Of a stretch of 64,000 bases of DNA, positions 1-64,000 are shown piece after piece. This DNA comes from Myxococcaceae bacterium. Its GTDB lineage: Bacteria > Myxococcota > Myxococcia > Myxococcales > Myxococcaceae. The notes below the pieces were generated by a model. The model worked only from the letters and a program-made list of their open reading frames with translations, had not been told where the DNA came from and made no database searches. Positions within the stretch are counted from its first letter, which is position 1; the number at the start of each line of letters is the position of its first letter. The translations under genes and the position numbers were made by a program. The DNA is taken from NCBI GenBank assembly GCA_016793725.1, contig JAEUJP010000511.1, forward strand, positions 1 to 64,000. The letters are read 5' to 3'.

Positions 1-1461
1 GCAGAGCCCGACGTCGTCATCGGGCAAAAACTCGGCGACTTCGTCGTCGAAGAACGGGTCGCCCACGGGGGCATGGGCATCGTCTATCGCGCGGTGCAGC
101 CGATGATCGGCCGCAAGGTCGCCGTCAAGGTGCTGCGACCCGAGATGGCGTCGAACCAATCGCAGGTCGACCGCTTTCTCGCCGAGGCCCGCGCCATCAG
201 CGCCATCAGCCACCGCGGCATCGTCGACGTCTTCAGCTTCGGCGCGCTGCCTGATGGCCGCCAGTACATGGTGATGGAGTACCTCGAGGGCGAGGCGCTC
301 GACGTGCTCATCTTTCGCGAGGCGCCGCTCGCGCTGAACATCGCCCTGCCCCTGTTCGACGAAATTCTCGACGCCCTCTCGGCCGCTCACGGCGCGGGCG
401 TCATTCACCGTGACCTGAAGCCCTCGAACGTCTTCATCGCGCGGCAGACGAACGGTACGAAGACGGTGAAGCTCGTCGACTTCGGGCTCGCGAAGCAGAC
501 GCCGCTCGGCGACGTCAGCGTGCGCACGGGCGAGCGCGCCTCGCTCGTCGGCGGCACGCCCGAGTACATCTCACCCGAGCAGATTCGGGGCGAGGCCCCG
601 GTGGCGCAGACCGACCTGTACGGCCTCGGGGTGGTGATGTTCGAGGCGCTCACGAAGCGGCTGCCGTTTCACGGCCCGACCGTCGTGCACACGCTCGAGC
701 TGCACGCGAAAGAACAGCCACCCCATGCGCGCGCGTTTCGCGGCGACCTGCCGCTCGGGCTCGATGACCTGCTCTTTCGCATGATGGGCAAGCGCATCGA
801 CGAGCGGCCGACCTCGGCGATGGCCGCGCGGCAAGAGCTGCAGCGCATCATGCGCGAGACCGGCGTCGACGCGAGCCTCCAGCCGCGCGAGGCGCCGACC
901 CACCCGTCGCTGCCCGAGGTGCCCGGGCTCACGGCGCCCCTCTCGCCGCCCGCGCCGGCGAAGCCGCCTCTGCTGCGCTTCGTGCTGCTGGGGCTCGTGC
1001 TGCTCGGCGCCATCGGCGGCGCGTGGCTGCTCGGCCGCCACGGCAGCGCGGCGCCACCGCTCGACGCCGAGCCGCTCACCGTGCCGCAGCCCGCGCCCGT
1101 GCCGAAGCCGGTGCCGCAGCTCGCGCCGCTGCCCGACCCGGTGACTGCGGGGGCGCCCGAGCCGGCCGAGCCGGCCGAGCCGCCCACGCCGTCGAAGGCG
1201 TTCGAGCGCCGCCGCCCGTTCGCCCAGTGGGAGTCGCTGCCCGGGCCCGAGTGGCTGCAGCGCGTGACGCAGCAGCTCGACCGCGACGAGCAGCGCCTGC
1301 GCGCGAAGGCACAGGCGGCGGGGGTCGAGCCGGCGCGCAACGCGCTCACGTTTCTGCAGGTGCTGCGCACCAAGGCAGGCGCGGCGGCGACCGCAAGCAA
1401 GAAAGAGCGGGCGCAGGTGACCCAGTCGGTCGCCAACTGGGAGAAGCAGTTCCTGAAGTAG
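1..1461 (+). CDS. Membrane-anchored Ser/Thr protein kinase (5' end outside window)
   Basis: Hanks-type kinase whose reading frame is open from base 1, so the true start lies upstream. The first codons give the Gly-rich loop (AHGGMGIVYR). They are followed by the ATP-binding Lys (VAVKVLRP), catalytic loop [17 protein letters not shown] and the activation segment GTPEYISPEQ. A Pro-rich linker leads to one hydrophobic segment (LLRFVLLGLVLLGAIGGAWL, bases about 970-1030). The C-terminal part is Pro/Ala-rich and then charged, probably extracytoplasmic. All kinase motifs are intact, so it should be active. The next gene starts 12 bp downstream and belongs to the Cx5C family that also follows two other kinases here, so substrate or partner may be encoded next door (inference). 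Confidence 0.93.
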   Translation, partial: AEPDVVIGQKLGDFVVEERVAHGGMGIVYRAVQPMIGRKVAVKVLRPEMASNQSQVDRFLAEARAISAISHRGIVDVFSFGALPDGRQYMVMEYLEGEALDVLIFREAPLALNIALPLFDEILDALSAAHGAGVIHRDLKPSNVFIARQTNGTKTVKLVDFGLAKQTPLGDVSVRTGERASLVGGTPEYISPEQIRGEAPVAQTDLYGLGVVMFEALTKRLPFHGPTVVHTLELHAKEQPPHARAFRGDLPLGLDDLLFRMMGKRIDERPTSAMAARQELQRIMRETGVDASLQPREAPTHPSLPEVPGLTAPLSPPAPAKPPLLRFVLLGLVLLGAIGGAWLLGRHGSAAPPLDAEPLTVPQPAPVPKPVPQLAPLPDPVTAGAPEPAEPAEPPTPSKAFERRRPFAQWESLPGPEWLQRVTQQLDRDEQRLRAKAQAAGVEPARNALTFLQVLRTKAGAAATASKKERAQVTQSVANWEKQFLK

Positions 1462-1473
1462 GCTGCGGCGCGG

Positions 1474-2307
1474 TTGCTCGCCCATCTGCTCGCTGCGCTC
1501 CTCGCCCAAGCTGCTGTCGACCTCGAGGTCGCGGTGGTGGTGACCCAGCGATCGGGCGTCACCCCCGAGCGCGCCGAGCTGCTCGCTACGAAGGTCTCAG
1601 ACGCGCTCTCGTCGCGCGGCGTCGCGGTCACGTTCGGCCCGAAGGCGAGCGTGGCGGCGCTCAACGCCGCCGGAGCGAAGAACCCGACCGACTGCCAGGG
1701 CAAGCGGCCATGCATCTCGGGGCTCGGGCGGCTCTTGCGTACGTGGGGTGTGATCGCGGTCGAGGTGGCTGACCTCGACGGCACGCTGGCGATTCACGCC
1801 GAGCTGGTCGACTCCGATCGGGGCGAGCGCCACGCCGAGGTCGATCTCGTGATGCAGGCGCGCCGCGCCGAGGTCGAGCTGCCCCTGCAGATCGTGCCGA
1901 TGGTCAGCCGCGTGCGTGACGCGCTGGCGGTCGCGGCCCTGCCCGGTGCGCCCGCTCCGCAGGCGGCCCCGGCTCCAGCTCCAGCACCAGCTCCTGTCAA
2001 GGCGGCGGCGGCCGAGCCGGCGCCGGTCGAGGCGGTCATCGAGCCCGCGCAACCGGCCAGAGGCTCGACGGCGCCGATGTTGGTCGCGTTCGCCGGCGGG
2101 GCCGTGGCGGCGGCAGCGTCGGTCGTCTTCTTCGTGCTGGCGACGCAGGCGCGCAGCGAGCACGCCGTCGCGGGCTTCGGCGTGACGCGCGACGAGTCTC
2201 GCGCGATCGCCGCGCGGGCGAACACGGGGTACAGCTTCGCGCTGGGCTTCGCGATCGGCGCCGGCGCACTCGTGCTGCTCGGAGCGATCTTGGGGGCGAC
2301 GCGTTGA
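1474..2307 (+). CDS. Cx5C-family membrane protein paired with upstream kinase
   Basis: 277 residues from a TTG codon 12 bp after the kinase stop. An N-terminal hydrophobic stretch (LAHLLAALLAQAA) resembles a signal peptide. A domain of about 150 residues follows, with Cys74 and Cys80 in the motif CQGKRPC, then GLGRLL. Next come an Ala/Pro linker and two hydrophobic segments (about residues 203-227 and 254-274). The same plan occurs in the proteins at 6370-7122, 57117-57926 and 46386-47465, with the Cys pair at almost the same position. The N-terminal half loosely resembles TolB/FlgO-like periplasmic domains (weak inference). Function unknown. The gene overlaps the next by 4 bp, so the three genes probably form one operon. 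Confidence 0.8.
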   Translation: MLAHLLAALLAQAAVDLEVAVVVTQRSGVTPERAELLATKVSDALSSRGVAVTFGPKASVAALNAAGAKNPTDCQGKRPCISGLGRLLRTWGVIAVEVADLDGTLAIHAELVDSDRGERHAEVDLVMQARRAEVELPLQIVPMVSRVRDALAVAALPGAPAPQAAPAPAPAPAPVKAAAAEPAPVEAVIEPAQPARGSTAPMLVAFAGGAVAAAASVVFFVLATQARSEHAVAGFGVTRDESRAIAARANTGYSFALGFAIGAGALVLLGAILGATR

Positions 2308-4202
2308 GGCTGCCGTGCCTCGCCGCCGCGCTCTTCGCGGCCAGCTGCCAGTGTGTCGGCGTGCCCGACGGCCCGTACGAGTGCAACCTCGAGACGGGCG
2401 AAGACTGCGACGGGGGCGAGCCGGTGCCCGATGCGGGCGAGCCCGACGCCGGCGAAGAGCTCGACGCGGGGCCCGACCTGCCGTTTCCCACCGACCTGTG
2501 CAACGGCCAGTGGTGCTGGGAGCACCCTCAGCCGCTCGGGCGCATCGGGCTGCGCAGCGTGCTCGCGCTCGCGCGCGACGACGTCTGGGCGGCGGGTGGC
2601 GGCGGCAACATCATTCACTGGGACGGGCAGCGCTGGCAGCAGGTGCCGACGGGCACGAGCGGCGTGGTGCAGCGCATCTGGGCCGGCAACCGCCGCACGG
2701 TGTGGTTCGTCGGCCAGAACGGCGCGGTGTTCGAGTGGTCGAACCAGCGCCTGATGCGTCACGACGCGGGCACGCCGGCGAACCTGCTGGGCATCTCGGG
2801 GTTCGGGCCGCGCGACATCGTGGTGGTGGGCTCGAACAACACGGTGCTGCGGCACGACGACGACTTGTGGAGCCGCCCGATCGTGCCCGGCGCGTCGGGG
2901 GCCCTCATCACCGTGCAGGCGTGGCCCGACGGAGGCGTGCTCGCGTTGGGCGACTTCGGCCTGCAGCTTCAAGACGGCACCTGGGCGAACGTGCCGCGGC
3001 CGCTCGACGCCGGGCAGATCGCGTACACGTTCGCCCCCTCGCGCGACGACGTGTGGGCGGTCGGGGCAGGCGGCGGCCTGTACCGCAACCTCTCGAACGA
3101 CTTCACGTCGGCGAGCCGCTGGCAGGCGATCGACTCGCTGACGAACCGCACGCTGTCGGCGGTCTTCAGGCTCGGCAACCACACGTACTGGGGCTCGGCC
3201 CAGGGTGGGCTGTGGGAGTCGACGAACCTGCAGCAGGTGAGCAACCGGGCGATTCTGGCGATTCACGGGCGCTCAGAGAGCGACGTGTGGGCCGTCGGCA
3301 TCAACACCATTCTTCACCGGCGGGTGGCGGGCGCGTTCTTCGAAGACCTGACGCCGGCCGAGCTCACGAACGAGCCGCTGACGGCGGTGGTGGCGGTGCC
3401 GGGCGGCGGCGCGTGGGCGACCGGCAGAAACCACGTGATGATGACGCGCGACGGCGGCACGTGGAACCGGGTGCGCACCGCCGGCAACGTCACCGGCGGC
3501 TGGTACGACGACGTGTGGACGAAGCCGGGCTCGCCGGTCATCGCGGTCGGCACCGACCCGGTGCGGCTGGCCTATTGGGATGCCGGCGCCCAAGAGATGT
3601 CGCCGGTCGGCTTGAGCGTGCCGAACGAGCTGTGGGCGGTCTGGGGCAGCTCGGCGAACGACATCTGGGCGGTCGGCTACGACGAGACGATCGTTCACTA
3701 CGCGCCGACGGGCTGGTCGGTGCTGCCGCAGCCGGGCATCTGCACGAACAACGATCGCCTGATCGAGAGCGTCTGGGGGTTCGGGCAGAACGACGTGTGG
3801 TTCGCCGGGGGCAGCGGCTGCGTCATGCACTGGAACGGCGCGTCATTCACCGACGAGTCGCTGCCGGGGCCGATGAACAACGAGGCCTTGAGCGCGGTGG
3901 TCGGTCGCGGCGGCGAAGTCTGGGTCGCGAGCCACAGCGGCCGCATCTTTCGCCGCACGGGCACTCGCACGTGGGCGCCCGAGACGATCGTCTCGTCGAA
4001 CGTGCGCAAGCTCGCCGTACACGAGGGCGAGCTGTACGCGGTCGGTGACGCAGCGCTCATCGCGAAGCGTGACGCAAACGGCAGCTGGGTGCGCATGCCG
4101 GCGCCCGTCGAGGGCACGCCCATGCTGCAGGGCATCGGCGGCGCGCCGGGTGAAGGGCTGTACGTGGCTGGCGATACCGGCACGATCTTGCGGCGACGTT
4201 GA
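2304..4202 (+). CDS. Secreted beta-propeller lipoprotein
   Basis: 632 residues, TTG start overlapping the previous stop (TTGA). The N-terminus (LPCLAAALFAASCQC) looks like a lipoprotein signal with Cys near residue 15. An Asp/Ala/Gly-rich spacer (DAGEPDAGEELDAG), typical of myxobacterial lipoproteins, follows. The rest is about a dozen repeats of the form DDVWAVG...HWDG..W (for example NDIWAVGYDETIVHY and NDVWFAGGSGCVMHW), which suggests one or two beta-propellers. No catalytic motif was recognised. As the last gene of a kinase / Cx5C protein operon, it may act at the cell surface in the same pathway (inference). Confidence 0.82.
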   Translation: MRLPCLAAALFAASCQCVGVPDGPYECNLETGEDCDGGEPVPDAGEPDAGEELDAGPDLPFPTDLCNGQWCWEHPQPLGRIGLRSVLALARDDVWAAGGGGNIIHWDGQRWQQVPTGTSGVVQRIWAGNRRTVWFVGQNGAVFEWSNQRLMRHDAGTPANLLGISGFGPRDIVVVGSNNTVLRHDDDLWSRPIVPGASGALITVQAWPDGGVLALGDFGLQLQDGTWANVPRPLDAGQIAYTFAPSRDDVWAVGAGGGLYRNLSNDFTSASRWQAIDSLTNRTLSAVFRLGNHTYWGSAQGGLWESTNLQQVSNRAILAIHGRSESDVWAVGINTILHRRVAGAFFEDLTPAELTNEPLTAVVAVPGGGAWATGRNHVMMTRDGGTWNRVRTAGNVTGGWYDDVWTKPGSPVIAVGTDPVRLAYWDAGAQEMSPVGLSVPNELWAVWGSSANDIWAVGYDETIVHYAPTGWSVLPQPGICTNNDRLIESVWGFGQNDVWFAGGSGCVMHWNGASFTDESLPGPMNNEALSAVVGRGGEVWVASHSGRIFRRTGTRTWAPETIVSSNVRKLAVHEGELYAVGDAALIAKRDANGSWVRMPAPVEGTPMLQGIGGAPGEGLYVAGDTGTILRRR

Positions 4203-4226
4203 AGCGCCGCGTTTACACAGCTCGAA

Positions 4227-4697
4227 ATGAAAATCGAACAGCTGATGTCGCGTGGCGTGCAGAGCTGCAGCGAAGGTGACCCGCTCGTGAAGGCGGTTCA
4301 GTTGATGTGGGAGCGCGACATCGGCTGCGTGCCCGTGCTCGACAAGGCCGGCGCGGTCGCCGGGGTCATCACCGATCGCGACTGCGTGATGGCGGCGTTC
4401 ATGCAGGGTCGACGCCTCGACGAGATCGAGGTCGGCACGGTGATGTCGCGCAAGGTCGTCACGTGCCAGCCGACCGACTCGCTCGAGGTCGCAGCGACGG
4501 CGATGAAGAAGGCGCTGGTGCGGCGGCTGCCCGTCGTGAACAAGAAGGGCGCGCTGGTCGGCATGGTCGCGCTGACCGACCTCTCACGCGCGGCCGAGCG
4601 CGAACCGAACCAGCGCGTGCGCGAAGAGCTGATGCGTGAGGTCGAGCTGGCCCTCGCCGAGGTCGGGCGGCCCCGCGCGTCGCCCGTGCGCGCTTAG
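4227..4697 (+). CDS. CBS-domain pair protein
   Basis: 156 residues made almost entirely of two CBS domains. The first holds GCVPVLDKAGAVAGVITDRD and the second RRLPVVNKKGALVGMVALTD, with the standard strand-helix pattern and terminal Asp. CBS pairs bind adenine nucleotides and usually act as regulatory sensors; stand-alone versions resemble the IMPDH-related CBS family. It starts 24 bp after the propeller gene on the same strand and could be co-transcribed. Its 3' end faces a convergent gene across the palindromic element at 4710-4825. Partner protein unknown. Confidence 0.9.
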   Translation: MKIEQLMSRGVQSCSEGDPLVKAVQLMWERDIGCVPVLDKAGAVAGVITDRDCVMAAFMQGRRLDEIEVGTVMSRKVVTCQPTDSLEVAATAMKKALVRRLPVVNKKGALVGMVALTDLSRAAEREPNQRVREELMREVELALAEVGRPRASPVRA

Positions 4698-4709
4698 GTC
4701 TGGCGACAC

Positions 4710-4825
4710 CCGCGCTCAGTCGAGTTGATTCGGCTGCGGCGCGACGCGCCCTCGGCTCTCGAGAGCTCGCCACGTCATTGCCCTGCGCGGTGCGCGTGCA
4801 TTCGAATCAACTCGACTGAGCGCGG
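4710..4825. repeat. Palindromic dispersed repeat, copy A
   Basis: Perfect 23-bp inverted arms (4710-4732 and 4803-4825; key sequence CGCTCAGTCGAGTTGATTCG) enclose a 70-bp centre. The centre matches that of the element at 17441-17577, including the shared runs GCGCGACGCG, GAGCTCG and CGAATCAACT. It lies between the convergent ends of the CBS gene (stop 4697) and a minus-strand lipoprotein gene (stop 4832). It could serve as a bidirectional transcription terminator, and its form resembles a MITE or REP-type element (inference). No transposase is nearby. Confidence 0.85.
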
Positions 4826-4831
4826 TGGAAA

Positions 4832-6373
4832 CTACGGGTCCTGCAAGATCTCGACGTCGGCGAAGTAGCCGCGCTGGGCTCCGCCTCCGAGCTGCAGCGC
4901 GCCGAGGTGCTGCGACAGCCCCGGGGGCTGCTTGCCGCTGCGCGCGACCATGCCGTTGCGACTGATGGTGTAGTCGTTGCTGCCCGGCGCGAAGGCGACC
5001 TCGAACACGTTCCACGTGCCGGGGGTCAGCGTGCCGAGCCCGTTCGCGTTGTCTTCGAACGCGCGCAGCGGCAGCGCCCAGTTCACCCCGGCCGCGTCGA
5101 TCAGCGAAAACCCGCTGAACCCGTTCAGCCCAGCCGGCGTCGGAGCGACCACGGTCGTGCGCAGAATCGACGGGCCGTTCGCCGCGAGCTCTGCCCCGTA
5201 CTTGAACCGCACCCTCCAGGGCTTGTTGTAGTCGAGGCCGATCGGCGCCTCGACCGTCGCCGTGCCGTTCATCGTGACCTCGAGACACCCCGCGTCGGGC
5301 GCCGGGCCGGTGAACGGCGGGCACGCGGCCGGAGTGACGCCGTTGCCGACCGGCCTGATGCCACGCAGCGGGTTCGCCCCCGAGAACGTGAACAGGTCGC
5401 GGTCGGAACCGCCGTCGGGTATCGAGGCCGACGTGCGCACGCGCAGGTTGCGTACGTCGATGCGACCTCCGCCGAAGATGGTGCCGAGCGCCACGCCGAC
5501 GCGCCCGGGCCGGGGCGTGCTGCGATCTCGCCACCGCATCACCTCACGTCGGCTCAGCGTGTCGTCGCCGAGCTCGACCGAGAACCACTCGCCCGCGACC
5601 GAGACGCGCATGGCCTCCCAGTCGTTGCCGCGCACGAACGGCACCGCCGTCGCCGCGATGACGTCGGTGCCGTCGGTCGCGTTCAGCGCCACCCGCCGCG
5701 TGAGGTACGCAGACGCCGAGCCGTTCGGTGAGGCGGTCACGATGACCCCGTTGCGCGGGGCCGTATCGCCGCCGTCTCGAACGGCGCGCACCCCGATGCC
5801 GCCCAGGGCGTCACCCTGCGCGATGCGCACCTCGAGATCGATCGTCGCGTCGCGCCATTGCTCATCGCCCATCATCGCGGTCGAGACGCACAAGAAGGCG
5901 TTCTGATCGAAGGTGAGCTCACCGGGCGACAGCACCCTGATGCCGGCGTCGCAGCGCGAGATGACCTCGATGCCCTGCGTGTCGATGAAGGTGCCGTTCA
6001 ACGGCGTCGCGCTCGCGGTCGACGGCGCCGACACGTCGCCGCACTGGTTCTTCATCGTCACGCGCGCTTCGACCCGCTCGTTGTACCGAAAGCCCGCATC
6101 GGGGCCGTCGACGCGCGTGGCGCACTGGCCCGCGTCGCAGGTGCGCGGCTGAACCTTGCGGCAGCTCGTCGCGCCCCAGCACAGCTCGTACTCGGTGATG
6201 TCGTCGCGCGCAGGGTCGCGCGGCCACTCGAACGTGAGCGAGGTGCCCTCGCCGGCGACGATGTCGAGCGGCGGAGGCACCACCGGGTCGCACGGCAGCC
6301 CCACGCGGTCGGGGTTGAACAGGCACGTGCAGCCCGAGCCCACCAGCACCACCAGCGCGAGCGGCCACCTCAC
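4832..6373 (-). CDS. Lipoprotein with FN3-like and LamG-like regions
   Basis: 513 residues. The GTG start at 6373 is chosen because it overlaps the upstream stop (GTGA) and gives a good lipoprotein signal (WPLALVVLVGSGCTC); the frame is open further upstream without a signal. Residues about 30-110 look like a fibronectin type III-like domain (TSLTFEWPRDPA, ITEYELCWG) with several Cys. Two later beta-rich stretches (DATIDLEVRIAQGD, and PWRVRFKYGAEL to GYFADVEILQDP) resemble concanavalin/LamG-like sandwiches. It is probably displayed on the outer membrane. It is the last gene of an operon with a Cx5C protein and a pseudokinase-kinase. Ligand unknown. Confidence 0.78.
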   Translation of the reverse strand: MRWPLALVVLVGSGCTCLFNPDRVGLPCDPVVPPPLDIVAGEGTSLTFEWPRDPARDDITEYELCWGATSCRKVQPRTCDAGQCATRVDGPDAGFRYNERVEARVTMKNQCGDVSAPSTASATPLNGTFIDTQGIEVISRCDAGIRVLSPGELTFDQNAFLCVSTAMMGDEQWRDATIDLEVRIAQGDALGGIGVRAVRDGGDTAPRNGVIVTASPNGSASAYLTRRVALNATDGTDVIAATAVPFVRGNDWEAMRVSVAGEWFSVELGDDTLSRREVMRWRDRSTPRPGRVGVALGTIFGGGRIDVRNLRVRTSASIPDGGSDRDLFTFSGANPLRGIRPVGNGVTPAACPPFTGPAPDAGCLEVTMNGTATVEAPIGLDYNKPWRVRFKYGAELAANGPSILRTTVVAPTPAGLNGFSGFSLIDAAGVNWALPLRAFEDNANGLGTLTPGTWNVFEVAFAPGSNDYTISRNGMVARSGKQPPGLSQHLGALQLGGGAQRGYFADVEILQDP

Positions 6374-7122
6374 TCGGTCACCGCGACCGGCTTCTCGTTG
6401 CCGTCGAGAATGAAGAAGATGATCGAGCCAGCCCCGGTGAGCGCGCTCAAGACGAGGCAGATGTCGGCCGAGAAGTTCAGCGCCGGCTGCGTCTCGCGAA
6501 GGCGCGTGTCGCCCGGGCTCTTCTGCAGGTTCGCGTAGTTGCCCCACGCCACGAGGCCGATGGTCGCCGACACGATGCCCATCGCCGCCGCGATGCCGAG
6601 CGTCACGAACGCCCACGGCCGAAACGTGTGCGGCTTGACCGGCTTCGACACCTCGACGGGCACCTGCACCACCACGGGCTCGACGGGCAGCTTCACCACC
6701 TCGTCGGCGAGCGAGCGCGCCACGAGGCTCCACTCGGGCATCGCCTCGGGCACGCGGCGCTGCGAGCGGCCGAGCTCTTGCCCCGTCTTCACGTCGACGA
6801 ACAGCGCGCTCACGAGCAGCGACGCGCCGACCTTGCCAACGCCGAACGCGAGCACGTAGCGCACGCCGCTGCGCTGCCCGATGGTCGAGAGGCAGGCCGA
6901 GTCTTCACCACACATGGTCGCGCTGCGGGCGACGGTGTCTGAGACCGAAGGCGGCAGAACATCGAGCTTCATGCTCTCGACCGACTGCCTCAGGCCCTCG
7001 CTGAGCGAGGACACGGTCGACACGTCGACGCCGAGCGACTGGTACGGCACGACGAGCGCCTGCGCGCGAGGTTCGGGCGCTGCGGCGAGCGTGAGGTACG
7101 CCCAGGCTGTCAGGAGAGTCAT
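6370..7122 (-). CDS. Cx5C-family membrane protein paired with pseudokinase-kinase
   Basis: 250 residues with an N-terminal hydrophobic segment (LLTAWAYLTLAAA). The Cys pair at 71 and 77 sits in CGEDSACLSTIG, followed by VRYVLAFGVGKVG. Two C-terminal hydrophobic segments lie at about residues 168-192 and 222-240. Layout and Cys positions match the proteins at 1474-2307, 57117-57926 and 46386-47465. Its ATG overlaps the kinase stop (ATGA at 7119-7122) and its stop overlaps the next start, so translation of all three genes is probably coupled. The family is unassigned. A periplasmic or lumenal sensor domain that reports to the kinase is one possibility (inference). Confidence 0.8.
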   Translation of the reverse strand: MTLLTAWAYLTLAAAPEPRAQALVVPYQSLGVDVSTVSSLSEGLRQSVESMKLDVLPPSVSDTVARSATMCGEDSACLSTIGQRSGVRYVLAFGVGKVGASLLVSALFVDVKTGQELGRSQRRVPEAMPEWSLVARSLADEVVKLPVEPVVVQVPVEVSKPVKPHTFRPWAFVTLGIAAAMGIVSATIGLVAWGNYANLQKSPGDTRLRETQPALNFSADICLVLSALTGAGSIIFFILDGNEKPVAVTE

Positions 7123-9206
7123 CGATCCAGTCGTTGGTGTGCTGCCTGGAGCGCGACTTCAGCATCTTTCAGCGACTTGTCGAGAGAAGGATAGTTGTGG
7201 CCCGCGTAGTCTTCGAGCGCCTGCCGCACCACCTCGCGCTCGAGCGACGTGAGCTGCTTCAGGCCGTAGCGACCCACCAGGCCGTCGTATTCCTTCTGCA
7301 GCCGGTTCATTCGCGCAACGTACGCGTCGGGCTCGGCCGCCTTCTCGACCACCACCACCTGTGGCGGCTGCTTCTTGTTGCCGGGCAGAGGCCGTGGCCT
7401 CGGCCGCACCGCCGCCGCACCAGCTGCCGGCCCCGGGCCAGCTGCCGGCGCCAGATCGTCGGGCAGCGGGTTCTGCGGCGGAGCCGACACGACGACCCTT
7501 GGCGTCTCGGGCGGCGGCGGCACGACGACGTCGCTCGCCGCAGCCGGCCGCGTCAACACCCACGCCGAGCCACCGGCCACGAAGACGAACGCGAGCAGCG
7601 CCGCCGCGAGCACGGGCGCCCTGCCCTGCTTCGGCGCGCTCGCGAGCCCCGCTTCGACGAGCGCCCGCTGCGTGTCGGTGGCGACCTTCTTCGGTATCGC
7701 CGTCGCGAGCCGCTGCGCGACCTCGAGCGCAGTCGCGGGTCTTCTCGCCGGGTCCATCTCGAGGCACTGCTGCACCAGCTCGGCGAGCGGGCCCGGCACC
7801 GGCTCGCCCGTCGGCGTGTCGATGATGGGCGGGGGCGTGAAGAGCTCTTGCGAGAGCACGCGACCCTGCAGGAGCTCGTAGAGCACCGCACCGCACGAGT
7901 ACACGTCGGAGCGCCCGTCGACGACCCGCCCCTGCGCCTGCTCGGGGCTCATGTACGCCGGCGTGCCGAGCACCGCGCCGACCTGCGTGCGCGAGCCCTC
8001 GGCCTTCGCGACGCGCGCCACGCCGAAGTCGAGCACCTTCACGAAGTCGGTCTTGCCGTCGCGCTGGGTGAGAAAGATGTTCGCCGGCTTCACGTCGCGG
8101 TGCACGACGCCGCGTTGGTGGGCCGCGTGCAGCGCCTCGCAGACCTGCGCCATGATCGCGCACGTTCGCTCGACGGGCAGCAGACCCTTGAGCTCGATGA
8201 CGCGATCGAGCGAATCGCCCTTGAGCAGCTCCATCACGCAATACGCGTGGTTCAGCTCTTCGACGAAGTCGATGACCTCGATGATGTGCGGGTGGTTGAT
8301 CTCGTTCACCACCCGAGCCTCTTGAAAGAAGCGCCGCAGAATTTCGGGGTCCTTCGCGAGCTCGGGGCGCAGCACCTTCACCGCGACCTCGCGGCCGAGC
8401 TTCAGGTGCCGGCCGAGGTACACCTCGCCCATGCCGCCCTCGCCGAGCCGCCGCACCAGCTGGTAGCTGCCCAGCACCTCGCCTGCGCGCTGGCCCTGAT
8501 CGACCGACTGGGCGATCTGCGAGTCCGACACGCGGGTGTCGCGGTTCAACAGCCGGTTCAGGTCGACGGTCTCGCCCTTGCCGACGATGCGCAGCTGCTC
8601 GCCCGCCTGCGCGGGCTGGCTCAGCCGGCCGCCGATGCACGCGAGAATGAAGTCAGACAGCTGCTGCCGCACGCCGATGAGCGGCTCGGGCGGCTCGACG
8701 GGCGGCGAGCCTTTGAGCACCTCGTACATGAGTCGGCCGAGCGCGGGCACTGCCTCGCCGGGCGCAGGCTCGGGCGCGAAGCCGATCAGGGTGCCGTCAC
8801 CGTCGACGTTGGTGAGCACGAGGTCGAGCGAGAGCGCCGGCGCGTGGCCGCGGTCGATGAGCTTCTGCGCCGCATGGCAGACGGGCACGAGGCTGCGCAT
8901 CATCTCGGGCGCGTCGAGGGCTCCGCGCGCGTTGACGACGTCGACGAGGCTCCGGCCTGCGTGCGGCCAGGTGACCGCCCAGGCGCGGCTCTGGTCTTTG
9001 CCGCAGTCGACGACCTTCAGCCAGGGGCCGTCGCCTTTGCACAGCTCTGCGGCCTTGAGCATGCGGTCGGCGGCGGCGGGGCTCGGGTCGGAGTGCGTGA
9101 AGAGCCACAGCTCCTGCCCGTTGGCGTCTTCGGCGGCCGAGCACTGGAGCCCGGCCCTGCCGTAGAGCGTCGAGACCACTCTGTAGGGAGCAACTGCCGT
9201 GGCCAT
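7119..9206 (-). CDS. Ser/Thr kinase with N-terminal pseudokinase-like domain
   Basis: 695 residues. Residues about 245-515 are a complete kinase: GEGGMGEVYLGR, VAVKVLRP, HRDVKPANIFL, DFGVARVAK and GTPAYMSPEQ. A hydrophobic segment (APVLAAALLAFVFVAGG) and a Pro-rich linker follow, then a C-terminal helical region. Residues 1-210 follow the order of a second kinase domain but lack its motifs: YGRAGLQ replaces the Gly loop, GHAPALSLDLVLTNV stands where HRDLKPxN would be, LIGFAPE replaces DFG, and LGRLMYEVLKG matches the C-lobe helix. This suggests a pseudokinase fused to an active kinase. It diverges from an FHA-sigma54 activator, a common kinase output in myxobacteria. The pseudokinase call needs structural support. 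Confidence 0.85.
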   Translation of the reverse strand: MATAVAPYRVVSTLYGRAGLQCSAAEDANGQELWLFTHSDPSPAAADRMLKAAELCKGDGPWLKVVDCGKDQSRAWAVTWPHAGRSLVDVVNARGALDAPEMMRSLVPVCHAAQKLIDRGHAPALSLDLVLTNVDGDGTLIGFAPEPAPGEAVPALGRLMYEVLKGSPPVEPPEPLIGVRQQLSDFILACIGGRLSQPAQAGEQLRIVGKGETVDLNRLLNRDTRVSDSQIAQSVDQGQRAGEVLGSYQLVRRLGEGGMGEVYLGRHLKLGREVAVKVLRPELAKDPEILRRFFQEARVVNEINHPHIIEVIDFVEELNHAYCVMELLKGDSLDRVIELKGLLPVERTCAIMAQVCEALHAAHQRGVVHRDVKPANIFLTQRDGKTDFVKVLDFGVARVAKAEGSRTQVGAVLGTPAYMSPEQAQGRVVDGRSDVYSCGAVLYELLQGRVLSQELFTPPPIIDTPTGEPVPGPLAELVQQCLEMDPARRPATALEVAQRLATAIPKKVATDTQRALVEAGLASAPKQGRAPVLAAALLAFVFVAGGSAWVLTRPAAASDVVVPPPPETPRVVVSAPPQNPLPDDLAPAAGPGPAAGAAAVRPRPRPLPGNKKQPPQVVVVEKAAEPDAYVARMNRLQKEYDGLVGRYGLKQLTSLEREVVRQALEDYAGHNYPSLDKSLKDAEVALQAAHQRLDR

Positions 9207-9238
9207 TGCCGTGGGCGATGATAGTACACAGGCCCCAA

Positions 9239-10561
<1,323 letters not shown>

Positions 10562-10566
10562 TTCTG

Positions 10567-10642
10567 GTTCGGCCGACCGGCAGTCACCGGGTCTGTCGCC
10601 CGCTGTGACGCTGCCGCGTCACCGCTGACCGTTCGGCCGAAC
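10567..10642. terminator. Imperfect inverted repeat between convergent genes
   Basis: The stretch GTTCGGCCGACCGG at 10567-10580 pairs imperfectly with CCGTTCGGCCGAAC at 10629-10642. The second arm contains a 12-bp perfect palindrome (GTTCGGCCGAAC). It fills the 97 bp between the stop of the sigma54 activator and the stop of the minus-strand methyltransferase gene, so a bidirectional terminator is plausible. There is no T-run, so the mechanism is uncertain. Confidence 0.35.
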
Positions 10643-10658
10643 GTCTGGTTCGCGGGGT

Positions 10659-11288
10659 TCAGGCCAGGCCGGCGACGACGATCTGCCGGTCTTCGCCCTC
10701 GTCCCACGGGCGGCCGTCGAAGTCGCCGTAGCGCTCCCGCGCCTCGAGGCCCGACGCCGCGAGCGCCCCCTCGAGCTCTGCCGCGGTGAGCGTCTGGCGG
10801 CGCACGCGCCGAATCGACGCCGCGCCCCGGCGCTCGCGCAGGTGTGCCGTGAACAGCGAGCGGCCATGGGGGCCCTCGATGCTCGAGCTGCCCGAGAGCC
10901 CCGCCACCTCGAACAGAAACGCGCCGTCGCGCTCGAGGTGGCACGTCACGGTCGCGAGCACGGCGTCGAGCGCTTCGACCCCGGGCTGCAGCGAGAGGGC
11001 GCTCTTCGGCGCGATCACGACCTTGAAGCGGCGGTCGAGTCGCAGGCTGCGCAGGTCGCTCGAGATCAGCTCGACCTGCGCGGCAGGCTGCTCGGCCTTC
11101 TTCGCTTCGGCCTCGGCCATCAGAAAGCCGCTCGGCTCGACGCCCACGATCTGTCTGCTCTTCGCGACGAGCGAAAACGCCAGCGAACCGTCGGCGCTGC
11201 CGAGCACGAGCACGGGGCCACCGAAGCGCGCGACCTGGGCGCCGTAGAAGTGTTCGGAGGAATCTCGGCCAACCAGCGAGAGAGGCAT
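10659..11288 (-). CDS. Class I SAM-dependent methyltransferase-like protein
   Basis: 209 residues from ATG 11288; the longer open frame upstream runs through the neighbouring gene and is unlikely. Motif I is visible as VLVLGSADGSLAFSLV, followed by an acidic residue after strand 2 (IVGVEPSGF). A motif II-like VELISSDLRSL and strand 4 (FKVVIAPKSALSL) then follow. The C-terminal half carries FEVAGLSG and RVRRQTLTAAELEGAL, typical of small-molecule methyltransferases. Substrate unknown. It lies between two FHA-sigma54 activators and diverges from the second with about 40 bp between likely starts, so one of them may regulate it (inference). Confidence 0.75.
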   Translation of the reverse strand: MPLSLVGRDSSEHFYGAQVARFGGPVLVLGSADGSLAFSLVAKSRQIVGVEPSGFLMAEAEAKKAEQPAAQVELISSDLRSLRLDRRFKVVIAPKSALSLQPGVEALDAVLATVTCHLERDGAFLFEVAGLSGSSSIEGPHGRSLFTAHLRERRGAASIRRVRRQTLTAAELEGALAASGLEARERYGDFDGRPWDEGEDRQIVVAGLA

Positions 11289-11328
11289 GACGGAAGGGCG
11301 TCGACACCCTACAATCGGTCGAACCTCG

Positions 11329-12699
<1,371 letters not shown>

Positions 12700-12700
12700 G

Positions 12701-13597
12701 TCAGCGCACGAGGGTCTGCTTCGCCAGGTCGACGAACGCCCGAGCGGCGCGCGACGGTGTCGCCCCCACCACGATGCCGACCATGCGCCGCGTGTGTGCG
12801 CCGACCAGCGGCACGGCGACGAGCTCTCGGGTGCCCCCGAGCGCGACCTCGGGCACCACGGTCGCGCCGAAGCCCAGCGCCGCGAGGCGCTTCAGCACCT
12901 CGACGCTGCTCACCTCCATCACGACCTTCGGCTGCACCCGCGCCGCCTCGAGCTGCACGTCGAGCCACGCGCGCGAGGCCGTCGTGCGATCGAGCAGCAC
13001 CAGCGGGTGACCGGCGAGCTCTGCGGCGCGCACCTTCGTGCGCCGAGAGAGCGGGTGGCCCTTCGGCACCGCGACCACGTCGCGCTGCGGCATGAGCGGC
13101 ACCTGCTTCAACGCCCGCACCGCGGCGCCCACCCCGATCGGCAGCGGCAGCGATACGACGCCCAGGTCGAGCTGGCGCGCTGCGACGGCCTCGGCGATCG
13201 CCGGCGACGGGCGGTTGTCGAGGCGCAGCTCGACCCGAGGGTGCTCGCGCCGCAGCGCCGCGAACACCGGCGGCAGCACCCAGGTCGCGAGCGTGTCGCT
13301 GGTGCCGACGGCGAGGGGCCCCTGGGTGACGTCGCGCTGCCGCTCGAGGCCCGACCGGGCGTCGTCGAGCGAGCGCAGCACCGTGGCGGCGTGAGCGCTC
13401 AGCACCCTGCCCGCCTCGGTGAGCGTCACCTGGCGCCCGGCGCGATCGAACAGCAGGTCGCCGACGTCGGCCTCGAGCGCCGCGATCGCCTGGCTCACCG
13501 TCGACTGCGTGAGCCCCAGCGCGCGGGCGGCGCTCGAGAACCCGCCGTGGCGCACCACGGCGTCGAACACGTGAAGGCGATCGCTGCGGAGCTCCAT
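12701..13597 (-). CDS. LysR-family transcriptional regulator
   Basis: 298 residues, the normal size for the family. The N-terminal winged helix-turn-helix is clear ([54 protein letters not shown]). The rest is a periplasmic-binding-protein-like effector domain ([40 protein letters not shown]). It is divergent from purL with 64 bp between starts. LysR proteins commonly regulate the divergent neighbour, so control of purL or autoregulation is possible, although purine genes are not typical LysR targets. Effector unknown. Confidence 0.92.
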
Positions 13598-13661
13598 CGT
13601 CTTTGCCGATGGACACTATCGTAACCCATCGCGTTTCGAGCGGGTTAGAACGCTCAGCCAC
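13598..13661. promoter_or_regulatory. Divergent LysR/purL regulatory region with dyads
   Basis: The 64 bp between the two starts hold two short dyads: CGATGG (13607-13612) with CCATCG (13626-13631), and TAACCC (13622-13627) with GGGTTA (13642-13647). Either could be the LysR operator. No convincing -35/-10 pair or purine riboswitch was seen. Confidence 0.3.
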
Positions 13662-16600
13662 ATGCTCACTCTGCCCGGCCCCCCTGCGTTCACGAAGGCC
13701 CGACTGGCGCGCCGCGGCCTCGGCGCGGCGAGCGCACACTTCGTTCACTTCGCCGACCTCGAGCGGCCGCTGACCGACGCCGAGCGGCGCACGCTCGACG
13801 CGCTGCTCACCTACGGGCCGAAGCTCGACGTGCCGCGCGTCGAAGGCGAGCTCCACGTCGTGGTGCCGCGCCCGGGCACGCTCTCGCCGTGGTCGTCGAA
13901 GGCGACCGACATCGCGCGCAACTGTGGCCTTACGGCCGTTCGACGGCTCGAGCGCGGCATCGAGTGGCGCGTCACCGGCAGTGCGCGGGTCGACGTCGCT
14001 GCGCTGCACGACCGCATGACCGAGGCCGTGCTGCCCTCGCTCGAGGCGTGTGCGGTGCTGTTCGAGAAGCAGGCGCCACGGCCGGTCGCGCGCGTGCCCG
14101 TCGCGACGCTCGCCGACGCCAACGGCCGGCTCGGCCTGGCGCTGTCACCCGACGAGATCGAGTACCTGACCCAGGCGTTCACGAAGCTGGGCCGCGACCC
14201 GACCGACGTCGAGCTGATGATGTTCGCGCAGGCGAACTCCGAGCACTGCCGGCACAAGATCTTCAACGCGACCTTCACCATCGACGGCGTTGCGCAGACC
14301 GACTCGCTCTTTGCGCACATCAAGAAGACGACGGCGGCGGCCCCCGCGGGCGTGCTCTCGGCGTACAAAGACAACGCGTCGGTCATCGAGGGCTTCACCG
14401 CCGGCCGGTTCTTCGCCGACAGCGACGGCGTCTACCGGGCGCACGTCGAGCCGGTGCACGTGCTGATGAAGGTCGAGACGCACAACCACCCGACGGCGGT
14501 GTCACCCTTCCCCGGCGCATCGACGGGCTCGGGTGGCGAAATTCGCGACGAGGGCGCGACCGGCCGCGGCTCGAAGCCGAAGGCGGGGCTCGTCGGCTTT
14601 TCCGTCTCGAACCTGAAGCTGCCCGGCGCGGTGCGGCCGTGGGAGCTCGAGCATGGCAAACCCGGCCGAATCGCCTCGGCGCTCGAGATCATGACCGACG
14701 GGCCGCTCGGCGCCGCGGCCTTCAACAACGAGTTCGGCCGCCCGGCGATCACGGGCTACTTCCGCACCTTCGAGCTCGACGTGCCTGCGGGCGGCGGCGG
14801 CACCGAGCTGCGCGGCTACCACAAGCCCATCATGCTCGCCGGCGGCCTCGGCACCATTCGCGCCGAGCACGTGAAGAAGGGCGAGATCGCCGCCGGCGCA
14901 GCCATCGTCGTGCTGGGCGGGCCCGCAATGCTCATCGGCCTCGGCGGCGGCGCGGCGTCGTCGGTCGCCTCGGGCGCCTCGGCCGAAGACCTCGACTTCG
15001 CCTCGGTGCAGCGCGACAACGCCGAGATGCAGCGGCGCTGCCAGGAGGTCATCGACCGCTGCTGCGCCATGGGCGCGCAGAGCCCCATCGTGTCGATTCA
15101 CGACGTCGGCGCCGGCGGGCTCTCGAACGCGCTGCCCGAGCTCGTGCATGAGAGCCGCCGCGGCGCCCGCTTCGAGCTGCGCAAGGTGCCGAGCGACGAG
15201 CCCGGGCTGTCGCCGCTCGAGCTGTGGTGCAACGAGGCGCAAGAGCGCTACGTGCTCGCCGTCGACGAGCGTGGGCTCGAGGTGTTCGAGCAGCTGTGCC
15301 GCCGTGAGCGCTGCCCGTACGCGGTGCTCGGCCGTGCGACCGACGACGGCCGCTTGACCGTCTCAGACGCCCACTTCCAGAACGACCCCATCGACCTGCC
15401 GCTCGAGGTGCTGCTCGGCAAGCCACCGCGCATGCACCGCGACGTGAAGCGCCTCACCGCACCGACCAGGCCGCTCGCGCTGCCGGGGGTGACCCTCGCA
15501 GACGCCGTACAGCGCGTGCTGCAGCTGCCGTCGGTGGCCGACAAGTCGTTTCTCATCACCATCGGTGACCGCAGCGTGACGGGCCTCGTCGCGCGCGATC
15601 AGTTCGTGGGGCCGTGGCAGGTGCCGGTGGCCGACTGTGGCGTGACGTCGACGAGCTACGACGTCTTCACCGGCGAGGCGATGGCGCTGGGCGAGCGCAC
15701 CCCGGTCGCGTGCCTCGACGCGAAGGCTGCGGCGCGGCTCGCGGTGGGCGAGGCCGTCACGAACCTCGCGGCGGCGCGCATCGGCAGGCTCGGCGACGTG
15801 AGGCTCTCTGCCAATTGGATGGCGGCGGCCGGCTGGCCCGGCGAAGACGTGCGGCTCTACGAGGCGGTGAAGGCCGTGGGCGAAGCGCTGTGCCCGGCGC
15901 TCGGCCTCGCGATACCCGTCGGCAAAGACTCGATGTCGATGCGCACGGTCTGGGCTGACGAAGGTGGGCAGCGCAGCATCGTGGCGCCGCTGTCGCTCAT
16001 CGTGAGCGGCTTCGCGCCGGTGCTCGACGTGCGCAAGACGTTGACCCCTCAGCTGCAGCTCGACGAAGGCCCGACCGCGCTCGTGCTCGTCGACCTGGGC
16101 GGGCGCAAGAACCGCCTCGGCGGCAGCGCGCTCGCGCAGGTCTACGGGCAGCTTGGCCAGACGCCGCCCGACGTCGACGACCCCGGCGCGCTGAAGCACT
16201 TCTTCGACACCGTGCAGCGGCTCAACGAGGCGGGCCTGCTGCTCGCGTACCACGACCGCTCTGACGGGGGCCTGTTCGTCACGCTGGCCGAGATGGCATT
16301 CGCGAGCGGCTGCGGCCTCGACCTCGAGCTGCCGGCCGACCTGCCCCTCTTGTTCTCGGAAGAGCTCGGCGCCGTGCTGCAGGTGCGCGAGCGCGACGTG
16401 GAGCAGGTGCTCGAGGCCTTCGGCGACGCCGCGCGGCGCATCGGGTCGCCCGTGGCCGGCGACGCGCTGACGCTCATCGACGGCGGGCGCACGGTCTATT
16501 CGGCCTCGCGCCACGCCCTGCGCGCCCTGTGGAGCGACACCACCTGGCGCATGCAGCGGAGACGCGACGACGCCGTGAGCGCAGATCAAGAGCACGGCTT

Positions 16601-17444
16601 ACGCACCGACGCGGCCTTCGGCGGCATCACGGCGAAGCCGACGTTCTCGCTCGACGAAGACGTTGCAGCGCCGTTCATCGCGAAGGGCGCACGGCCACGC
16701 GTCGCCATCTTGCGCGAGCAGGGCGTGAACGGGCAGCTCGAGATGGCCGCCGCCTTCACGCGTGCGGGCTTCACCGCGGTCGACGTGCACATGAGCGACC
16801 TGCTCGAGGGGCGCGCGACGCTCGAGGGCTTCAAGGGGCTCGCGGCGTGCGGCGGCTTCTCGTACGGCGATGTGCTCGGCGCCGGCGGCGGCTGGGCGAA
16901 GTCGGCGCTGTTTCACCCGCGCGCGCGCGACGTGTTCGCGCAGTTCTTCGCGCGCGGCGACACGTTTTCGCTCGGCGTGTGCAACGGCTGCCAGATGCTC
17001 TCGAACCTGGCGCCGCTCGTGCCGGGCGCCGAGGGCTGGCCGCGGTTCGTGCGCAACACGAGCGAGCAGTTCGAAGCGCGGCTCGCGATGCTGCGCGTCG
17101 AAGAGAGCCCATCGATCTTCTTCTCGGGCATGGCGGGCAGCGTGCTGCCGGTCGCGGTGTCGCACGGCGAGGGTCGCGTCGAGCTGTCGGGCTCGGCCCA
17201 GCCCATCGTCGCGGCGCGCTTCGTCGACGGCGACGCGAGGCCCACCGAGCGCTACCCTCTGAACCCGAACGGCTCAGCGGGCGGGGTCACTGCGGTCACG
17301 AGCTCCGACGGCCGCGCGACGATTCTCATGCCGCACCCCGAGCGCGTCTTCCGCACGGTGCAGCTGTCGTGGCACCCGAAGGGCTGGGGCGAAGACAGCC
17401 CGTGGCTGCGCTTCTTTCGCAACGCGCGCGTGTGGGTGGGCTGA
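13662..17444 (+). CDS. purL: Phosphoribosylformylglycinamidine synthase, single-chain type
   Basis: 1260 residues, close to the usual length of the large single-chain PurL. It converts FGAR to FGAM with glutamine and ATP in de novo purine synthesis. The synthetase part shows [51 protein letters not shown] and KDSMSM. The C-terminal class I glutaminase has the nucleophile Cys in GVCNGCQML and the His/Glu of MPHPERVF. No truncation is apparent. A LysR gene diverges from it. The stop codon lies inside the left arm of the palindrome at 17441-17577. purF lies about 31 kb away, so the purine genes are not clustered here. Confidence 0.97.
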
Positions 17445-17577
17445 GTTGCACCGCGCTCAGTCGAGCCGCTTCTGATGCGGCGCGACGCGCTCTACGTCTC
17501 TCGCGAGCTCGAAGGTCAATGCCCCACGCGATGCGCGCGCACCCGAATCAACTCCGAATGAGCGCGGTGCAACTCAG
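17441..17577. repeat. Palindromic dispersed repeat, copy B
   Basis: Perfect 19-bp outer arms (17441-17459 and 17559-17577; key sequence GAGTTGCACCGCGCTCA) surround a centre shared with copy A at 4710-4825 (GCGCGACGCG, GCGAGCTCGA, CCGAATCAACT). The inner arm, perfect in copy A, has decayed here on the left side. Stop codons of both convergent genes (17442-17444 and 17574-17576) fall inside the arms. It may terminate transcription from both sides, and the two-copy occurrence suggests a mobile or REP-like origin (inference). Confidence 0.85.
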
Positions 17578-20500
17578 CCGGCGAGCCGCCGGCCGCGCAA
17601 GCCGAGGTAGCGCTCCGACGCTGCGAACCGAATGACCTCGAGAATTTCGCTCTCGAGCGCCTTCTTCGCGCGCAGCGCCGCGAGGGCCGGCGCGATGCCG
17701 CCGCAGACGACGAGGCCCGCGCGGTTCGCCGAGTGCCGCGCGCCCTCTTGCAGCTTCTGCACTTCGATCTTCCGCACGTTCTTCTCGTAGAGCTGCTTCA
17801 CGCGCTCGAAGAGCCGCTGGGGTATCGCGTCGCGAACCACTCGCGCCTCGACGTTCACCCCCCGGCCCAACATCGCCTGGCCGAGCACCTGCACGCCGTG
17901 GGCGAGCTGTTCTTTGCGAAGCGAACGCAGCGCGAGCAGGTCGGGGTTCTGGGTGAACAGCGCGCGCCCAGCGAAGAAGCGCAGCTCGGCCTCGGGCAGC
18001 TCCTTGCGCACGGCGAGCTTGCCGACGAGCAGCTTGGGCTCGGTCGTGTGAATCAGCGAGAACGGCGGCCCGTTGTCTTGCGACAGGTACACGTCGGGCG
18101 CGCGCAGCCCGAGAATGCGAACGGCGATCAAGAGCGCGTCGGCGGCGGCCTTGGCGCCCCTGCCCGAGTCGAGGCGGAGCTCTTCGCGGGGCACCGAGCG
18201 CGCGGGGAAGAGCCGGCACAGCGCCACGCCGGTCATGCCGAGCAGCTCGCCGGCCTCGCCGCGCAGCGACGGGTGCTTGAGACCCGCGCGGTCGGTCGCC
18301 GACAGAATGAGCCGCGGCGCGCGCGGCGCGGCGTTCGGGTCACCTTCGAGGGCGAGGCCGATCTCGAGCATCAGGCTCGAGCGCGTGGGGTCGCCGGCGT
18401 GGTCGAAGTGTTCGGCGAGCAGCTTGTAGCCGTCGGGGTCGAGCGGGTTCGCGCGCACCCGCTCGAACAGCGCCTTGCGCTCGTCGCCGAGCACCTTCGT
18501 CGGCGACATCACGAGCGACGGCGGCACGGGCGACGACGGGTCGCCGAGCTCGATCGGCACCTCGGCAGTCTTGCGCGGCGGCGACGGCGCCGGCACGTGC
18601 GCCTTGTGCGTGTAATGCGCCGGCAGCGGCGGCACGGCGAACCCCACCGGAGCCACCCACTCGGCCGACGGCGGCTCGATGTCGGTCGTGCCGATCTCGA
18701 CCACGTCGTCGATGCCGCTCATCGCCTCTTCGACCGAGACATCGTCTTCGGGCCACTCGTCGTCGGGCAGCTCGTCTTCGGGCAGCTCGTCTTCGAGCGC
18801 GGCGAGCGCTTCGGCGTCGGCGGGTGCCTTCTCGGCGGTCGAGCCCTCCCAGTCGTCGTCTTCTTCGGCCGCCTCGGCCGAGACGATCACCGACGGCAGG
18901 TTGGCCTCGGTCATGCGCGACGGTCGCGCACCGACGGTCGGCACCGGCCGCGCCGCGAGCGGCAGCAGGTCGAGGTCATCGGCCACCGCATCGAACGGAG
19001 TCTTCGGCTTGCCCGTCACGCGCCCACCCTCGCGCAGCTTCGGCACCTCGAGCGTGCCGGCGAGCGGGCCTTCGGGCATCTCGGTCGCGAGCTCGCGCTT
19101 CAGCTTCTCGGCGCGGCTCTCGAACGCGTTGGCCTTGGCGTCGTCTTTGAGCTTCTCGCGCGCGACGCGGGCGAGCCGCATCCACAACCGCATGCGTTCG
19201 ACGGGGCTCTCGGTCGCGGTCGCGCCGTGCTCGAGCGCCCACGCCGCCTCTTCAGGCAGGTTGTGCTTGAGAAACCGGTCGCTCAGCACCAGCCACGCGT
19301 CGCGGTTGCCCGGCTCGAACCGCACCGCTGCCTTCAACGCCTCGAGCGCCTCGTCGCGCCGCCCCGCGCGCTCGAGCAGCGACACGAGCTCGAGGTGTGC
19401 CTTGCGCGCGCGCGCGCCGCGCGGCTCGCGCTTCAGCAGCGCCTTCAGCACGTTCTCGAGCTGCACCTCGTCGCCCGCGGCCCGGCAGAGGTCGGGCAGG
19501 CGCCCGAGCGCCTCTTCGTCTTCGGGCAGCTCGGCGAGCACCTCGCCCCACGCCTCGCGCGCGAGCTTCGACTCTTTGAGCGGGTGATCGGCGAGGCGCG
19601 CGAGCCGGCGGTAGAGCTCGGCTCGGCCCGGCTTGCGCTTCGGCATCGCCTTCAGGGCGGCCAAAAGAGTCTGCACGCTGCCCGCCTTGCCGGCCGGCGC
19701 CTCGAGCTCGGCGAGGCCGGCCGCGGCCGCCGCGTGCAGCGGCACCAGCTGCAGCGCCTCGGCGAAGTCGCGCTTCGCGGCCTCGATCTCGCGGCGCAGC
19801 AGCGCGTCGTCGGCGCGCATCACCAGCGCATCGGCGCGGAGCTTCGGGTCGACGGCGCGCTGGACGCTCTCGTCGAGCGCGGCACGAACGCCCTTCACGT
19901 CTTTCTGCGCGTTGAGCAGGCGCACCTGCTCGGCGACGGCACGGCCGTCTCCCAGCGCGACCATCTCGGCGTAGACCTTCGCCGCGCCGGCGCCGTCGTG
20001 CAGCTCGCTCTCGAGCAGCTCGGCCAGCTTCGCGAGCTCGCCGAGCTTCGCCTGGGTCGACGGCGCGCTCTCGGCGTTCTTGCGGTACAGCTGCGCGAGG
20101 TCGCGCCAGGCGCCGCGGGCGACGTAGTGCGCTTCGAGCTTGCGCAGCGCGAGCGGCTCGGGCGCTTCTTGAACGGCGGCGGCGAGAATCGCGGCGACCT
20201 CGGGCTTGCCCTTCGTGACGACGGCCTCGGCGACCGCCATCAGCTCGACTTGCGTCGAGTGGCGGCGCGAGGGGTCGATGAGTGCGGGCTTGATGGGCAC
20301 CCCGGGCACGGCCCTGAGGCCGAGCTCCTGAATCAGCGCCTCGACGCGGTCGGCGCGGCCGACGGCGTCACCGGCGTCGAGCGAGAGATCGATGGCCTCT
20401 TCGATGACGTTCTTCGGAGCCTGCGACTGGTGCAGCGCGCGCAGCCACAAGAGGCGGAGCAGGAAGGCGCCCTCGAAGTCGTCGGCCTGCGCCGCGTACT

Positions 20501-21152
20501 GGGCGGCCTGACCGTAGCGCAGCGCCGCGCGCGACGGGTCGCCGAGCCGCTCGGCCCAGAGGCGTGCGCGCCGCAGCGCCGTGCGTGACGCCGCGCGGAG
20601 CTTGCCGCGGCGGTGGTTCTCGCGGGTCTCGCGCTCGAGCGACGCGTCGAGCTCGTCCCACCGCTCTTCACGCTCGAGCAGCGCGTTCAGCACGAACCGC
20701 GCGCGGCGGTCGCTCGGGGCCTCGGCGAGCAGCACGACCAGCCGCTCGCGGGCCGCCTCGAGGTCGTCCGAGCGCCGGTGCAGCCGCGCCAGCGCGCGCA
20801 AGATGCCGCCGCGCTCGTCGTCGTCGGCGTCGCTGACGGCGTCAGAGATGATGGTCAGTGCGGGGGCGGTCGTGCCGGCGAGCAGCGCGACGCGGGCGAG
20901 CGAGGCGGCGAGCCGCGCCGTGAGCGGCCCCTCGCGCGTGGCGCGCACGAGCTCTGAGAAGGCGCGGGCGGCCGAGCCTTCGCGCAAGAGGCGCGCCGAG
21001 ATCGACAGGTGCATGTCGACCATGAGCCGTGTCTCGTCGGTGAGGCCCTCGGGCACGACGATCGGCACGGTCTCGTGGCGCACGTCTTCGTGCAGCGGTT
21101 CACCTTCGATGACGGCCTGCAGCTCCGTCTCGGTCTGTCGCTCGCCGGGCAT
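17574..21152 (-). CDS. Large TPR-rich protein
   Basis: 1192 residues, ATG 21152. The first two-thirds are helical repeats of TPR character, with many Ala/Leu/Arg-rich helix pairs such as LEAARERLVVLLAEAPSDRR and DAWLVLSDRFLKHNLPEEAA. A strongly acidic, low-complexity linker (DELPEDELPDDEWPEDD) follows at about residues 770-840. A compact C-terminal domain contains LSQDNGPPFSLIHTTEPKLL and ELRFFAGRALFTQNPDLLAL. No signal peptide or membrane segment was seen, so it is probably a cytoplasmic scaffold. Only 28 bp separate it from the divergent glycosyltransferase gene. Function unknown. Confidence 0.8.
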   Translation of the reverse strand: MPGERQTETELQAVIEGEPLHEDVRHETVPIVVPEGLTDETRLMVDMHLSISARLLREGSAARAFSELVRATREGPLTARLAASLARVALLAGTTAPALTIISDAVSDADDDERGGILRALARLHRRSDDLEAARERLVVLLAEAPSDRRARFVLNALLEREERWDELDASLERETRENHRRGKLRAASRTALRRARLWAERLGDPSRAALRYGQAAQYAAQADDFEGAFLLRLLWLRALHQSQAPKNVIEEAIDLSLDAGDAVGRADRVEALIQELGLRAVPGVPIKPALIDPSRRHSTQVELMAVAEAVVTKGKPEVAAILAAAVQEAPEPLALRKLEAHYVARGAWRDLAQLYRKNAESAPSTQAKLGELAKLAELLESELHDGAGAAKVYAEMVALGDGRAVAEQVRLLNAQKDVKGVRAALDESVQRAVDPKLRADALVMRADDALLRREIEAAKRDFAEALQLVPLHAAAAAGLAELEAPAGKAGSVQTLLAALKAMPKRKPGRAELYRRLARLADHPLKESKLAREAWGEVLAELPEDEEALGRLPDLCRAAGDEVQLENVLKALLKREPRGARARKAHLELVSLLERAGRRDEALEALKAAVRFEPGNRDAWLVLSDRFLKHNLPEEAAWALEHGATATESPVERMRLWMRLARVAREKLKDDAKANAFESRAEKLKRELATEMPEGPLAGTLEVPKLREGGRVTGKPKTPFDAVADDLDLLPLAARPVPTVGARPSRMTEANLPSVIVSAEAAEEDDDWEGSTAEKAPADAEALAALEDELPEDELPDDEWPEDDVSVEEAMSGIDDVVEIGTTDIEPPSAEWVAPVGFAVPPLPAHYTHKAHVPAPSPPRKTAEVPIELGDPSSPVPPSLVMSPTKVLGDERKALFERVRANPLDPDGYKLLAEHFDHAGDPTRSSLMLEIGLALEGDPNAAPRAPRLILSATDRAGLKHPSLRGEAGELLGMTGVALCRLFPARSVPREELRLDSGRGAKAAADALLIAVRILGLRAPDVYLSQDNGPPFSLIHTTEPKLLVGKLAVRKELPEAELRFFAGRALFTQNPDLLALRSLRKEQLAHGVQVLGQAMLGRGVNVEARVVRDAIPQRLFERVKQLYEKNVRKIEVQKLQEGARHSANRAGLVVCGGIAPALAALRAKKALESEILEVIRFAASERYLGLRGRRLAG

Positions 21153-21180
21153 CGAAAGGAAGTGGCGCTAGTCTATTCAG

Positions 21181-22179
21181 GTGGCCGAGGTGCCTTCCAT
21201 CTCTGTGTTGCTGCCCGCGAGAGACGCCGAAGCAACCGTGTCAACCGCAGCGCGGTGCATTCTCGAGCAGTCGTTCGGCGACCTCGAGCTCATCGCCGTC
21301 GACGATGGCTCGGTCGACGCCACGCGGGCGCGGCTGCTCGAGCTGGCTGACGCGCGAGTCAAGGTGCTCGACGGCGGGGGCAGGGGGCTGGTGCACGCGC
21401 TGAACCTGGCGCTGGGCCACGCGAGGGGCCGATGGGTGGCGCGAATGGACGCCGACGACGAGTGCCATCGCAGCCGGCTCGAGCTCAGCCTCGCGAAGCT
21501 GAACGCCGAGCCAAAGCTCGTGGGGGTCGGCACGCAGGTCGAGATCTTTCGCGACGACCGGCCCGTCAGCCCGAACCTCGCGGCGTACGGCGCGTGGCTG
21601 AACGGGCTGACCGACCCTGCCCTGCTGTACCGCGACCGGTTCGTCGAGAGCCCGCTGTGCCACGGCAGCGTGCTGCTCGAGCGTGCGGCGCTCGAGCGCG
21701 TCGGCGGGTGGGCAGACGGCGACTTCCCCGAAGACTGGGAGCTGTGGCTGAGGCTGCTCGAGGGCGGCGCGCAGCTGTCGTGTGTGCCCCACGTGCTGTA
21801 CCGCTGGCGCGACCACGACCGGCGGCTCACGCGCACCGACCGGCGCTACGCGCTCGAGGCGCAGGCCGCGATGAAGGCGCGCTACCTCGCCGCGCGACAC
21901 CGGCGGCTCATCATCGCCGGAGCGGGCCGCACGGGCCTGCAGCTGTCGCGGCTCCTGCGCAAGCTCGGCGTCGAGCTCGAACGTTTCATCGACGTGAACC
22001 CGAAGAAGGTCGGCACGCGCATCGAGGGCATCGCGGTGGTCGGGCCTGACGACCTCGGGCCGTTCAGCGGCACACACCTGGTGGCCGCCGCCGGCTCGAA
22101 GGGCGCGCGCGCCGAAATTCGCCGGCACCTGGCGGGGCTGGGGTGGTTCGAAGGCGACCACTTCACGTGCGCGGCATAG
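21181..22179 (+). CDS. GT2 glycosyltransferase with C-terminal Rossmann-like domain
   Basis: 332 residues from GTG 21181. Residues 1-230 are a family 2 glycosyltransferase: ISVLLPARDAEATV, IAVDDGSVDATRARL, a metal-binding DxD-like motif in RMDADDECHRSRLELSL, and the acceptor motif EDWELWLRLLEGG. The C-terminal about 90 residues form a separate domain beginning LIIAGAGRTGLQLSRLL, then FIDVNPKKVGTRIEGIAVVG. This resembles the nucleotide-binding N-terminal domain of PglD-type sugar acetyltransferases or a CoA-binding fold. Such a fusion is not the standard GT2 form. It probably acts in polysaccharide or glycoprotein synthesis; donor and acceptor unknown. Confidence 0.87.
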   Translation: MAEVPSISVLLPARDAEATVSTAARCILEQSFGDLELIAVDDGSVDATRARLLELADARVKVLDGGGRGLVHALNLALGHARGRWVARMDADDECHRSRLELSLAKLNAEPKLVGVGTQVEIFRDDRPVSPNLAAYGAWLNGLTDPALLYRDRFVESPLCHGSVLLERAALERVGGWADGDFPEDWELWLRLLEGGAQLSCVPHVLYRWRDHDRRLTRTDRRYALEAQAAMKARYLAARHRRLIIAGAGRTGLQLSRLLRKLGVELERFIDVNPKKVGTRIEGIAVVGPDDLGPFSGTHLVAAAGSKGARAEIRRHLAGLGWFEGDHFTCAA

Positions 22180-22192
22180 TCTCGACGGCGCC

Positions 22193-22699
22193 ATGAAGAT
22201 GCCCCTCGAGCTCGAGACCGAACGCCTGAAGCTGAGGCAGCTGCGCGAGAGCGACCTCGACGATCACGCCGCGATGACGGCCGACCCCGAGGTGATGCGG
22301 TTCTTGAACGACGGCAAGACGATGGATCGCGCCCAGTCGTGGCGCACGATGGCCGCCATTCTCGGCCACTGGACGTTGAAGGGCTACGGCTTCTGGGCGA
22401 TGGAAGAGAAGGCCACGGGGAAGCTCGTCGGCCGCGGTGGCCTCTGGTTCCCCGAAGGGTGGCCGATGCTCGAGGTAGGGTGGACGCTCGCCCGCCCCCA
22501 CTGGGGCAGAGGTTACGCGACCGAGATGGGCCGGGTCGCGCTGCGCCTCGCGTTCGAGCAGGGCGCGACCGAGGTCTGCAGCCTCATCGACGAGGGCAAC
22601 GTGCGCTCGATTCGGGTCGCCGAGAAGCTCGGCGAGAAGCTCATCGGGCCGATACGTGTCACGTCGTTCGACTGCCTCATCTACTCGGTGAAGCGGTGA
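22193..22699 (+). CDS. GNAT family N-acetyltransferase (RimJ/RimL-like)
   Basis: 168 residues starting at ATG 22193, 13 bp after the glycosyltransferase. The start LETERLKLRQLRESDLDDHA and the acetyl-CoA motif RPHWGRGYATEMGRVALRLA mark the RimJ/RimL/SpeG-like GNAT branch, followed by INEGN-like IDEGNVRSIRVAEKLG. Family members acetylate N-termini of ribosomal proteins, antibiotics or polyamines; the substrate here cannot be told. The last 23 bp overlap the 3' end of the convergent pseudouridine synthase gene. Confidence 0.9.
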   Translation: MKMPLELETERLKLRQLRESDLDDHAAMTADPEVMRFLNDGKTMDRAQSWRTMAAILGHWTLKGYGFWAMEEKATGKLVGRGGLWFPEGWPMLEVGWTLARPHWGRGYATEMGRVALRLAFEQGATEVCSLIDEGNVRSIRVAEKLGEKLIGPIRVTSFDCLIYSVKR

Positions 22700-23528
22700 A
22701 CGTGCTCACGTCGCCGGGCACGGGCGCCTCGATGGCGAGCTCGCCGAGCCTCAGCTGGTGGGCGTGCAGCAGGCACCGCGGAGCATCGGCGCCGCCGTAG
22801 AGCCGATCGCCCGCGATGGGAGCGCCGAGCGCGGTGAGGTGTGCGCGCAGCTGGTGGGTGCGGCCGGTCTTGGGGAACAGCGCGACGAGCGTGGCGCCCC
22901 CCGCGCGCGAGACGACCTCGAACCGGGTGAACGCCTCGAGCCCGTTCGCCTTGCGCGTGGCGCGCCACCGGCCGGGCCGCGAGGGGTCGCGCGAGAGCGG
23001 CAGGTCGATCTCACCCGAGTCGGGCAGCTCGGCCGTCACGACGGCGATGTAGCGCTTCGTCACGCGGCCTTCGCGAAACGCGCGGGCGAGGTCGCTCGTC
23101 GCCTCTCGCGACTTGCCGAACAACGTCACCCCCGACGTCTCGCGGTCGAGCCGGTGCACGAGCCCGGCTTCGTGGCCGAGGCGCGCCGAGACGAGCGCGA
23201 GCAGGTTTTCGCCGCCCGACGGGCCCGGCTGCGCGAGCACTCCGGGCGGCTTGTCGACGGCGATGACGCGGGGGTCTTCGAACAGCACGGTGAGCACGCG
23301 GCCGCTCGGGGCGCCCGCGCCCGCGGGGCGGCCTGCTTCTTCGAGCACCGCGGTGAGCTGCGCGCCGGCCTTCACGCGCGCGGCCGCGTCGCGGCAGCGG
23401 CGGCCGTCGACGTAGACGGCGCCGGCCGCGATGAGGTGGGCGATCGCTCCGGCGGGCAGCTTCAACGCGACGGCGAGCACGTCGCCGAGAGTGCCGTCTG
23501 ACGCGGCCGTCAAGGTGCGTCTCTTCAC
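22677..23528 (-). CDS. RluA-family pseudouridine synthase
   Basis: 283 residues. An N-terminal S4-like RNA-binding domain (LPAGAIAHLIAAGAVYVDGR) precedes the catalytic domain. The latter shows VIAVDKPPGVLAQPGP, the catalytic Asp in [16 protein letters not shown], the central KRYIAVV and the FPKTGRTHQLRAHLTALGAP block. It should isomerise uridine in rRNA or tRNA. The second RluA-type gene at 47517-48461 has the RluD-like N-terminus, so this one more likely serves a different site. ATG at 23528 is the first in-frame start. Confidence 0.92.
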   Translation of the reverse strand: MKRRTLTAASDGTLGDVLAVALKLPAGAIAHLIAAGAVYVDGRRCRDAAARVKAGAQLTAVLEEAGRPAGAGAPSGRVLTVLFEDPRVIAVDKPPGVLAQPGPSGGENLLALVSARLGHEAGLVHRLDRETSGVTLFGKSREATSDLARAFREGRVTKRYIAVVTAELPDSGEIDLPLSRDPSRPGRWRATRKANGLEAFTRFEVVSRAGGATLVALFPKTGRTHQLRAHLTALGAPIAGDRLYGGADAPRCLLHAHQLRLGELAIEAPVPGDVSTFTASPSR

Positions 23529-23600
23529 GAAATGCAGATCCGGTGTAGGCCCAATGGGTGTTGACGAGCGCGCTCGCTTGGGCGCTCATAGAGCTGAAGC

Positions 23601-25100
23601 ATGGAGATTTCCATCAACGCCCTCGTCGAGAGGGTCGACGAGTTTCTCTACGAGCGCGGGTCGCTGCTGTTCCGCTTTTCGGCAGGGCTCGCGCAGGAGC
23701 TGCCGCTGTCGAAGGTGCACCAGGGCTTCCCCGAGCTCTCGCGGCTCGAGACGTTTCAGCGGGTGCGCGAGATGCTGGCGAGCCCCCGCACCGACGGCGC
23801 GCGCAAGGTGGGCCTCAAGCTGCTGCTGCACTTCCTGGGCGACAACCTCGAAGAGGTGAAGAGCGCTCCGTCGCACGAGATCATCGCGCAGCTGCTGGCG
23901 ACGGCCCCCGTGAACGCGGGCTCGGGCACGCTGCCGCTGGGCGAGGCGCTGGCGCGGCTGCCCGACGAGCCGAACCGCGATCGCCGCGAGCTGCTCGAGC
24001 GCGAGTCGAGCCAGCTGTTGTGGGAAAGGCGAAGCGCGTGGGCCCGCCGCATCGAGGCGGCGCTCGAGCTGGCGCACGAGCTGAAGGCGCCGTCGTACCG
24101 GGCGCTGCGCGAAGAGCTGACCGGCGTACCGCTCGAGCCGCTGCTGACGGGCTCGGAAGAGGTGCTGAAGACGACGGGCGATGCGTGGCGCGACCTGCTC
24201 GGGTACGCGGTGAAGCGCCTCGACCCGAACCTCGAGGGGCGCGCGCAGTTTCACGACGCGAAGCGCGCGGCGCAGGCCCCGTGGATGATGGAGCTCTTCC
24301 GCAAGGACGACCTCTTCCCCGCGGTCACCCGCTGGCTGTCGGAGCTCGGCCTCGACCCGAACGCAGAAGGCCGTCTGTCGTTCGACGCAGAAGATCGGCC
24401 CGGCAAACGAACCGGTGCGTTCGTGGCCGAGCTGCGCGTGCCCGACGAGCTGCGCCTGGTCGCCCAGCCCCGCAGCGGCTTCGAGGGCTTCGCCGAGGTG
24501 CTGCGGGCGTTCGGGCGTGGGCAGCACCACGCGAACGCGTCGCGAACGACGCCGCTGCTCGAGCGGCGGCTCGGCGACCCGGCGGTGCCGCGCGCGGTGG
24601 CAGCGCTGTTCGAGAACGTGATGCTCGACGAGCAGTGGCACAAGCGGTACCTGCGCGTGCCGCAGGCTCAGGCGCGCGAGGCAGCGCGGCTGTTCGCGTT
24701 TCGCCAGACGATGCGCTTTCGGCGCAAGGCGGCGCTGCTGCCGTACGCGCTCGAGCTCTACGCGCGCGGGCCGAGCGACGCGATGGCCGAAGAGTACCAG
24801 GCGCGCATGCAGGCGACGCTGGGCGTGGCGGTGCCGAAAGAGCGGTTCCTCTACGACGTGAGGCCGATGTTGTTGATGGTGTCGGTGCTGCGCGGGTGGG
24901 CGCTCGAGGCGGTGATGTTCAAGACGCTGCGCGAGCGCTTCAACGAAGACTTCTGGCGCAACCCGGCGGCGGGCCGGTGGCTGAAGGAGCTCTCACAGCG
25001 GGGCCAGCGCGACGATGCTGCAGAAATCGCGCGCCAGCTCGGCGGGGAGCTCGACCTCAAGGCCACGGGCGCCCGACTCGTGCGAGTCATGGGCGCCTGA
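23601..25100 (+). CDS. M3-like peptidase fold without zinc ligands
   Basis: 499 residues, largely helical, no signal peptide. The C-terminal half follows the M3-type metallopeptidase plan: RVPDELRLVAQPRSGFEGFA, then GRGQHHANASR, then RRLGDPAVPRAVAALFENV and LDEQWHKRYL. In active relatives known to me these are VPDEVYLV.P.GG, HEAGHTEHFAHT and R.LGD..VTEGFAFLFE. Here HEAGH reads LRAFG and VTE reads VPR, so the two His, the catalytic Glu and the third zinc ligand all appear lost. It is therefore probably a pseudoenzyme with a binding or structural role. The family assignment comes from alignment by eye. Confidence 0.7.
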   Translation: MEISINALVERVDEFLYERGSLLFRFSAGLAQELPLSKVHQGFPELSRLETFQRVREMLASPRTDGARKVGLKLLLHFLGDNLEEVKSAPSHEIIAQLLATAPVNAGSGTLPLGEALARLPDEPNRDRRELLERESSQLLWERRSAWARRIEAALELAHELKAPSYRALREELTGVPLEPLLTGSEEVLKTTGDAWRDLLGYAVKRLDPNLEGRAQFHDAKRAAQAPWMMELFRKDDLFPAVTRWLSELGLDPNAEGRLSFDAEDRPGKRTGAFVAELRVPDELRLVAQPRSGFEGFAEVLRAFGRGQHHANASRTTPLLERRLGDPAVPRAVAALFENVMLDEQWHKRYLRVPQAQAREAARLFAFRQTMRFRRKAALLPYALELYARGPSDAMAEEYQARMQATLGVAVPKERFLYDVRPMLLMVSVLRGWALEAVMFKTLRERFNEDFWRNPAAGRWLKELSQRGQRDDAAEIARQLGGELDLKATGARLVRVMGA

Positions 25101-25117
25101 GGTCGGTGCGGCCTGGT

Positions 25118-25142
25118 CGCTCGCTCCCGTTCGAGGCGAGCG
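25118..25142. terminator. Hairpin between convergent genes
   Basis: CGCTCGC (25118-25124) and GCGAGCG (25136-25142) form a 7-bp perfect GC stem with an 11-nt loop. It lies between the stop at 25100 and the convergent stop at 25158. No T-run follows, so intrinsic termination is unproven. Confidence 0.4.
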
Positions 25143-25157
25143 TGACTCGAAGCCGGG

Positions 25158-25445
25158 CTACTTCTTCTTGCGCAGCGCGCGCAGAATTTTGTCTTTGCTG
25201 GCGTTGCGCTGCGGCAGCGGCGCGTTCTTCGCCTTCATGGCGCGCATCAGCTGCATCTCGATGAGGAGCAGCTCGTCGCCGAGCTCCTGGTTGTCGCCGG
25301 CGGCGCGCGCGAGCGGAGCGTTCAGCTCGACCCGGGAACCGTGCCGCATGCGCAGCGCCTTCTCTTCTTCAGACGTGACGGTCTTCACCTTGCCCAGCGC
25401 CACCGAGACCTCTGCTGCCGTCACTACTGCCGTCTTGCGCTCCAT
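25158..25445 (-). CDS. Small Lys-rich conserved-type protein
   Basis: 95 residues from ATG 25445, chosen for its strong Shine-Dalgarno (GAGGAGG) just upstream; a longer frame to 25526 lacks one. The sequence is predicted helical and charged, with EEEKALRMRHG, GDNQELGDELLLIEMQLMRA and a basic tail ILRALRKKK. No known domain was recognised. A 10-bp palindrome (ACAGGCCTGT) lies a little upstream of the ribosome site and might be an operator. It lies between the M3-like gene and a lipoprotein gene; no functional link is apparent. Confidence 0.75.
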   Translation of the reverse strand: MERKTAVVTAAEVSVALGKVKTVTSEEEKALRMRHGSRVELNAPLARAAGDNQELGDELLLIEMQLMRAMKAKNAPLPQRNASKDKILRALRKKK

Positions 25446-25654
25446 TTTTCTTCCTCCTCTACAGGCCTGTGTTGGACCTGAACAGCCGGCCATGTCGGAC
25501 GCGGCGGAGCCGCATCTGTTGGGCATTGTAGAGATCGAGCACCCCCCCGCAAATTTTCAGCCAAGGTATCGAAAAAGCCTCGAATAACCGGGCATGTAGC
25601 AGCACGTAGTCGGTGATCTGACCGGCTCAGCCGTGCAGTGCCGCACGAGAGGCA

Positions 25655-26659
25655 TTACTGAGGGCCTTCGTCTTCTTCGGCGGGGGCCTCGCCGGTGGCG
25701 CCGACGGTGCCGCCATCGGTGCCGGCGCGGGGCACGCCGAAGCGCTCGAGGGCGGCGGCGATGCCGAGGGGCTTGTCTTGGTCGGGGAGGAACTCGTCGG
25801 GGGCCTTCAGCTTGGGGTCGACGCCGAGGTCTGAGAGTGAGGTCTCGAGCACGAGCCAGAGGTCGGCGGCGGGGCCGGCGTCGTTCGAGACGCCGAGGCG
25901 GCCGTCGAGGCGGGTCTTGAGTACGACGCTGGTCTCGGCGTCGACCCAGACGAAGCCCTGAAGGGCGCGGGGCTCGCGGGCGTCGAAGAAGTGCTGGCGG
26001 CGGCGGGTGGTGTCGTCGGGGCCGTTTCGGGCGATGACGGGCGGAGGCAGTGGGCGGGCGTCGTCTTTGAGCGGGGGGCCCAGGGTGACGTTGTATTTCC
26101 ACGCGGTGCGGCCGGCGACGGTCTCGGTGCCCGAGGCGGTGAGCTTGAGTCGACCTTTGAAGAGGGCGTCGAAGTCGCGAATGGCGCCGTAGGTCTCGTT
26201 GCGAACGCGCTCGGCCATGCCGCGGTCGCGCTTGCGCTGGCGGTACTTGCCGTAGCGGCTCTTGGCATAGACGTCGCTCTTGACGCGAAGCACCTCGAAG
26301 CCCTGGTCGCTGGAGTTGGACTGAACGGCGTAGAAGTCGCCGCTGACGCCGCCGGGGCCGGCGACGAGCGAGCGCTCTTCGACGAGCTTCACGTTGCGGC
26401 CGGTGCCGCTCCACTCGAAAGAGATCTTGGCGCTGAACTTGTGGGCGCCGATGCGCTCGGTGGCCTCGGCCGCGCTCATGCCGAGCACGCGGCGGGCAGT
26501 CTGGGGGTTCTCGGCGACGTCTTCGGGCGGGAGCTTCTGGCTCGCGGCGGCGACGGCCTGCGGGGGGTCTTCGGGGCTGAAGATGCGCGCCTTGGCCGCC
26601 TTGTCGACGGGGTCGGAGCAGGCGACGAGCACGAGGAGGAGAATCAACTTGCGCGGCAC
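25655..26659 (-). CDS. Lipoprotein of unknown function
   Basis: 334 residues if GTG 26659 is used, which gives the signal PRKLILLLVLVACSD with a lipobox (LVAC). GTG 26671 and ATG 26692 are alternatives, but the latter overlaps the divergent start. The mature part is charged, with an Ala/Pro/Glu-rich N-terminus, then beta-type segments (SAKISFEWSGTGRNVKLVEE, ETVAGRTAWKYNVTLGPPL, GFVWVDAETSVVLKTRLDGR). The last of these resembles outer-membrane lipoprotein-sorting (LolA/LolB-like) folds, which are beta half-barrels; this is a weak inference. The C-terminus is acidic. Divergent from the DUF2058 gene. Confidence 0.78.
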   Translation of the reverse strand: MPRKLILLLVLVACSDPVDKAAKARIFSPEDPPQAVAAASQKLPPEDVAENPQTARRVLGMSAAEATERIGAHKFSAKISFEWSGTGRNVKLVEERSLVAGPGGVSGDFYAVQSNSSDQGFEVLRVKSDVYAKSRYGKYRQRKRDRGMAERVRNETYGAIRDFDALFKGRLKLTASGTETVAGRTAWKYNVTLGPPLKDDARPLPPPVIARNGPDDTTRRRQHFFDAREPRALQGFVWVDAETSVVLKTRLDGRLGVSNDAGPAADLWLVLETSLSDLGVDPKLKAPDEFLPDQDKPLGIAAALERFGVPRAGTDGGTVGATGEAPAEEDEGPQ

Positions 26660-26690
26660 GAGGGCGGGCACCCTAGCATGCGGTTTTGTC

Positions 26691-27161
26691 ATGCAGAGCC
26701 TGAAGGACAAGCTGCTCAAGGCGGGTTTGGTAACCGAGGCAGATGCTGCGCGCGCGAGTTCTTCGCCGCAGTCATCGAACGCGAAGCGGGAGGGCGCAAT
26801 TCCGAAGCTGCCTCCGCTGCCTGGCAGCCCCGCAGCGCAGCGCGAGGCCTCGCGTGCACAGCTCGAGCTCGACCGGCAGATTCGAAGCCGCGTGCTCGAG
26901 GTGCAGGTGCCGGTCGATGCCGGGGCGACGACGTTCTACTTCGTGACCCGCAAGAACAAGGCGCGACGGCTCGACCTGAGCGAGGCGCAGGCGAAGCGGC
27001 TCGAGGCGGGTGAGCTGGCCGTGGTCGAGCGGCCAGACCCCGGGCAGATTGAGCACGCGTTGGTGCCGGCTGCGGTGGCCGTCGAGCTGCACAAGCTGAG
27101 TGAGAAGGTGGTGCGGTTTCTCAACCACTCGGACGTGAAGATCGGCTTCGACGCCGAGTGA
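26691..27161 (+). CDS. DUF2058 (YaiL-like) protein
   Basis: 156 residues. The start MQSLKDKLLKAGLVTE is characteristic of DUF2058. It is followed by a disordered Ser/Pro segment and a C-terminal domain with TFYFVTRKNKARRLDLSEAQ, LEAGELAVVERPD and LVPAAVAVELHKL. These correspond in order to YaiL of E. coli, an uncharacterised protein annotated as a nucleoprotein or polynucleotide-associated factor. The E. coli version has a longer charged C-terminus that is missing here. It diverges from the lipoprotein gene and converges with the Cys-rich repeat gene 6 bp away. Confidence 0.85.
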   Translation: MQSLKDKLLKAGLVTEADAARASSSPQSSNAKREGAIPKLPPLPGSPAAQREASRAQLELDRQIRSRVLEVQVPVDAGATTFYFVTRKNKARRLDLSEAQAKRLEAGELAVVERPDPGQIEHALVPAAVAVELHKLSEKVVRFLNHSDVKIGFDAE

Positions 27162-27167
27162 CTTGCT

Positions 27168-27698
27168 TCAGCAGCTGAGGTCGCACTCGCAGAACTCCGT
27201 AACGCACTGACCGGTAGGGCACTCGACCGGAGTCGGCGGATTGCATCGATTCGGGAAGAAGCCGCCGCCTGCCGTCGCTCCACCGCCTGCCGTCGCTCCA
27301 CCGCCTGCCGTCGCTCCACCGCCCGTCGCTCCACCGCCCGCCGTCGCTCCACCGCCCGCAGTCGCGCCACCGCCCGCAGTCGCTCCACCGCCCGCCGTCG
27401 TTCCACCGCCCGCCGTCGCTCCACCGCCCGCAGTCGCTCCACCGCCCGCCGTCGCTCCACCGCCCGCAGTCGCTCCACCGCCCGCAGTCGCTCCACCGCC
27501 CGCCGTCGCTCCACCGCCAGCCGTATCGTGTCCGCCGGCAGTCGCCACACCACCGGCGGCTCCGGCATCTGTCGAATGACAGAGCCCCTCTCGACAGAAG
27601 CCTCCGGCAGGGCAATCTCGATTGAACCGGCACTCGATGGGCGAGCACCCTGCACTCAGCCCCAACCAGACCGGAGCAACCCCCAGTAACTCCCGAAT
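27168..27698 (-). CDS. Cys-rich repeat lipoprotein, last gene of RiPP-like cluster
   Basis: The frame encodes a Cys-rich head (CRFNRDCPAGGFCREGLC), about 15 units of a GGGATA-type six-residue repeat, and a Cys-rich tail (CPTGQCVTEFCECDLSC). The start is unclear. No ATG or GTG exists between the in-frame stop and the head; TTG 27665 gives only six residues before a Cys, while ATT 27698 gives a full lipoprotein signal (RELLGVAPVWLGLSAGC). I use 27698 on that basis. It begins 10 bp after the HprK-like gene stop, so co-transcription is likely. The repeat is probably a surface spacer; Cys-rich heads of this kind are common in myxobacterial lipoproteins. Confidence 0.6.
   Translation of the reverse strand: MRELLGVAPVWLGLSAGCSPIECRFNRDCPAGGFCREGLCHSTDAGAAGGVATAGGHDTAGGGATAGGGATAGGGATAGGGATAGGGATAGGGATAGGGTTAGGGATAGGGATAGGGATAGGGATGGGATAGGGATAGGGATAGGGFFPNRCNPPTPVECPTGQCVTEFCECDLSC
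27262..27530. repeat. 18-bp coding tandem repeat
   Basis: About 15 copies of an 18-bp unit of the form CGCCGTCGCTCCACCGCC (plus strand) with CGCAGTCGC variants and one 15-bp unit. It encodes the GGGATA repeats of the minus-strand gene. Units differ mainly at one silent position, which suggests recent slippage or gene conversion. Confidence 0.9.
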
Positions 27699-27708
27699 GG
27701 GTGCAAGA

Positions 27709-28461
27709 CTATCTCTTCAAGGAGCGCTGGAGAAACGCGCCAACGACGGGGTCTTTTCGAAACGTCAGCCGCTGAACCCCTACGCGGTCGACAAGCGCCA
27801 GCACGCGGCGCACAGCCTCGGCTGGCGACATCTCTTCACTGGTGCCGCGATAGAGCTGGCCGAGAAGCTCGGGTATCGCAGTCGTGGCGGGCACGACGTC
27901 GAGCTGCTCGTGAACGCCCTTCGTCAGGAGCAACAGCGACTCGAGCCTGACATCTCCCGGCGTGCCCGGCGTCTCAGTGTCGGAGCGAAACGGCGTGCCA
28001 AACAACCGGCCGTCGGGGAACAACTGCACGATCTCATCGGTCAGCAGAGTCGCGTCGCCTGGCGGCCCGCAAGACAGACGCGCGAGCGTCGACTTGCCCG
28101 CGGTACTGTGCCCGATCGCAGCGAAGCCGCGATCGCCCCACGCGAAGCCACAGCCGTGCATCAGCACCCCGCCCTGGCGAAACGTCGAAATCTGCCACGC
28201 GATGCGCAACACCGACTCCGCGGCCCACTTGTCGTCCGGAATGTGGGCTTCGAGCAGCTCGCCTTTCACTCGATAGAAGCCCCACGGTGCTGGTGAACCC
28301 TCGAGCGCACGCGCCCCATCGAGTTGCGCGACACGCCGCACCACGAGCGCCGGTGCGTCAGCCGCAACAACAAAATTCACGTGCAGACATCGCTCAGCAG
28401 CCAGCCGGAGCAGACTCGCGTCGAGGTCGAGTGTCTGACCCGCGCAGCGTAGGAGACTCAC
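27709..28461 (-). CDS. HprK-like kinase of peptide-modification type
   Basis: 250 residues from GTG 28461, which overlaps the upstream stop (GTGA). It has the P-loop GHSTAGKST (counted residues 117-125), preceded by GVLMHGCGFAW as in HprK-related proteins. A Walker B-like TLLTDEIVQLF and GTPFRSDTETPGTPG follow. The canonical HPr kinase has the P-loop as GxSGxGKS and two Asp; here the second is Glu (TDE). No HPr or PTS gene is nearby. HprK-like kinases in lasso-peptide clusters phosphorylate the precursor (paeninodin work, as I recall it), and related proteins occur with PqqD-like proteins. Here it sits in a PqqD / small Cys-rich peptide cluster, so the peptide may be its substrate (inference). 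Confidence 0.82.
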   Translation of the reverse strand: MSLLRCAGQTLDLDASLLRLAAERCLHVNFVVAADAPALVVRRVAQLDGARALEGSPAPWGFYRVKGELLEAHIPDDKWAAESVLRIAWQISTFRQGGVLMHGCGFAWGDRGFAAIGHSTAGKSTLARLSCGPPGDATLLTDEIVQLFPDGRLFGTPFRSDTETPGTPGDVRLESLLLLTKGVHEQLDVVPATTAIPELLGQLYRGTSEEMSPAEAVRRVLALVDRVGVQRLTFRKDPVVGAFLQRSLKR

Positions 28462-29150
28462 GCGAGCGCCCGCTCGAGCTGTTCTTCGACACCGAGATTC
28501 CGCGCCCAGACGGGAACCGCGATCGACACCCCGGTAGAACGCCAGGCAACGCCCAGCCAACGCCCTCCCTGAGACGTCGCCACCCACAGGTCGCCGCGCG
28601 CTCCTGCCGCCATGACGCTGCCGATCACGCTGCCGCCCAACACGCCGCTCGCGAGCTGTACGGCGCGCTCCAGCTCTTCGGCCTCTGCGACGCGCACCGC
28701 GGGTGCCCCCACCAGAAGACGACGCACGGGCCTGCCGATGTTCAACAGCGCATTGACCGCGCCCTTCACCGTCTCTCGCACCAACGGGTTCGAGAGCGCC
28801 CGATGGCCAACCAAGACGGCCGGCGCCGGGAGCGGAAGCTCTCGCCCGAACCGCCTGACGGCAACGGCGCGGCCGAGTGTGCGGCCCGGCTGAGGGTCTC
28901 TAACGCCGAGGTAGCTCGAGGTGATCAGTGGCGATACCGCCGACACCACGTGCGCGACGAACTGACCGCCGAGCAGCATGACGGCGATGTCACCTTCACG
29001 AAGCGCCTCACTCTCGCAGCGCTCGACCAACAGGTCATCGCCGCTGAGCAGCAAAGGCACCATGCTGGTGCCCATCGTTCGAAACCACTGCCGCGCACCC
29101 ATCGGCCGCGCGGCGAACAGCTCGAGGAGCCTCAGAGCTCCGGAGGACAC
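28458..29150 (-). CDS. S24/S26 signal-peptidase-like protein
   Basis: 230 residues if GTG 29150 is used; it overlaps the peptide gene by 19 bp. ATG 29102 is the alternative. The N-terminal half has the peptidase signature: FRTMGTSMVPLLLSGDDLLV with Ser29, then EGDIAVMLLGGQFVAHVV. His67 stands where Lys is found in bacterial LepB, as in the ER/archaeal/SipW-type Ser-His enzymes. No transmembrane anchor is evident. The C-terminal half (about 130 residues) is not recognised. It could remove the leader of the peptide encoded just upstream (inference). Confidence 0.72.
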   Translation of the reverse strand: MSSGALRLLELFAARPMGARQWFRTMGTSMVPLLLSGDDLLVERCESEALREGDIAVMLLGGQFVAHVVSAVSPLITSSYLGVRDPQPGRTLGRAVAVRRFGRELPLPAPAVLVGHRALSNPLVRETVKGAVNALLNIGRPVRRLLVGAPAVRVAEAEELERAVQLASGVLGGSVIGSVMAAGARGDLWVATSQGGRWLGVAWRSTGVSIAVPVWARNLGVEEQLERALA

Positions 29151-29323
29151 AACGTGTTGTTCTCGATGCAGCAGTCGCAGGGCATGCAGTACTCGAAACC
29201 CGGGCCGCACGTCACCATCAACAGCTTCGGCTGCTCATGGAGGCGCACCGTCTTCACGACCGGTGAGCGGTAGCGTTTCTTGCGGCGGGGGGTCACTGAG
29301 TCGTTGCTCGGCGTCACTGCCAT
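29132..29323 (-). CDS. Candidate RiPP precursor peptide, six Cys
   Basis: 63 residues. The N-terminal part is basic and Cys-free (TPRRKKRYRSPVVKTVRL, then HEQPKLLMVT). The C-terminal 25 residues hold six Cys at 39, 46, 49, 51, 52 and 59 (YCMPCDCCIENN). The leader pattern, a basic patch with Y.SP.V followed by E..KLL, resembles many short RiPP precursors known to me. ATG 29323 has a good ribosome site (29331-29337). The gene overlaps the upstream gene by 10 bp and the downstream peptidase-like gene by 19 bp, so it is embedded in the operon. An uncleaved small metal-binding protein is the alternative. Confidence 0.72.
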   Translation of the reverse strand: MAVTPSNDSVTPRRKKRYRSPVVKTVRLHEQPKLLMVTCGPGFEYCMPCDCCIENNTLCPPEL

Positions 29324-32300
29324 ACGAAGACCTTTCCAATACCGTCTAGATGATCGGCGACCGCGAGGTCGAGCTGAGAATCGCCGTTGAAGTTGCCGAT
29401 CACGACCGCGGTACCCATCGATGAGCCTGTCGCGAGCGGAGAGATCTTCGACCGGTAGAAGCGGGCACCCGCAGCATTGTCGAACGGCGTCATGCCACCG
29501 CGGTTCGGGTAGATGAACACGCCGGTGGTCGTGAGACTGGTCGCCGCCGAGTAGCTGCCGATGAAGAGGTCGAGACGCCCGTCGCCGTCGAAGTCGACGA
29601 CCTGGAAGTCGGTGCCGGCCTGGAAGCTGCCGACCTCGGCGATGGTGGCCGACGGTGAGCCGGCCGAAGGGAAGGTGGCGGTGCGATCGGCGTAGATGTA
29701 GACGGCGCTGTTCTGAGGGTCGCTGACGAACAGATCGCTCGCCGTGCTCATCATGACGTCGACGTCGCCGATCGCGCGTGAACCAAAGCCCCGCTCCAGG
29801 TCACCCGAGCTGACTCCGGGGCTCATCGTCTGGAAGGCAGAGCTCGAGGGGAAGGTCATGCCCGCCGAGCCCGCGTTCACCGTGGCTCCAGAGAACATGT
29901 AGAGGCTGTTGAGGACCTGGAACGAGGCCGGAATCGCGAAGTCTTTCGGCCCCGTGGTACCCGCGCGACCGAGGTTCGCGTAGCCACCCGAGCGACGGCC
30001 AAAGCGCGCGTTCGCCGGCAACGTCGCCTGCGGAGGTCCGGTGAAGATGCGGTCGGCGCTGGTCGAGAGAATCGGTTGGGGGAGCGCCTTCCACGCGGCC
30101 TGCGAGCGGCCGTACCAGAGGTACACATTGCCCGCGCGATTCGTGCCCTCGACCGGCGCGCTGATGGCGATTTCGTCGAGACCGTCTTCGTTGATGTCGG
30201 GGATGAACGCCAGCGCGCGGCCAAAGTTGCCGGTCGCAACCGTGCCCGAGAACCGCACGTAGTTGGCGGCAGTCGTGTCGAGCTGCGTGCCCGCGCCACC
30301 GAAGTAGAGGACTGCGATGCCCGCAGTGGCCGGCGCGCCGGCACCGAGCCCAGCGTGGCTGAACGAGCTCACGAGCACATCGTTGCTCGTCGTCGACGAG
30401 GGCTTACCGACGGCGATCGGGCGACCCCAGCCGACATTGGTAGTGCCGTCATGCGAGACGATCGCCTGAGGTGTCGCACCGAGACCGGTCGCGCTGCCGT
30501 AATAGACGTAGACGTTGTTCACGGCGCTGGCGTCGTTGCCGACGACGAGGTCATCGAAGCTGTCGGCGTTGATGCGCCCCGCCGCCATGTACATGCCGAA
30601 GAAGTCGCTCGTGGCACCGCCAACACGCGGGTTCGCGAACGCCTGGCGAGTGGCCGTCAGCGGGTTGTCGACACGCATCGCCGTCTGGAACGTCGAGTAG
30701 TTGCCAACCTCGTCGAACGCGCGCACGTAGAAGTAGTACGAATTGAGGGTCGGCACTCGAATCGTGGCCGAAGTCATGGTGCCGGTGGACTCCGGGTTCG
30801 CTTTGGACGAGTCGAAGAAGTCGTCAGACGTCGCCAGCCCCGTCGGCTGAATGAGGGCCGTGGTCCACCGCACGTCATAGCCCGTCGGAGTGCCCGCAGC
30901 CTCGTCGTCGCCGACAGCATTCCACGTGGCCGAGACGTTGGCTGCGCGATCTTGCCCGGCGATCACGTTCGCCGATACCGTCGGCGCGTTCGGCGCGACC
31001 ACGTCGACCGTCGCGTTCAACGTCGTCTCGATCTGGTTGCCGGCAGCATCACGCACGCGCACGATCAGTGGGCCCGTCGTGCTTTGACCCAGCGTCAGCG
31101 TACCGTTGAACGTTTGCGGGGTGCTCGCGACGCCCGTCGCCGGGAAGACCGGGCTGCCGTTGTAGAGCACGGTAATCTGGCCACCGACCGCGTCGATCAC
31201 GTTGACGCTGAACGCCACCTGACCATCAGCCATGCCGGTGTTCGCGTCGACAACGTAGCCCGCGGCGCCGAGGCGAACGTTGTTGTTCCCGGGCGCGACG
31301 ACCACGAGCGTCGTGCCCGCAGGCGTGAGCCCGCTGACCTGCGGGTCGATCAGGTCGACCGTGATGTCGACGGCGTCGAGGGTTGCTTGCACCCCGTTGT
31401 CCATTCGGGCTTCGAAGTGTTCGGTTCCGCTCGGCAGCGAGATGTTGAACGAGAACTGACCCATTCCATTCGTCGTCACCATGTCGACCTGGGTCCCGGG
31501 CGTGCCACGGAAGAGCCGAACGAGCGCATTGGGGCAGTTCGCCGCCTCGCCAACCAACGCGCGCTCGACCGTCGTCGGCGACGCAGGCATCGTGTCGTCG
31601 GGCTTGCCGAACGAGACCGCAGCGGCCGCGGGCGACGTGAAGACCACGTTGCACCCTGCGTTCTGAACGCTGATCACCTGCGTCGCCGTGCAAAAGTTGC
31701 CCGCAGGGTCGGTGAGCGTGGCGGTGATCGTCTGCATCATGCCGTCGACGTAGTTGATGACGCCCGTCGAGGTGCCCGCAGCCATCGCGGGCAGATTGCC
31801 GCCGCCGCCGGCCGTCGAAGTGATGACCGGGACGATGCCGTTGGCGTTGGTCGCGATGACGGTCGTCGACAGCGCCCCATTGCTGAAGACGGTCGACCCC
31901 ATCGGCTGCGTGATCATGCACGCCGTGGGCGGCTGATTGTCGACGCGCACGTTCACCACCGTGCTGGTGGTGCTGTTGAGCGCGGCGTCGACGCACGTCG
32001 CCGTCAACGTGTAGTCGAGCTCACCCGTACCCGAGACGGTGAAGTCGTTCGAGTACAGACCGCCGGTCGCGGCGCCGCTGGCGTTCATCATCGCAGCGCC
32101 ACCGAGCGCGATGGTAACGCCGGTCATGCCAGTGACATCGGAGGAGGTGCTGACCGTCGCCCGGAGCTGATAGCCCATGACGGCCGACGCATCATCAGCC
32201 GTACCCAGCTGCGCCTTGGTCGGCGCCGTAAAGGTGCAGGTCGGAGCGACGCGGTCGACTCGCAGCGTCTTCACTGCCTCGGGGTTGATGGTGGTGTTGC

Positions 32301-34614
32301 CAACCGGGAAGTTGTTGGGGTTGTTCGCTGCATCGCTCACGCGCACTTCGAGCTCGAACGTCGCGTCGGTCGTGCCGGTCAGGTTGAGCCCGGTCAGCGT
32401 CACCGCGGCGGCGTTCGCAGTCACCGTGCCGGTGCCAACATCCATCGAGTTGGCGGTATTGACGACTGTCACCGCGCGACCATTCTCGACGCCCGTGAAC
32501 GTGACGTTCATCACCGGGTTGCCCATCGGCAGCTCCGTGCCGTTGAGAATGTTGTCGTTGTTCGCGTCGCCGCCGAACGTGATGGCCGTGACCCTGGGCC
32601 GAATGCTGTCGACCGTGTACGCGAGGTAGGCGCCCGACGAGTGACCGCCCGCGCCGAATACGAACACTGGCTTCAAGCTGTACACCCCGTCCGGGAACGT
32701 GAACGTGTTCGACGGCGTCGGCACGTTCGTCTGGTACGTGAAGCCCATGCCATCGGGGCAACCCACGCCCGCATCCGTCAGCGCGACATCGGAGCAGATC
32801 GTGCAGGTCGCTCCGACAGGGGTCGTGGGCTGATACTGCAACAGGCGCTGCACGCCGGGCGTCGTCGTCGAGACATCCGCGCTGACGTTGATGATGCCGG
32901 CAGCCGGCTGAAGGATCGTCGGCGTATCGAGCGCGACGACGACAATCTGGGTGACTGGCGTCATGTTCCCCATGCCGTCGTCAATCGTCGCGACGAAGGT
33001 CAGCTGAGCCCCACCAGAGTCCGTCAACGTGGCGCTCTGCTGAAAGACACCCCCGGCGCTTGCGGGCCCCATGCCGATCAGCGTGCGCATCGCTCCGATC
33101 ACCTGCTCGATGCGAATGGTGCGCCCTGCGCACGCAGCGCTGGTCTGCGTGGCGAACGTGAACGTGAGCTGATTGCCCACGACGACCCCGCTTGAACGCG
33201 TGAGCGTCGCGGGGCTCATCATCGGGTTCGTGAACACCAGCGGGCAGCCGGCGCCACCCGTGACGGTGAAGGTTGACGTCGCCGGAGCACTCGTGTTGCC
33301 GGCCGCATCAGTCACCGTGCAGCTGATGGTGTACGTGCCCGCCATGAAGTTGCCGGTGCCGGTCGCCGTGTTGCCGTTCACGTCGAAGGGCCCACCAATG
33401 CTGCCGTTGTTCGACGTGCACACCATCTGACTGTCTTCGACGTTCATCCCCTCGTCAGTGACATTCGCGGTCACCTGCATGGTGAACATGTTGAACGTGC
33501 CGCCGTTCGCAGGGGCAGTGATGGTGACCACCGGAGCTACGAAGTCGGACCTGACGGGGCGAGTCGCCGCGCACGTGTTGCCGGCCTCATCACGCACCGA
33601 CATTACAACCGTGTACAGAACGGCCCCTGCAGCGGGAATCGTGAAGTCGCGCAGCAGCCCACCGTTCATCGGAGGCTGAAAGCCCGTCGTCTGAGGCGTT
33701 GCGCCCCCCGTGAGCGAGAGCTCAATCTCGATGGGATTCGCGTCCATCGCTGTTCCAAACGTACGGAGCTGGTAGCCCGCCGCATTGGGGTCGGCGTCGT
33801 TGGCGGGCCCGATGATCGCGACCGACGGGTCGACCAACATGCACGTCGGTCGAACGCGATCGATGCTCAGCATGGTGCGCGCCTCGGGGTCGTTGGCGAC
33901 ATCGTGCGTACGCCCAGCGCAGGTGATTCGCGCTTCGAGGTTGTAGTCGCCCTGCATCGGGTTCGCGAAGCCCGTGAGCGTGACCGTCGCGACACCATTC
34001 ACGGGAATCATCGGCACCGTACCGCGAGCCGTCGACGAGCCGACCTCGGTGACCACGAGCGAACACCCCACCGCGTTCGTCGTCGCGATGTTCGCGATGA
34101 TGCCGCCCGCCGTCGTCGCTTCGGCGTCGTTCAAGATCTTGTCGTTGTTCGCGTCCCCCGCAAACGTGAAGCTCGTCACGTCGACCGCACCCGGCATCGC
34201 CGGGTCGACCGTCACATCGACCGTCGCCGCCCCCGAGCACGACGGCGAGTCGCCGACACCGGCGGTCTCGAGCACGACGCGCACGACGTTGTCGCCGGTC
34301 TGCAGCGGCACGCCCGAGAAGGTCGCCCGGTTGCCCGTCACGGTGCCCATCTGGGTCGCGCCGAAGCTGGTGTCGCTCGTCAGCCGGCTCTGCACGAGCG
34401 CGCCCGTCAAGTCGATGTCGGCGCCGTCGCGCTTCGCGCTCGCCGTGACGGTCAGGGTCGAGGGCACCGTCGCTCCGGCCGTCGGTGACTCGATGGTCAC
34501 CACGACGGTCGGGCACACCGGCGGGTTCGGGTCTTCGCCAGGGCAACGGCAGGCCCCCACGAACCCCATCGTCGCGATTGCCACTGCCCACCGCATCGAA
34601 GTCGCTCCACGCAT
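29314..34614 (-). CDS. Giant lipoprotein with Ig-like and FG-GAP repeats
   Basis: 1766 residues from ATG 34614, supported by AGGA upstream and a lipoprotein signal (MRWAVAIATMGFVGACRC). A GTG at 34689 overlapping the PqqD-like stop is the alternative. Residues up to about 1250 are repeated Ig/cadherin-like domains (for example TVVVTIESPTAGATVPS, VVTITAPANGGTFNM). Calcium-type loops GDANNDKILNDAEA and GGDANNDNILNGTEL lie among them. An FN3-like domain follows (YDVRWTTAL, YYFYVRAFDEVGNYS). The last 400 residues hold FG-GAP/integrin-alpha-like repeats (RINADSFDDLVVGND, DINEDGLDEIAISAP, VDFDGDGRLDLFIGS, GNFNGDSQLDLAVAD). It is probably displayed on the cell surface. Its place between the PqqD-like and peptide genes is unexplained. 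Confidence 0.88.
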   Translation of the reverse strand: MRGATSMRWAVAIATMGFVGACRCPGEDPNPPVCPTVVVTIESPTAGATVPSTLTVTASAKRDGADIDLTGALVQSRLTSDTSFGATQMGTVTGNRATFSGVPLQTGDNVVRVVLETAGVGDSPSCSGAATVDVTVDPAMPGAVDVTSFTFAGDANNDKILNDAEATTAGGIIANIATTNAVGCSLVVTEVGSSTARGTVPMIPVNGVATVTLTGFANPMQGDYNLEARITCAGRTHDVANDPEARTMLSIDRVRPTCMLVDPSVAIIGPANDADPNAAGYQLRTFGTAMDANPIEIELSLTGGATPQTTGFQPPMNGGLLRDFTIPAAGAVLYTVVMSVRDEAGNTCAATRPVRSDFVAPVVTITAPANGGTFNMFTMQVTANVTDEGMNVEDSQMVCTSNNGSIGGPFDVNGNTATGTGNFMAGTYTISCTVTDAAGNTSAPATSTFTVTGGAGCPLVFTNPMMSPATLTRSSGVVVGNQLTFTFATQTSAACAGRTIRIEQVIGAMRTLIGMGPASAGGVFQQSATLTDSGGAQLTFVATIDDGMGNMTPVTQIVVVALDTPTILQPAAGIINVSADVSTTTPGVQRLLQYQPTTPVGATCTICSDVALTDAGVGCPDGMGFTYQTNVPTPSNTFTFPDGVYSLKPVFVFGAGGHSSGAYLAYTVDSIRPRVTAITFGGDANNDNILNGTELPMGNPVMNVTFTGVENGRAVTVVNTANSMDVGTGTVTANAAAVTLTGLNLTGTTDATFELEVRVSDAANNPNNFPVGNTTINPEAVKTLRVDRVAPTCTFTAPTKAQLGTADDASAVMGYQLRATVSTSSDVTGMTGVTIALGGAAMMNASGAATGGLYSNDFTVSGTGELDYTLTATCVDAALNSTTSTVVNVRVDNQPPTACMITQPMGSTVFSNGALSTTVIATNANGIVPVITSTAGGGGNLPAMAAGTSTGVINYVDGMMQTITATLTDPAGNFCTATQVISVQNAGCNVVFTSPAAAAVSFGKPDDTMPASPTTVERALVGEAANCPNALVRLFRGTPGTQVDMVTTNGMGQFSFNISLPSGTEHFEARMDNGVQATLDAVDITVDLIDPQVSGLTPAGTTLVVVAPGNNNVRLGAAGYVVDANTGMADGQVAFSVNVIDAVGGQITVLYNGSPVFPATGVASTPQTFNGTLTLGQSTTGPLIVRVRDAAGNQIETTLNATVDVVAPNAPTVSANVIAGQDRAANVSATWNAVGDDEAAGTPTGYDVRWTTALIQPTGLATSDDFFDSSKANPESTGTMTSATIRVPTLNSYYFYVRAFDEVGNYSTFQTAMRVDNPLTATRQAFANPRVGGATSDFFGMYMAAGRINADSFDDLVVGNDASAVNNVYVYYGSATGLGATPQAIVSHDGTTNVGWGRPIAVGKPSSTTSNDVLVSSFSHAGLGAGAPATAGIAVLYFGGAGTQLDTTAANYVRFSGTVATGNFGRALAFIPDINEDGLDEIAISAPVEGTNRAGNVYLWYGRSQAAWKALPQPILSTSADRIFTGPPQATLPANARFGRRSGGYANLGRAGTTGPKDFAIPASFQVLNSLYMFSGATVNAGSAGMTFPSSSAFQTMSPGVSSGDLERGFGSRAIGDVDVMMSTASDLFVSDPQNSAVYIYADRTATFPSAGSPSATIAEVGSFQAGTDFQVVDFDGDGRLDLFIGSYSAATSLTTTGVFIYPNRGGMTPFDNAAGARFYRSKISPLATGSSMGTAVVIGNFNGDSQLDLAVADHLDGIGKVFVWQ
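29331..29337 (-). promoter_or_regulatory. Ribosome binding site of the six-Cys peptide
   Basis: GGAAAGG, read on the minus strand, ends 7 nt before the ATG at 29323. It lies within the last codons of the FG-GAP lipoprotein gene. It supports the peptide as a translated gene despite its small size. Confidence 0.65.
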
Positions 34615-34685
34615 CGTCTGTTCCTCTCGAGGAGGAGCCACCGGACCCTCAGGCTCCACCATGTACCCGCTGAACGCCCCTACAT

Positions 34686-34985
34686 TCACCGAACCGCTTC
34701 AAGCACCCGCTTCTCAACCAGCTCTGCGACGAACCTGACCGTCTCGCGCTCACACGTCACCCGCTCGACGTCGAACTCCTCGCACAACATCGACACAATC
34801 TCGCCCAGACTTCGCTCCCCATTCACCAGGTCCATGATGCGCTCCCCGACCTCCGACACCCCACCCTCGTCTTCGAACTGGTGAAAGCCCCCGTCTGCCG
34901 TCGCTGCGGCCCACCGCCCGCCCACACGCTGCGCCGCCGTCTCTTCCGGCACCCGCAGCACACTCGCGAGCGTCATCGTCTCCAC
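34686..34985 (-). CDS. PqqD-like protein (RiPP recognition element fold)
   Basis: 99 residues. The sequence follows the PqqD family: an N-terminal beta region (SVLRVPEETAAQRVGGRWA), the ISEVG-type turn GVSEVGERIMDLVNGERSLG, EIVSMLCEEFDVE and the C-terminal helix RFVAELVEKRVLEAV. PqqD-like proteins bind leader peptides of ribosomally made peptides and present them to modifying enzymes. The gene is first in the minus-strand cluster. It follows ctaB after a 98-bp gap that contains a GC hairpin (35018-35031) and a weak TTGTCA -35-like sequence, so the cluster may have its own promoter. ATG 34976 is an alternative start. Confidence 0.88.
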   Translation of the reverse strand: METMTLASVLRVPEETAAQRVGGRWAAATADGGFHQFEDEGGVSEVGERIMDLVNGERSLGEIVSMLCEEFDVERVTCERETVRFVAELVEKRVLEAVR

Positions 34986-35083
34986 GTCAACTCTTCTAGA
35001 GATTTGGCCCCCCTACCGGCCCTGCGGGGCCCGAACTTCGTACAGGAAACCGGTGACGGGTGACAAGCGGCGCGTTTCGGCCG

Positions 35084-35980
35084 TTACCGAATAACCGCGT
35101 CAACCCCGAGCAAAACGAACAACGCGAGCAGGTACACCAGCGACGCCCCGAACAGCTTTCGCGCGTTCACCGTCGACGGCGTGCGCAGCCCTCGCACACC
35201 CGCCGCCAGAAACGCAGCGCTGAACACCACCGCCCCTACCCCGTATACCCACCCCGACACTCCGACCAGATACGGCGACCCGGCCACCAGCACCAGCGCC
35301 AGCAGGTAGCCGACCGCCCAGCGCCACGCCTCGACGTCAGACGTCGCCAGCGGCAGGCTCTGCAGCCCCGCGTTGCGGTACTCTTCTTTGCGGAACAGCG
35401 CGATCGCGATGAAGTGCGGCAGCTGCCACAGAAACAGGATCGCGAAGAGCGTCAGGCCCCCCGCCGAAATTTTGCCCGTCGCCGCCGCCCACCCCATCAA
35501 CGGAGGTAACGCGCCCGGCAACGCCCCCACCACCATCGCCCAGTGCGTACGCGCCTTCAGCGGCGTGTACGCCAGCACGTAGCTCGTCAGCGCCAACACC
35601 CCGAGCGCTCCCGGAACCGGGCCCACACCGATGAACAGCGCCGGCACCGACACCACCGTCAACGAGGCCGCGAAGAGCAGCGCGAACGCCGGCTCCATTC
35701 GGCCCGCGGGCAGCGGCCGCACCGCCGTGCGCGCCATGTGCCGATCGGAGTCGCGCTCCATGAAGCAGTTGAACGCGTTCGCCGCCCCGACCGTACCGGC
35801 CGTCGCGAGCAGCGTGACGACCCAGAGGTGCAGCGGCAGCTCGAGACCCGAGAGCCACATGCCCCCCGCGCACGTGAACAGCACCAGCAGCGACAACCGC
35901 GGCTTCGTCAGCGACACGACGTCGCGCAGCACCGCAGCGAAAGATCTCGGCTCGACCTGCTGATCGGCGACGACGCGCAT
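35084..35980 (-). CDS. ctaB: Protoheme IX farnesyltransferase (heme O synthase)
   Basis: 298 residues with about nine hydrophobic segments, as expected for this UbiA-family membrane enzyme. It attaches a farnesyl group to heme B to give heme O for cytochrome oxidase. The first prenyl-diphosphate motif is NAFNCFMERDSDRHMART (NxxxDxxxD) and the second region is YVLAYTPLKARTHWA. SLTKPRLSLLVL and FLWQLPHFIAIALFRKEEYR are also diagnostic. It diverges from ctaA with 120 bp between, a common arrangement for heme A synthesis. ATG 35980 is near the first hydrophobic segment. Confidence 0.95.
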   Translation of the reverse strand: MRVVADQQVEPRSFAAVLRDVVSLTKPRLSLLVLFTCAGGMWLSGLELPLHLWVVTLLATAGTVGAANAFNCFMERDSDRHMARTAVRPLPAGRMEPAFALLFAASLTVVSVPALFIGVGPVPGALGVLALTSYVLAYTPLKARTHWAMVVGALPGALPPLMGWAAATGKISAGGLTLFAILFLWQLPHFIAIALFRKEEYRNAGLQSLPLATSDVEAWRWAVGYLLALVLVAGSPYLVGVSGWVYGVGAVVFSAAFLAAGVRGLRTPSTVNARKLFGASLVYLLALFVLLGVDAVIR

Positions 35981-36100
35981 CGTTCGACGCGACCCTTAGC
36001 CCCCGCGACCCGAACCATCAAGGGCCGTCGCCGCCGCTCGATTAGCGCCCCTCATGGGTCGGCTTTGCGGTGGCTCTCCGCTCCAGGTATTGACCGCCGC

Positions 36101-37021
36101 GTGCAGCAGCAGTCTCCGCGCTCATTGCAGGTCTTCGCGACGTTCACGCTCGCCGCCGTGCTCGGCGTGATTCTGTGGGGTGCCTACGTGCGCGCGTCGG
36201 GCTCCGGCGCCGGCTGCGGGGCCCACTGGCCCGTCTGCAACGGCACCGTCGTGCCGCGCGCGCCCTCGACCCAGACGCTCATCGAGTACACGCACCGGCT
36301 CACGAGCGGCCTGTCGCTGCTGCTCGTCGTCGCCCTGTTCTTCTTCGCCGTGCGCGTGCACCCGCGCGGTCACACCGTTCGCCGTGCCGCGGGCGCCTCG
36401 CTCGTGCTCATGCTCGTCGAGGCGGCCTTGGGCGCCGGGCTCGTGCTGCTCGAGCTCGTCGCGCTCGACGCATCGGTGCGCCGCGCCGTCGCCATGTCGC
36501 TGCACCTGACCAACACCTTCGTGCTGCTCGCCGCGCTCGGCACCTGCGTCTGGCACACCTGGGTGGGGCCGCTGCGTGGGCGCGTTCGGCTGTCGGCGGG
36601 GCTGCTCGGCGCGCTGGCGGGTTTCGTCGTCGTCGGCATCAGCGGCGCGATCGCCGCGCTCGGCGACACGCTCGCCCAGCTCGGAGTGAAGAACACGTTC
36701 GTCGAGCTGCTCATCGCACTGCGCATCTCGCACCCCGTGCTCGCCGTCGCCGAGTGCCTCGCGCTGCTCGCCGTCGGCGCCCAGCTGTGGTCTCAGCGGC
36801 GCGACGCGCGGCGCCCGCTGAACTGGCTCGCCGGCCTGTTCGCGCTGCAGCTCGTCGTGGGCGTCTCGAACGTCGCGCTCGCGGCGCCGGTGTGGCTGCA
36901 GCTCGTGCACCTGCTCGTCGCCGACTGCGTGTGGCTGGCGCTCGTCGTGGTCGCTCGTGTGGCGATGACGGCAGCTGAGACCGAGCCCGCCGTGCCGCAG
37001 CCGTCGATGCGGCTGGCCTGA
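36101..37021 (+). CDS. ctaA: Heme A synthase (COX15/CtaA)
   Basis: 306 residues from GTG 36101, chosen because it precedes the first membrane helix by a short tail; a longer open frame crosses the ctaB promoter region. About eight hydrophobic segments. Diagnostic motifs are GAYVRASGSGAGCGAHWPVC with the paired Cys, EYTHRLTSG with a heme His, MSLHLTNTFVLLA and ISHPVLAVAECLA. It oxidises heme O to heme A. With the divergent ctaB it makes the heme A branch complete, which implies an aa3-type oxidase encoded elsewhere. The C-terminal tail is short and non-conserved. Confidence 0.93.
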   Translation: MQQQSPRSLQVFATFTLAAVLGVILWGAYVRASGSGAGCGAHWPVCNGTVVPRAPSTQTLIEYTHRLTSGLSLLLVVALFFFAVRVHPRGHTVRRAAGASLVLMLVEAALGAGLVLLELVALDASVRRAVAMSLHLTNTFVLLAALGTCVWHTWVGPLRGRVRLSAGLLGALAGFVVVGISGAIAALGDTLAQLGVKNTFVELLIALRISHPVLAVAECLALLAVGAQLWSQRRDARRPLNWLAGLFALQLVVGVSNVALAAPVWLQLVHLLVADCVWLALVVVARVAMTAAETEPAVPQPSMRLA

Positions 37022-37678
37022 CGTCGACGCCTCGAAGCGGCCACAGCCGACGGCGAAGCGGCGGCCCTTCCCCGCGCTGTCGCTGGCATCAGCCTCGCGC
37101 ATCGAAGTCGCGCCGCGGGAGCTTGGGGCACGTGGGTGTCAGGCAGCTCCAAGTTTCGTGCGGTACATATTCGCGCGCGGCGGCCTCACGAAGTACCGCA
37201 CGAAACTTGGAGCTGCCTGACACCCTGGCATTCGAGGAGTCGCCCGCACCGGAGGCGCGAAGCTTCCCTCGCACTTCAGGGTGACGAGTTCGAGCCAGAC
37301 GACCGCGGAACTCGGGAAGCCGATCGGGCGGCGAGCCATGCGCTGCGTGCGGCATCTGCGACCTGCGACCTGCGGCATCGGCGACTGCGGCGTTCGGCGT
37401 CGTGCGTCGTTCGTGGCATCCTGCACCCCTGCCTGCGGCAACTCTCCGAAGCCCCGCGAGAGCGCAACGAGTCCGCCACGGCGAGCGTGGCGCGCGTCGC
37501 CAACGAACGAGCTCCGAGCGCGCGTCACCGTCGAAGGTGTCGTCCCGTTTCGTTGGAGTCGCGCTGAGGTTCTCGGGCGAGGCGAAGTGGTGGAACGCTC
37601 GTGGGGTCGGCTTCGAGCCGGTGCGTCGCCCCGTCACTCGGCCGGCAGCACGACGACGTCAGCAGCCGAGCCGAGACA
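37022..37678. other. 657-bp gene-free stretch
   Basis: Between ctaA and the TPR gene I see no convincing gene. Open frames in both directions are short, overlap each other and have no domain or ribosome site. The notable content is the perfect inverted repeat at 37134-37225. Near 37340-37400 there is a patch of short degenerate repeats (GCGACCTGCGACCTGCGGC). It may be the remnant of a mobile element. Confidence 0.6.
37134..37225. repeat. Perfect 33-bp inverted repeat
   Basis: Arms 37134-37166 and 37193-37225 are perfectly complementary over 33 bp, with a 26-nt loop (counted). The outer end reads GGGTGTCAGGCAGCTCC. Sequences of the form GTGTCAGGC near RAYT/IS200-type elements are familiar to me, so a REP-like hairpin of a Y1 transposase system is a possible origin; none is encoded here. 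Either strand could form a very stable hairpin. Confidence 0.9.
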
Positions 37679-40033
37679 TCACTTCATCTCGGCGGCGCAC
37701 TCGCCCTTGGGCTCGGCCTCGAGATACTTCGCCTGGTTCTTCTTGATCTCGTCGGCCTGCTTCGGGTCATTGAGCTTCTTCAGGAAGCGAACGTACCGGC
37801 AGAGGGCCGGCGCGTTCTGATCATTCGCGGCGACCGACTTTTCCCAGTTGAGGCGCGCCTTCTCTTTGTCGCCCTTGCCGTCGTAGAGCTGAGCGAGCTC
37901 GTCGTAGATCGTCGACGACACGCCCTGGTTCGCGAAGCTCTGGCCGGCGGCGAGGATGAGGTTCTCGATCGCCTTGTCGGCGTTCTTCTTCTCGTCGCGG
38001 TAGATCTTCCCGAGCATGTAGAACGCCTCGGGGTTGCGCTGGTGCGACTCGGGCTTTCTCGCCACCTCGGTCGACTTGTCGAGAATCGAGATCGCCTCGT
38101 CGAACTTCTTCTGCGTGTAGAGGTTCGAGCCCAACATCGTCATCAGCTTGATGTTGTCGGGGAAGGCGGTGAGCGACTTTCGCAGCTCGGCCTCGGCGTC
38201 TTTGTCGCCGCCCTCTTTCGCCATCAGCACCTTGCCGAGCTCGATGCGGTAGTGCACGCGCGTGCCGTTCGCCGCGATCGCCTTGCGAATTTCGGCCGCC
38301 GAGTCGTCGATGCGGCCTTCGAAGAACAGCCGCTTGCCCTTCAGCAGCAAGAGCTCGGCGTTCGACTTGTCGAGGTTGAACGCCTGGTTCTCGGCCGTCA
38401 GCGCATCAGCGCGCGCCTTGTCTTTGTCGGCGGGCACACCCGTGCCCTCGCGCAGCTTCTTCTGGAAGTCGTTGTCGGCGTACTGGGGAATGTCGATCGC
38501 CGCGCGCGAGATGAGCAACGACTTGAGCATGTAGGCGAGCGCCTGCTGGCGAGGCGACGCCGGCGGCTGGGCCTCGATGACACCCTTGATCGCTGCCGCC
38601 TGGCTGATGTACCCGCCGGCCGGCTCGGGCTGGTCGAGCACCAGCATGGCGGTGCCCAGAATGGAATCGACGTGGTTGCGCTCGAACCGCTTCGCCGTGT
38701 CGAAGTTCTGCAGCGCGTCGCGGTCGAGCCCGCGGCGCCGGTTCAGGTTGCCGAGCGCCGCGTAGACGCGCGCATCGTCTTGGTTGATCTGCTGGGCCTT
38801 CTCGATGGCCTCTCGCGCGCCGTCGAGGTTGCCGTCGTTCATCATGATGATGCCCTGCGTGAGGTACAGCTGCGCCGAGCGACCCCCCGTCTCTTCGATG
38901 CGCTTCGCCAGCTTCTCGAGGGCCACCTTCGAGTCGCCCGCGTAGAACGGAATCAGCCCCTCGGCCGAGTACAGCCACACCGAGCGGTCGCCCGTCTTCA
39001 GGCCCAGCGCGAGGTGCTCTTCTGCCGCCTTGCGATCTTCGTCGCCGCCGCCGTGCTCACCCCAGCGAATGGCGTGCGCGTAGGCGAGCATGCCGTGGGC
39101 CGCCACCGACGACGCGACGGCCGACAACGCTTCGTCGGCGCTCTCGATCGCCTTCTTGTACGAGTCGTAGCTGTCGTGCTTCAGCTCGGCGGCCGCCGCC
39201 TTCAGCGCCTTGCCCGCGATAGCCTTCTGCTTCGAGTCGTGCTGCTTCCAAAGCGCGAAGCCGCCGCCGCCCGCGACCGCGATGATCAACAGGCCGATCG
39301 TGACCGTCGCCGAGCCGCCCTTCTTGCCGCTGCGGCGCGCCGGCAGCTCGCTGATCTCGCTGATGCTCGACTGCGACTCTTCGGGCGGCACGTAGGCCGG
39401 CCGGCGCTGCGTCGTCGGCCTGCGCTGCGCCCCAGGCTGTGCCTGCGCCGTCGCCTGGGGCGCCGGCGTCTGCAGCGTCCCGGGCGGAACCGTCGGAGGC
39501 CGCTTCTGCCCTTGCGACTGCGCCCCGGCCGAGCCGTTCGTGCCGTTCGCCCCGTTCGTGGGGGCGACCGCCGCAGCGGGAGGAGGAGGCGGCGGCGCTT
39601 CTTTCGCCGGCACCGGCACGCCGTGCTGCTTGAACAGGTCGAGCGTGTCGGGGTCGTTCGGGTCGAGCTCGTACGCCTTCAGCAGGTTCGACTTGCCGGG
39701 CTCACCCTCACCCAGCTTCAGCTGCAGCGCGCCGGTCAGGCGCAGCGCCGCCTTGTCTTTCGGGGCGACCTGGAGCGCCCCCGCCAGCTCTTCGAGCGCC
39801 TTCTTCTCTTTTCCCTGATCTGCGTAGACCCGGGCGAGCAGCACGCGCGGGTCGGCGAGGTTCGGGTGCGCCTTGACGCCCTTCTTGCAGACCACCATCG
39901 CTTCCATGAAGCGGCCCATGCCGAGGTAGGCCTCGGCCAACGGGCGATACGCCTCAGAAGAGGGGTCGGTGGCGAACGCGTGCTCCAGTTTCGCCAGCTC
40001 TGCCGGGTTCAACGTTTTTTGGGGGCCAGCCAT
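37679..40033 (-). CDS. TPR protein with central membrane segment
   Basis: 784 residues. The N-terminal about 130 residues are TPR repeats (AYRPLAEAYLGMGRFMEAM, PRVLLARVYADQGKEKKALE). A long Pro/Ala/Gln-rich linker follows, then one hydrophobic segment (ATVTIGLLIIAVAGGGGFAL, about residue 255). The remaining 500 residues are again TPR-like (RVYAALGNLNRRRGLDRDAL, LLLLKGKRLFFEGRIDDSA, MLGKIYRDEKKNADKAIENL). The protein probably has cytoplasmic and periplasmic TPR domains joined through the membrane, suited to bridging protein complexes. No close named homologue is recognised. It is the last gene before the gene-free stretch. Confidence 0.83.
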   Translation of the reverse strand: MAGPQKTLNPAELAKLEHAFATDPSSEAYRPLAEAYLGMGRFMEAMVVCKKGVKAHPNLADPRVLLARVYADQGKEKKALEELAGALQVAPKDKAALRLTGALQLKLGEGEPGKSNLLKAYELDPNDPDTLDLFKQHGVPVPAKEAPPPPPPAAAVAPTNGANGTNGSAGAQSQGQKRPPTVPPGTLQTPAPQATAQAQPGAQRRPTTQRRPAYVPPEESQSSISEISELPARRSGKKGGSATVTIGLLIIAVAGGGGFALWKQHDSKQKAIAGKALKAAAAELKHDSYDSYKKAIESADEALSAVASSVAAHGMLAYAHAIRWGEHGGGDEDRKAAEEHLALGLKTGDRSVWLYSAEGLIPFYAGDSKVALEKLAKRIEETGGRSAQLYLTQGIIMMNDGNLDGAREAIEKAQQINQDDARVYAALGNLNRRRGLDRDALQNFDTAKRFERNHVDSILGTAMLVLDQPEPAGGYISQAAAIKGVIEAQPPASPRQQALAYMLKSLLISRAAIDIPQYADNDFQKKLREGTGVPADKDKARADALTAENQAFNLDKSNAELLLLKGKRLFFEGRIDDSAAEIRKAIAANGTRVHYRIELGKVLMAKEGGDKDAEAELRKSLTAFPDNIKLMTMLGSNLYTQKKFDEAISILDKSTEVARKPESHQRNPEAFYMLGKIYRDEKKNADKAIENLILAAGQSFANQGVSSTIYDELAQLYDGKGDKEKARLNWEKSVAANDQNAPALCRYVRFLKKLNDPKQADEIKKNQAKYLEAEPKGECAAEMK

Positions 40034-40127
40034 CGGGAAAGACGCGTTTGTATGGCACCCATCACTCTAGCGGGTCAATTGCCATTTGACACACCGAGAC
40101 GCGCTCAAGTATCTGCCGCCACGTCAA

Positions 40128-40240
<113 letters not shown>

Positions 40241-40259
40241 AAGACAGGTTCCCGTCCCA

Positions 40260-41807
40260 TCAGCCGAAGATGAGAAACGCGGCGAGCACGATGCCGAGCA
40301 CCAGGCCCGAGCCGATCGCGATCCACATCAAGAGCGCCTGCTTCTGAGCCGCGAGGTTCTTCGAGCGCCGGCGGCCGGGTGCGAGCTCCTGCTTCGACGG
40401 CGCCTCGTCGGTGCGGCGCTGCGGCGGCTCGGAGTCGTCGACGTCGAGCATCGTGCGCCCCTCGTCGAGCATCGCGACGCTCTCGGTGCTCGGCGGGTTC
40501 ATGTCGAGCGGCGGCCGCCCCTGCTGCGTCATCTCTTCGAGCGCGGGCTCGGTTCGGCGCGCGTTGCCCTTCAGCTGCGGCGGGCCCTCGAGCACCGTGC
40601 GCACGCCATCGGGCGCCGGCGGCGGCGCGAGCACCGTGCGCGGCTCGTCATCGGGGTACCCGGGCGGAGGCACCGGCATCTTGCGGCGCGCGTTGCCGCG
40701 CACCTCGGCCGTGCGTTCCTCCATCAGCGGCTGCGCGACCCTGCCGGTGACCGTGGGAAACTCGTCACGCGTCTCGCGCTGGCGGGACACCGGCAACAGA
40801 TCACCCATGTCGGTCGACGACGGGTCGCCGAGCATCGCGACGATGTCGGCCTGCCGCACCTCGAAGTGCCGCTGAATGAACTCGGCGCGCGTGCTCTGCG
40901 CCCACAGCTCGTCGCCGGCCGCGTCTTCGATCGCCTCTGCCATCTCTTTCGCCGAGAGAAACCGCTGCGTGCGATCGCGCTGCAGCGCCTTCATCGTCAC
41001 GTCGTCGAGCGCCTGGGGAATGTCACGGTTCTTCTGGCTCGGCGGGTGAATCGGCGCCTCGAGCAGCGCCTGCACCTCTTCCGGCAGCGTGTTTCTGCGA
41101 AACAGCCGCTGGCCGGTGAGGCACTCGTGCAGCACCACGCCGAGCGAAAACACGTCGGTGCGGCCGTCGAGCTTCTCGCCGCGCACCTGCTCGGGGCTCA
41201 TGTAGCCGGCGGTGCCCTTCACCGTGCCGGCCTGCGTGAGGTTCGGCGTATCGGTCTGCCGCGCGATGCCGAAGTCGAGCAGCTTCACCATGCCGTCGAG
41301 CCCGACCATGATGTTCTTCTCGGCGACGTCGCGGTGAATGACGGGTCGCGACCGGCCGGCTGCGTCGGCGAACGTGTGCGCGTAGTGAAGGGCGACGGCC
41401 GTGTCGCGCACGACCGAAGCGGTGAACCCGATGGGTATCGGCTCGCGCGCGTGGTGGCAGGCCCTGGCGACCTCGACGAGCGTGGCGCCGGGCACGAACT
41501 CCATCACCATGAAGAGCTCGTCGTCTTCGTGCACGAGCTCGTAGAGGTGCGCGATGCCCTGGTGGTTGAGCGCCGAGGTGATCTTGGCCTCTTTCACGAA
41601 CATGCGCAGGAACTCTTCGTTGCGCTTCACCGCCTCGAGAATGCGCTTCAGCACCACGGGGCGCTGAAAGCCGCCGACGGCCTTCTGCCACGCGAGAAAG
41701 ACCTCGCTCATGCCGCCGACGCCGAGCTTCGCCATCACGTCGAAGCGGCCGAGCTTCTTGCCGGCATAACCTTCGCGTTCGAGCGCTGGAAAGTCGGCGG
41801 TGCCCAC
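40260..41807 (-). CDS. Ser/Thr kinase with atypical catalytic loop
   Basis: 515 residues from GTG 41807; the frame is open to 41885 without a better start. Kinase motifs are GVGGMSEVFLAW, RPVVLKRIL, HRDVAEKNIMV, DFGIARQTD and [14 protein letters not shown]. The catalytic loop lacks the Lys of HRDLKPxN (Ala here). Asp and Asn are kept, so the loop looks more like the HRDLAARN of tyrosine kinases. The region after the kinase is Pro/Arg-rich with possible phosphosites and ends in one hydrophobic segment (LLMWIAIGSGLVLGIVLAAF), so it is tail-anchored with no outer domain. Upstream lies the CoA-transferase gene on the same strand. Confidence 0.9.
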   Translation of the reverse strand: MGTADFPALEREGYAGKKLGRFDVMAKLGVGGMSEVFLAWQKAVGGFQRPVVLKRILEAVKRNEEFLRMFVKEAKITSALNHQGIAHLYELVHEDDELFMVMEFVPGATLVEVARACHHAREPIPIGFTASVVRDTAVALHYAHTFADAAGRSRPVIHRDVAEKNIMVGLDGMVKLLDFGIARQTDTPNLTQAGTVKGTAGYMSPEQVRGEKLDGRTDVFSLGVVLHECLTGQRLFRRNTLPEEVQALLEAPIHPPSQKNRDIPQALDDVTMKALQRDRTQRFLSAKEMAEAIEDAAGDELWAQSTRAEFIQRHFEVRQADIVAMLGDPSSTDMGDLLPVSRQRETRDEFPTVTGRVAQPLMEERTAEVRGNARRKMPVPPPGYPDDEPRTVLAPPPAPDGVRTVLEGPPQLKGNARRTEPALEEMTQQGRPPLDMNPPSTESVAMLDEGRTMLDVDDSEPPQRRTDEAPSKQELAPGRRRSKNLAAQKQALLMWIAIGSGLVLGIVLAAFLIFG

Positions 41808-41837
41808 TGAACGGGCCTGGACTCTAGCTGTTCGCGC

Positions 41838-41898
41838 CCCGGCCACAACGGCTGTCGCCTCGAGGCGGGGCGCTGCGCGCCCCACTGCGGTGGCCGGG
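41838..41898. terminator. Nested GC-rich hairpin downstream of CoA-transferase gene
   Basis: Outer 9-bp arms CCCGGCCAC (41838-41846) and GTGGCCGGG (41890-41898) enclose two elements: the 12-bp palindrome CGCCTCGAGGCG and a 7-bp stem GGGGCGC/GCGCCCC with a 3-nt loop (41867-41883). It starts 12 bp past the stop of the CoA-transferase gene (41910) on the same strand. It may terminate or stabilise that transcript; no T-run. Confidence 0.4.
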
Positions 41899-41909
41899 TC
41901 GTTCGCGGC

Positions 41910-43091
41910 TCACGCGATGCGGAGCGTACCGGCCCTCGCGAGCCGCTCGACGTCGGCGTCGCTCACTTCGAGCAGCTCGCGCATCAGCTCGCGCGTGTGC
42001 TGGCCGAGCACCGGCGGCGGTGCTCGAGAGGCGTCGGCGCCGGGCAGCGGGCTGCCCACCAGGGTGAGCGGCCCGGCCTTCGGGTGCTCGAACTTCGGCA
42101 ACATGTTTCGCGCGGCGAGCGACGGGTGCGCAAGCGCCTGACCGACGTCGAGCACGGCGCCGCAAGGTATGCCCTTCTCTTCGAGGGCGGCGAGCCAGTG
42201 CGCGACGGTCTGCGTCGCGAAGCGCGGCTGCAGCTCGTCACGCAGCGCGGGCCGGTTCTTCACGCGCTCGGGGTTGGTGGCGAACCGCGGGTCGCTCGGC
42301 AGCGCCGGGCAGCCGAGCAATGCGCACAGCTCGACGAACTGCCCGTTGTTGCCGACGGCGAGGTTGAAGAGCCCGTCGCTGCCTTCGAAGACCTCGTACG
42401 GGGCGATCGACGCGTGGCGGTTGCCGAGGCGCCTGGGCTTCGTGCCGGCGTTGAGCGCGCCGGCCGAATGAAAGGTGAGCACCTGAACGGTGGCGTCGAG
42501 CATCGAGACGTCGAGCACGGCGCCTTCGCCGCTCTTCTCGCGCGCGTAGAGGGCGGCGAGCACCGCCTGCAGCGCGGTCATGCCGGTGAGCAGATCACTG
42601 ATGGGCACGCCGACGCGGGTGGGCGGGCCACCTTCGTGGCCGGTGACCTCCATGAGGCCCGAGAGGCCCTGCACGACGGCGTCGTAGCCGGGGGTCTGAG
42701 ACTGCTGACCGAAGCCGCTGATGGAGCAATAGACGAGGCGCGGGTTCTTGGCGCGCAGCTCGGCGGCGCCGAGGCCGAGGCGCGCGGCGACGCCGGGGCG
42801 AAAGTTCTCGACGACGACGTCACACTTCGCGGCGAGGCGCTGAACGAGGGCGCGTGCCTCTTCGTTCTTCAGGTCGATGGCGACCGACTTCTTGTTGCGG
42901 TTGATGCTGAGAAAGTAGGTCGACTCGCCGTTCACGAACGGGGGCCCGAAGGCGCGGGTGTCGTCGCCGCCCTTCGGCTCTTCGATCTTGATGACCTCGG
43001 CGCCGAGGTCGCCGAGGCCCATCGTGCAGAAAGGCCCGGCGAGAACTCGAGAGAGATCGAGAACGCGAACGCCCGACAGCGGCAGCTTCAC
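41910..43091 (-). CDS. Class III (CaiB/BaiF) CoA-transferase
   Basis: 393 residues, GTG start overlapping the upstream stop (GTGA). Family motifs are clear: VRVLDLSRVLAGPFCTMGLG, LGAEVIKIEEPKGGDDTR, NRNKKSVAIDLKNEEAR, VVENFRPGVAARLGL, YCSISGFGQ and PISDLLTGMTALQAVLAAL, where Asp is the expected catalytic residue. It transfers CoA between an acyl-CoA and a carboxylic acid. Substrates cannot be read from the sequence; relatives act on carnitine, formyl, succinyl or branched acids. No acyl-CoA dehydrogenase or racemase gene is nearby. It is translationally coupled to a zinc-ribbon protein. Confidence 0.93.
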   Translation of the reverse strand: MKLPLSGVRVLDLSRVLAGPFCTMGLGDLGAEVIKIEEPKGGDDTRAFGPPFVNGESTYFLSINRNKKSVAIDLKNEEARALVQRLAAKCDVVVENFRPGVAARLGLGAAELRAKNPRLVYCSISGFGQQSQTPGYDAVVQGLSGLMEVTGHEGGPPTRVGVPISDLLTGMTALQAVLAALYAREKSGEGAVLDVSMLDATVQVLTFHSAGALNAGTKPRRLGNRHASIAPYEVFEGSDGLFNLAVGNNGQFVELCALLGCPALPSDPRFATNPERVKNRPALRDELQPRFATQTVAHWLAALEEKGIPCGAVLDVGQALAHPSLAARNMLPKFEHPKAGPLTLVGSPLPGADASRAPPPVLGQHTRELMRELLEVSDADVERLARAGTLRIA

Positions 43092-43480
43092 GCCGGGGCG
43101 GGCCCGGTGTCGGCGGCCTGCGGTGCGGCTTCGGGCCGAGCGGGCTCGGCGGCGCTCTCGACGACCTGCTCGTCAGCCGCCTCGTGCTCGACGGCGGCGA
43201 CCGGAGCCTGCTTCTTGGTGCCGGCGCCCGAGCGGCAGCCGCGGCACCAGGGCTGGTTGCGAATGGCGCCGTCGGCCATCTTGCGCAGGCCGAACATGGT
43301 GAGGGGCTTCATGGCGCGGCACTTGAGGCACATCATGGTGATGAGCACCTCGTTGCCGTCGGCGTCGTAGACGGCCGACTTGCGACGCTTGCGCGGCTCT
43401 TTGGGAGCGTTGGGGTCTCGCGGAGCCTTCACCTTCTTTTCAGGTGCCGGCGTGAGCATCGGCGTCACTTTGTAGAGCAC
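43088..43480 (-). CDS. Small zinc-ribbon protein
   Basis: 130 residues from GTG 43480, with GGAGG just upstream. Two CxxC pairs, MMCLKCRAMKPL and QPWCRGCRSG, lie about 30 residues apart and should bind one zinc. The segment between (MFGLRKMADGAIRNQP) is basic. The N-terminus is Lys/Pro-rich (KKVKAPRDPNAPKEPRKRRK) and the C-terminus is an Ala/Glu/Pro-rich acidic tail. The basic and acidic arms and the ribbon suggest a nucleic-acid or protein-binding factor. Function unknown. Translation is coupled to the CoA-transferase gene by GTGA. Confidence 0.75.
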   Translation of the reverse strand: MLYKVTPMLTPAPEKKVKAPRDPNAPKEPRKRRKSAVYDADGNEVLITMMCLKCRAMKPLTMFGLRKMADGAIRNQPWCRGCRSGAGTKKQAPVAAVEHEAADEQVVESAAEPARPEAAPQAADTGPAPA

Positions 43481-43540
43481 GGTTCCTCCCTCTTCCGTTC
43501 GTTGCGACCGCGAAAGACTAGATCAACGCGACCGGCATTT

Positions 43541-45358
43541 TCACTGCCCTCGCCCATCGGCCTCAGAGGGCGGACACTTTTCTTTTTCCGAGACCAGGTT
43601 CACCCGCCCCAACTTCGGCGCGACGAGCGGCCCCTTGTTGTGCTGCCAGAACGCGACCATTGCATCTCGAAAGTTGAGCTCGCGGTTCTGGCCGAGATCG
43701 ATGCGGGCCGGGTCGATGGTGGTGAGCACGCCGGCGAGGCCGTCGCCGCCGCGCGCGAGAAAGTCGGGCATGACGACGCGGTAGTGCTTGGTGAGGTCGA
43801 TCGCCTTGCCGCCCTCGAGGGTGGCCGCCTTGAGCCGCTCGGGCGTGACACACTTCGAGAGCTTCACGTTGAGCCCCGAGACCTGAAAGACACCCTTTCT
43901 GCCTGCGTAGGCGGCTTTCAATAACCGGGTGAGCTCTTCGCCGCTCAACGTCAGCGTGGCAACGGCGTTGTCGAAGGGCATGACTTCGAAGACGGCTCCG
44001 TAGGTGAGCTCACCGGCCTTGAGATCGGCGCGCAGGCCGCCCGGGTTCAGCAACGCGACGTCGGCCTTTTCCATTCCACGCAGGGAATCGGCGAGGAAGC
44101 TGCCGAGGGCGCTCTCGGCCTCGTAGTTGCGCCCGAGCGCCTGGGGCACCTTCACGCCGAGGCGCTTGTTCTGCAGCTCCGTGACGCGGTCGAGCGCGGG
44201 GGCGATGAGCTTGGCGACCGCGGGGTCGGGCGAGATGGGAGCGCCGTGAAAGCTGGCGGCGACGCCCTGCACGTTTTTGCCTTTGAGCGCGCGCAGGTCG
44301 CACGACTGGGTCTCGGGGTCGACGGTCTCGCAGATGGGCTGCACGGGCTGCAGCTTCGTCAGCGCGGGCTTCACCGACTTCGTGGCGGGGTCGACCCAGA
44401 GCTCGATGGTGCCGAACGCCTTGCCCATGCCCGAGGTCTCGATGACGGGCGTGCCGTGAAAGAAGTGACCGATGTTCGCGTGCACGTGGCCGGCGATGAC
44501 GGCGTCGAGCGTGCCGGGCGGCAGCGCCGAGAGCATGGTGAAGACCTCGGCCGACTCGACGTCGCAGCTCGAGGTGTCGTTCGGGTCGCTGACCGAGCCG
44601 CACTTGCCGCCGGCGTGCATGATCGCGATGACGACCTGGGCGCCCTTCTCGCGGAGGCGATTGGCGGCGGTGAGCGCCTCGGGCGCGAGCGGTGCGAAGC
44701 GCAGCGACGCGACGTTGATGGGCATCGTCGTCTGCGGCGTCTGGGGCGTGGTGAGGCCGACGAGGCCGATCTTCACACCCTTGCGCTCGATGATCAGGGT
44801 GCCGTCGCCCGGCAGCCAGTCGGGGCGCATCTTCGAGTCGTGCTCGTAGATGTTCGCCGACAGCAGGGGGAACTTCGCCTGCGCGAGGCGCGCCTTGAGC
44901 ACGCCGAACACGTCGTCTTCGGGGCCGTGCACCGTGACGTGGGGGCCGACCGGCCCGTAGTCGAACTCGTGGTTGCCGATCGCCGCGGCGTCGTAGCCGA
45001 GCGCGTTCATGGCCTCGATGACGACCTCACCTTCAGAGAGGTTCGAGGCGAGTGTGCCTTGAAAGAGGTCGCCGGCATCGAGCAGCAGCACGCCGCCGGG
45101 GTTCTCTCGGCGCAAGATGTCGAGATACGCCGCGAAGGCGGCGAGGCCACCGGCGCGCACACCGCTCTCTGCGATGGCCATCACCCAGCCATGAATGTCG
45201 TTGGTGCCGACGACGGTGAGCTGCACGGGCCCGGTCGAGGCCGGAGCGGGCGCCAACGTCGCGGCAGGCTGCGCCGGTTCAGTCTTCTGCTCGGAGCCCG
45301 TCGGGGTCTTGCACGCGGCGCACGCGAGCGCCGCGATCAACATCAACTGCCTGATCAT
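43541..45358 (-). CDS. 5'-nucleotidase/UshA-family metallophosphatase lipoprotein
   Basis: 605 residues. The N-terminus (RQLMLIAALACAACK) is a probable lipoprotein signal. The metallophosphoesterase domain shows VVGTNDIHGWV, LLDAGDLFQGT, AIGNHEFDYGPV, IAIMHAGGKCG and VIAGHVHAN. The C-terminal 5'-nucleotidase domain has RNYEAESALGSFLADSL, LLNPGGLRADL, YGAVFEVMPFDNAVATL and the substrate-side YRVVMPDFLARGGDG. It hydrolyses nucleotides or related phosphate esters in the periplasm or on the surface. ATG 45358 overlaps the upstream stop (ATGA), so it ends a PEGA / MopE-like / nucleotidase operon. Confidence 0.93.
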   Translation of the reverse strand: MIRQLMLIAALACAACKTPTGSEQKTEPAQPAATLAPAPASTGPVQLTVVGTNDIHGWVMAIAESGVRAGGLAAFAAYLDILRRENPGGVLLLDAGDLFQGTLASNLSEGEVVIEAMNALGYDAAAIGNHEFDYGPVGPHVTVHGPEDDVFGVLKARLAQAKFPLLSANIYEHDSKMRPDWLPGDGTLIIERKGVKIGLVGLTTPQTPQTTMPINVASLRFAPLAPEALTAANRLREKGAQVVIAIMHAGGKCGSVSDPNDTSSCDVESAEVFTMLSALPPGTLDAVIAGHVHANIGHFFHGTPVIETSGMGKAFGTIELWVDPATKSVKPALTKLQPVQPICETVDPETQSCDLRALKGKNVQGVAASFHGAPISPDPAVAKLIAPALDRVTELQNKRLGVKVPQALGRNYEAESALGSFLADSLRGMEKADVALLNPGGLRADLKAGELTYGAVFEVMPFDNAVATLTLSGEELTRLLKAAYAGRKGVFQVSGLNVKLSKCVTPERLKAATLEGGKAIDLTKHYRVVMPDFLARGGDGLAGVLTTIDPARIDLGQNRELNFRDAMVAFWQHNKGPLVAPKLGRVNLVSEKEKCPPSEADGRGQ

Positions 45359-46386
45359 CTACACGTCCCCATCATGCACGTGCCGCCGGCGCACGGCTTG
45401 CCATCACAGTCGGAGTCGGCACAGTCGATGCGATTGTCGCGATCGTCGTCGCTGGCGTTGTTGCAGACCGCTTCGCGCGGCACGCAGGCCGGCACGAGCG
45501 TGAAGCCAGCGTCGCTGGCGGTCGGCGTGCCCGAGTCGACCCGCCCTGCGTCGACACCTGCGTCGACACCTGCGTCGACACCTGCGTCGACACCTGCGTC
45601 GACCCCCGCATCGACACCTGCGTCGACCCCCGCATCGACACCTGCGTCATCGAGGCCGGCGTCGAGCTCGGTGCCGGCGTCGTCGAGGCCCGCGTCAGTG
45701 CCGGCATCGGTCGTCATGCCTGCGTCGACGAACCCGGCGTCGGTGCCGGCGTCGACCACCAGGCCGGCGTCGACGGGCACGAAGCGGGCGCCGCAGTTGA
45801 AGCCGCCGTCGAGGCCGCACGAGACGGCGAGGCAGCTGGGGTCGGCGCAGTCGATGCCGCCCATGCCGTCATTGTCGAGGCCGTCGGCGCAATTGGCCTC
45901 GCGGCACTGAAAGTCAGAGCACTGGGTGCCGGCAGGGCAGGCGTTGCCGCACGCGCCGCAGTGCTGGTTGTCGGTGGCGAACGCGAAGCCGTCGTCTCGA
46001 CCGTTGCGGCAGTCGTCGTCGATCATGTTGCAGGTCTCGGCGACGGGTGTGTACGTCGAGACACAGACGATGCCCGCGTCGGCGCAGACGTTGCGGCCGT
46101 CGGCGCACGGGCCTTCGCGGCCGGTCATGCAGGCGTCACCCTCGATGGGGAACGTCTCGTCGATGCGGCCATCACAGTTGTCATCGATGCCGTTGCACTC
46201 TTCGACGCCACACATGCCCGTGGGAAAGCAGAGGCCCGAGGTGCTGCCCGCCTGGGTGACGCAGTCGTAGCCGCCGCCGCAGTCGGCGGCGGCCTGGCAG
46301 GTGAACTTGCCCTGGTTGGGGTCGACGGGCGACCTGCACGTGACGGCAGCGGCGAGGGCGAAGACGAGCGCGGCGCGCTTCAGCAT
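45355..46386 (-). CDS. Cys-rich lipoprotein with MopE-like motifs and VDAG repeats
   Basis: 343 residues from ATG 46386 (TGATG overlap with the upstream stop). The signal is LKRAALVFALAAAVTCRSP. Cys-rich modules include EECNGIDDNCDGRIDETFP, the motif of MopE-like putative metal-binding proteins, and ETCNMIDDDCRNGRDDG. HCGACGNACPAGTQC and NCADGLDNDGMGGIDCADPSC follow. A stretch of repeated VDAG units (about 45540-45655) acts as a spacer before a final Cys module ending GGTCMMGTCR. It is probably a surface protein. The Asp-rich motifs may bind calcium or copper; MopE itself binds copper in Methylococcus. Confidence 0.88.
   Translation of the reverse strand: MLKRAALVFALAAAVTCRSPVDPNQGKFTCQAAADCGGGYDCVTQAGSTSGLCFPTGMCGVEECNGIDDNCDGRIDETFPIEGDACMTGREGPCADGRNVCADAGIVCVSTYTPVAETCNMIDDDCRNGRDDGFAFATDNQHCGACGNACPAGTQCSDFQCREANCADGLDNDGMGGIDCADPSCLAVSCGLDGGFNCGARFVPVDAGLVVDAGTDAGFVDAGMTTDAGTDAGLDDAGTELDAGLDDAGVDAGVDAGVDAGVDAGVDAGVDAGVDAGVDAGRVDSGTPTASDAGFTLVPACVPREAVCNNASDDDRDNRIDCADSDCDGKPCAGGTCMMGTCR
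45540..45655. repeat. 12-bp coding tandem repeat (VDAG units)
   Basis: About nine copies of a 12-bp unit, plus-strand CCTGCGTCGACA, with the variant CCCGCATCGACA alternating in the last part. It encodes VDAG repeats in the Cys-rich lipoprotein on the minus strand. Length variation between strains is likely. Confidence 0.88.
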
Positions 46387-47465
46387 CAGAAGTGCCCTCG
46401 GATCATGAGGCCGCCGCCGCCGGGCGCGGGAGCGGGCGTGACCTCGACGTCGGTGTCGCCGTCGGCGGGCCTGCGAACGTCGAGCACGAACAGCACGACG
46501 GTCGCGATCAGCGCGGCGCCCGACACACCGTAGAAGACGTTGGCGATCAGCGCGTTGCGCTGAGCATCGAGTGCCTGCTGCCGGGTGCCGGCGTAGGTAT
46601 CGGTGGCTTCGTCGTAGCCCTTGAGCAGATTGTCGGCAGCGCCCTTCGAGAGGAAGCCGAACGCGAGGGCGGCTCCGAAGCTGGCGACGGTCGCGACACC
46701 CGCGACGATGGTCGGGGCGGTGATGGTGATGCCGGGCTTGTCGTCGTCTTCGTCGCCTTCTCTGGGCTTCGCGGCCAGGGGCGCGACCTGGTCTTCGATC
46801 TCGCCGGGCTTGAGCAGCATGCGGAACTCTTCGGTCGTCTTCTGGTTCGGCTCGACGCTGACGAAGCGCTTCACGGGCAGGTACTTCGTCTTCTCGACAC
46901 GCACCTCGTACTTGCCGGGCTTCAAGGTCTGGGTGAGCGGAGCGACGCCCATGAACTCGTTGTTGATGCTGACCTGGGCGTCTTGGGTGGTGGCCGTGAT
47001 GATCAGGGTGCCCATCACCTCGCGCTCGCCGCGCAAGAAGGCGGGCACGGCGGCGTCGACGTCGTTCTGGAAGCGGCGTGAGGCGATGAGAATCGAGCGG
47101 TCGACCTCGCTGACCACGCTCAAGGTGCCGAGGTCGAGCAGCCACAGCTGCAGCACGTAGTTCTTCTCGTCGCGGTTCAGCTTGCCGGTGATCACCTTGG
47201 TGGCGCCGAGGGGGCTCAGCTTCTCGGAGGCACAGCCCGGCTTGTCGGCGCACTTCGCGAGCTCGTTGAGCGTCTTGTTGCCGAGCTTGTCGCGCAGCTC
47301 GTCGGGGGTCACGACGGTGCGCTTCTGCTTCTGCGCCTCGGTGACGATGCTCTTGATGACCTGGGTCGACAGGCCGAGCATGCCCGGCGGGGCGTCGAGA
47401 TCGACGATGGCGATCTTCTCTTTTTCGGCGGCGCAGAGGGCCGCTGCGAGCACCAACCCCAACAT
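46386..47465 (-). CDS. PEGA-domain protein of the Cx5C family
   Basis: 359 residues from ATG 47465. A signal-like segment (GLVLAAALCAA) comes first, then a domain with Cys72 and Cys78 in KCADKPGCASEKLSPLGATK. This motif position is the same as in the three kinase-linked Cx5C proteins. A PEGA domain follows (GTLIITATTQDAQVSINN, LKPGKYEVRVEKTKYLP). Two C-terminal hydrophobic segments lie at about residues 258-276 and 310-330. No kinase is adjacent; instead it heads an operon with the MopE-like and nucleotidase genes. The family link suggests a shared envelope function (inference). Confidence 0.83.
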   Translation of the reverse strand: MLGLVLAAALCAAEKEKIAIVDLDAPPGMLGLSTQVIKSIVTEAQKQKRTVVTPDELRDKLGNKTLNELAKCADKPGCASEKLSPLGATKVITGKLNRDEKNYVLQLWLLDLGTLSVVSEVDRSILIASRRFQNDVDAAVPAFLRGEREVMGTLIITATTQDAQVSINNEFMGVAPLTQTLKPGKYEVRVEKTKYLPVKRFVSVEPNQKTTEEFRMLLKPGEIEDQVAPLAAKPREGDEDDDKPGITITAPTIVAGVATVASFGAALAFGFLSKGAADNLLKGYDEATDTYAGTRQQALDAQRNALIANVFYGVSGAALIATVVLFVLDVRRPADGDTDVEVTPAPAPGGGGLMIRGHF

Positions 47466-47516
47466 TTGAACCGGGCACCTTACACAGGCCCGCGGCTTTA
47501 GTCGTATACGAAAGCC

Positions 47517-48461
47517 GTGGGAGTCGAAGCCCAGCCGGTGGTCGAGATCGAGTTCGTGGTCGAGCCGAACTACGACGGCTGGCGGCTCGACAAGTACCTG
47601 TGCGTCAAAATTCGAAGGCTGTCGCGCACGCGGGTGCAGCGGATCATCGAGCGAGATCTGGTGGGCTCGCTGAAGGCGTCGAGCCTCTTGAGGCGCGGGC
47701 AGGTGATCAAGATTCGGCGGCGCATGCTGTCGGAGCCCGACGACATTCCGCCTCCGTCGGCGCTGGGCACGCTGTACTCCGATGATCAGCTGCTGGTGCT
47801 CGACAAGCCGCCGGGGCTGCCGATTCACCCGACCGCGCGGTACCACCACGGCACGCTGGTGTCGCAGCTGAAGGAGCGCGGAATCGAGGCATTTCCCGCG
47901 CACCGGCTCGATCGCGAGACGAGCGGCATCGTGGTGTGCGGGCGCACGCTCGAGGCGTCGCAGCGGCTGATGGAGAGCTTCAGCGGCGGCCACGTGAAGA
48001 AGCAGTACCTCGCCATCGTCGAGGGGTCGCCGCCCGACACGTACTTCGTCGACGCGCCGATCGCCGAAGGCACCGAGCTGATCAGAATTGCGGTGCGCAT
48101 CGATGCGAGCGGGAAGCCGGCGCGCACGCGGTTTCAGGTCGAGAAGCGGTTCGGGGCGTTCGCGCTCGTGCGCGCTTTTCCCGAGACGGGGCGACAGCAC
48201 CAGATTCGCATTCACTCGCGCGAGGCCGGGTTTCCGCTGGTCGGCGACAAGATGTACGGGCCCGACCCGGGGTACTTCGATCGGTTCTCGAAGCACTGTC
48301 TGGAGGAGGAGGCCTGGGAGCGGCTGCGGCTGCCCCGCCATGCGCTGCACGCGGCTGCGATCGCTTTCGAGCACCCGACGTCGAAGAAGAACGTGTCGTT
48401 CGAATCGCCCCTGCCGGCTGACCTGACCGGGTTCGTCGAGCTCAGCTCGCGAGCTTCGTGA
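47517..48461 (+). CDS. RluD-like pseudouridine synthase
   Basis: 314 residues from GTG 47517. An S4 domain is present ([33 protein letters not shown]). The catalytic domain has [19 protein letters not shown], the catalytic Asp in [22 protein letters not shown] and [20 protein letters not shown]. The N-terminal WRLDKYL resembles RluD/RluC types that modify 23S rRNA. It contains an insert before the C-terminus ([20 protein letters not shown]), seen in some delta-group RluA proteins. It overlaps purF by 20 bp at their convergent ends. Confidence 0.92.
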
Positions 48462-49788
48462 GATAGTTGCCCGAGAAGCACGCGTTGCAGAACGTCTGGA
48501 ACTTCGGGTCACCGACCGCTTCGCCCAGGCCCTCGAGCGACAGATACCCGAGCGAGTCGGCGGTCACGTACCGGGCGATCTCGTCGACCGAGTGCGATGC
48601 GGCGATCAGCTCGGTGCGCGAGGGCGTGTCGATGCCGTAGTAGCAGGGCCAGGTGTTCGGCGGCGACGAGATGCGCAGGTGCACCTCTTTCGCGCCGGCG
48701 GCCTTGAGCATCTTCACGATCTTTCTCGACGTAGTGCCGCGCACGATTGAGTCGTCGATGACGGCGACACGCTTGTCTTTGAGCGTGGCGCGCACCGCCG
48801 ACAGCTTCAGCTTCACGCCGAAGTGACGAATCGACTGCTGCGGCTCGATGAACGTGCGGCCCACGTAGTGCGAGCGAATGAGCCCGACGTCGTAGGGGAT
48901 CTTCGAACCTTCTGCGAAGCCGATGGCCGCCGGCACGCCCGAGTCGGGCACCGCGATGACGACGTCGGCGTCGCACGGCTGCTCTTTCGCGAGCTGCCGG
49001 CCGAGGCGCTTGCGCGTCTCGTAGACGCTCAACCCGAACAACGTCGAGTCGCTGCGCGCGAAGTAGACGTGCTCGAACACGCACCGCCCCGGCTTGCCCG
49101 CGTCGAACGGCCGCGACGACTTGAGGCCGGTGTCGTCGATGACGACCATCTCGCCCGGCTCGAGCTCGCGCAAGAGCTCGGCCTCGATGAGATCGAGCGC
49201 CGTCGTCTCGCTCGCGAGCACGTACGCGTCTTTCACGCGCCCCAGCACCAGCGGGCGAAAGCCATGCGGGTCGCGCACCGCGACCATCTTCTTGTCGGTG
49301 AGGAAGAGCAGCGAGTAGGCGCCGCGCATCTGCCGCAGCGCGTCGACGACCTTGTCTTCGAACGCGTTCGCCTTCGAGCGGGCGATGAGGTGAATCACCG
49401 CCTCGGTGTCGGAGTCGCTCTGGAAGATGGCGCCGCCCTCTTCGAGCTTCTTTCGGGTGGCGTCGTGGTCGACGAAGTTGCCGTTGTGCGCGACGGCGAG
49501 CTGGCCGCCAGCGTAGTTCACGACGAGGGGCTGGGCGTTCTTCCACTGGGTGCCGCCGGCGGTCGAGTAGCGCACGTGGCCGATCGCGGCGGGCCCTTTC
49601 AGGTCTTGCAGAATCGGCTCGGTGAAGACGTCGGCGACGAGCCCCATCTGCCGGTACGGCTTCAGCTGGCCGGCGTCGTTCGAGACGATGCCTGCCGACT
49701 CTTGCCCGCGGTGCTGGAGCGCGTGGAGCCCGAGGTAGGTCAGACGGCTTGCTTCTTCGTGACCGTAGACTCCGAATACTCCGCACAT
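48442..49788 (-). CDS. purF: Amidophosphoribosyltransferase
   Basis: 448 residues. Cys2 directly after Met is the glutaminase nucleophile (MCGVFGVYG), so no propeptide is present. N-terminal glutaminase motifs are [25 protein letters not shown] and AHNGNF. The phosphoribosyltransferase motif is [19 protein letters not shown]. Cys at [17 protein letters not shown] and [10 protein letters not shown] match the ligands of the 4Fe-4S cluster in the Bacillus-type enzyme. It catalyses the first committed step of purine synthesis. Its promoter region (49789-49959) faces the sigma factor gene. Confidence 0.97.
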
Positions 49789-49959
49789 GGTGATTCGCTA
49801 CTAGCACGGCTTGCTCGACATGACCGGCCACTGTTTCCAGGTCGGCCGACGGCTGTTCCCGGTACTTCGTCCGGCTGCGACGCTGGCGCGTCGCCGCAGA
49901 CCGTTGGCCGACATTTCGTGATCATTTTGTGACTTGACGCCGAGGGGGCTCGTCTCGAC
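49789..49959. promoter_or_regulatory. Divergent purF / ECF sigma intergenic region
   Basis: 171 bp with no gene. It should hold both promoters. The stretch GTCGGCCGACGG near 49840 and related GGCCGAC/GTTGGCCGAC words repeat, which may be operator sites. No PurR box or clear ECF promoter could be assigned. Confidence 0.4.
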
Positions 49960-50547
49960 ATGGCCCCTCCTGTTGAGATAGGCGCACCAACAAATTCGGG
50001 CACGTCCCTTGAACGTGGCCCACCAGAAAGGTTTCACACTTTGCCAACCCCGGGGGTCGTCAACGCAGGTCGGGTCTCGCACCTGTACCGAAAGTTCGGC
50101 CCCGCCATCTATTCGAGATGCCGGAGGCTCTTGAAAGACGACGCGCTCGCGGAAGACGCGACGCAGGAGGTTTTTGTGAGGGTGATGCGCCACATCGAGT
50201 CGGCTCCAGACGATGCCGCGGCGCTCGCGTGGATCTATAGAATCTCGACCAACTACTGCCTCAACCTGATTCGCGACCGCGGTCGCCAGGCCGAGCCGGT
50301 CGACGAGATCCCCGAGAGCGCCTCCGAGCACCCTGAGCCGGAAATGCTCGACCGCGATCTCGCCATGCAGCTCGTCTCGCGCGCGCCCGAGAACCTCAGG
50401 GCGCCCGCCGTTCTCTATTACATCGACGGCCTGGAGCAGGAGCAGGTCGCCAAGACCCTCGGCATCTCGCGCCGTACCGTCATCAACCGACTCGCAGAAT
50501 TCACCAGCCGCTCTCGCAAGTTCATGGTGCGCGGAGGTACCGCATGA
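49960..50547 (+). CDS. ECF-type RNA polymerase sigma factor
   Basis: 195 residues from ATG 49960; a TTG at about 50041 just before the conserved region is a possible shorter start. The sigma2 region is VSHLYRKFGPAIYSRCRRLL, then DDALAEDATQEVFVRVMRHI and WIYRISTNYCLNLIRDRGR. The sigma4 region is LRAPAVLYYIDGLEQEQVA with the helix-turn-helix KTLGISRRTVINRLAEF. It directs RNA polymerase to a small regulon. Its stop overlaps the start of a zinc-finger membrane protein that is probably its anti-sigma factor, and that gene overlaps a caspase-like gene. Confidence 0.93.
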   Translation: MAPPVEIGAPTNSGTSLERGPPERFHTLPTPGVVNAGRVSHLYRKFGPAIYSRCRRLLKDDALAEDATQEVFVRVMRHIESAPDDAAALAWIYRISTNYCLNLIRDRGRQAEPVDEIPESASEHPEPEMLDRDLAMQLVSRAPENLRAPAVLYYIDGLEQEQVAKTLGISRRTVINRLAEFTSRSRKFMVRGGTA

Positions 50548-51305
50548 ACGCCCGCGGACATCTTTCATCTGAGACCATCGACCTGCTGCTGATGTCCGCC
50601 CTCAGCGGAGATCGCCAGACCGAAGCGAAGGCCCACCTCGACGGCTGCCAGCTCTGCCAGAAGCGTTGGTCGGAGCTCAACGAAGACAAGGCGCGCTTCG
50701 AGCAGTTCGTCTTCCCCCGCACGCTGGCGAAGCTCGAAGAGCGGCTGGCGGCTCCGACGTTGATGGAGCGGCTGCGCGCCGGCTGGAAGATGCTCGTGCC
50801 CGCGTCGGCGGCCATCGTGGCGGCGTCGCTGGCGGCGGCGGTGTTCGTCGGCGGCGGCGGCAAAGACCGCACGCAGACCGAAGACGACGTCTACATCGGC
50901 ATCAAGGGTGGCGCGTCGCTCGAGGTGTTCGCGAACCGCCCCGAGTCGAACGCGTTCTTCACGGTGAAGCCCGGCACGGTGCTGAAGCCGAAAGACAAGA
51001 TTCGCTTCGTGGTGAACGGAGCAGGCTCGAAGTACCTGCTCATCGCGTCGCGCGATGGCTCAGGCGCGTTCACGGTCTACCACCCGTTCGGGGCCGCGCA
51101 GAGCGGCCAGGTCACGCCGGGCCGCGTCGAGCTGCCCGGCAGCGTCGAGCTCGACGAGGTGACCGGCAGCGAGCGGCTGATCGCAGTGTTCTCTGATGCC
51201 CCCGTGCCGGCCGACGCCGTGAAGACGGCGCTCGAGCAGAGCCCGGCGGACCCGAAGATCGAGAAGGCGAAAGTGGTGTCATGGGAGTTCGTGAAGTCGA
51301 AGTGA
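50544..51305 (+). CDS. Zinc-finger anti-sigma-like membrane protein with DUF4384-like domain
   Basis: 253 residues, ATG overlapping the sigma factor stop (ATGA). A zf-HC2-type finger comes first: His6, His31, Cys35, Cys38 (AKAHLDGCQLCQKRW). One membrane segment follows (MLVPASAAIVAASLAAAVFV). The outer domain (GIKGGASLEVFANRPESNAF, DKIRFVVNGAGSKYLLIASR, VYHPFGAAQSG) resembles the DUF4384-type domains often associated with caspase-like proteins. It should hold the sigma factor inactive and sense an envelope signal. It is translationally coupled to the caspase-like gene (GTGA). Confidence 0.88.
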   Translation: MNARGHLSSETIDLLLMSALSGDRQTEAKAHLDGCQLCQKRWSELNEDKARFEQFVFPRTLAKLEERLAAPTLMERLRAGWKMLVPASAAIVAASLAAAVFVGGGGKDRTQTEDDVYIGIKGGASLEVFANRPESNAFFTVKPGTVLKPKDKIRFVVNGAGSKYLLIASRDGSGAFTVYHPFGAAQSGQVTPGRVELPGSVELDEVTGSERLIAVFSDAPVPADAVKTALEQSPADPKIEKAKVVSWEFVKSK

Positions 51306-52915
51306 CCGCAAAGGGGCTGCTGCTCGTCAGCATGTTCGCGGCGCTCTCGGCTTCGGCCGAGACGCGCCGCGTCGCCATTGTCGTCGGCAACAACGCCGGC
51401 AACGGCAGCCTGGCGCCGCTCCGCTACGCAGAGAACGACGCCGGCAAGTTCGCGCGGGTGCTGGTCGAGCTGGGCGACGTGGGGCCCGACGACGTGCTGC
51501 TGCTCCAGGGGCGGCGGGTGGCCGACCTCGAGCGGGCGATCGCCGACGCCAAAGAGCGGGTGACGGGCTTCAAGCGGGTGCCCGACACGCGGGCGGTGCT
51601 CATCTTCTACTTCTCGGGGCACTCCGACGGCGAGGCGCTGGAGCTCGGCGGCGAAAACCTGCCGTACGCGCGGCTGAAGGCGATGTTGCTGGGCACGGGC
51701 GCAGATCTGCGGGTGGCGATCGTCGACGCGTGCAAGAGCGGCGCGGGCTTTCGCGAGAAGGGCGGGCGGCCGGCAGAGCCGTTCGTGATCAAGCTCTCAG
51801 ACACGCTGGTGGCGAGCGGCGACGCGTTCATCATGTCGTCGGCGGCCGACGAGTCGGCGCTCGAGTCGAGCGAGGTGATGGGCAGCTACTTCACCCACAA
51901 CTTCATCTCGGGGCTGCGCGGCGCAGCAGATTCGTCGGGCGACAAGCTGGTGACCCTGGCCGAGGCGTACCACTTCGCGTACGACCGCACGGTCTCGGCG
52001 ACGAGCGTGCTGCCGGTGGGCGTGCAGCACCCGTCGTACGACTTCAGGCTCTCGGGCCAGGGCGAGCTGGTGCTGGCGTCGCTGGTGAAGCCGTCGGCGA
52101 CGCTGGTGGTGCCCGAGGGCTCCGAGCGCTCGCTGGTGACCGACGTGATTCGCGACCAGGTGATCGTCGAGCTGCCGCCGGGGCCGATTCGTGAGGTGGC
52201 GCTGTCGCCGGGGCAGTACGGGCTGCGGCTGATGAAGGGCGGGCAGTCGTTCGGCGGGCGCATCACGCTGAGCGAGGGCAACCGGCGCATCGTGAAGTGG
52301 GACGAGCTCACGCTGCAGACGAGCGGCGTGGCGGTGGCGCGCAAGGGGCCCGACGGCGAGCTGAGCCAGCAGGTGCCCGATGCGAAGAAGACGGTGGGCG
52401 ACCCGGCGGTCATCTCGGTGGGCATCGGCATGAGCCGCGACCTGGCTGACCTGCTCGTGGCGCAGCCCGTCGGGCTCTCGGCGGTGCTGCGGGTGGGCTT
52501 CGAGCCGACGGCGGGCGACGGGCTGACGTTCTCGTTGTGGGGTCAGCTGCCGGCGATGATCGGTGGGCGCGACTTCGCGAGCGGCGGTCTGCAGGTGGGC
52601 GGCATCATGGGCCGCATCGGCTACCGCTGGGCGTGGACATTGAACCGCTTCTGGTTCGGGGCCGGGCCCGAGGCGGGGGGCGGCGTGTTCCTCGAGCGCG
52701 GCAACCTCGAGAACGCGGTGGGCATGCGCGAGCTGCGCACCGAAGCGGCAGCCTGCCCGGTGCTGGCCTTGCGCGGCACGGCGCGGCTCAAGCTCTTCAG
52801 CGTCGTGTCGATGGCGCTCGACCTCGACTTCGCGGCCGGCGCGCTGATGGTGAACGGAGCGCTGCAGTTCTTGCCGCTGCCGACGGGCACGCTGGGCCTG
52901 GCCGTCGATCTGTAA
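51302..52915 (+). CDS. Secreted caspase-like peptidase with C-terminal beta domain
   Basis: 537 residues from GTG 51302, which overlaps the upstream stop (GTGA) and gives a clear signal peptide (GLLLVSMFAALSASAE); ATG 51281 is possible. Residues about 22-250 are a C14-type domain: RRVAIVVGNNAGN, LRYAENDAGKFARVL, catalytic His107 (FYFSGHSDGE) and Cys144 (AIVDACKSGAG). The middle region carries PEGA-like beta segments. The last about 130 residues (GDGLTFSLWGQLP, MGRIGYRWAWTLNRFWFG, TARLKLFSVVSMALDLDF) look like an outer-membrane beta structure. The protease would act outside the cytoplasm. Regulation by the coupled sigma/anti-sigma pair is likely. Confidence 0.9.
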   Translation: MTAKGLLLVSMFAALSASAETRRVAIVVGNNAGNGSLAPLRYAENDAGKFARVLVELGDVGPDDVLLLQGRRVADLERAIADAKERVTGFKRVPDTRAVLIFYFSGHSDGEALELGGENLPYARLKAMLLGTGADLRVAIVDACKSGAGFREKGGRPAEPFVIKLSDTLVASGDAFIMSSAADESALESSEVMGSYFTHNFISGLRGAADSSGDKLVTLAEAYHFAYDRTVSATSVLPVGVQHPSYDFRLSGQGELVLASLVKPSATLVVPEGSERSLVTDVIRDQVIVELPPGPIREVALSPGQYGLRLMKGGQSFGGRITLSEGNRRIVKWDELTLQTSGVAVARKGPDGELSQQVPDAKKTVGDPAVISVGIGMSRDLADLLVAQPVGLSAVLRVGFEPTAGDGLTFSLWGQLPAMIGGRDFASGGLQVGGIMGRIGYRWAWTLNRFWFGAGPEAGGGVFLERGNLENAVGMRELRTEAAACPVLALRGTARLKLFSVVSMALDLDFAAGALMVNGALQFLPLPTGTLGLAVDL

Positions 52916-53147
52916 GTCCGGCCCCGGCCCCGTCCCCGCTGTTGCGAAAAAAGCCCGAGCGCGAAAGCGTCCACCAACGCTCCAGGTTTGCTCCGTAAAC
53001 CAGCCCTCATTTCCCGAGAAATTCAAATTGCACACTCCGGCGGTGGGGTGGGTCTCAACGCACACAACGGCCGGCAGCGCAGGCGACCGTTGCTCCTCTC
53101 AACTGCCTAACCGGGGCCATGGAGCCCCATTCACTGGAGTGTCCCAG
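52916..53147. other. 232-bp intergenic region
   Basis: No gene. It holds a C-rich stretch (GGCCCCGGCCCCGTCCCC) just after the caspase-like gene stop and an AT-richer part near 53020 (AAATTCAAATTGCACAC) that may contain the promoter of the following gene. No defined site could be assigned. Confidence 0.4.
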
Positions 53148-54695
53148 ATGGGTCTCATCGTCCTCGTCATTGCTCTCGCCGCTCTCGGCTTCGGGTTCCT
53201 GCAGCACCTCAAGGGGAAGCGCATTCTCGCGGCTCCGTTCAAGAAGACGGGCGACATCGCGCGCGACCCGACGTCATCTGACCCGAAGGGTGCGCTGTCG
53301 ACCGAGGGCAAGGTGAGCCCGCCCGCGCAGGCGCTGCTCGCGCCGTGCTCGAAGACGCCGTGCCTCTACTACGAAGTGAAGATCGAGCGTCTGTACGAGA
53401 AAGAAGAGAAGACCCAAGACGGGTGGAAGACGGTGAAGGGCTCGAGCACGCTCGACACGCTCAAGAACGGGGCGCTGGCGACGCTCGATGACGGCACGGG
53501 CGCGATTCCCGTCGACTTCTCGAAGGGCGGCGACTTCGACAACTTCAAAGACGGCTACAAGAAGGAGCTGAACGGCCGCGGCTGGTCGTCGAACATCCAG
53601 TTCGGGGAGCTTTCGTACGACATCCCCGTCATCTCGTCGTCTGACGGCCACACGATCGGGTTCAAGGCGACCGAGCGCTACGTGCCCGTCGAAGGCAACC
53701 TGTTCGTGCTCGGCAAGATCGAGGGCGGCAAGATCGTGAAGCCGGGCTGGCGCTCGCTGATGGTCTCGAACAAGGGCCGCGACGGCCTGCTCGCCTCGAC
53801 GGCGAAGAAGAAGAAGTTCTCGCTCATCGGTGGCGGTGTCGGCGCGGTGGCGGCGATTCCCCTCATGATCTTCGCGCCGAAGGCCGACCCGGCGGCCGAC
53901 ACCTCGTGCCACAGCACCATCGCGAGCGTGCAGAAGAGCTGCGACGACAACCTGACCAGCAAGTACGGCAACGACTACACGTGGACGGTCGAGAAAGACG
54001 GCAAGTTCGACGTCACCGTGACGCCGCCGTCGGGCAAGGCGTACCCGCTCGACCCGCAGATCATCATCAAGAACGCAGCGGGCGACGTGGTGGCCGATGT
54101 CTCGGAGTACGCGTCGAAGGCGACCGCTTCGGTCGACGTGAAGGCCGGCACGTACACCATCACCGTGAAAGACTCGGGCGGTGACTCGGTGAAGGGCGGC
54201 TTCGACTACAAGCTCGAGATCGCGTCGCTGAACAAGCAGGCCGACGCGAAGGAGCCCGCGGTGGCGAACGCCGAAGGTGGCGAGGCGCCAGCGGCGGCGG
54301 CGAACGACGGCGCGCCCGTGCAGATCGACGCGGCGAAGCTGGCGGCCGAGCTGATGGCTCGCCAGGCGCACTACGACGGCAAGACGCTCGAGGTGAAGGG
54401 CCAGGTCGCCGAGGTCGTGACCGACGTCGACACCACCATCGTGGTCTTCAACACCCCTGAGTCGGTGACGGGCGTCGAGGCCGGCGTGACGGCGACGCTG
54501 CCTGCGAAGGCGAAGGTGAAGAAGGGCCAGTTCATCACCGTGCGCGGCCTCGCGAACGACGACGAGAGCGGCATCATTCTCACGGGCGGCGAGCTGGTGA
54601 CGGGCGGCAAGTCGGTGGCGGCGGCTCCGAAAGCGGGCGCGGCCGGGAAGAAGCCGGCGGGCAAGAAGGTTCAGCCCCGCAACTCGAAAAAGTAG
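53148..54695 (+). CDS. GIDE-domain membrane protein with C-terminal OB-fold
   Basis: 515 residues from ATG 53148, with GGAG upstream and the membrane segment LIVLVIALAALGFGFLQHLK at once; the frame is open further upstream without a start. Residues about 30-210 resemble the GIDE domain of MUL1-like proteins: GKVSPPAQALLAPCSKTPCLYYE, split here by Cys pairs, and GALATLDDGTGAIPVDF. A second membrane segment follows (FSLIGGGVGAVAAIPLMIFA), then a beta domain (WTVEKDGKFDVTVTPPSGK). Last is a tRNA_anti-like OB-fold (HYDGKTLEVKGQVAEVV, KKGQFITVRGLAND). No RING finger is present. Function unknown. Confidence 0.8.
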   Translation: MGLIVLVIALAALGFGFLQHLKGKRILAAPFKKTGDIARDPTSSDPKGALSTEGKVSPPAQALLAPCSKTPCLYYEVKIERLYEKEEKTQDGWKTVKGSSTLDTLKNGALATLDDGTGAIPVDFSKGGDFDNFKDGYKKELNGRGWSSNIQFGELSYDIPVISSSDGHTIGFKATERYVPVEGNLFVLGKIEGGKIVKPGWRSLMVSNKGRDGLLASTAKKKKFSLIGGGVGAVAAIPLMIFAPKADPAADTSCHSTIASVQKSCDDNLTSKYGNDYTWTVEKDGKFDVTVTPPSGKAYPLDPQIIIKNAAGDVVADVSEYASKATASVDVKAGTYTITVKDSGGDSVKGGFDYKLEIASLNKQADAKEPAVANAEGGEAPAAAANDGAPVQIDAAKLAAELMARQAHYDGKTLEVKGQVAEVVTDVDTTIVVFNTPESVTGVEAGVTATLPAKAKVKKGQFITVRGLANDDESGIILTGGELVTGGKSVAAAPKAGAAGKKPAGKKVQPRNSKK

Positions 54696-54780
54696 TCGTG
54701 CGTCACCACTGACTTTCAGCCGACGCAATACAGCTTCTGAAAGGAGCGCGACGCTTGGACCGGGCGCGCGTTCCGCGAGT

Positions 54781-54820
54781 GGGCCCGTGACCGATGAGGT
54801 CGCGGGCCCTTCGTGTTTTA
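54781..54820 (+). terminator. Rho-independent terminator of GIDE gene
   Basis: GGGCCCG (54781-54787) pairs with CGGGCCC (54803-54809). After a 1x1 mismatch, GACC and GGTC extend the stem around a 5-nt GATGA loop. TTCGTGTTTTA follows at 54810-54820. Position and form fit termination 85 bp after the GIDE gene. Confidence 0.65.
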
Positions 54821-54832
54821 AGGGCCGGGAGC

Positions 54833-56038
54833 GTGAGGCGGAACAGAATCAAAGCCGCAGCCATGGCCGTGCTGCTCGCGGTGGGCGGCGCCTACGCGCT
54901 CTCGAGCTGGGACTGGTGCGGCCACCCCGAAGCCAGCGCGCCGAAGCTCGTCTCGCGGCTGCAGGCGAGCGGGCCGCTGTCGGCGGGCGCGGCGGCGGTC
55001 GAGGTGAAGGTGCCCTACCCCATCGTGACCGCCGGCTACGGCCCGCCGCTGCGGCAGACGGTGTCGAGCGGTGCGCCGATCATGGCTCGAGCGGTAGTGC
55101 TGCGCTCGGGTGACGTCACGTTCGGGCTCGTCGCCGTCGATCTCGTGCTGGTGCCCGACGACGTTGCGGCCGAGGTGCGGGCGAAGAGTGGCCTGGGCGA
55201 TACCTGGGTCGCCGCGACGCACACGCACAGCTCGATGGGCGGCTACGACAAGAGGCTCGTCGCGCAGCTCGCGGGCACGGGGCGGTTTCGTGAAGACGCG
55301 CGCAGCGCGGTCGTGGTCGCCGCGGTCGACGCGCTGAAGGCGGCGGCAGGGCAGCTCGTGCCCGTCACCGCGCAGGCGGGTCACGGCACCTGGGCGGGCA
55401 ACGTGCCGCGCACCGGGGCCGAGGCCGACCCGAGCCTCCACGTGCTCGCGCTCGGCGAGGTCGCGCGGCTCGAGCTGCTCGCGGCGCACCCGACCACGGT
55501 GAAGCCACCGGCGACCGCGCTCGACCCCGACTACCCCGGCCGGCTCGCCGGCGACGCGGGCGTCACGCTGGTGCTGCAGACGGCGGGCGCGAACGCGAGC
55601 ACGGCCGAGAACGACCCGGTCGCGGCGGCGGCGTCGGCGTTCGGTGCGATTGCGCTCCACGCGCTCGACGCGCCGGCGCTCTCAGTCACGCGCGTTCAGC
55701 TCACCCCACCCGCCCCCGACGCGTCGCGGCTCGTGCCGCGCCTCTTCTCGATGCCGGGCAAAAACTTTCTCTGCGCGTCGGCGCCCCGAGAGGCCGAGGT
55801 CGGCGTCTTCAGGCTCGGTGACTTCGAGCTCGCCGCGGTGCCGGCCGAGGTGACCTTCGGCGCGGCGCAGGTGCTCGGGGTGACCCCGCTCTCGCTCGCC
55901 AACGGCTACCTCGGGTACGTCGAGCCCGCCGACGTCGTCGAGCGCGGTGAAGGCGAGTCGAAGCGGCAGTACTACGCGGCCGGCCTGCTCGAGGCGTTTC
56001 GCGCGGCCCTCGCGGTGGCCCGTCAGCCCTCGCCGTAG
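54833..56038 (+). CDS. Neutral ceramidase-like membrane-anchored protein
   Basis: 401 residues from GTG 54833; ATG 54794 would lie inside the terminator hairpin. After a short basic N-terminus there is one hydrophobic segment (AAAMAVLLAVGGAYALSSW). The domain resembles the N-terminal part of neutral/alkaline ceramidases: VTAGYGPPLRQTVSSGAPIM, the LVAVDLVLVPDDV block, and the zinc-binding ATHTHSSMGGY. A later part has MPGKNFLCASAPREAEVGVF and LANGYLGYVEP, which match ceramidase-type motifs. It is shorter than full ceramidases (about 650 residues). It may hydrolyse an amide lipid at the membrane. Its end overlaps the LysM gene by 16 bp. Confidence 0.8.
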   Translation: MRRNRIKAAAMAVLLAVGGAYALSSWDWCGHPEASAPKLVSRLQASGPLSAGAAAVEVKVPYPIVTAGYGPPLRQTVSSGAPIMARAVVLRSGDVTFGLVAVDLVLVPDDVAAEVRAKSGLGDTWVAATHTHSSMGGYDKRLVAQLAGTGRFREDARSAVVVAAVDALKAAAGQLVPVTAQAGHGTWAGNVPRTGAEADPSLHVLALGEVARLELLAAHPTTVKPPATALDPDYPGRLAGDAGVTLVLQTAGANASTAENDPVAAAASAFGAIALHALDAPALSVTRVQLTPPAPDASRLVPRLFSMPGKNFLCASAPREAEVGVFRLGDFELAAVPAEVTFGAAQVLGVTPLSLANGYLGYVEPADVVERGEGESKRQYYAAGLLEAFRAALAVARQPSP

Positions 56039-57060
56039 ACCGGCAGCGTGAGCGGCTCGCCCTCGATGATGAGGTTCGGGTCGGTGATGTTCGGGTTCAG
56101 CGCGAGAAGGTCGGCCATCACCTCGTCGGCCGTCGGCGTGCCGCCGTTTTCGGCGCTGAGCCGGGCTGAAATTTCGCCGAGCGTGTCGCCGCCGACGATG
56201 GTGTACGTCGTCGTCTGCGGCGCGTCGGCGGCGCCTGCGCCGTCGGTCTGCGCAGCGGCTTCGGTCTGCGCAGCGGCTTCGGCAGCGGTCGTCTCGTCGG
56301 GCGGCGGCGTCGTGCTGATGCCGCGCGTGCGCACCTCACCGTCGATGAGCTCGAGCTTGCCGGCGAGCGTCGCGATGGCCGCGGGGTCGCCGCCCGACGC
56401 GCGCAGCTCCTCGAGCTCGGCCTTCACCTCGGTCTGCTCGGCGAGCAGCGCGTCGTCGGTCAGGGCGGGCAGCGCGTCACCGAGCTCTTCGAACGTGGTG
56501 TCGGGGTCGTCGACGACGCGCTGGGCCTGCTCGCTGCGCACGGCGTTGAGGCGCTCGACGTGGCCAGCGACTGCGGCGGGGTCGTTCGTGTCGGCGATCG
56601 CGCCGAGCAGGCGCTGCTCTTCGGCGGCGAGCTCGCGGTCAGACAGCTCGGGCAGCTTCGCCTGGTACTCGGCGATGGGCGTCTCGGGGTTCTGCAGGCC
56701 CCGCTTCGCGAGCTCGGCCTTCGCGGCCTCGAGGCGCCACTTCGCTTCGAGGGCCTTCTTCGGGTCGCGGTCGGCCCCGGTGGTGGCCTCGTCGAAGCGC
56801 TCCTGCTGCAGGGCGACCTCGGCCTCGAGCTGTGCGTCGGTCATGTTCGACAGCTGGCGGCCGTAGGCCCAGCGCTCGAGCGCGTTCTGCCGCTGCTGCG
56901 CGCTGCGGTCGACGAGGTCGACGGGCGCGCGCAGCTTCGCCTGCTCGAGCAGGTCGACGGGCCGGCGAACCGGCGGCTCGTGCGGCGGCGGCGCGGGCGG
57001 CCTGTGGGTGAGCGACTCGGGGGTACGAACAGGGAGCTGGTTCTTGGCGATGGCGGTCAT
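56023..57060 (-). CDS. LysM-domain protein with coiled-coil region
   Basis: 345 residues from ATG 57060. The N-terminus is Pro/Arg-rich and disordered without a signal peptide. Residues about 60-230 are charged helices likely to form coiled coils (DAQLEAEVALQQERFDEATT, AKWRLEAAKAELAKRGLQN, EQTEVKAELEELRASGG). A Glu/Ala/Thr-rich linker with an AAAQTE duplication follows. The C-terminal LysM domain (TTYTIVGGDTLGEISARLS, VMADLLALNPNITDPNLIIE, PLTLPVY) binds peptidoglycan or chitin-type glycans. Without a signal it may be exported by another route, or work inside. Function unknown. Confidence 0.87.
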   Translation of the reverse strand: MTAIAKNQLPVRTPESLTHRPPAPPPHEPPVRRPVDLLEQAKLRAPVDLVDRSAQQRQNALERWAYGRQLSNMTDAQLEAEVALQQERFDEATTGADRDPKKALEAKWRLEAAKAELAKRGLQNPETPIAEYQAKLPELSDRELAAEEQRLLGAIADTNDPAAVAGHVERLNAVRSEQAQRVVDDPDTTFEELGDALPALTDDALLAEQTEVKAELEELRASGGDPAAIATLAGKLELIDGEVRTRGISTTPPPDETTAAEAAAQTEAAAQTDGAGAADAPQTTTYTIVGGDTLGEISARLSAENGGTPTADEVMADLLALNPNITDPNLIIEGEPLTLPVYGEG

Positions 57061-57116
57061 GCCCAGAAGGAGCCGACGACCTCGATTTCTCCAACTCCGA
57101 GAGCGGTAAGCGCGGC

Positions 57117-57926
57117 TTACAAAATGAGCCACAACCCGGCACCGGCGGCGGCCGAGGCGGCAGCGATGACGAGCGAGACGAGCGACACGGTGAACGCGCC
57201 GTTCGAGTCGTTCGCCAGGCTCTGCGCACGGGTGCGGCTCAGGCTGCTCGATGAACGGTCGGGCGAGTAGCTGGCGTCGAGCTGGCCCTTGAGCACGGTG
57301 CCGGCGATGACGGCGGCGAGCGCCGTCAGCGCCCCGACGCCGGCGATGGCGAACGTGGCGCCCAGCCCGATCGAGCGTACGGGCAGCGGGCGCTCTTGCG
57401 CCGCGGGCACCACGATGAGGGGCGGCGGCGGCGGCGCAGAAGCGGGGTTGGGCGCGCGGGCCGGCTCGGGCGTGACGACGGTGAAGGTGCCCTTCAGCTC
57501 GCGGGCGAAGGTGCGCGTCTCGGCGGCGAGCACGGCGCCGAGCTTCGGCAGCTTCACCAGCGTGGCGCGCTCGGCGATCGGCGTGGGCAGCTCGGGCACG
57601 ATCGCCGAGAGGCGCAGCACGTACTGGTCGACGACGCGGCCGACGTCGACGGCGACGAGCACGTCGACGTTGAGCAGGTGCAAGAGGCCGATGAGACACA
57701 CGCGGTCGTTGCCGCAGCTCTCGGAGCTCTCGACGCCGCTCGCGGCCATGCGCTTCTTCGCCTCGGCGGCGCCGACGACGTTGTTCACCTGCTCGGCGGC
57801 GAGCGCGTCTTCGAGCGCGGCGGTGACCTTCGCGACGACCGGCGCGCCGACGTCGACGCGGCGCGACACCACGATGGCGACGGTGGGGTCGGCGGCGAGC
57901 AGCGTCGAGACGACGTGGGCGAACAC
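57117..57926 (-). CDS. Cx5C-family membrane protein paired with zinc-finger kinase
   Basis: 269 residues from GTG 57926, 13 bp after the kinase stop. An N-terminal hydrophobic segment is present (AHVVSTLLAA). Cys71 and Cys77 sit in SCGNDRVCLIGLLHLLNVDV. The middle is a domain of about 150 residues with LRLSAIVPELPTPIAERATL. Two C-terminal hydrophobic segments lie at about residues 187-212 and 246-269. Arrangement and Cys positions match the proteins at 1474-2307 and 6370-7122, each directly downstream of a kinase gene. This third pair strengthens the view that kinase and Cx5C protein work together (inference). Confidence 0.82.
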   Translation of the reverse strand: MFAHVVSTLLAADPTVAIVVSRRVDVGAPVVAKVTAALEDALAAEQVNNVVGAAEAKKRMAASGVESSESCGNDRVCLIGLLHLLNVDVLVAVDVGRVVDQYVLRLSAIVPELPTPIAERATLVKLPKLGAVLAAETRTFARELKGTFTVVTPEPARAPNPASAPPPPPLIVVPAAQERPLPVRSIGLGATFAIAGVGALTALAAVIAGTVLKGQLDASYSPDRSSSSLSRTRAQSLANDSNGAFTVSLVSLVIAAASAAAGAGLWLIL

Positions 57927-57939
57927 GGCGGCGAACAGG

Positions 57940-59448
<1,509 letters not shown>

Positions 59449-59475
59449 GGCGACCTCACGTATCTTAAGAGGCCG

Positions 59476-60240
59476 ATGGCCCGACCGAACAAGGAGACCC
59501 TCGCGGCGCTCGAGAGAGCGCGCGCCGCCTGGCCGGGTCTGGCCCTCGACGAGAGCGAGTTCCTCGCGTGGCTCGAGCTGCGCACGGCGGGCGCGAAAGA
59601 GATCAACGTCGAAGACCTGTGGCTGGTGCGGGCGTGCGAGCTGAACCTGCCCAAGGCGCTGTCGCTGTTCGAGCGGCAGGCGTTGAAGCCGGCGCTCGCG
59701 GGGCTGCCCGAGCGCATTCGGGCCGACGTGGGGCAGCGGGTGTTGCAGCGGCTGTTCACGGGGGCTGACCCGAAGATTCGGCAGTACCGGGGGCGAGGCC
59801 GGTTGGCGCGGTGGCTCCACGTGGTGGCGCTCAGAGAGAGCCGCACCGAGCGGCAGCAGGCCGAGCGCGAGACGGTGCCCGATGATCTGTCGCGGCTGGC
59901 CGGGGCGATCTCGGCGAGCGGTACGTCGGGGCTCGAGCGAGCGCTGCACAAGCAGGCGCAGGGCGTGCTCGCACGCGCGCTCGAAGCGCTGGGCCCAGAC
60001 GAGCGCAGCCTGCTCGCTCGGCACTTTCTCGGCGGTGAAACGCACCAGGCACTCGCGAACGAGCTCGGCATCCCACGGAGCACCGTCGCGTACCGGCTGA
60101 CACGGCTGACGCAGCGAGTGCTCGAGTCGACGCGCAGCGGGCTGCGCGAGCTGGGGCTCACCCCATCGCAGCTCGAGTCGCTGCTCGGCGCGATGCGCAG
60201 CCAGGTCGAGCTCACGTTTTCGATTCTTCGAGGCTCGTGA
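59476..60240 (+). CDS. Myxobacterial-type sigma-70 family factor
   Basis: 254 residues from ATG 59476. Domain 2 is divergent but shows WLVRACELNLPKALSLFERQ, PERIRADVGQRVLQRLFTG and RGRGRLARWLHVVALRESRT. Domain 4 is clear: LGPDERSLLARHFLGGETHQ with the helix-turn-helix ALANELGIPRSTVAYRLTRL. It resembles the Sig-70_gmx1 group found in myxobacteria, often beside kinases. The zinc-finger kinase encoded divergently is the likely regulator. Its stop overlaps the start of a Gly-rich lipoprotein gene, which could be its target or part of the same operon. Confidence 0.85.
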   Translation: MARPNKETLAALERARAAWPGLALDESEFLAWLELRTAGAKEINVEDLWLVRACELNLPKALSLFERQALKPALAGLPERIRADVGQRVLQRLFTGADPKIRQYRGRGRLARWLHVVALRESRTERQQAERETVPDDLSRLAGAISASGTSGLERALHKQAQGVLARALEALGPDERSLLARHFLGGETHQALANELGIPRSTVAYRLTRLTQRVLESTRSGLRELGLTPSQLESLLGAMRSQVELTFSILRGS

Positions 60241-61994
60241 GGCGCGGGGCGCGGCTGGCATGGGTGCTCGTGTTCGTCGGCTGCGAGTGCGCGCAGGTCG
60301 AGCCTTTGGCCCGGTACGCGTGTGATGAGAACGGTCAGTGTCTGAGTGGTGAGCGCTGTGTCGGGGGCTTCTGCGAGCGGGTCGATGGGGGAGCGGCGGG
60401 CGGCAGCGGAGGCGGTGGCGACACGGCAGGCGGGGGTCGTGCGGGCGGCGGCGTCGCGGGCGGCGGGAGCGCAGGCGGGGCGCCGTTCGATGCCGGCTGC
60501 GCGGGTCGCCCCGACCCCGTCGACGCGCTGGGGCTCGACGAAAACTGTGACGGCGTCGACGGCGTCGCGGCCGAGGCGGTGTTCATCGACCCGCTTCACG
60601 GCACCGTCAACGGCGAAGGCACTCGCGCGTACCCGGTGAGCTCGTTCAGCAGCGGGCTCGTGAAGATCGGGCCCGCGGGCAAGGTGCGGTTCTTCGTGGC
60701 CGAGGGCACGCTGACCGAGACCGAGACGGTGAGGCTCGGCGCGTACTCGGTGCACGGCGGCTACTCGCGCACCGAAGATGGCGGCTGGGTACGCAGTCGG
60801 CTGCGCCTGTCGGGGTGCGGCGACGGCGGGCGGCCGATTCTGTACGGCGCACCGGTCGCGATGAGATGTGACCCAGGCGATGCATCGGTGACGATCGAGT
60901 CGCTGTGCATCGTCGCCGCTGACGCCGACGCCGGGGCGTCGATCGGCCTCGCGATCGTCGGAGGCGGTGATCGCACGGTGCTCGGCGAGCTCGACGTGAC
61001 GGCGGGCGTGGGCGCCGACGGGCCCGACGGAGCCGACGGTGATGCAGGGGCCGACGGCGAACCGGGCGAGCCGGGCCAGCGCGGCGGGCCCTCGGTCGAT
61101 CGGGTGGCCGGCGGCGACGGGGGTCGCGCGACCTGCGGCCTGAGCAACGGCGGCAACGGAGGAGCAGGCCGTGACAGCGCGAGCGGTCTTCCGGGCCAGA
61201 GCGCCGAGGGCGCCCGCGGGGGCGTCGAAGGAGCGCTCGTTACGGGGTCGTGTACGAGCTCGTGCACGTGCGGCACGGTCACTCGCGCCGGGGGCGACGG
61301 CGCCCCCGGGGATGCCGGTGTCGACGGCGATGCCGGCCGGGCAGGCCACGGCATCGGGGCGGTCACCGCGGCGCTGCTGTGGCAGCCGGTGAGCGGAACA
61401 CCTGGCACAGCCGGCACGCGCGGCAGGCCCGGAGCTGGCGGGGGCGGAGCGGGTTGGTACCGGCTCGACAGCACCGGCGTGACGGGGGCATCTGGCGGCG
61501 GCGGTGGAGCGCCGGGGTGCCCCGGGGCGGGTGGCGGTGCCGGCATGAGCGGAGGCGCATCGATCGGGCTGCTGTTGCTCAACGCGAAGCCGACGCTCGT
61601 TGGCGACGTGAGCTTGACCGCACGCAACGGAGGCAACGGGGGCAGCGCCGGGGTGGGCGGCCGCGGCGGCGAAGGCGGCATGGGCGGTGACGGGGGGCCG
61701 GGGTTCGAGATGTGGTGCAACGGCGGCGACATCGCGCTCGATGGCGGTGCTGCGTTGGGCCAGCAGCCCCTGCCCGGGCCGCTCGGCACGCGCGGCGGCG
61801 CCGGCGGTCAGGGAGGCCGAGGCGGCAATGGCGGCAACGCCGGCAGCGGCGCGGGCGGCCCCTCGGTGGCGATCTTCTGCGCCGATGGCGGCTACACCGG
61901 CATTCCCACCCGGCGCGACGTGGGCAGCGGCGGCATGGGCGCGATGGGAGCCGACGGCGGCCTCGTCGCGCAGCAGTACGCCTGCACGATGTGA
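60237..61994 (+). CDS. Gly-rich lipoprotein with collagen-like segments
   Basis: 585 residues, GTG start overlapping the sigma factor stop (GTGA). A lipoprotein signal (RLAWVLVFVGCECAQ) precedes a Cys module (CDENGQCLSGERCVGGFCER) and a GGGxAGGG linker. A parallel-beta type domain follows (HGTVNGEGTRAYPVSSFSSG, VRFFVAEGTLTETETVRLGA, SVHGGYSRTEDGGW). The last 250 residues are Gly/Ala/Asp-rich with collagen-like GxxGxxGxx runs (GADGPDGADGDAGADGEPGE, GEPGQRGG). Scattered Cys occur (CTSSCTCG). It is probably a surface-exposed protein in the DUF1565/right-handed helix style. Confidence 0.82.
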   Translation: MRRGARLAWVLVFVGCECAQVEPLARYACDENGQCLSGERCVGGFCERVDGGAAGGSGGGGDTAGGGRAGGGVAGGGSAGGAPFDAGCAGRPDPVDALGLDENCDGVDGVAAEAVFIDPLHGTVNGEGTRAYPVSSFSSGLVKIGPAGKVRFFVAEGTLTETETVRLGAYSVHGGYSRTEDGGWVRSRLRLSGCGDGGRPILYGAPVAMRCDPGDASVTIESLCIVAADADAGASIGLAIVGGGDRTVLGELDVTAGVGADGPDGADGDAGADGEPGEPGQRGGPSVDRVAGGDGGRATCGLSNGGNGGAGRDSASGLPGQSAEGARGGVEGALVTGSCTSSCTCGTVTRAGGDGAPGDAGVDGDAGRAGHGIGAVTAALLWQPVSGTPGTAGTRGRPGAGGGGAGWYRLDSTGVTGASGGGGGAPGCPGAGGGAGMSGGASIGLLLLNAKPTLVGDVSLTARNGGNGGSAGVGGRGGEGGMGGDGGPGFEMWCNGGDIALDGGAALGQQPLPGPLGTRGGAGGQGGRGGNGGNAGSGAGGPSVAIFCADGGYTGIPTRRDVGSGGMGAMGADGGLVAQQYACTM

Positions 61995-62100
61995 AGGCGC
62001 GTTGTCGGCTGCACGCACGGGCGCCAGGAGCCGCCTCGCGCGCCGGGTTCCAATGCGCGGCCTTGTCGTGTCTCATTACACGTTAAGGTCGAGACGAACC

Positions 62101-63585
62101 GTGGCGGCGACGGAGAACGAGCTGTGGGAGAAGACGGTGCTCCGCGACATCGCGGTGGGCCGCACGGTGGGCGAGTACGTGATTCGCCGGCGCATCGGCG
62201 AGGGCGGCATGGGCATCGTGTACGAGGCCGAGCACCCGCAGATCGGGCGGCGCGTCGCGATCAAGGTGTTGAGGCCCGACCTCACGGTCACGAGAGACCT
62301 GCTCAGCGAGGCGCGCGCCGTCAGCCTGATTCGGCACCGCCACATCATCGATGTGTTCGGCTTCGGCGAGCTCGAGGGGCTCGGGCAGTACCTGGTGATG
62401 GACTACCTCGAGGGCGTGCCGCTCGACGAAGAGCTGCGCGCGCGAGCGCCCCTGCCGACCGCAGAGGTGCTCACGGTGCTCGACGACACGCTCGCCGCGC
62501 TGGCCGCCGCGCACGCGAAGGGCGTGATTCACCGCGACCTGAAGCCCGGCAACCTCTTCATCGTGCGCGAGTCGGGAGGTACGCGGTACGTGAAGGTGCT
62601 CGACTTCGGGCTCGCGAAGCCGCCAGCGGCGATGGTGCCCCCCGAGCGGCGAACGCGCGAGGGTGTCGCCATGGGCACCCCCGAGTACATGTCGCCCGAG
62701 CAGGCGCAGGCGCTCGCCGTCGACGGCCGCACCGATCTCTATGCGGTCGGCGTCATCGCGTTCGAGATGTTGACCGGGCGCGTGCCCTTCGAGGGCGACT
62801 CGGCGCTCGCGGTGGCGATGAAGCAGGTGGCCGAGGCACCGCCGACGCCGCGCGCGCTGCAGCCGTCGATACCGCTCGTGCTCGAAGAGCTGGTGCTGCA
62901 GCTGCTCGAAAAAGACCCGAACCGCCGGCCGGCGAGCGCCGAGGCCGTGCGCGGTGAGCTGAAGCGCATTCGCCGCGAGCTGGCCGCCGAGACGACGTCG
63001 GTCGGTGGGCCGCGGCCTCCAGATGATCTGCAGGCGGGCCCGACCGAGCAGAGCCCCGCGCTTCGCGCGCCCGACACGCAGCCGGCCTCGGTGCCGGTGA
63101 TGCCGAACGCGAAGAGCCCGCTGCCGATTCTGCTCGGCGCTGCCGCGTTCGTCGTGCTGGGCGCCGGGTTGTTCGTGGCGTCACGGCCGCCAACCCAGGG
63201 CGTCGAGCCGCCACCGCCGCCACCGCCGCGGGCCGCGCCGGTCGTGGTGGCGGCTCGTCTGCCCACACCTGCTCCCGAGCCGGTCGAGACGCCGGTCGTC
63301 GCGCCCGAGCCGGAGCCCGCGCCCGAGCCGTCGAAGCCGAAGCCGGCGCCGGCGCGCAAGGCGCTGATTCAGTTCGTCACGCGCGGGTGTACGACAGAGA
63401 TCATGGCGAACGGCAGCGTGCTCGGCCGAACGCCGCACGGCCCCTTCTCGCTGCCGGCCGGCGACTACACGTTCAAGCTCAGCAACCCCCAATGCGACCC
63501 GCCGTCTCATCAGCAGCGCCTGCAGCTCGCCCCGGGTGCGTCGCGCACGATCGACGTGTCGTTCAAGGCCGTTACCAATCGGTAA
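62101..63585 (+). CDS. Ser/Thr kinase with extracytoplasmic PEGA-like domain
   Basis: 494 residues from GTG 62101, chosen since the frame upstream is non-coding shadow of the previous gene. Kinase motifs are GEGGMGIVYEAE, VAIKVLRPDL, HRDLKPGNLFIV, DFGLAKPPA and [13 protein letters not shown] Pro-rich linker and one membrane segment (LPILLGAAAFVVLGAGLFVA) follow. The outer region has a long Pro/Glu/Ala stretch, then a PEGA-like domain of about 70 residues (GCTTEIMANGSVLGRTPHGP, LPAGDYTFKLSNPQC). PEGA domains often bind cell wall or surface polymers. It is followed 42 bp later by a TPR-like gene. Confidence 0.93.
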   Translation: MAATENELWEKTVLRDIAVGRTVGEYVIRRRIGEGGMGIVYEAEHPQIGRRVAIKVLRPDLTVTRDLLSEARAVSLIRHRHIIDVFGFGELEGLGQYLVMDYLEGVPLDEELRARAPLPTAEVLTVLDDTLAALAAAHAKGVIHRDLKPGNLFIVRESGGTRYVKVLDFGLAKPPAAMVPPERRTREGVAMGTPEYMSPEQAQALAVDGRTDLYAVGVIAFEMLTGRVPFEGDSALAVAMKQVAEAPPTPRALQPSIPLVLEELVLQLLEKDPNRRPASAEAVRGELKRIRRELAAETTSVGGPRPPDDLQAGPTEQSPALRAPDTQPASVPVMPNAKSPLPILLGAAAFVVLGAGLFVASRPPTQGVEPPPPPPPRAAPVVVAARLPTPAPEPVETPVVAPEPEPAPEPSKPKPAPARKALIQFVTRGCTTEIMANGSVLGRTPHGPFSLPAGDYTFKLSNPQCDPPSHQQRLQLAPGASRTIDVSFKAVTNR

Positions 63586-63627
63586 TGAGACGAGCGACCC
63601 GATGCAGTCGCAGTAGGCTGCGCGCGC

Positions 63628-64000
63628 ATGCCGTTCGTGCTGTTGCTGAGCCTGCTCGCAGCACGTGACGCCCGGCTGGCCGCAGCGATCGATCGCTACG
63701 AGACGGCGAAGTTCACGGCGGCGCGCGACGCGCTGATCGAGCTCGTCGATCGCCCCGAGCTCGAAGAGACCGAGCGCATCGACGCGCGCACCTACCTCGC
63801 GGCCTGCTACCTCGAGCTGAGAGACCGGGGCAGCGCGAAGCTGCAGCTGCGTGAGCTCGCGAGGCGGTTCCCCGGCGCGAGGCCATCGCCGGCGACGTTC
63901 GCTCCCGAGCTGATCTCGCTCGCGAACGAGGTCTGGGCCGAGCTCGAGAAGTGGAGGCCGGCCGAGCCGGCGCCCGCCGCGGCTCGGCCGTTGGTGGTCG
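63628..64000 (+). CDS. Probable periplasmic TPR-like protein (truncated by window)
   Basis: The frame runs from ATG 63628 to the window edge, 124 codons. The N-terminus (MPFVLLLSLLAA) is a signal peptide. The visible mature part is helical and TPR-like (AIDRYETAKFTAARDALIEL, RTYLAACYLELRDRGSAKL, QLRELARRFPGARPSPA) and then becomes Pro/Ala-rich. It resembles the short TPR proteins that follow kinase genes in myxobacteria. The C-terminus is outside the window, so no function can be assigned. Confidence 0.75.
   Translation, partial: MPFVLLLSLLAARDARLAAAIDRYETAKFTAARDALIELVDRPELEETERIDARTYLAACYLELRDRGSAKLQLRELARRFPGARPSPATFAPELISLANEVWAELEKWRPAEPAPAAARPLVV

Follow-up and report, generated by a model that had tools for sequence, protein, structure and literature searches.

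The small open reading frame at 29132–29323 on the minus strand of the window (the whole 64,000-nucleotide stretch of DNA analysed here) is a real, conserved gene and no chance ORF. Its identity as a precursor peptide composed of leader and core is supported, and we consider it probable that it belongs to an RRE-dependent, RiPP-type precursor system in which the peptide is matured by a kinase-like protein and an S24 peptidase and works with an FG-GAP lipoprotein. Many related bacteria have the gene set, which has the look of a peptide-maturation system not yet described; a literature search, with subscription journals thinly covered, turned up no published account of it, most of the papers returned being on lasso peptides or on RiPPs in general. 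The features on which the argument draws are as follows.

29132–29323, minus strand: precursor peptide gene, 63 residues plus stop; leader approximately residues 1–38, core approximately residues 39–63 with six Cys
29255–29281, minus strand: leader motif KKRYRSPVV, residues 15–23, probable RRE-binding site by gap-free alignment of 36 precursors
29135–29209, minus strand: probable core CGPGFEYCMPCDCCIENNTLCPPEL, placed approximately from the sequence, where conservation drops
29331–29337, minus strand: ribosome-binding site GGAAAGG, 7 nt before the precursor ATG
34686–34985, minus strand: discrete PqqD-family protein (RiPP recognition element, RRE), 99 residues; PF05402, 9e-12
29314–34614, minus strand: giant lipoprotein, secreted, combining Ig-like (Big) domains with an FG-GAP propeller at the C-terminus; PF01839, 2.5e-17, and PF13517
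28458–29150, minus strand: peptidase of the S24/LexA fold, Ser in GTSM and His in AHVV, then a shortened GNAT-like C-terminal part
27709–28461, minus strand: HprK/PEPCK-fold P-loop kinase-like protein with invariant Walker A, His102 and Asp142-Glu143

These genes follow one another on the minus strand in the order PqqD, giant FG-GAP/Ig lipoprotein, precursor peptide, S24 peptidase and HprK-like kinase. Ten nucleotides (29314–29323) are common to the precursor gene and the FG-GAP gene upstream of it; with the S24 gene the precursor gene shares 19 nt if the peptidase starts at the homology-supported GTG at 29150, and the S24 and HprK-like genes share a 4-nt overlap, so that the genes look like one tight operon. 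The start of the lipoprotein gene is placed at 34614 or 34596 from the lipobox FVGAC and an upstream AGAGGAA, the longest ORF starting at 34689. The initial annotation had described a 63-residue frame that overlaps both neighbours, has its own ribosome site and encodes a basic, Cys-free leader before a Cys-containing core, and re-reading the sequence bears this out: the frame starts with ATG, GGAAAGG lies 7 nt 5′ of it, Cys occupy positions 39, 46, 49, 51, 52 and 59, and residues 1–38 contain no Cys and include R13, R14, K15, K16, R17, R19, K24 and R27. The small size that was said to make such genes easy for annotation to miss was noted again. On the 3′ side of the HprK-like gene, a lipoprotein-like ORF (27168–27665, minus strand, TTG start) with a Gly/Ala/Thr-rich repeat and Cys-rich ends may be part of the operon; it has a weak Myxo_Cys_RPT match, and no homologue was seen in the other loci.

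At a GC content of about 66–70%, a bare ORF of 63 codons says little. Among ORFs of comparable size taken without selection, our background yardstick, 4.5% have a YxxP-type motif together with at least two Cys, so the proof rests on position and profile and not on the motif alone; the loose motif [KR]..[YWF]..P by itself occurs in about 10% of background ORFs and was for that reason set aside as proof. Run against the 1,043 ORFs of the window, an HMM built from 26 other precursors, with that of the window left out, singled out the window precursor (E = 8.4e-9; runner-up E = 0.04). A leave-one-out PSSM over 20 leader positions ranked the window leader first of 98,817 segments with 29.4 bits; the highest score among the remaining 98,816 was 17.9 bits. 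Used as a query in the genomes of relatives, the peptide itself gave few matches (best 9.8e-5, in G021), and homologous loci were reached through the neighbouring S24 gene. At 30 of the 31 PqqD–FG-GAP loci read in the same family (L152 is the exception), the next ORF after the adjacent PqqD and FG-GAP genes encodes, at the equivalent place, a peptide of about 45–65 residues with the same leader. Precursor-profile matches on the opposite strand near S24 genes (L108, L109, L111) were judged to be antisense noise. Among precursor homologues within one genus, pS is 0.12–0.21 and pN 0.01–0.04 in frame, with the relation reversed in the other frames, and the comparison of synonymous with non-synonymous change that had been proposed as a check thus indicates purifying selection in the precursor frame among close relatives. 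We give next to no credence to a chance ORF in a high-GC genome, an explanation that draws on the frequency of YxxP-like motifs in spurious Arg/Pro-rich ORFs (about 10%) and is contradicted by the leave-one-out profile, the purifying selection and the synteny.

The gap-free, Tyr-anchored alignment of 36 precursors, four of which come from the paralogous system described below, yields a common leader consensus, [KR][KR]xYxxPx[VIL][RK][ST]E. As alignment anchors, Tyr and Pro are partly circular, and columns −3, −2, +5, +7 and +8 are free of this circularity. Information falls from about 2–4 bits at the strongest leader positions to about 1 bit in the core, in agreement with the prediction of a variable core beside a conserved leader. 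The accompanying prediction of a conserved Cys spacing did not hold: the exact spacing of the window precursor is absent elsewhere in the set, its nearest relatives included, and cores contain from 0 to 8 Cys (4 in G021, 2 in many genera). YxxP is listed among RRE recognition sequences in a 2025 survey (PMC12710340), and KKRYRSPVV is the probable RRE-binding site by likeness of sequence. The conserved leader and hypervariable core, the PqqD (RRE) gene in the operon and the YxxP in the leader together support the term precursor peptide, which had been offered for a candidate.

As regards the partner proteins, the solved structure nearest to the window PqqD is that of TbiB1, a lasso RRE (5v1u, 4e-5). 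The Pfam match of the S24 peptidase is weak (PF00717, 9e-4), and its AF2 model (pLDDT 91) leads in Foldseek to the LexA C-terminal domain. Its conserved Ser is accompanied by a conserved His; in LexA and UmuD, Lys is the partner of the catalytic Ser. From the modelled fold and the invariant residues we presume peptidase activity with a Ser-His dyad. Many relatives have a GNAT domain fused to the peptidase, which in the window is shortened. The HprK-like protein (AF2 pLDDT 93.7) leads in Foldseek to PEPCK and HprK, with PEPCK ranked above HprK, and in sequence its resemblance to HprK is weak (E 0.01 with the best HprK in the PDB); Walker A, His102 and Asp-Glu are kept in all aligned homologues, and these residues and the predicted fold suggest kinase activity. 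A search of genome contigs with the HprK alignment (Walker A pattern only) gave one weak Anaerolineales match. The HprK-like protein is the sole candidate for modifying the core: the window operon encodes none of the canonical enzymes of RiPP modification (cyclase, radical SAM, YcaO, LanM), and the window cluster has no exporter, the EamA-type transporter gene being missing there. Only generic matches came up when the same genome was searched for a radical SAM partner enzyme.

Outside the family, nine loci in five further families within the order and class (L170, L172, L173, L174, L180, L184, L185, L186 and L189) show, immediately upstream of an HprK relative, a short ORF bearing the leader motif of the precursors. 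Eight of them have a PqqD-family gene; the ninth, L173, is truncated by the end of its contig. FG-GAP proteins are recognised by Pfam in L172, L174 and L189 and by sequence in L173, L180 and L184, and L186 has no FG-GAP gene upstream of the precursor. Three of these modules, all with Cys-poor or Cys-free cores, contain radical SAM genes, listed here with HprK oriented on the plus strand.

L184, 10058–11209: radical SAM gene, recognised by CxxxCxxC-type sequence
L186, 7956–9383: radical SAM gene, recognised by Pfam
L189, 9747–10769: radical SAM gene, recognised by Pfam

At 21 loci an EamA-type transporter gene, a candidate exporter, follows the S24 peptidase about 1.2–3.3 kb after the HprK start. 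Different genera, and to some extent different families, share the flanking etfBA or TPR-UbiA genes, which suggests vertical inheritance of the module and not mobility.

Two genera, g23 and g26, are mostly without the module, which one genome (G161) keeps, and retain an S24-GNAT gene alone beside etfBA, the genes that flank the whole module in other genera. Ser or His of the presumed dyad is lost in six of eight such orphans (L059, L067, L075, L077, L081 and L082; both are kept in L057 and L060), and both residues are kept in 24 of 24 aligned peptidases from module-bearing genera. This pattern of residues fits, and does not prove, a role of the precursor as substrate of the S24 peptidase.

From the observed gene, leader, gene order and conservation we infer a course of binding, phosphorylation, cleavage, export and function. 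The peptide gene overlaps the giant FG-GAP lipoprotein gene within one operon and encodes an N-terminal leader bearing [KR][KR]xYxxPx[VIL] and a Cys-rich, hypervariable C-terminal core. The discrete PqqD protein would bind the YxxP leader and present the precursor, on which the HprK-like protein would act, most simply by phosphorylating a residue of the core or the junction, by analogy with lasso precursors: the bsf lasso pathway has a YxxPxL precursor that is phosphorylated by a kinase of the HprK type (PMC10368454). The S24 peptidase would use its Ser-His pair to cut the leader off near Cys39, and in many relatives the fused GNAT domain could acetylate the new N-terminus, the shortened counterpart in the window being probably inactive. 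The product would be exported, in many relatives (the window not among them) perhaps by the EamA-type transporter, would form disulfides, and would work with the FG-GAP lipoprotein, the near-constant companion of the precursor gene.

This RiPP-type reading is weakened because replacing Tyr and Pro of YxxP by Ala in the lasso precursor BsfA hardly affected processing (PMC10368454), because the window operon lacks a canonical modifying enzyme and its cluster an exporter, and because the similarity of the HprK-like protein is weak and the PEPCK fold ranks above HprK. It is backed by the radical SAM genes, which encode a typical RiPP enzyme, at three loci outside the family, by the proximity of the window PqqD to TbiB1 together with YxxP as an RRE recognition motif, and by the retention of Ser and His alongside the module and their loss in six of the eight orphans. 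With RRE-dependent RiPP pathways in general, the system shares an RRE/PqqD gene (PF05402, 9e-12; TbiB1, 4e-5) and a short precursor whose leader is conserved and whose core varies (36 precursors; leave-one-out).

Lasso pathways of the bsf type, with split B1 and an HprK-type kinase, likewise have a discrete PqqD-family RRE, a YxxP leader and an HprK-like gene, and the bsf cluster also has an FG-GAP gene at its border (PMC10368454). The window system differs in its S24-type peptidase, in that no B2 leader peptidase rose above the cut-off in the draft genome and no cyclase C was found near, in its multi-Cys cores, and in having the FG-GAP lipoprotein gene as a near-constant operon member. Although leader motif and RRE resemble those of lasso pathways and HprK-type kinases tailor lasso peptides (PMC10368454), we hold it to be very improbable that the module makes a macrocyclic RiPP of a known type, such as a lasso peptide, by means of a cyclase encoded elsewhere in the genome: PF13471 (the B2 leader peptidase) did not rise above the cut-off in the 9.75 Mb draft genome, no Asn-synthetase-like cyclase occurs among the neighbours scanned, and the cores have no consistent ring-forming start. 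An unmodified secreted disulfide peptide, knottin-like and either antimicrobial or signalling, would have a leader that acts as a pro-region, either in transport or against toxicity, with the kinase-like protein as regulator of the system. C-C-CC-C-C, the Cys order of cystine-knot peptides, does recur in several genera (G047, G049, G004, L146 and L150), whereas the window precursor reads C-C-C-CC-C, on which ground a cystine-knot peptide was rejected for it; since many genera moreover have 2 Cys only, the leader is no Sec signal peptide and an RRE gene lies beside the peptide at nearly all loci, we find this account very unlikely.

A metal- or redox-binding Cys protein that is trimmed by the S24 peptidase without alteration of any side chain (compare nickel superoxide dismutase and its maturation protease), with PqqD and the kinase-like protein as chaperones or regulators, strikes us as unlikely. 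It would accommodate the Cys-rich cores, the window operon without a classic modifying enzyme, and the weak resemblance of the paralogous peptidase to the NiSOD maturation protease model TIGR02754 (6.7e-5), but a number and spacing of Cys that vary from 0 to 8 among homologues would be unusual for a metal site, and sister modules combine radical SAM enzymes with cores poor in or free of Cys. Among known systems, HPr-rel-A (HprK_rel_A TIGR04352, PqqD_rel_X TIGR04353) and SynChlorMet (ScmC, ScmD) show the same pairing of HprK-like and PqqD proteins, and the paralogous system of two sister genera has weak matches to their models, far below the curated cut-offs. The window system adds the S24 peptidase, the FG-GAP lipoprotein and a precursor family of its own, and its membership of HPr-rel-A was rejected, the HprK-like protein matching only TIGR04355 (16 bits versus 200) and TIGR04353 being absent from the models listed for the PqqD. 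PQQ biosynthesis (PqqA-PqqD-PqqE) likewise has a peptide precursor presented by PqqD, and the paralogous system pairs with a PQQ_2-type propeller protein; the window operon, by contrast, is without PqqE and PqqC and has an unrelated precursor, with the kinase-like protein and S24 peptidase instead.

More tentatively, and as a possibility we would not yet favour, the RRE-dependent precursor system may be an ancient, mostly vertical system of the phylum (PqqD, HprK-like kinase, S24(-GNAT), no cyclase) whose peptides are ligands or subunits of the FG-GAP/Ig lipoprotein. If so, the hypervariable Cys-rich peptides would belong to the cell surface as physiological components and would not be antibiotics. 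The analysis itself connects RRE-guided peptide maturation with a giant lipoprotein of the cell surface in many genera of a single phylum and names the precursor genes. The PqqD/HprK-like/S24 gene sets, for which our literature search with its incomplete coverage found no published role, would gain a function. Peptide maturation by an HprK-like kinase and a LexA/signal-peptidase-like enzyme without a classic cyclase can now be tested.

In place of the module, g23 and g26 carry a paralogous system ordered S24-PqqD-lipoprotein-PQQ_2 propeller-precursor-HprK, the full gene set of which is seen in L155. It occurs in these two sister genera and a few others.

L154, 4668–10035: paralogous system
L155, 4756–9900: paralogous system
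L156, L157 and L158: paralogous system

Its precursor reads Yx[AP]PAILWEQPFVALAQ...C...C, and the system in L154 and L155 lies upstream of a miaA-like gene. The genome to which the window belongs yielded no HprK relative of the paralogous type. The same genome has a second PqqD-family gene (L198, G000:C905, 2781–2963, minus strand), near a propeller-like ORF.
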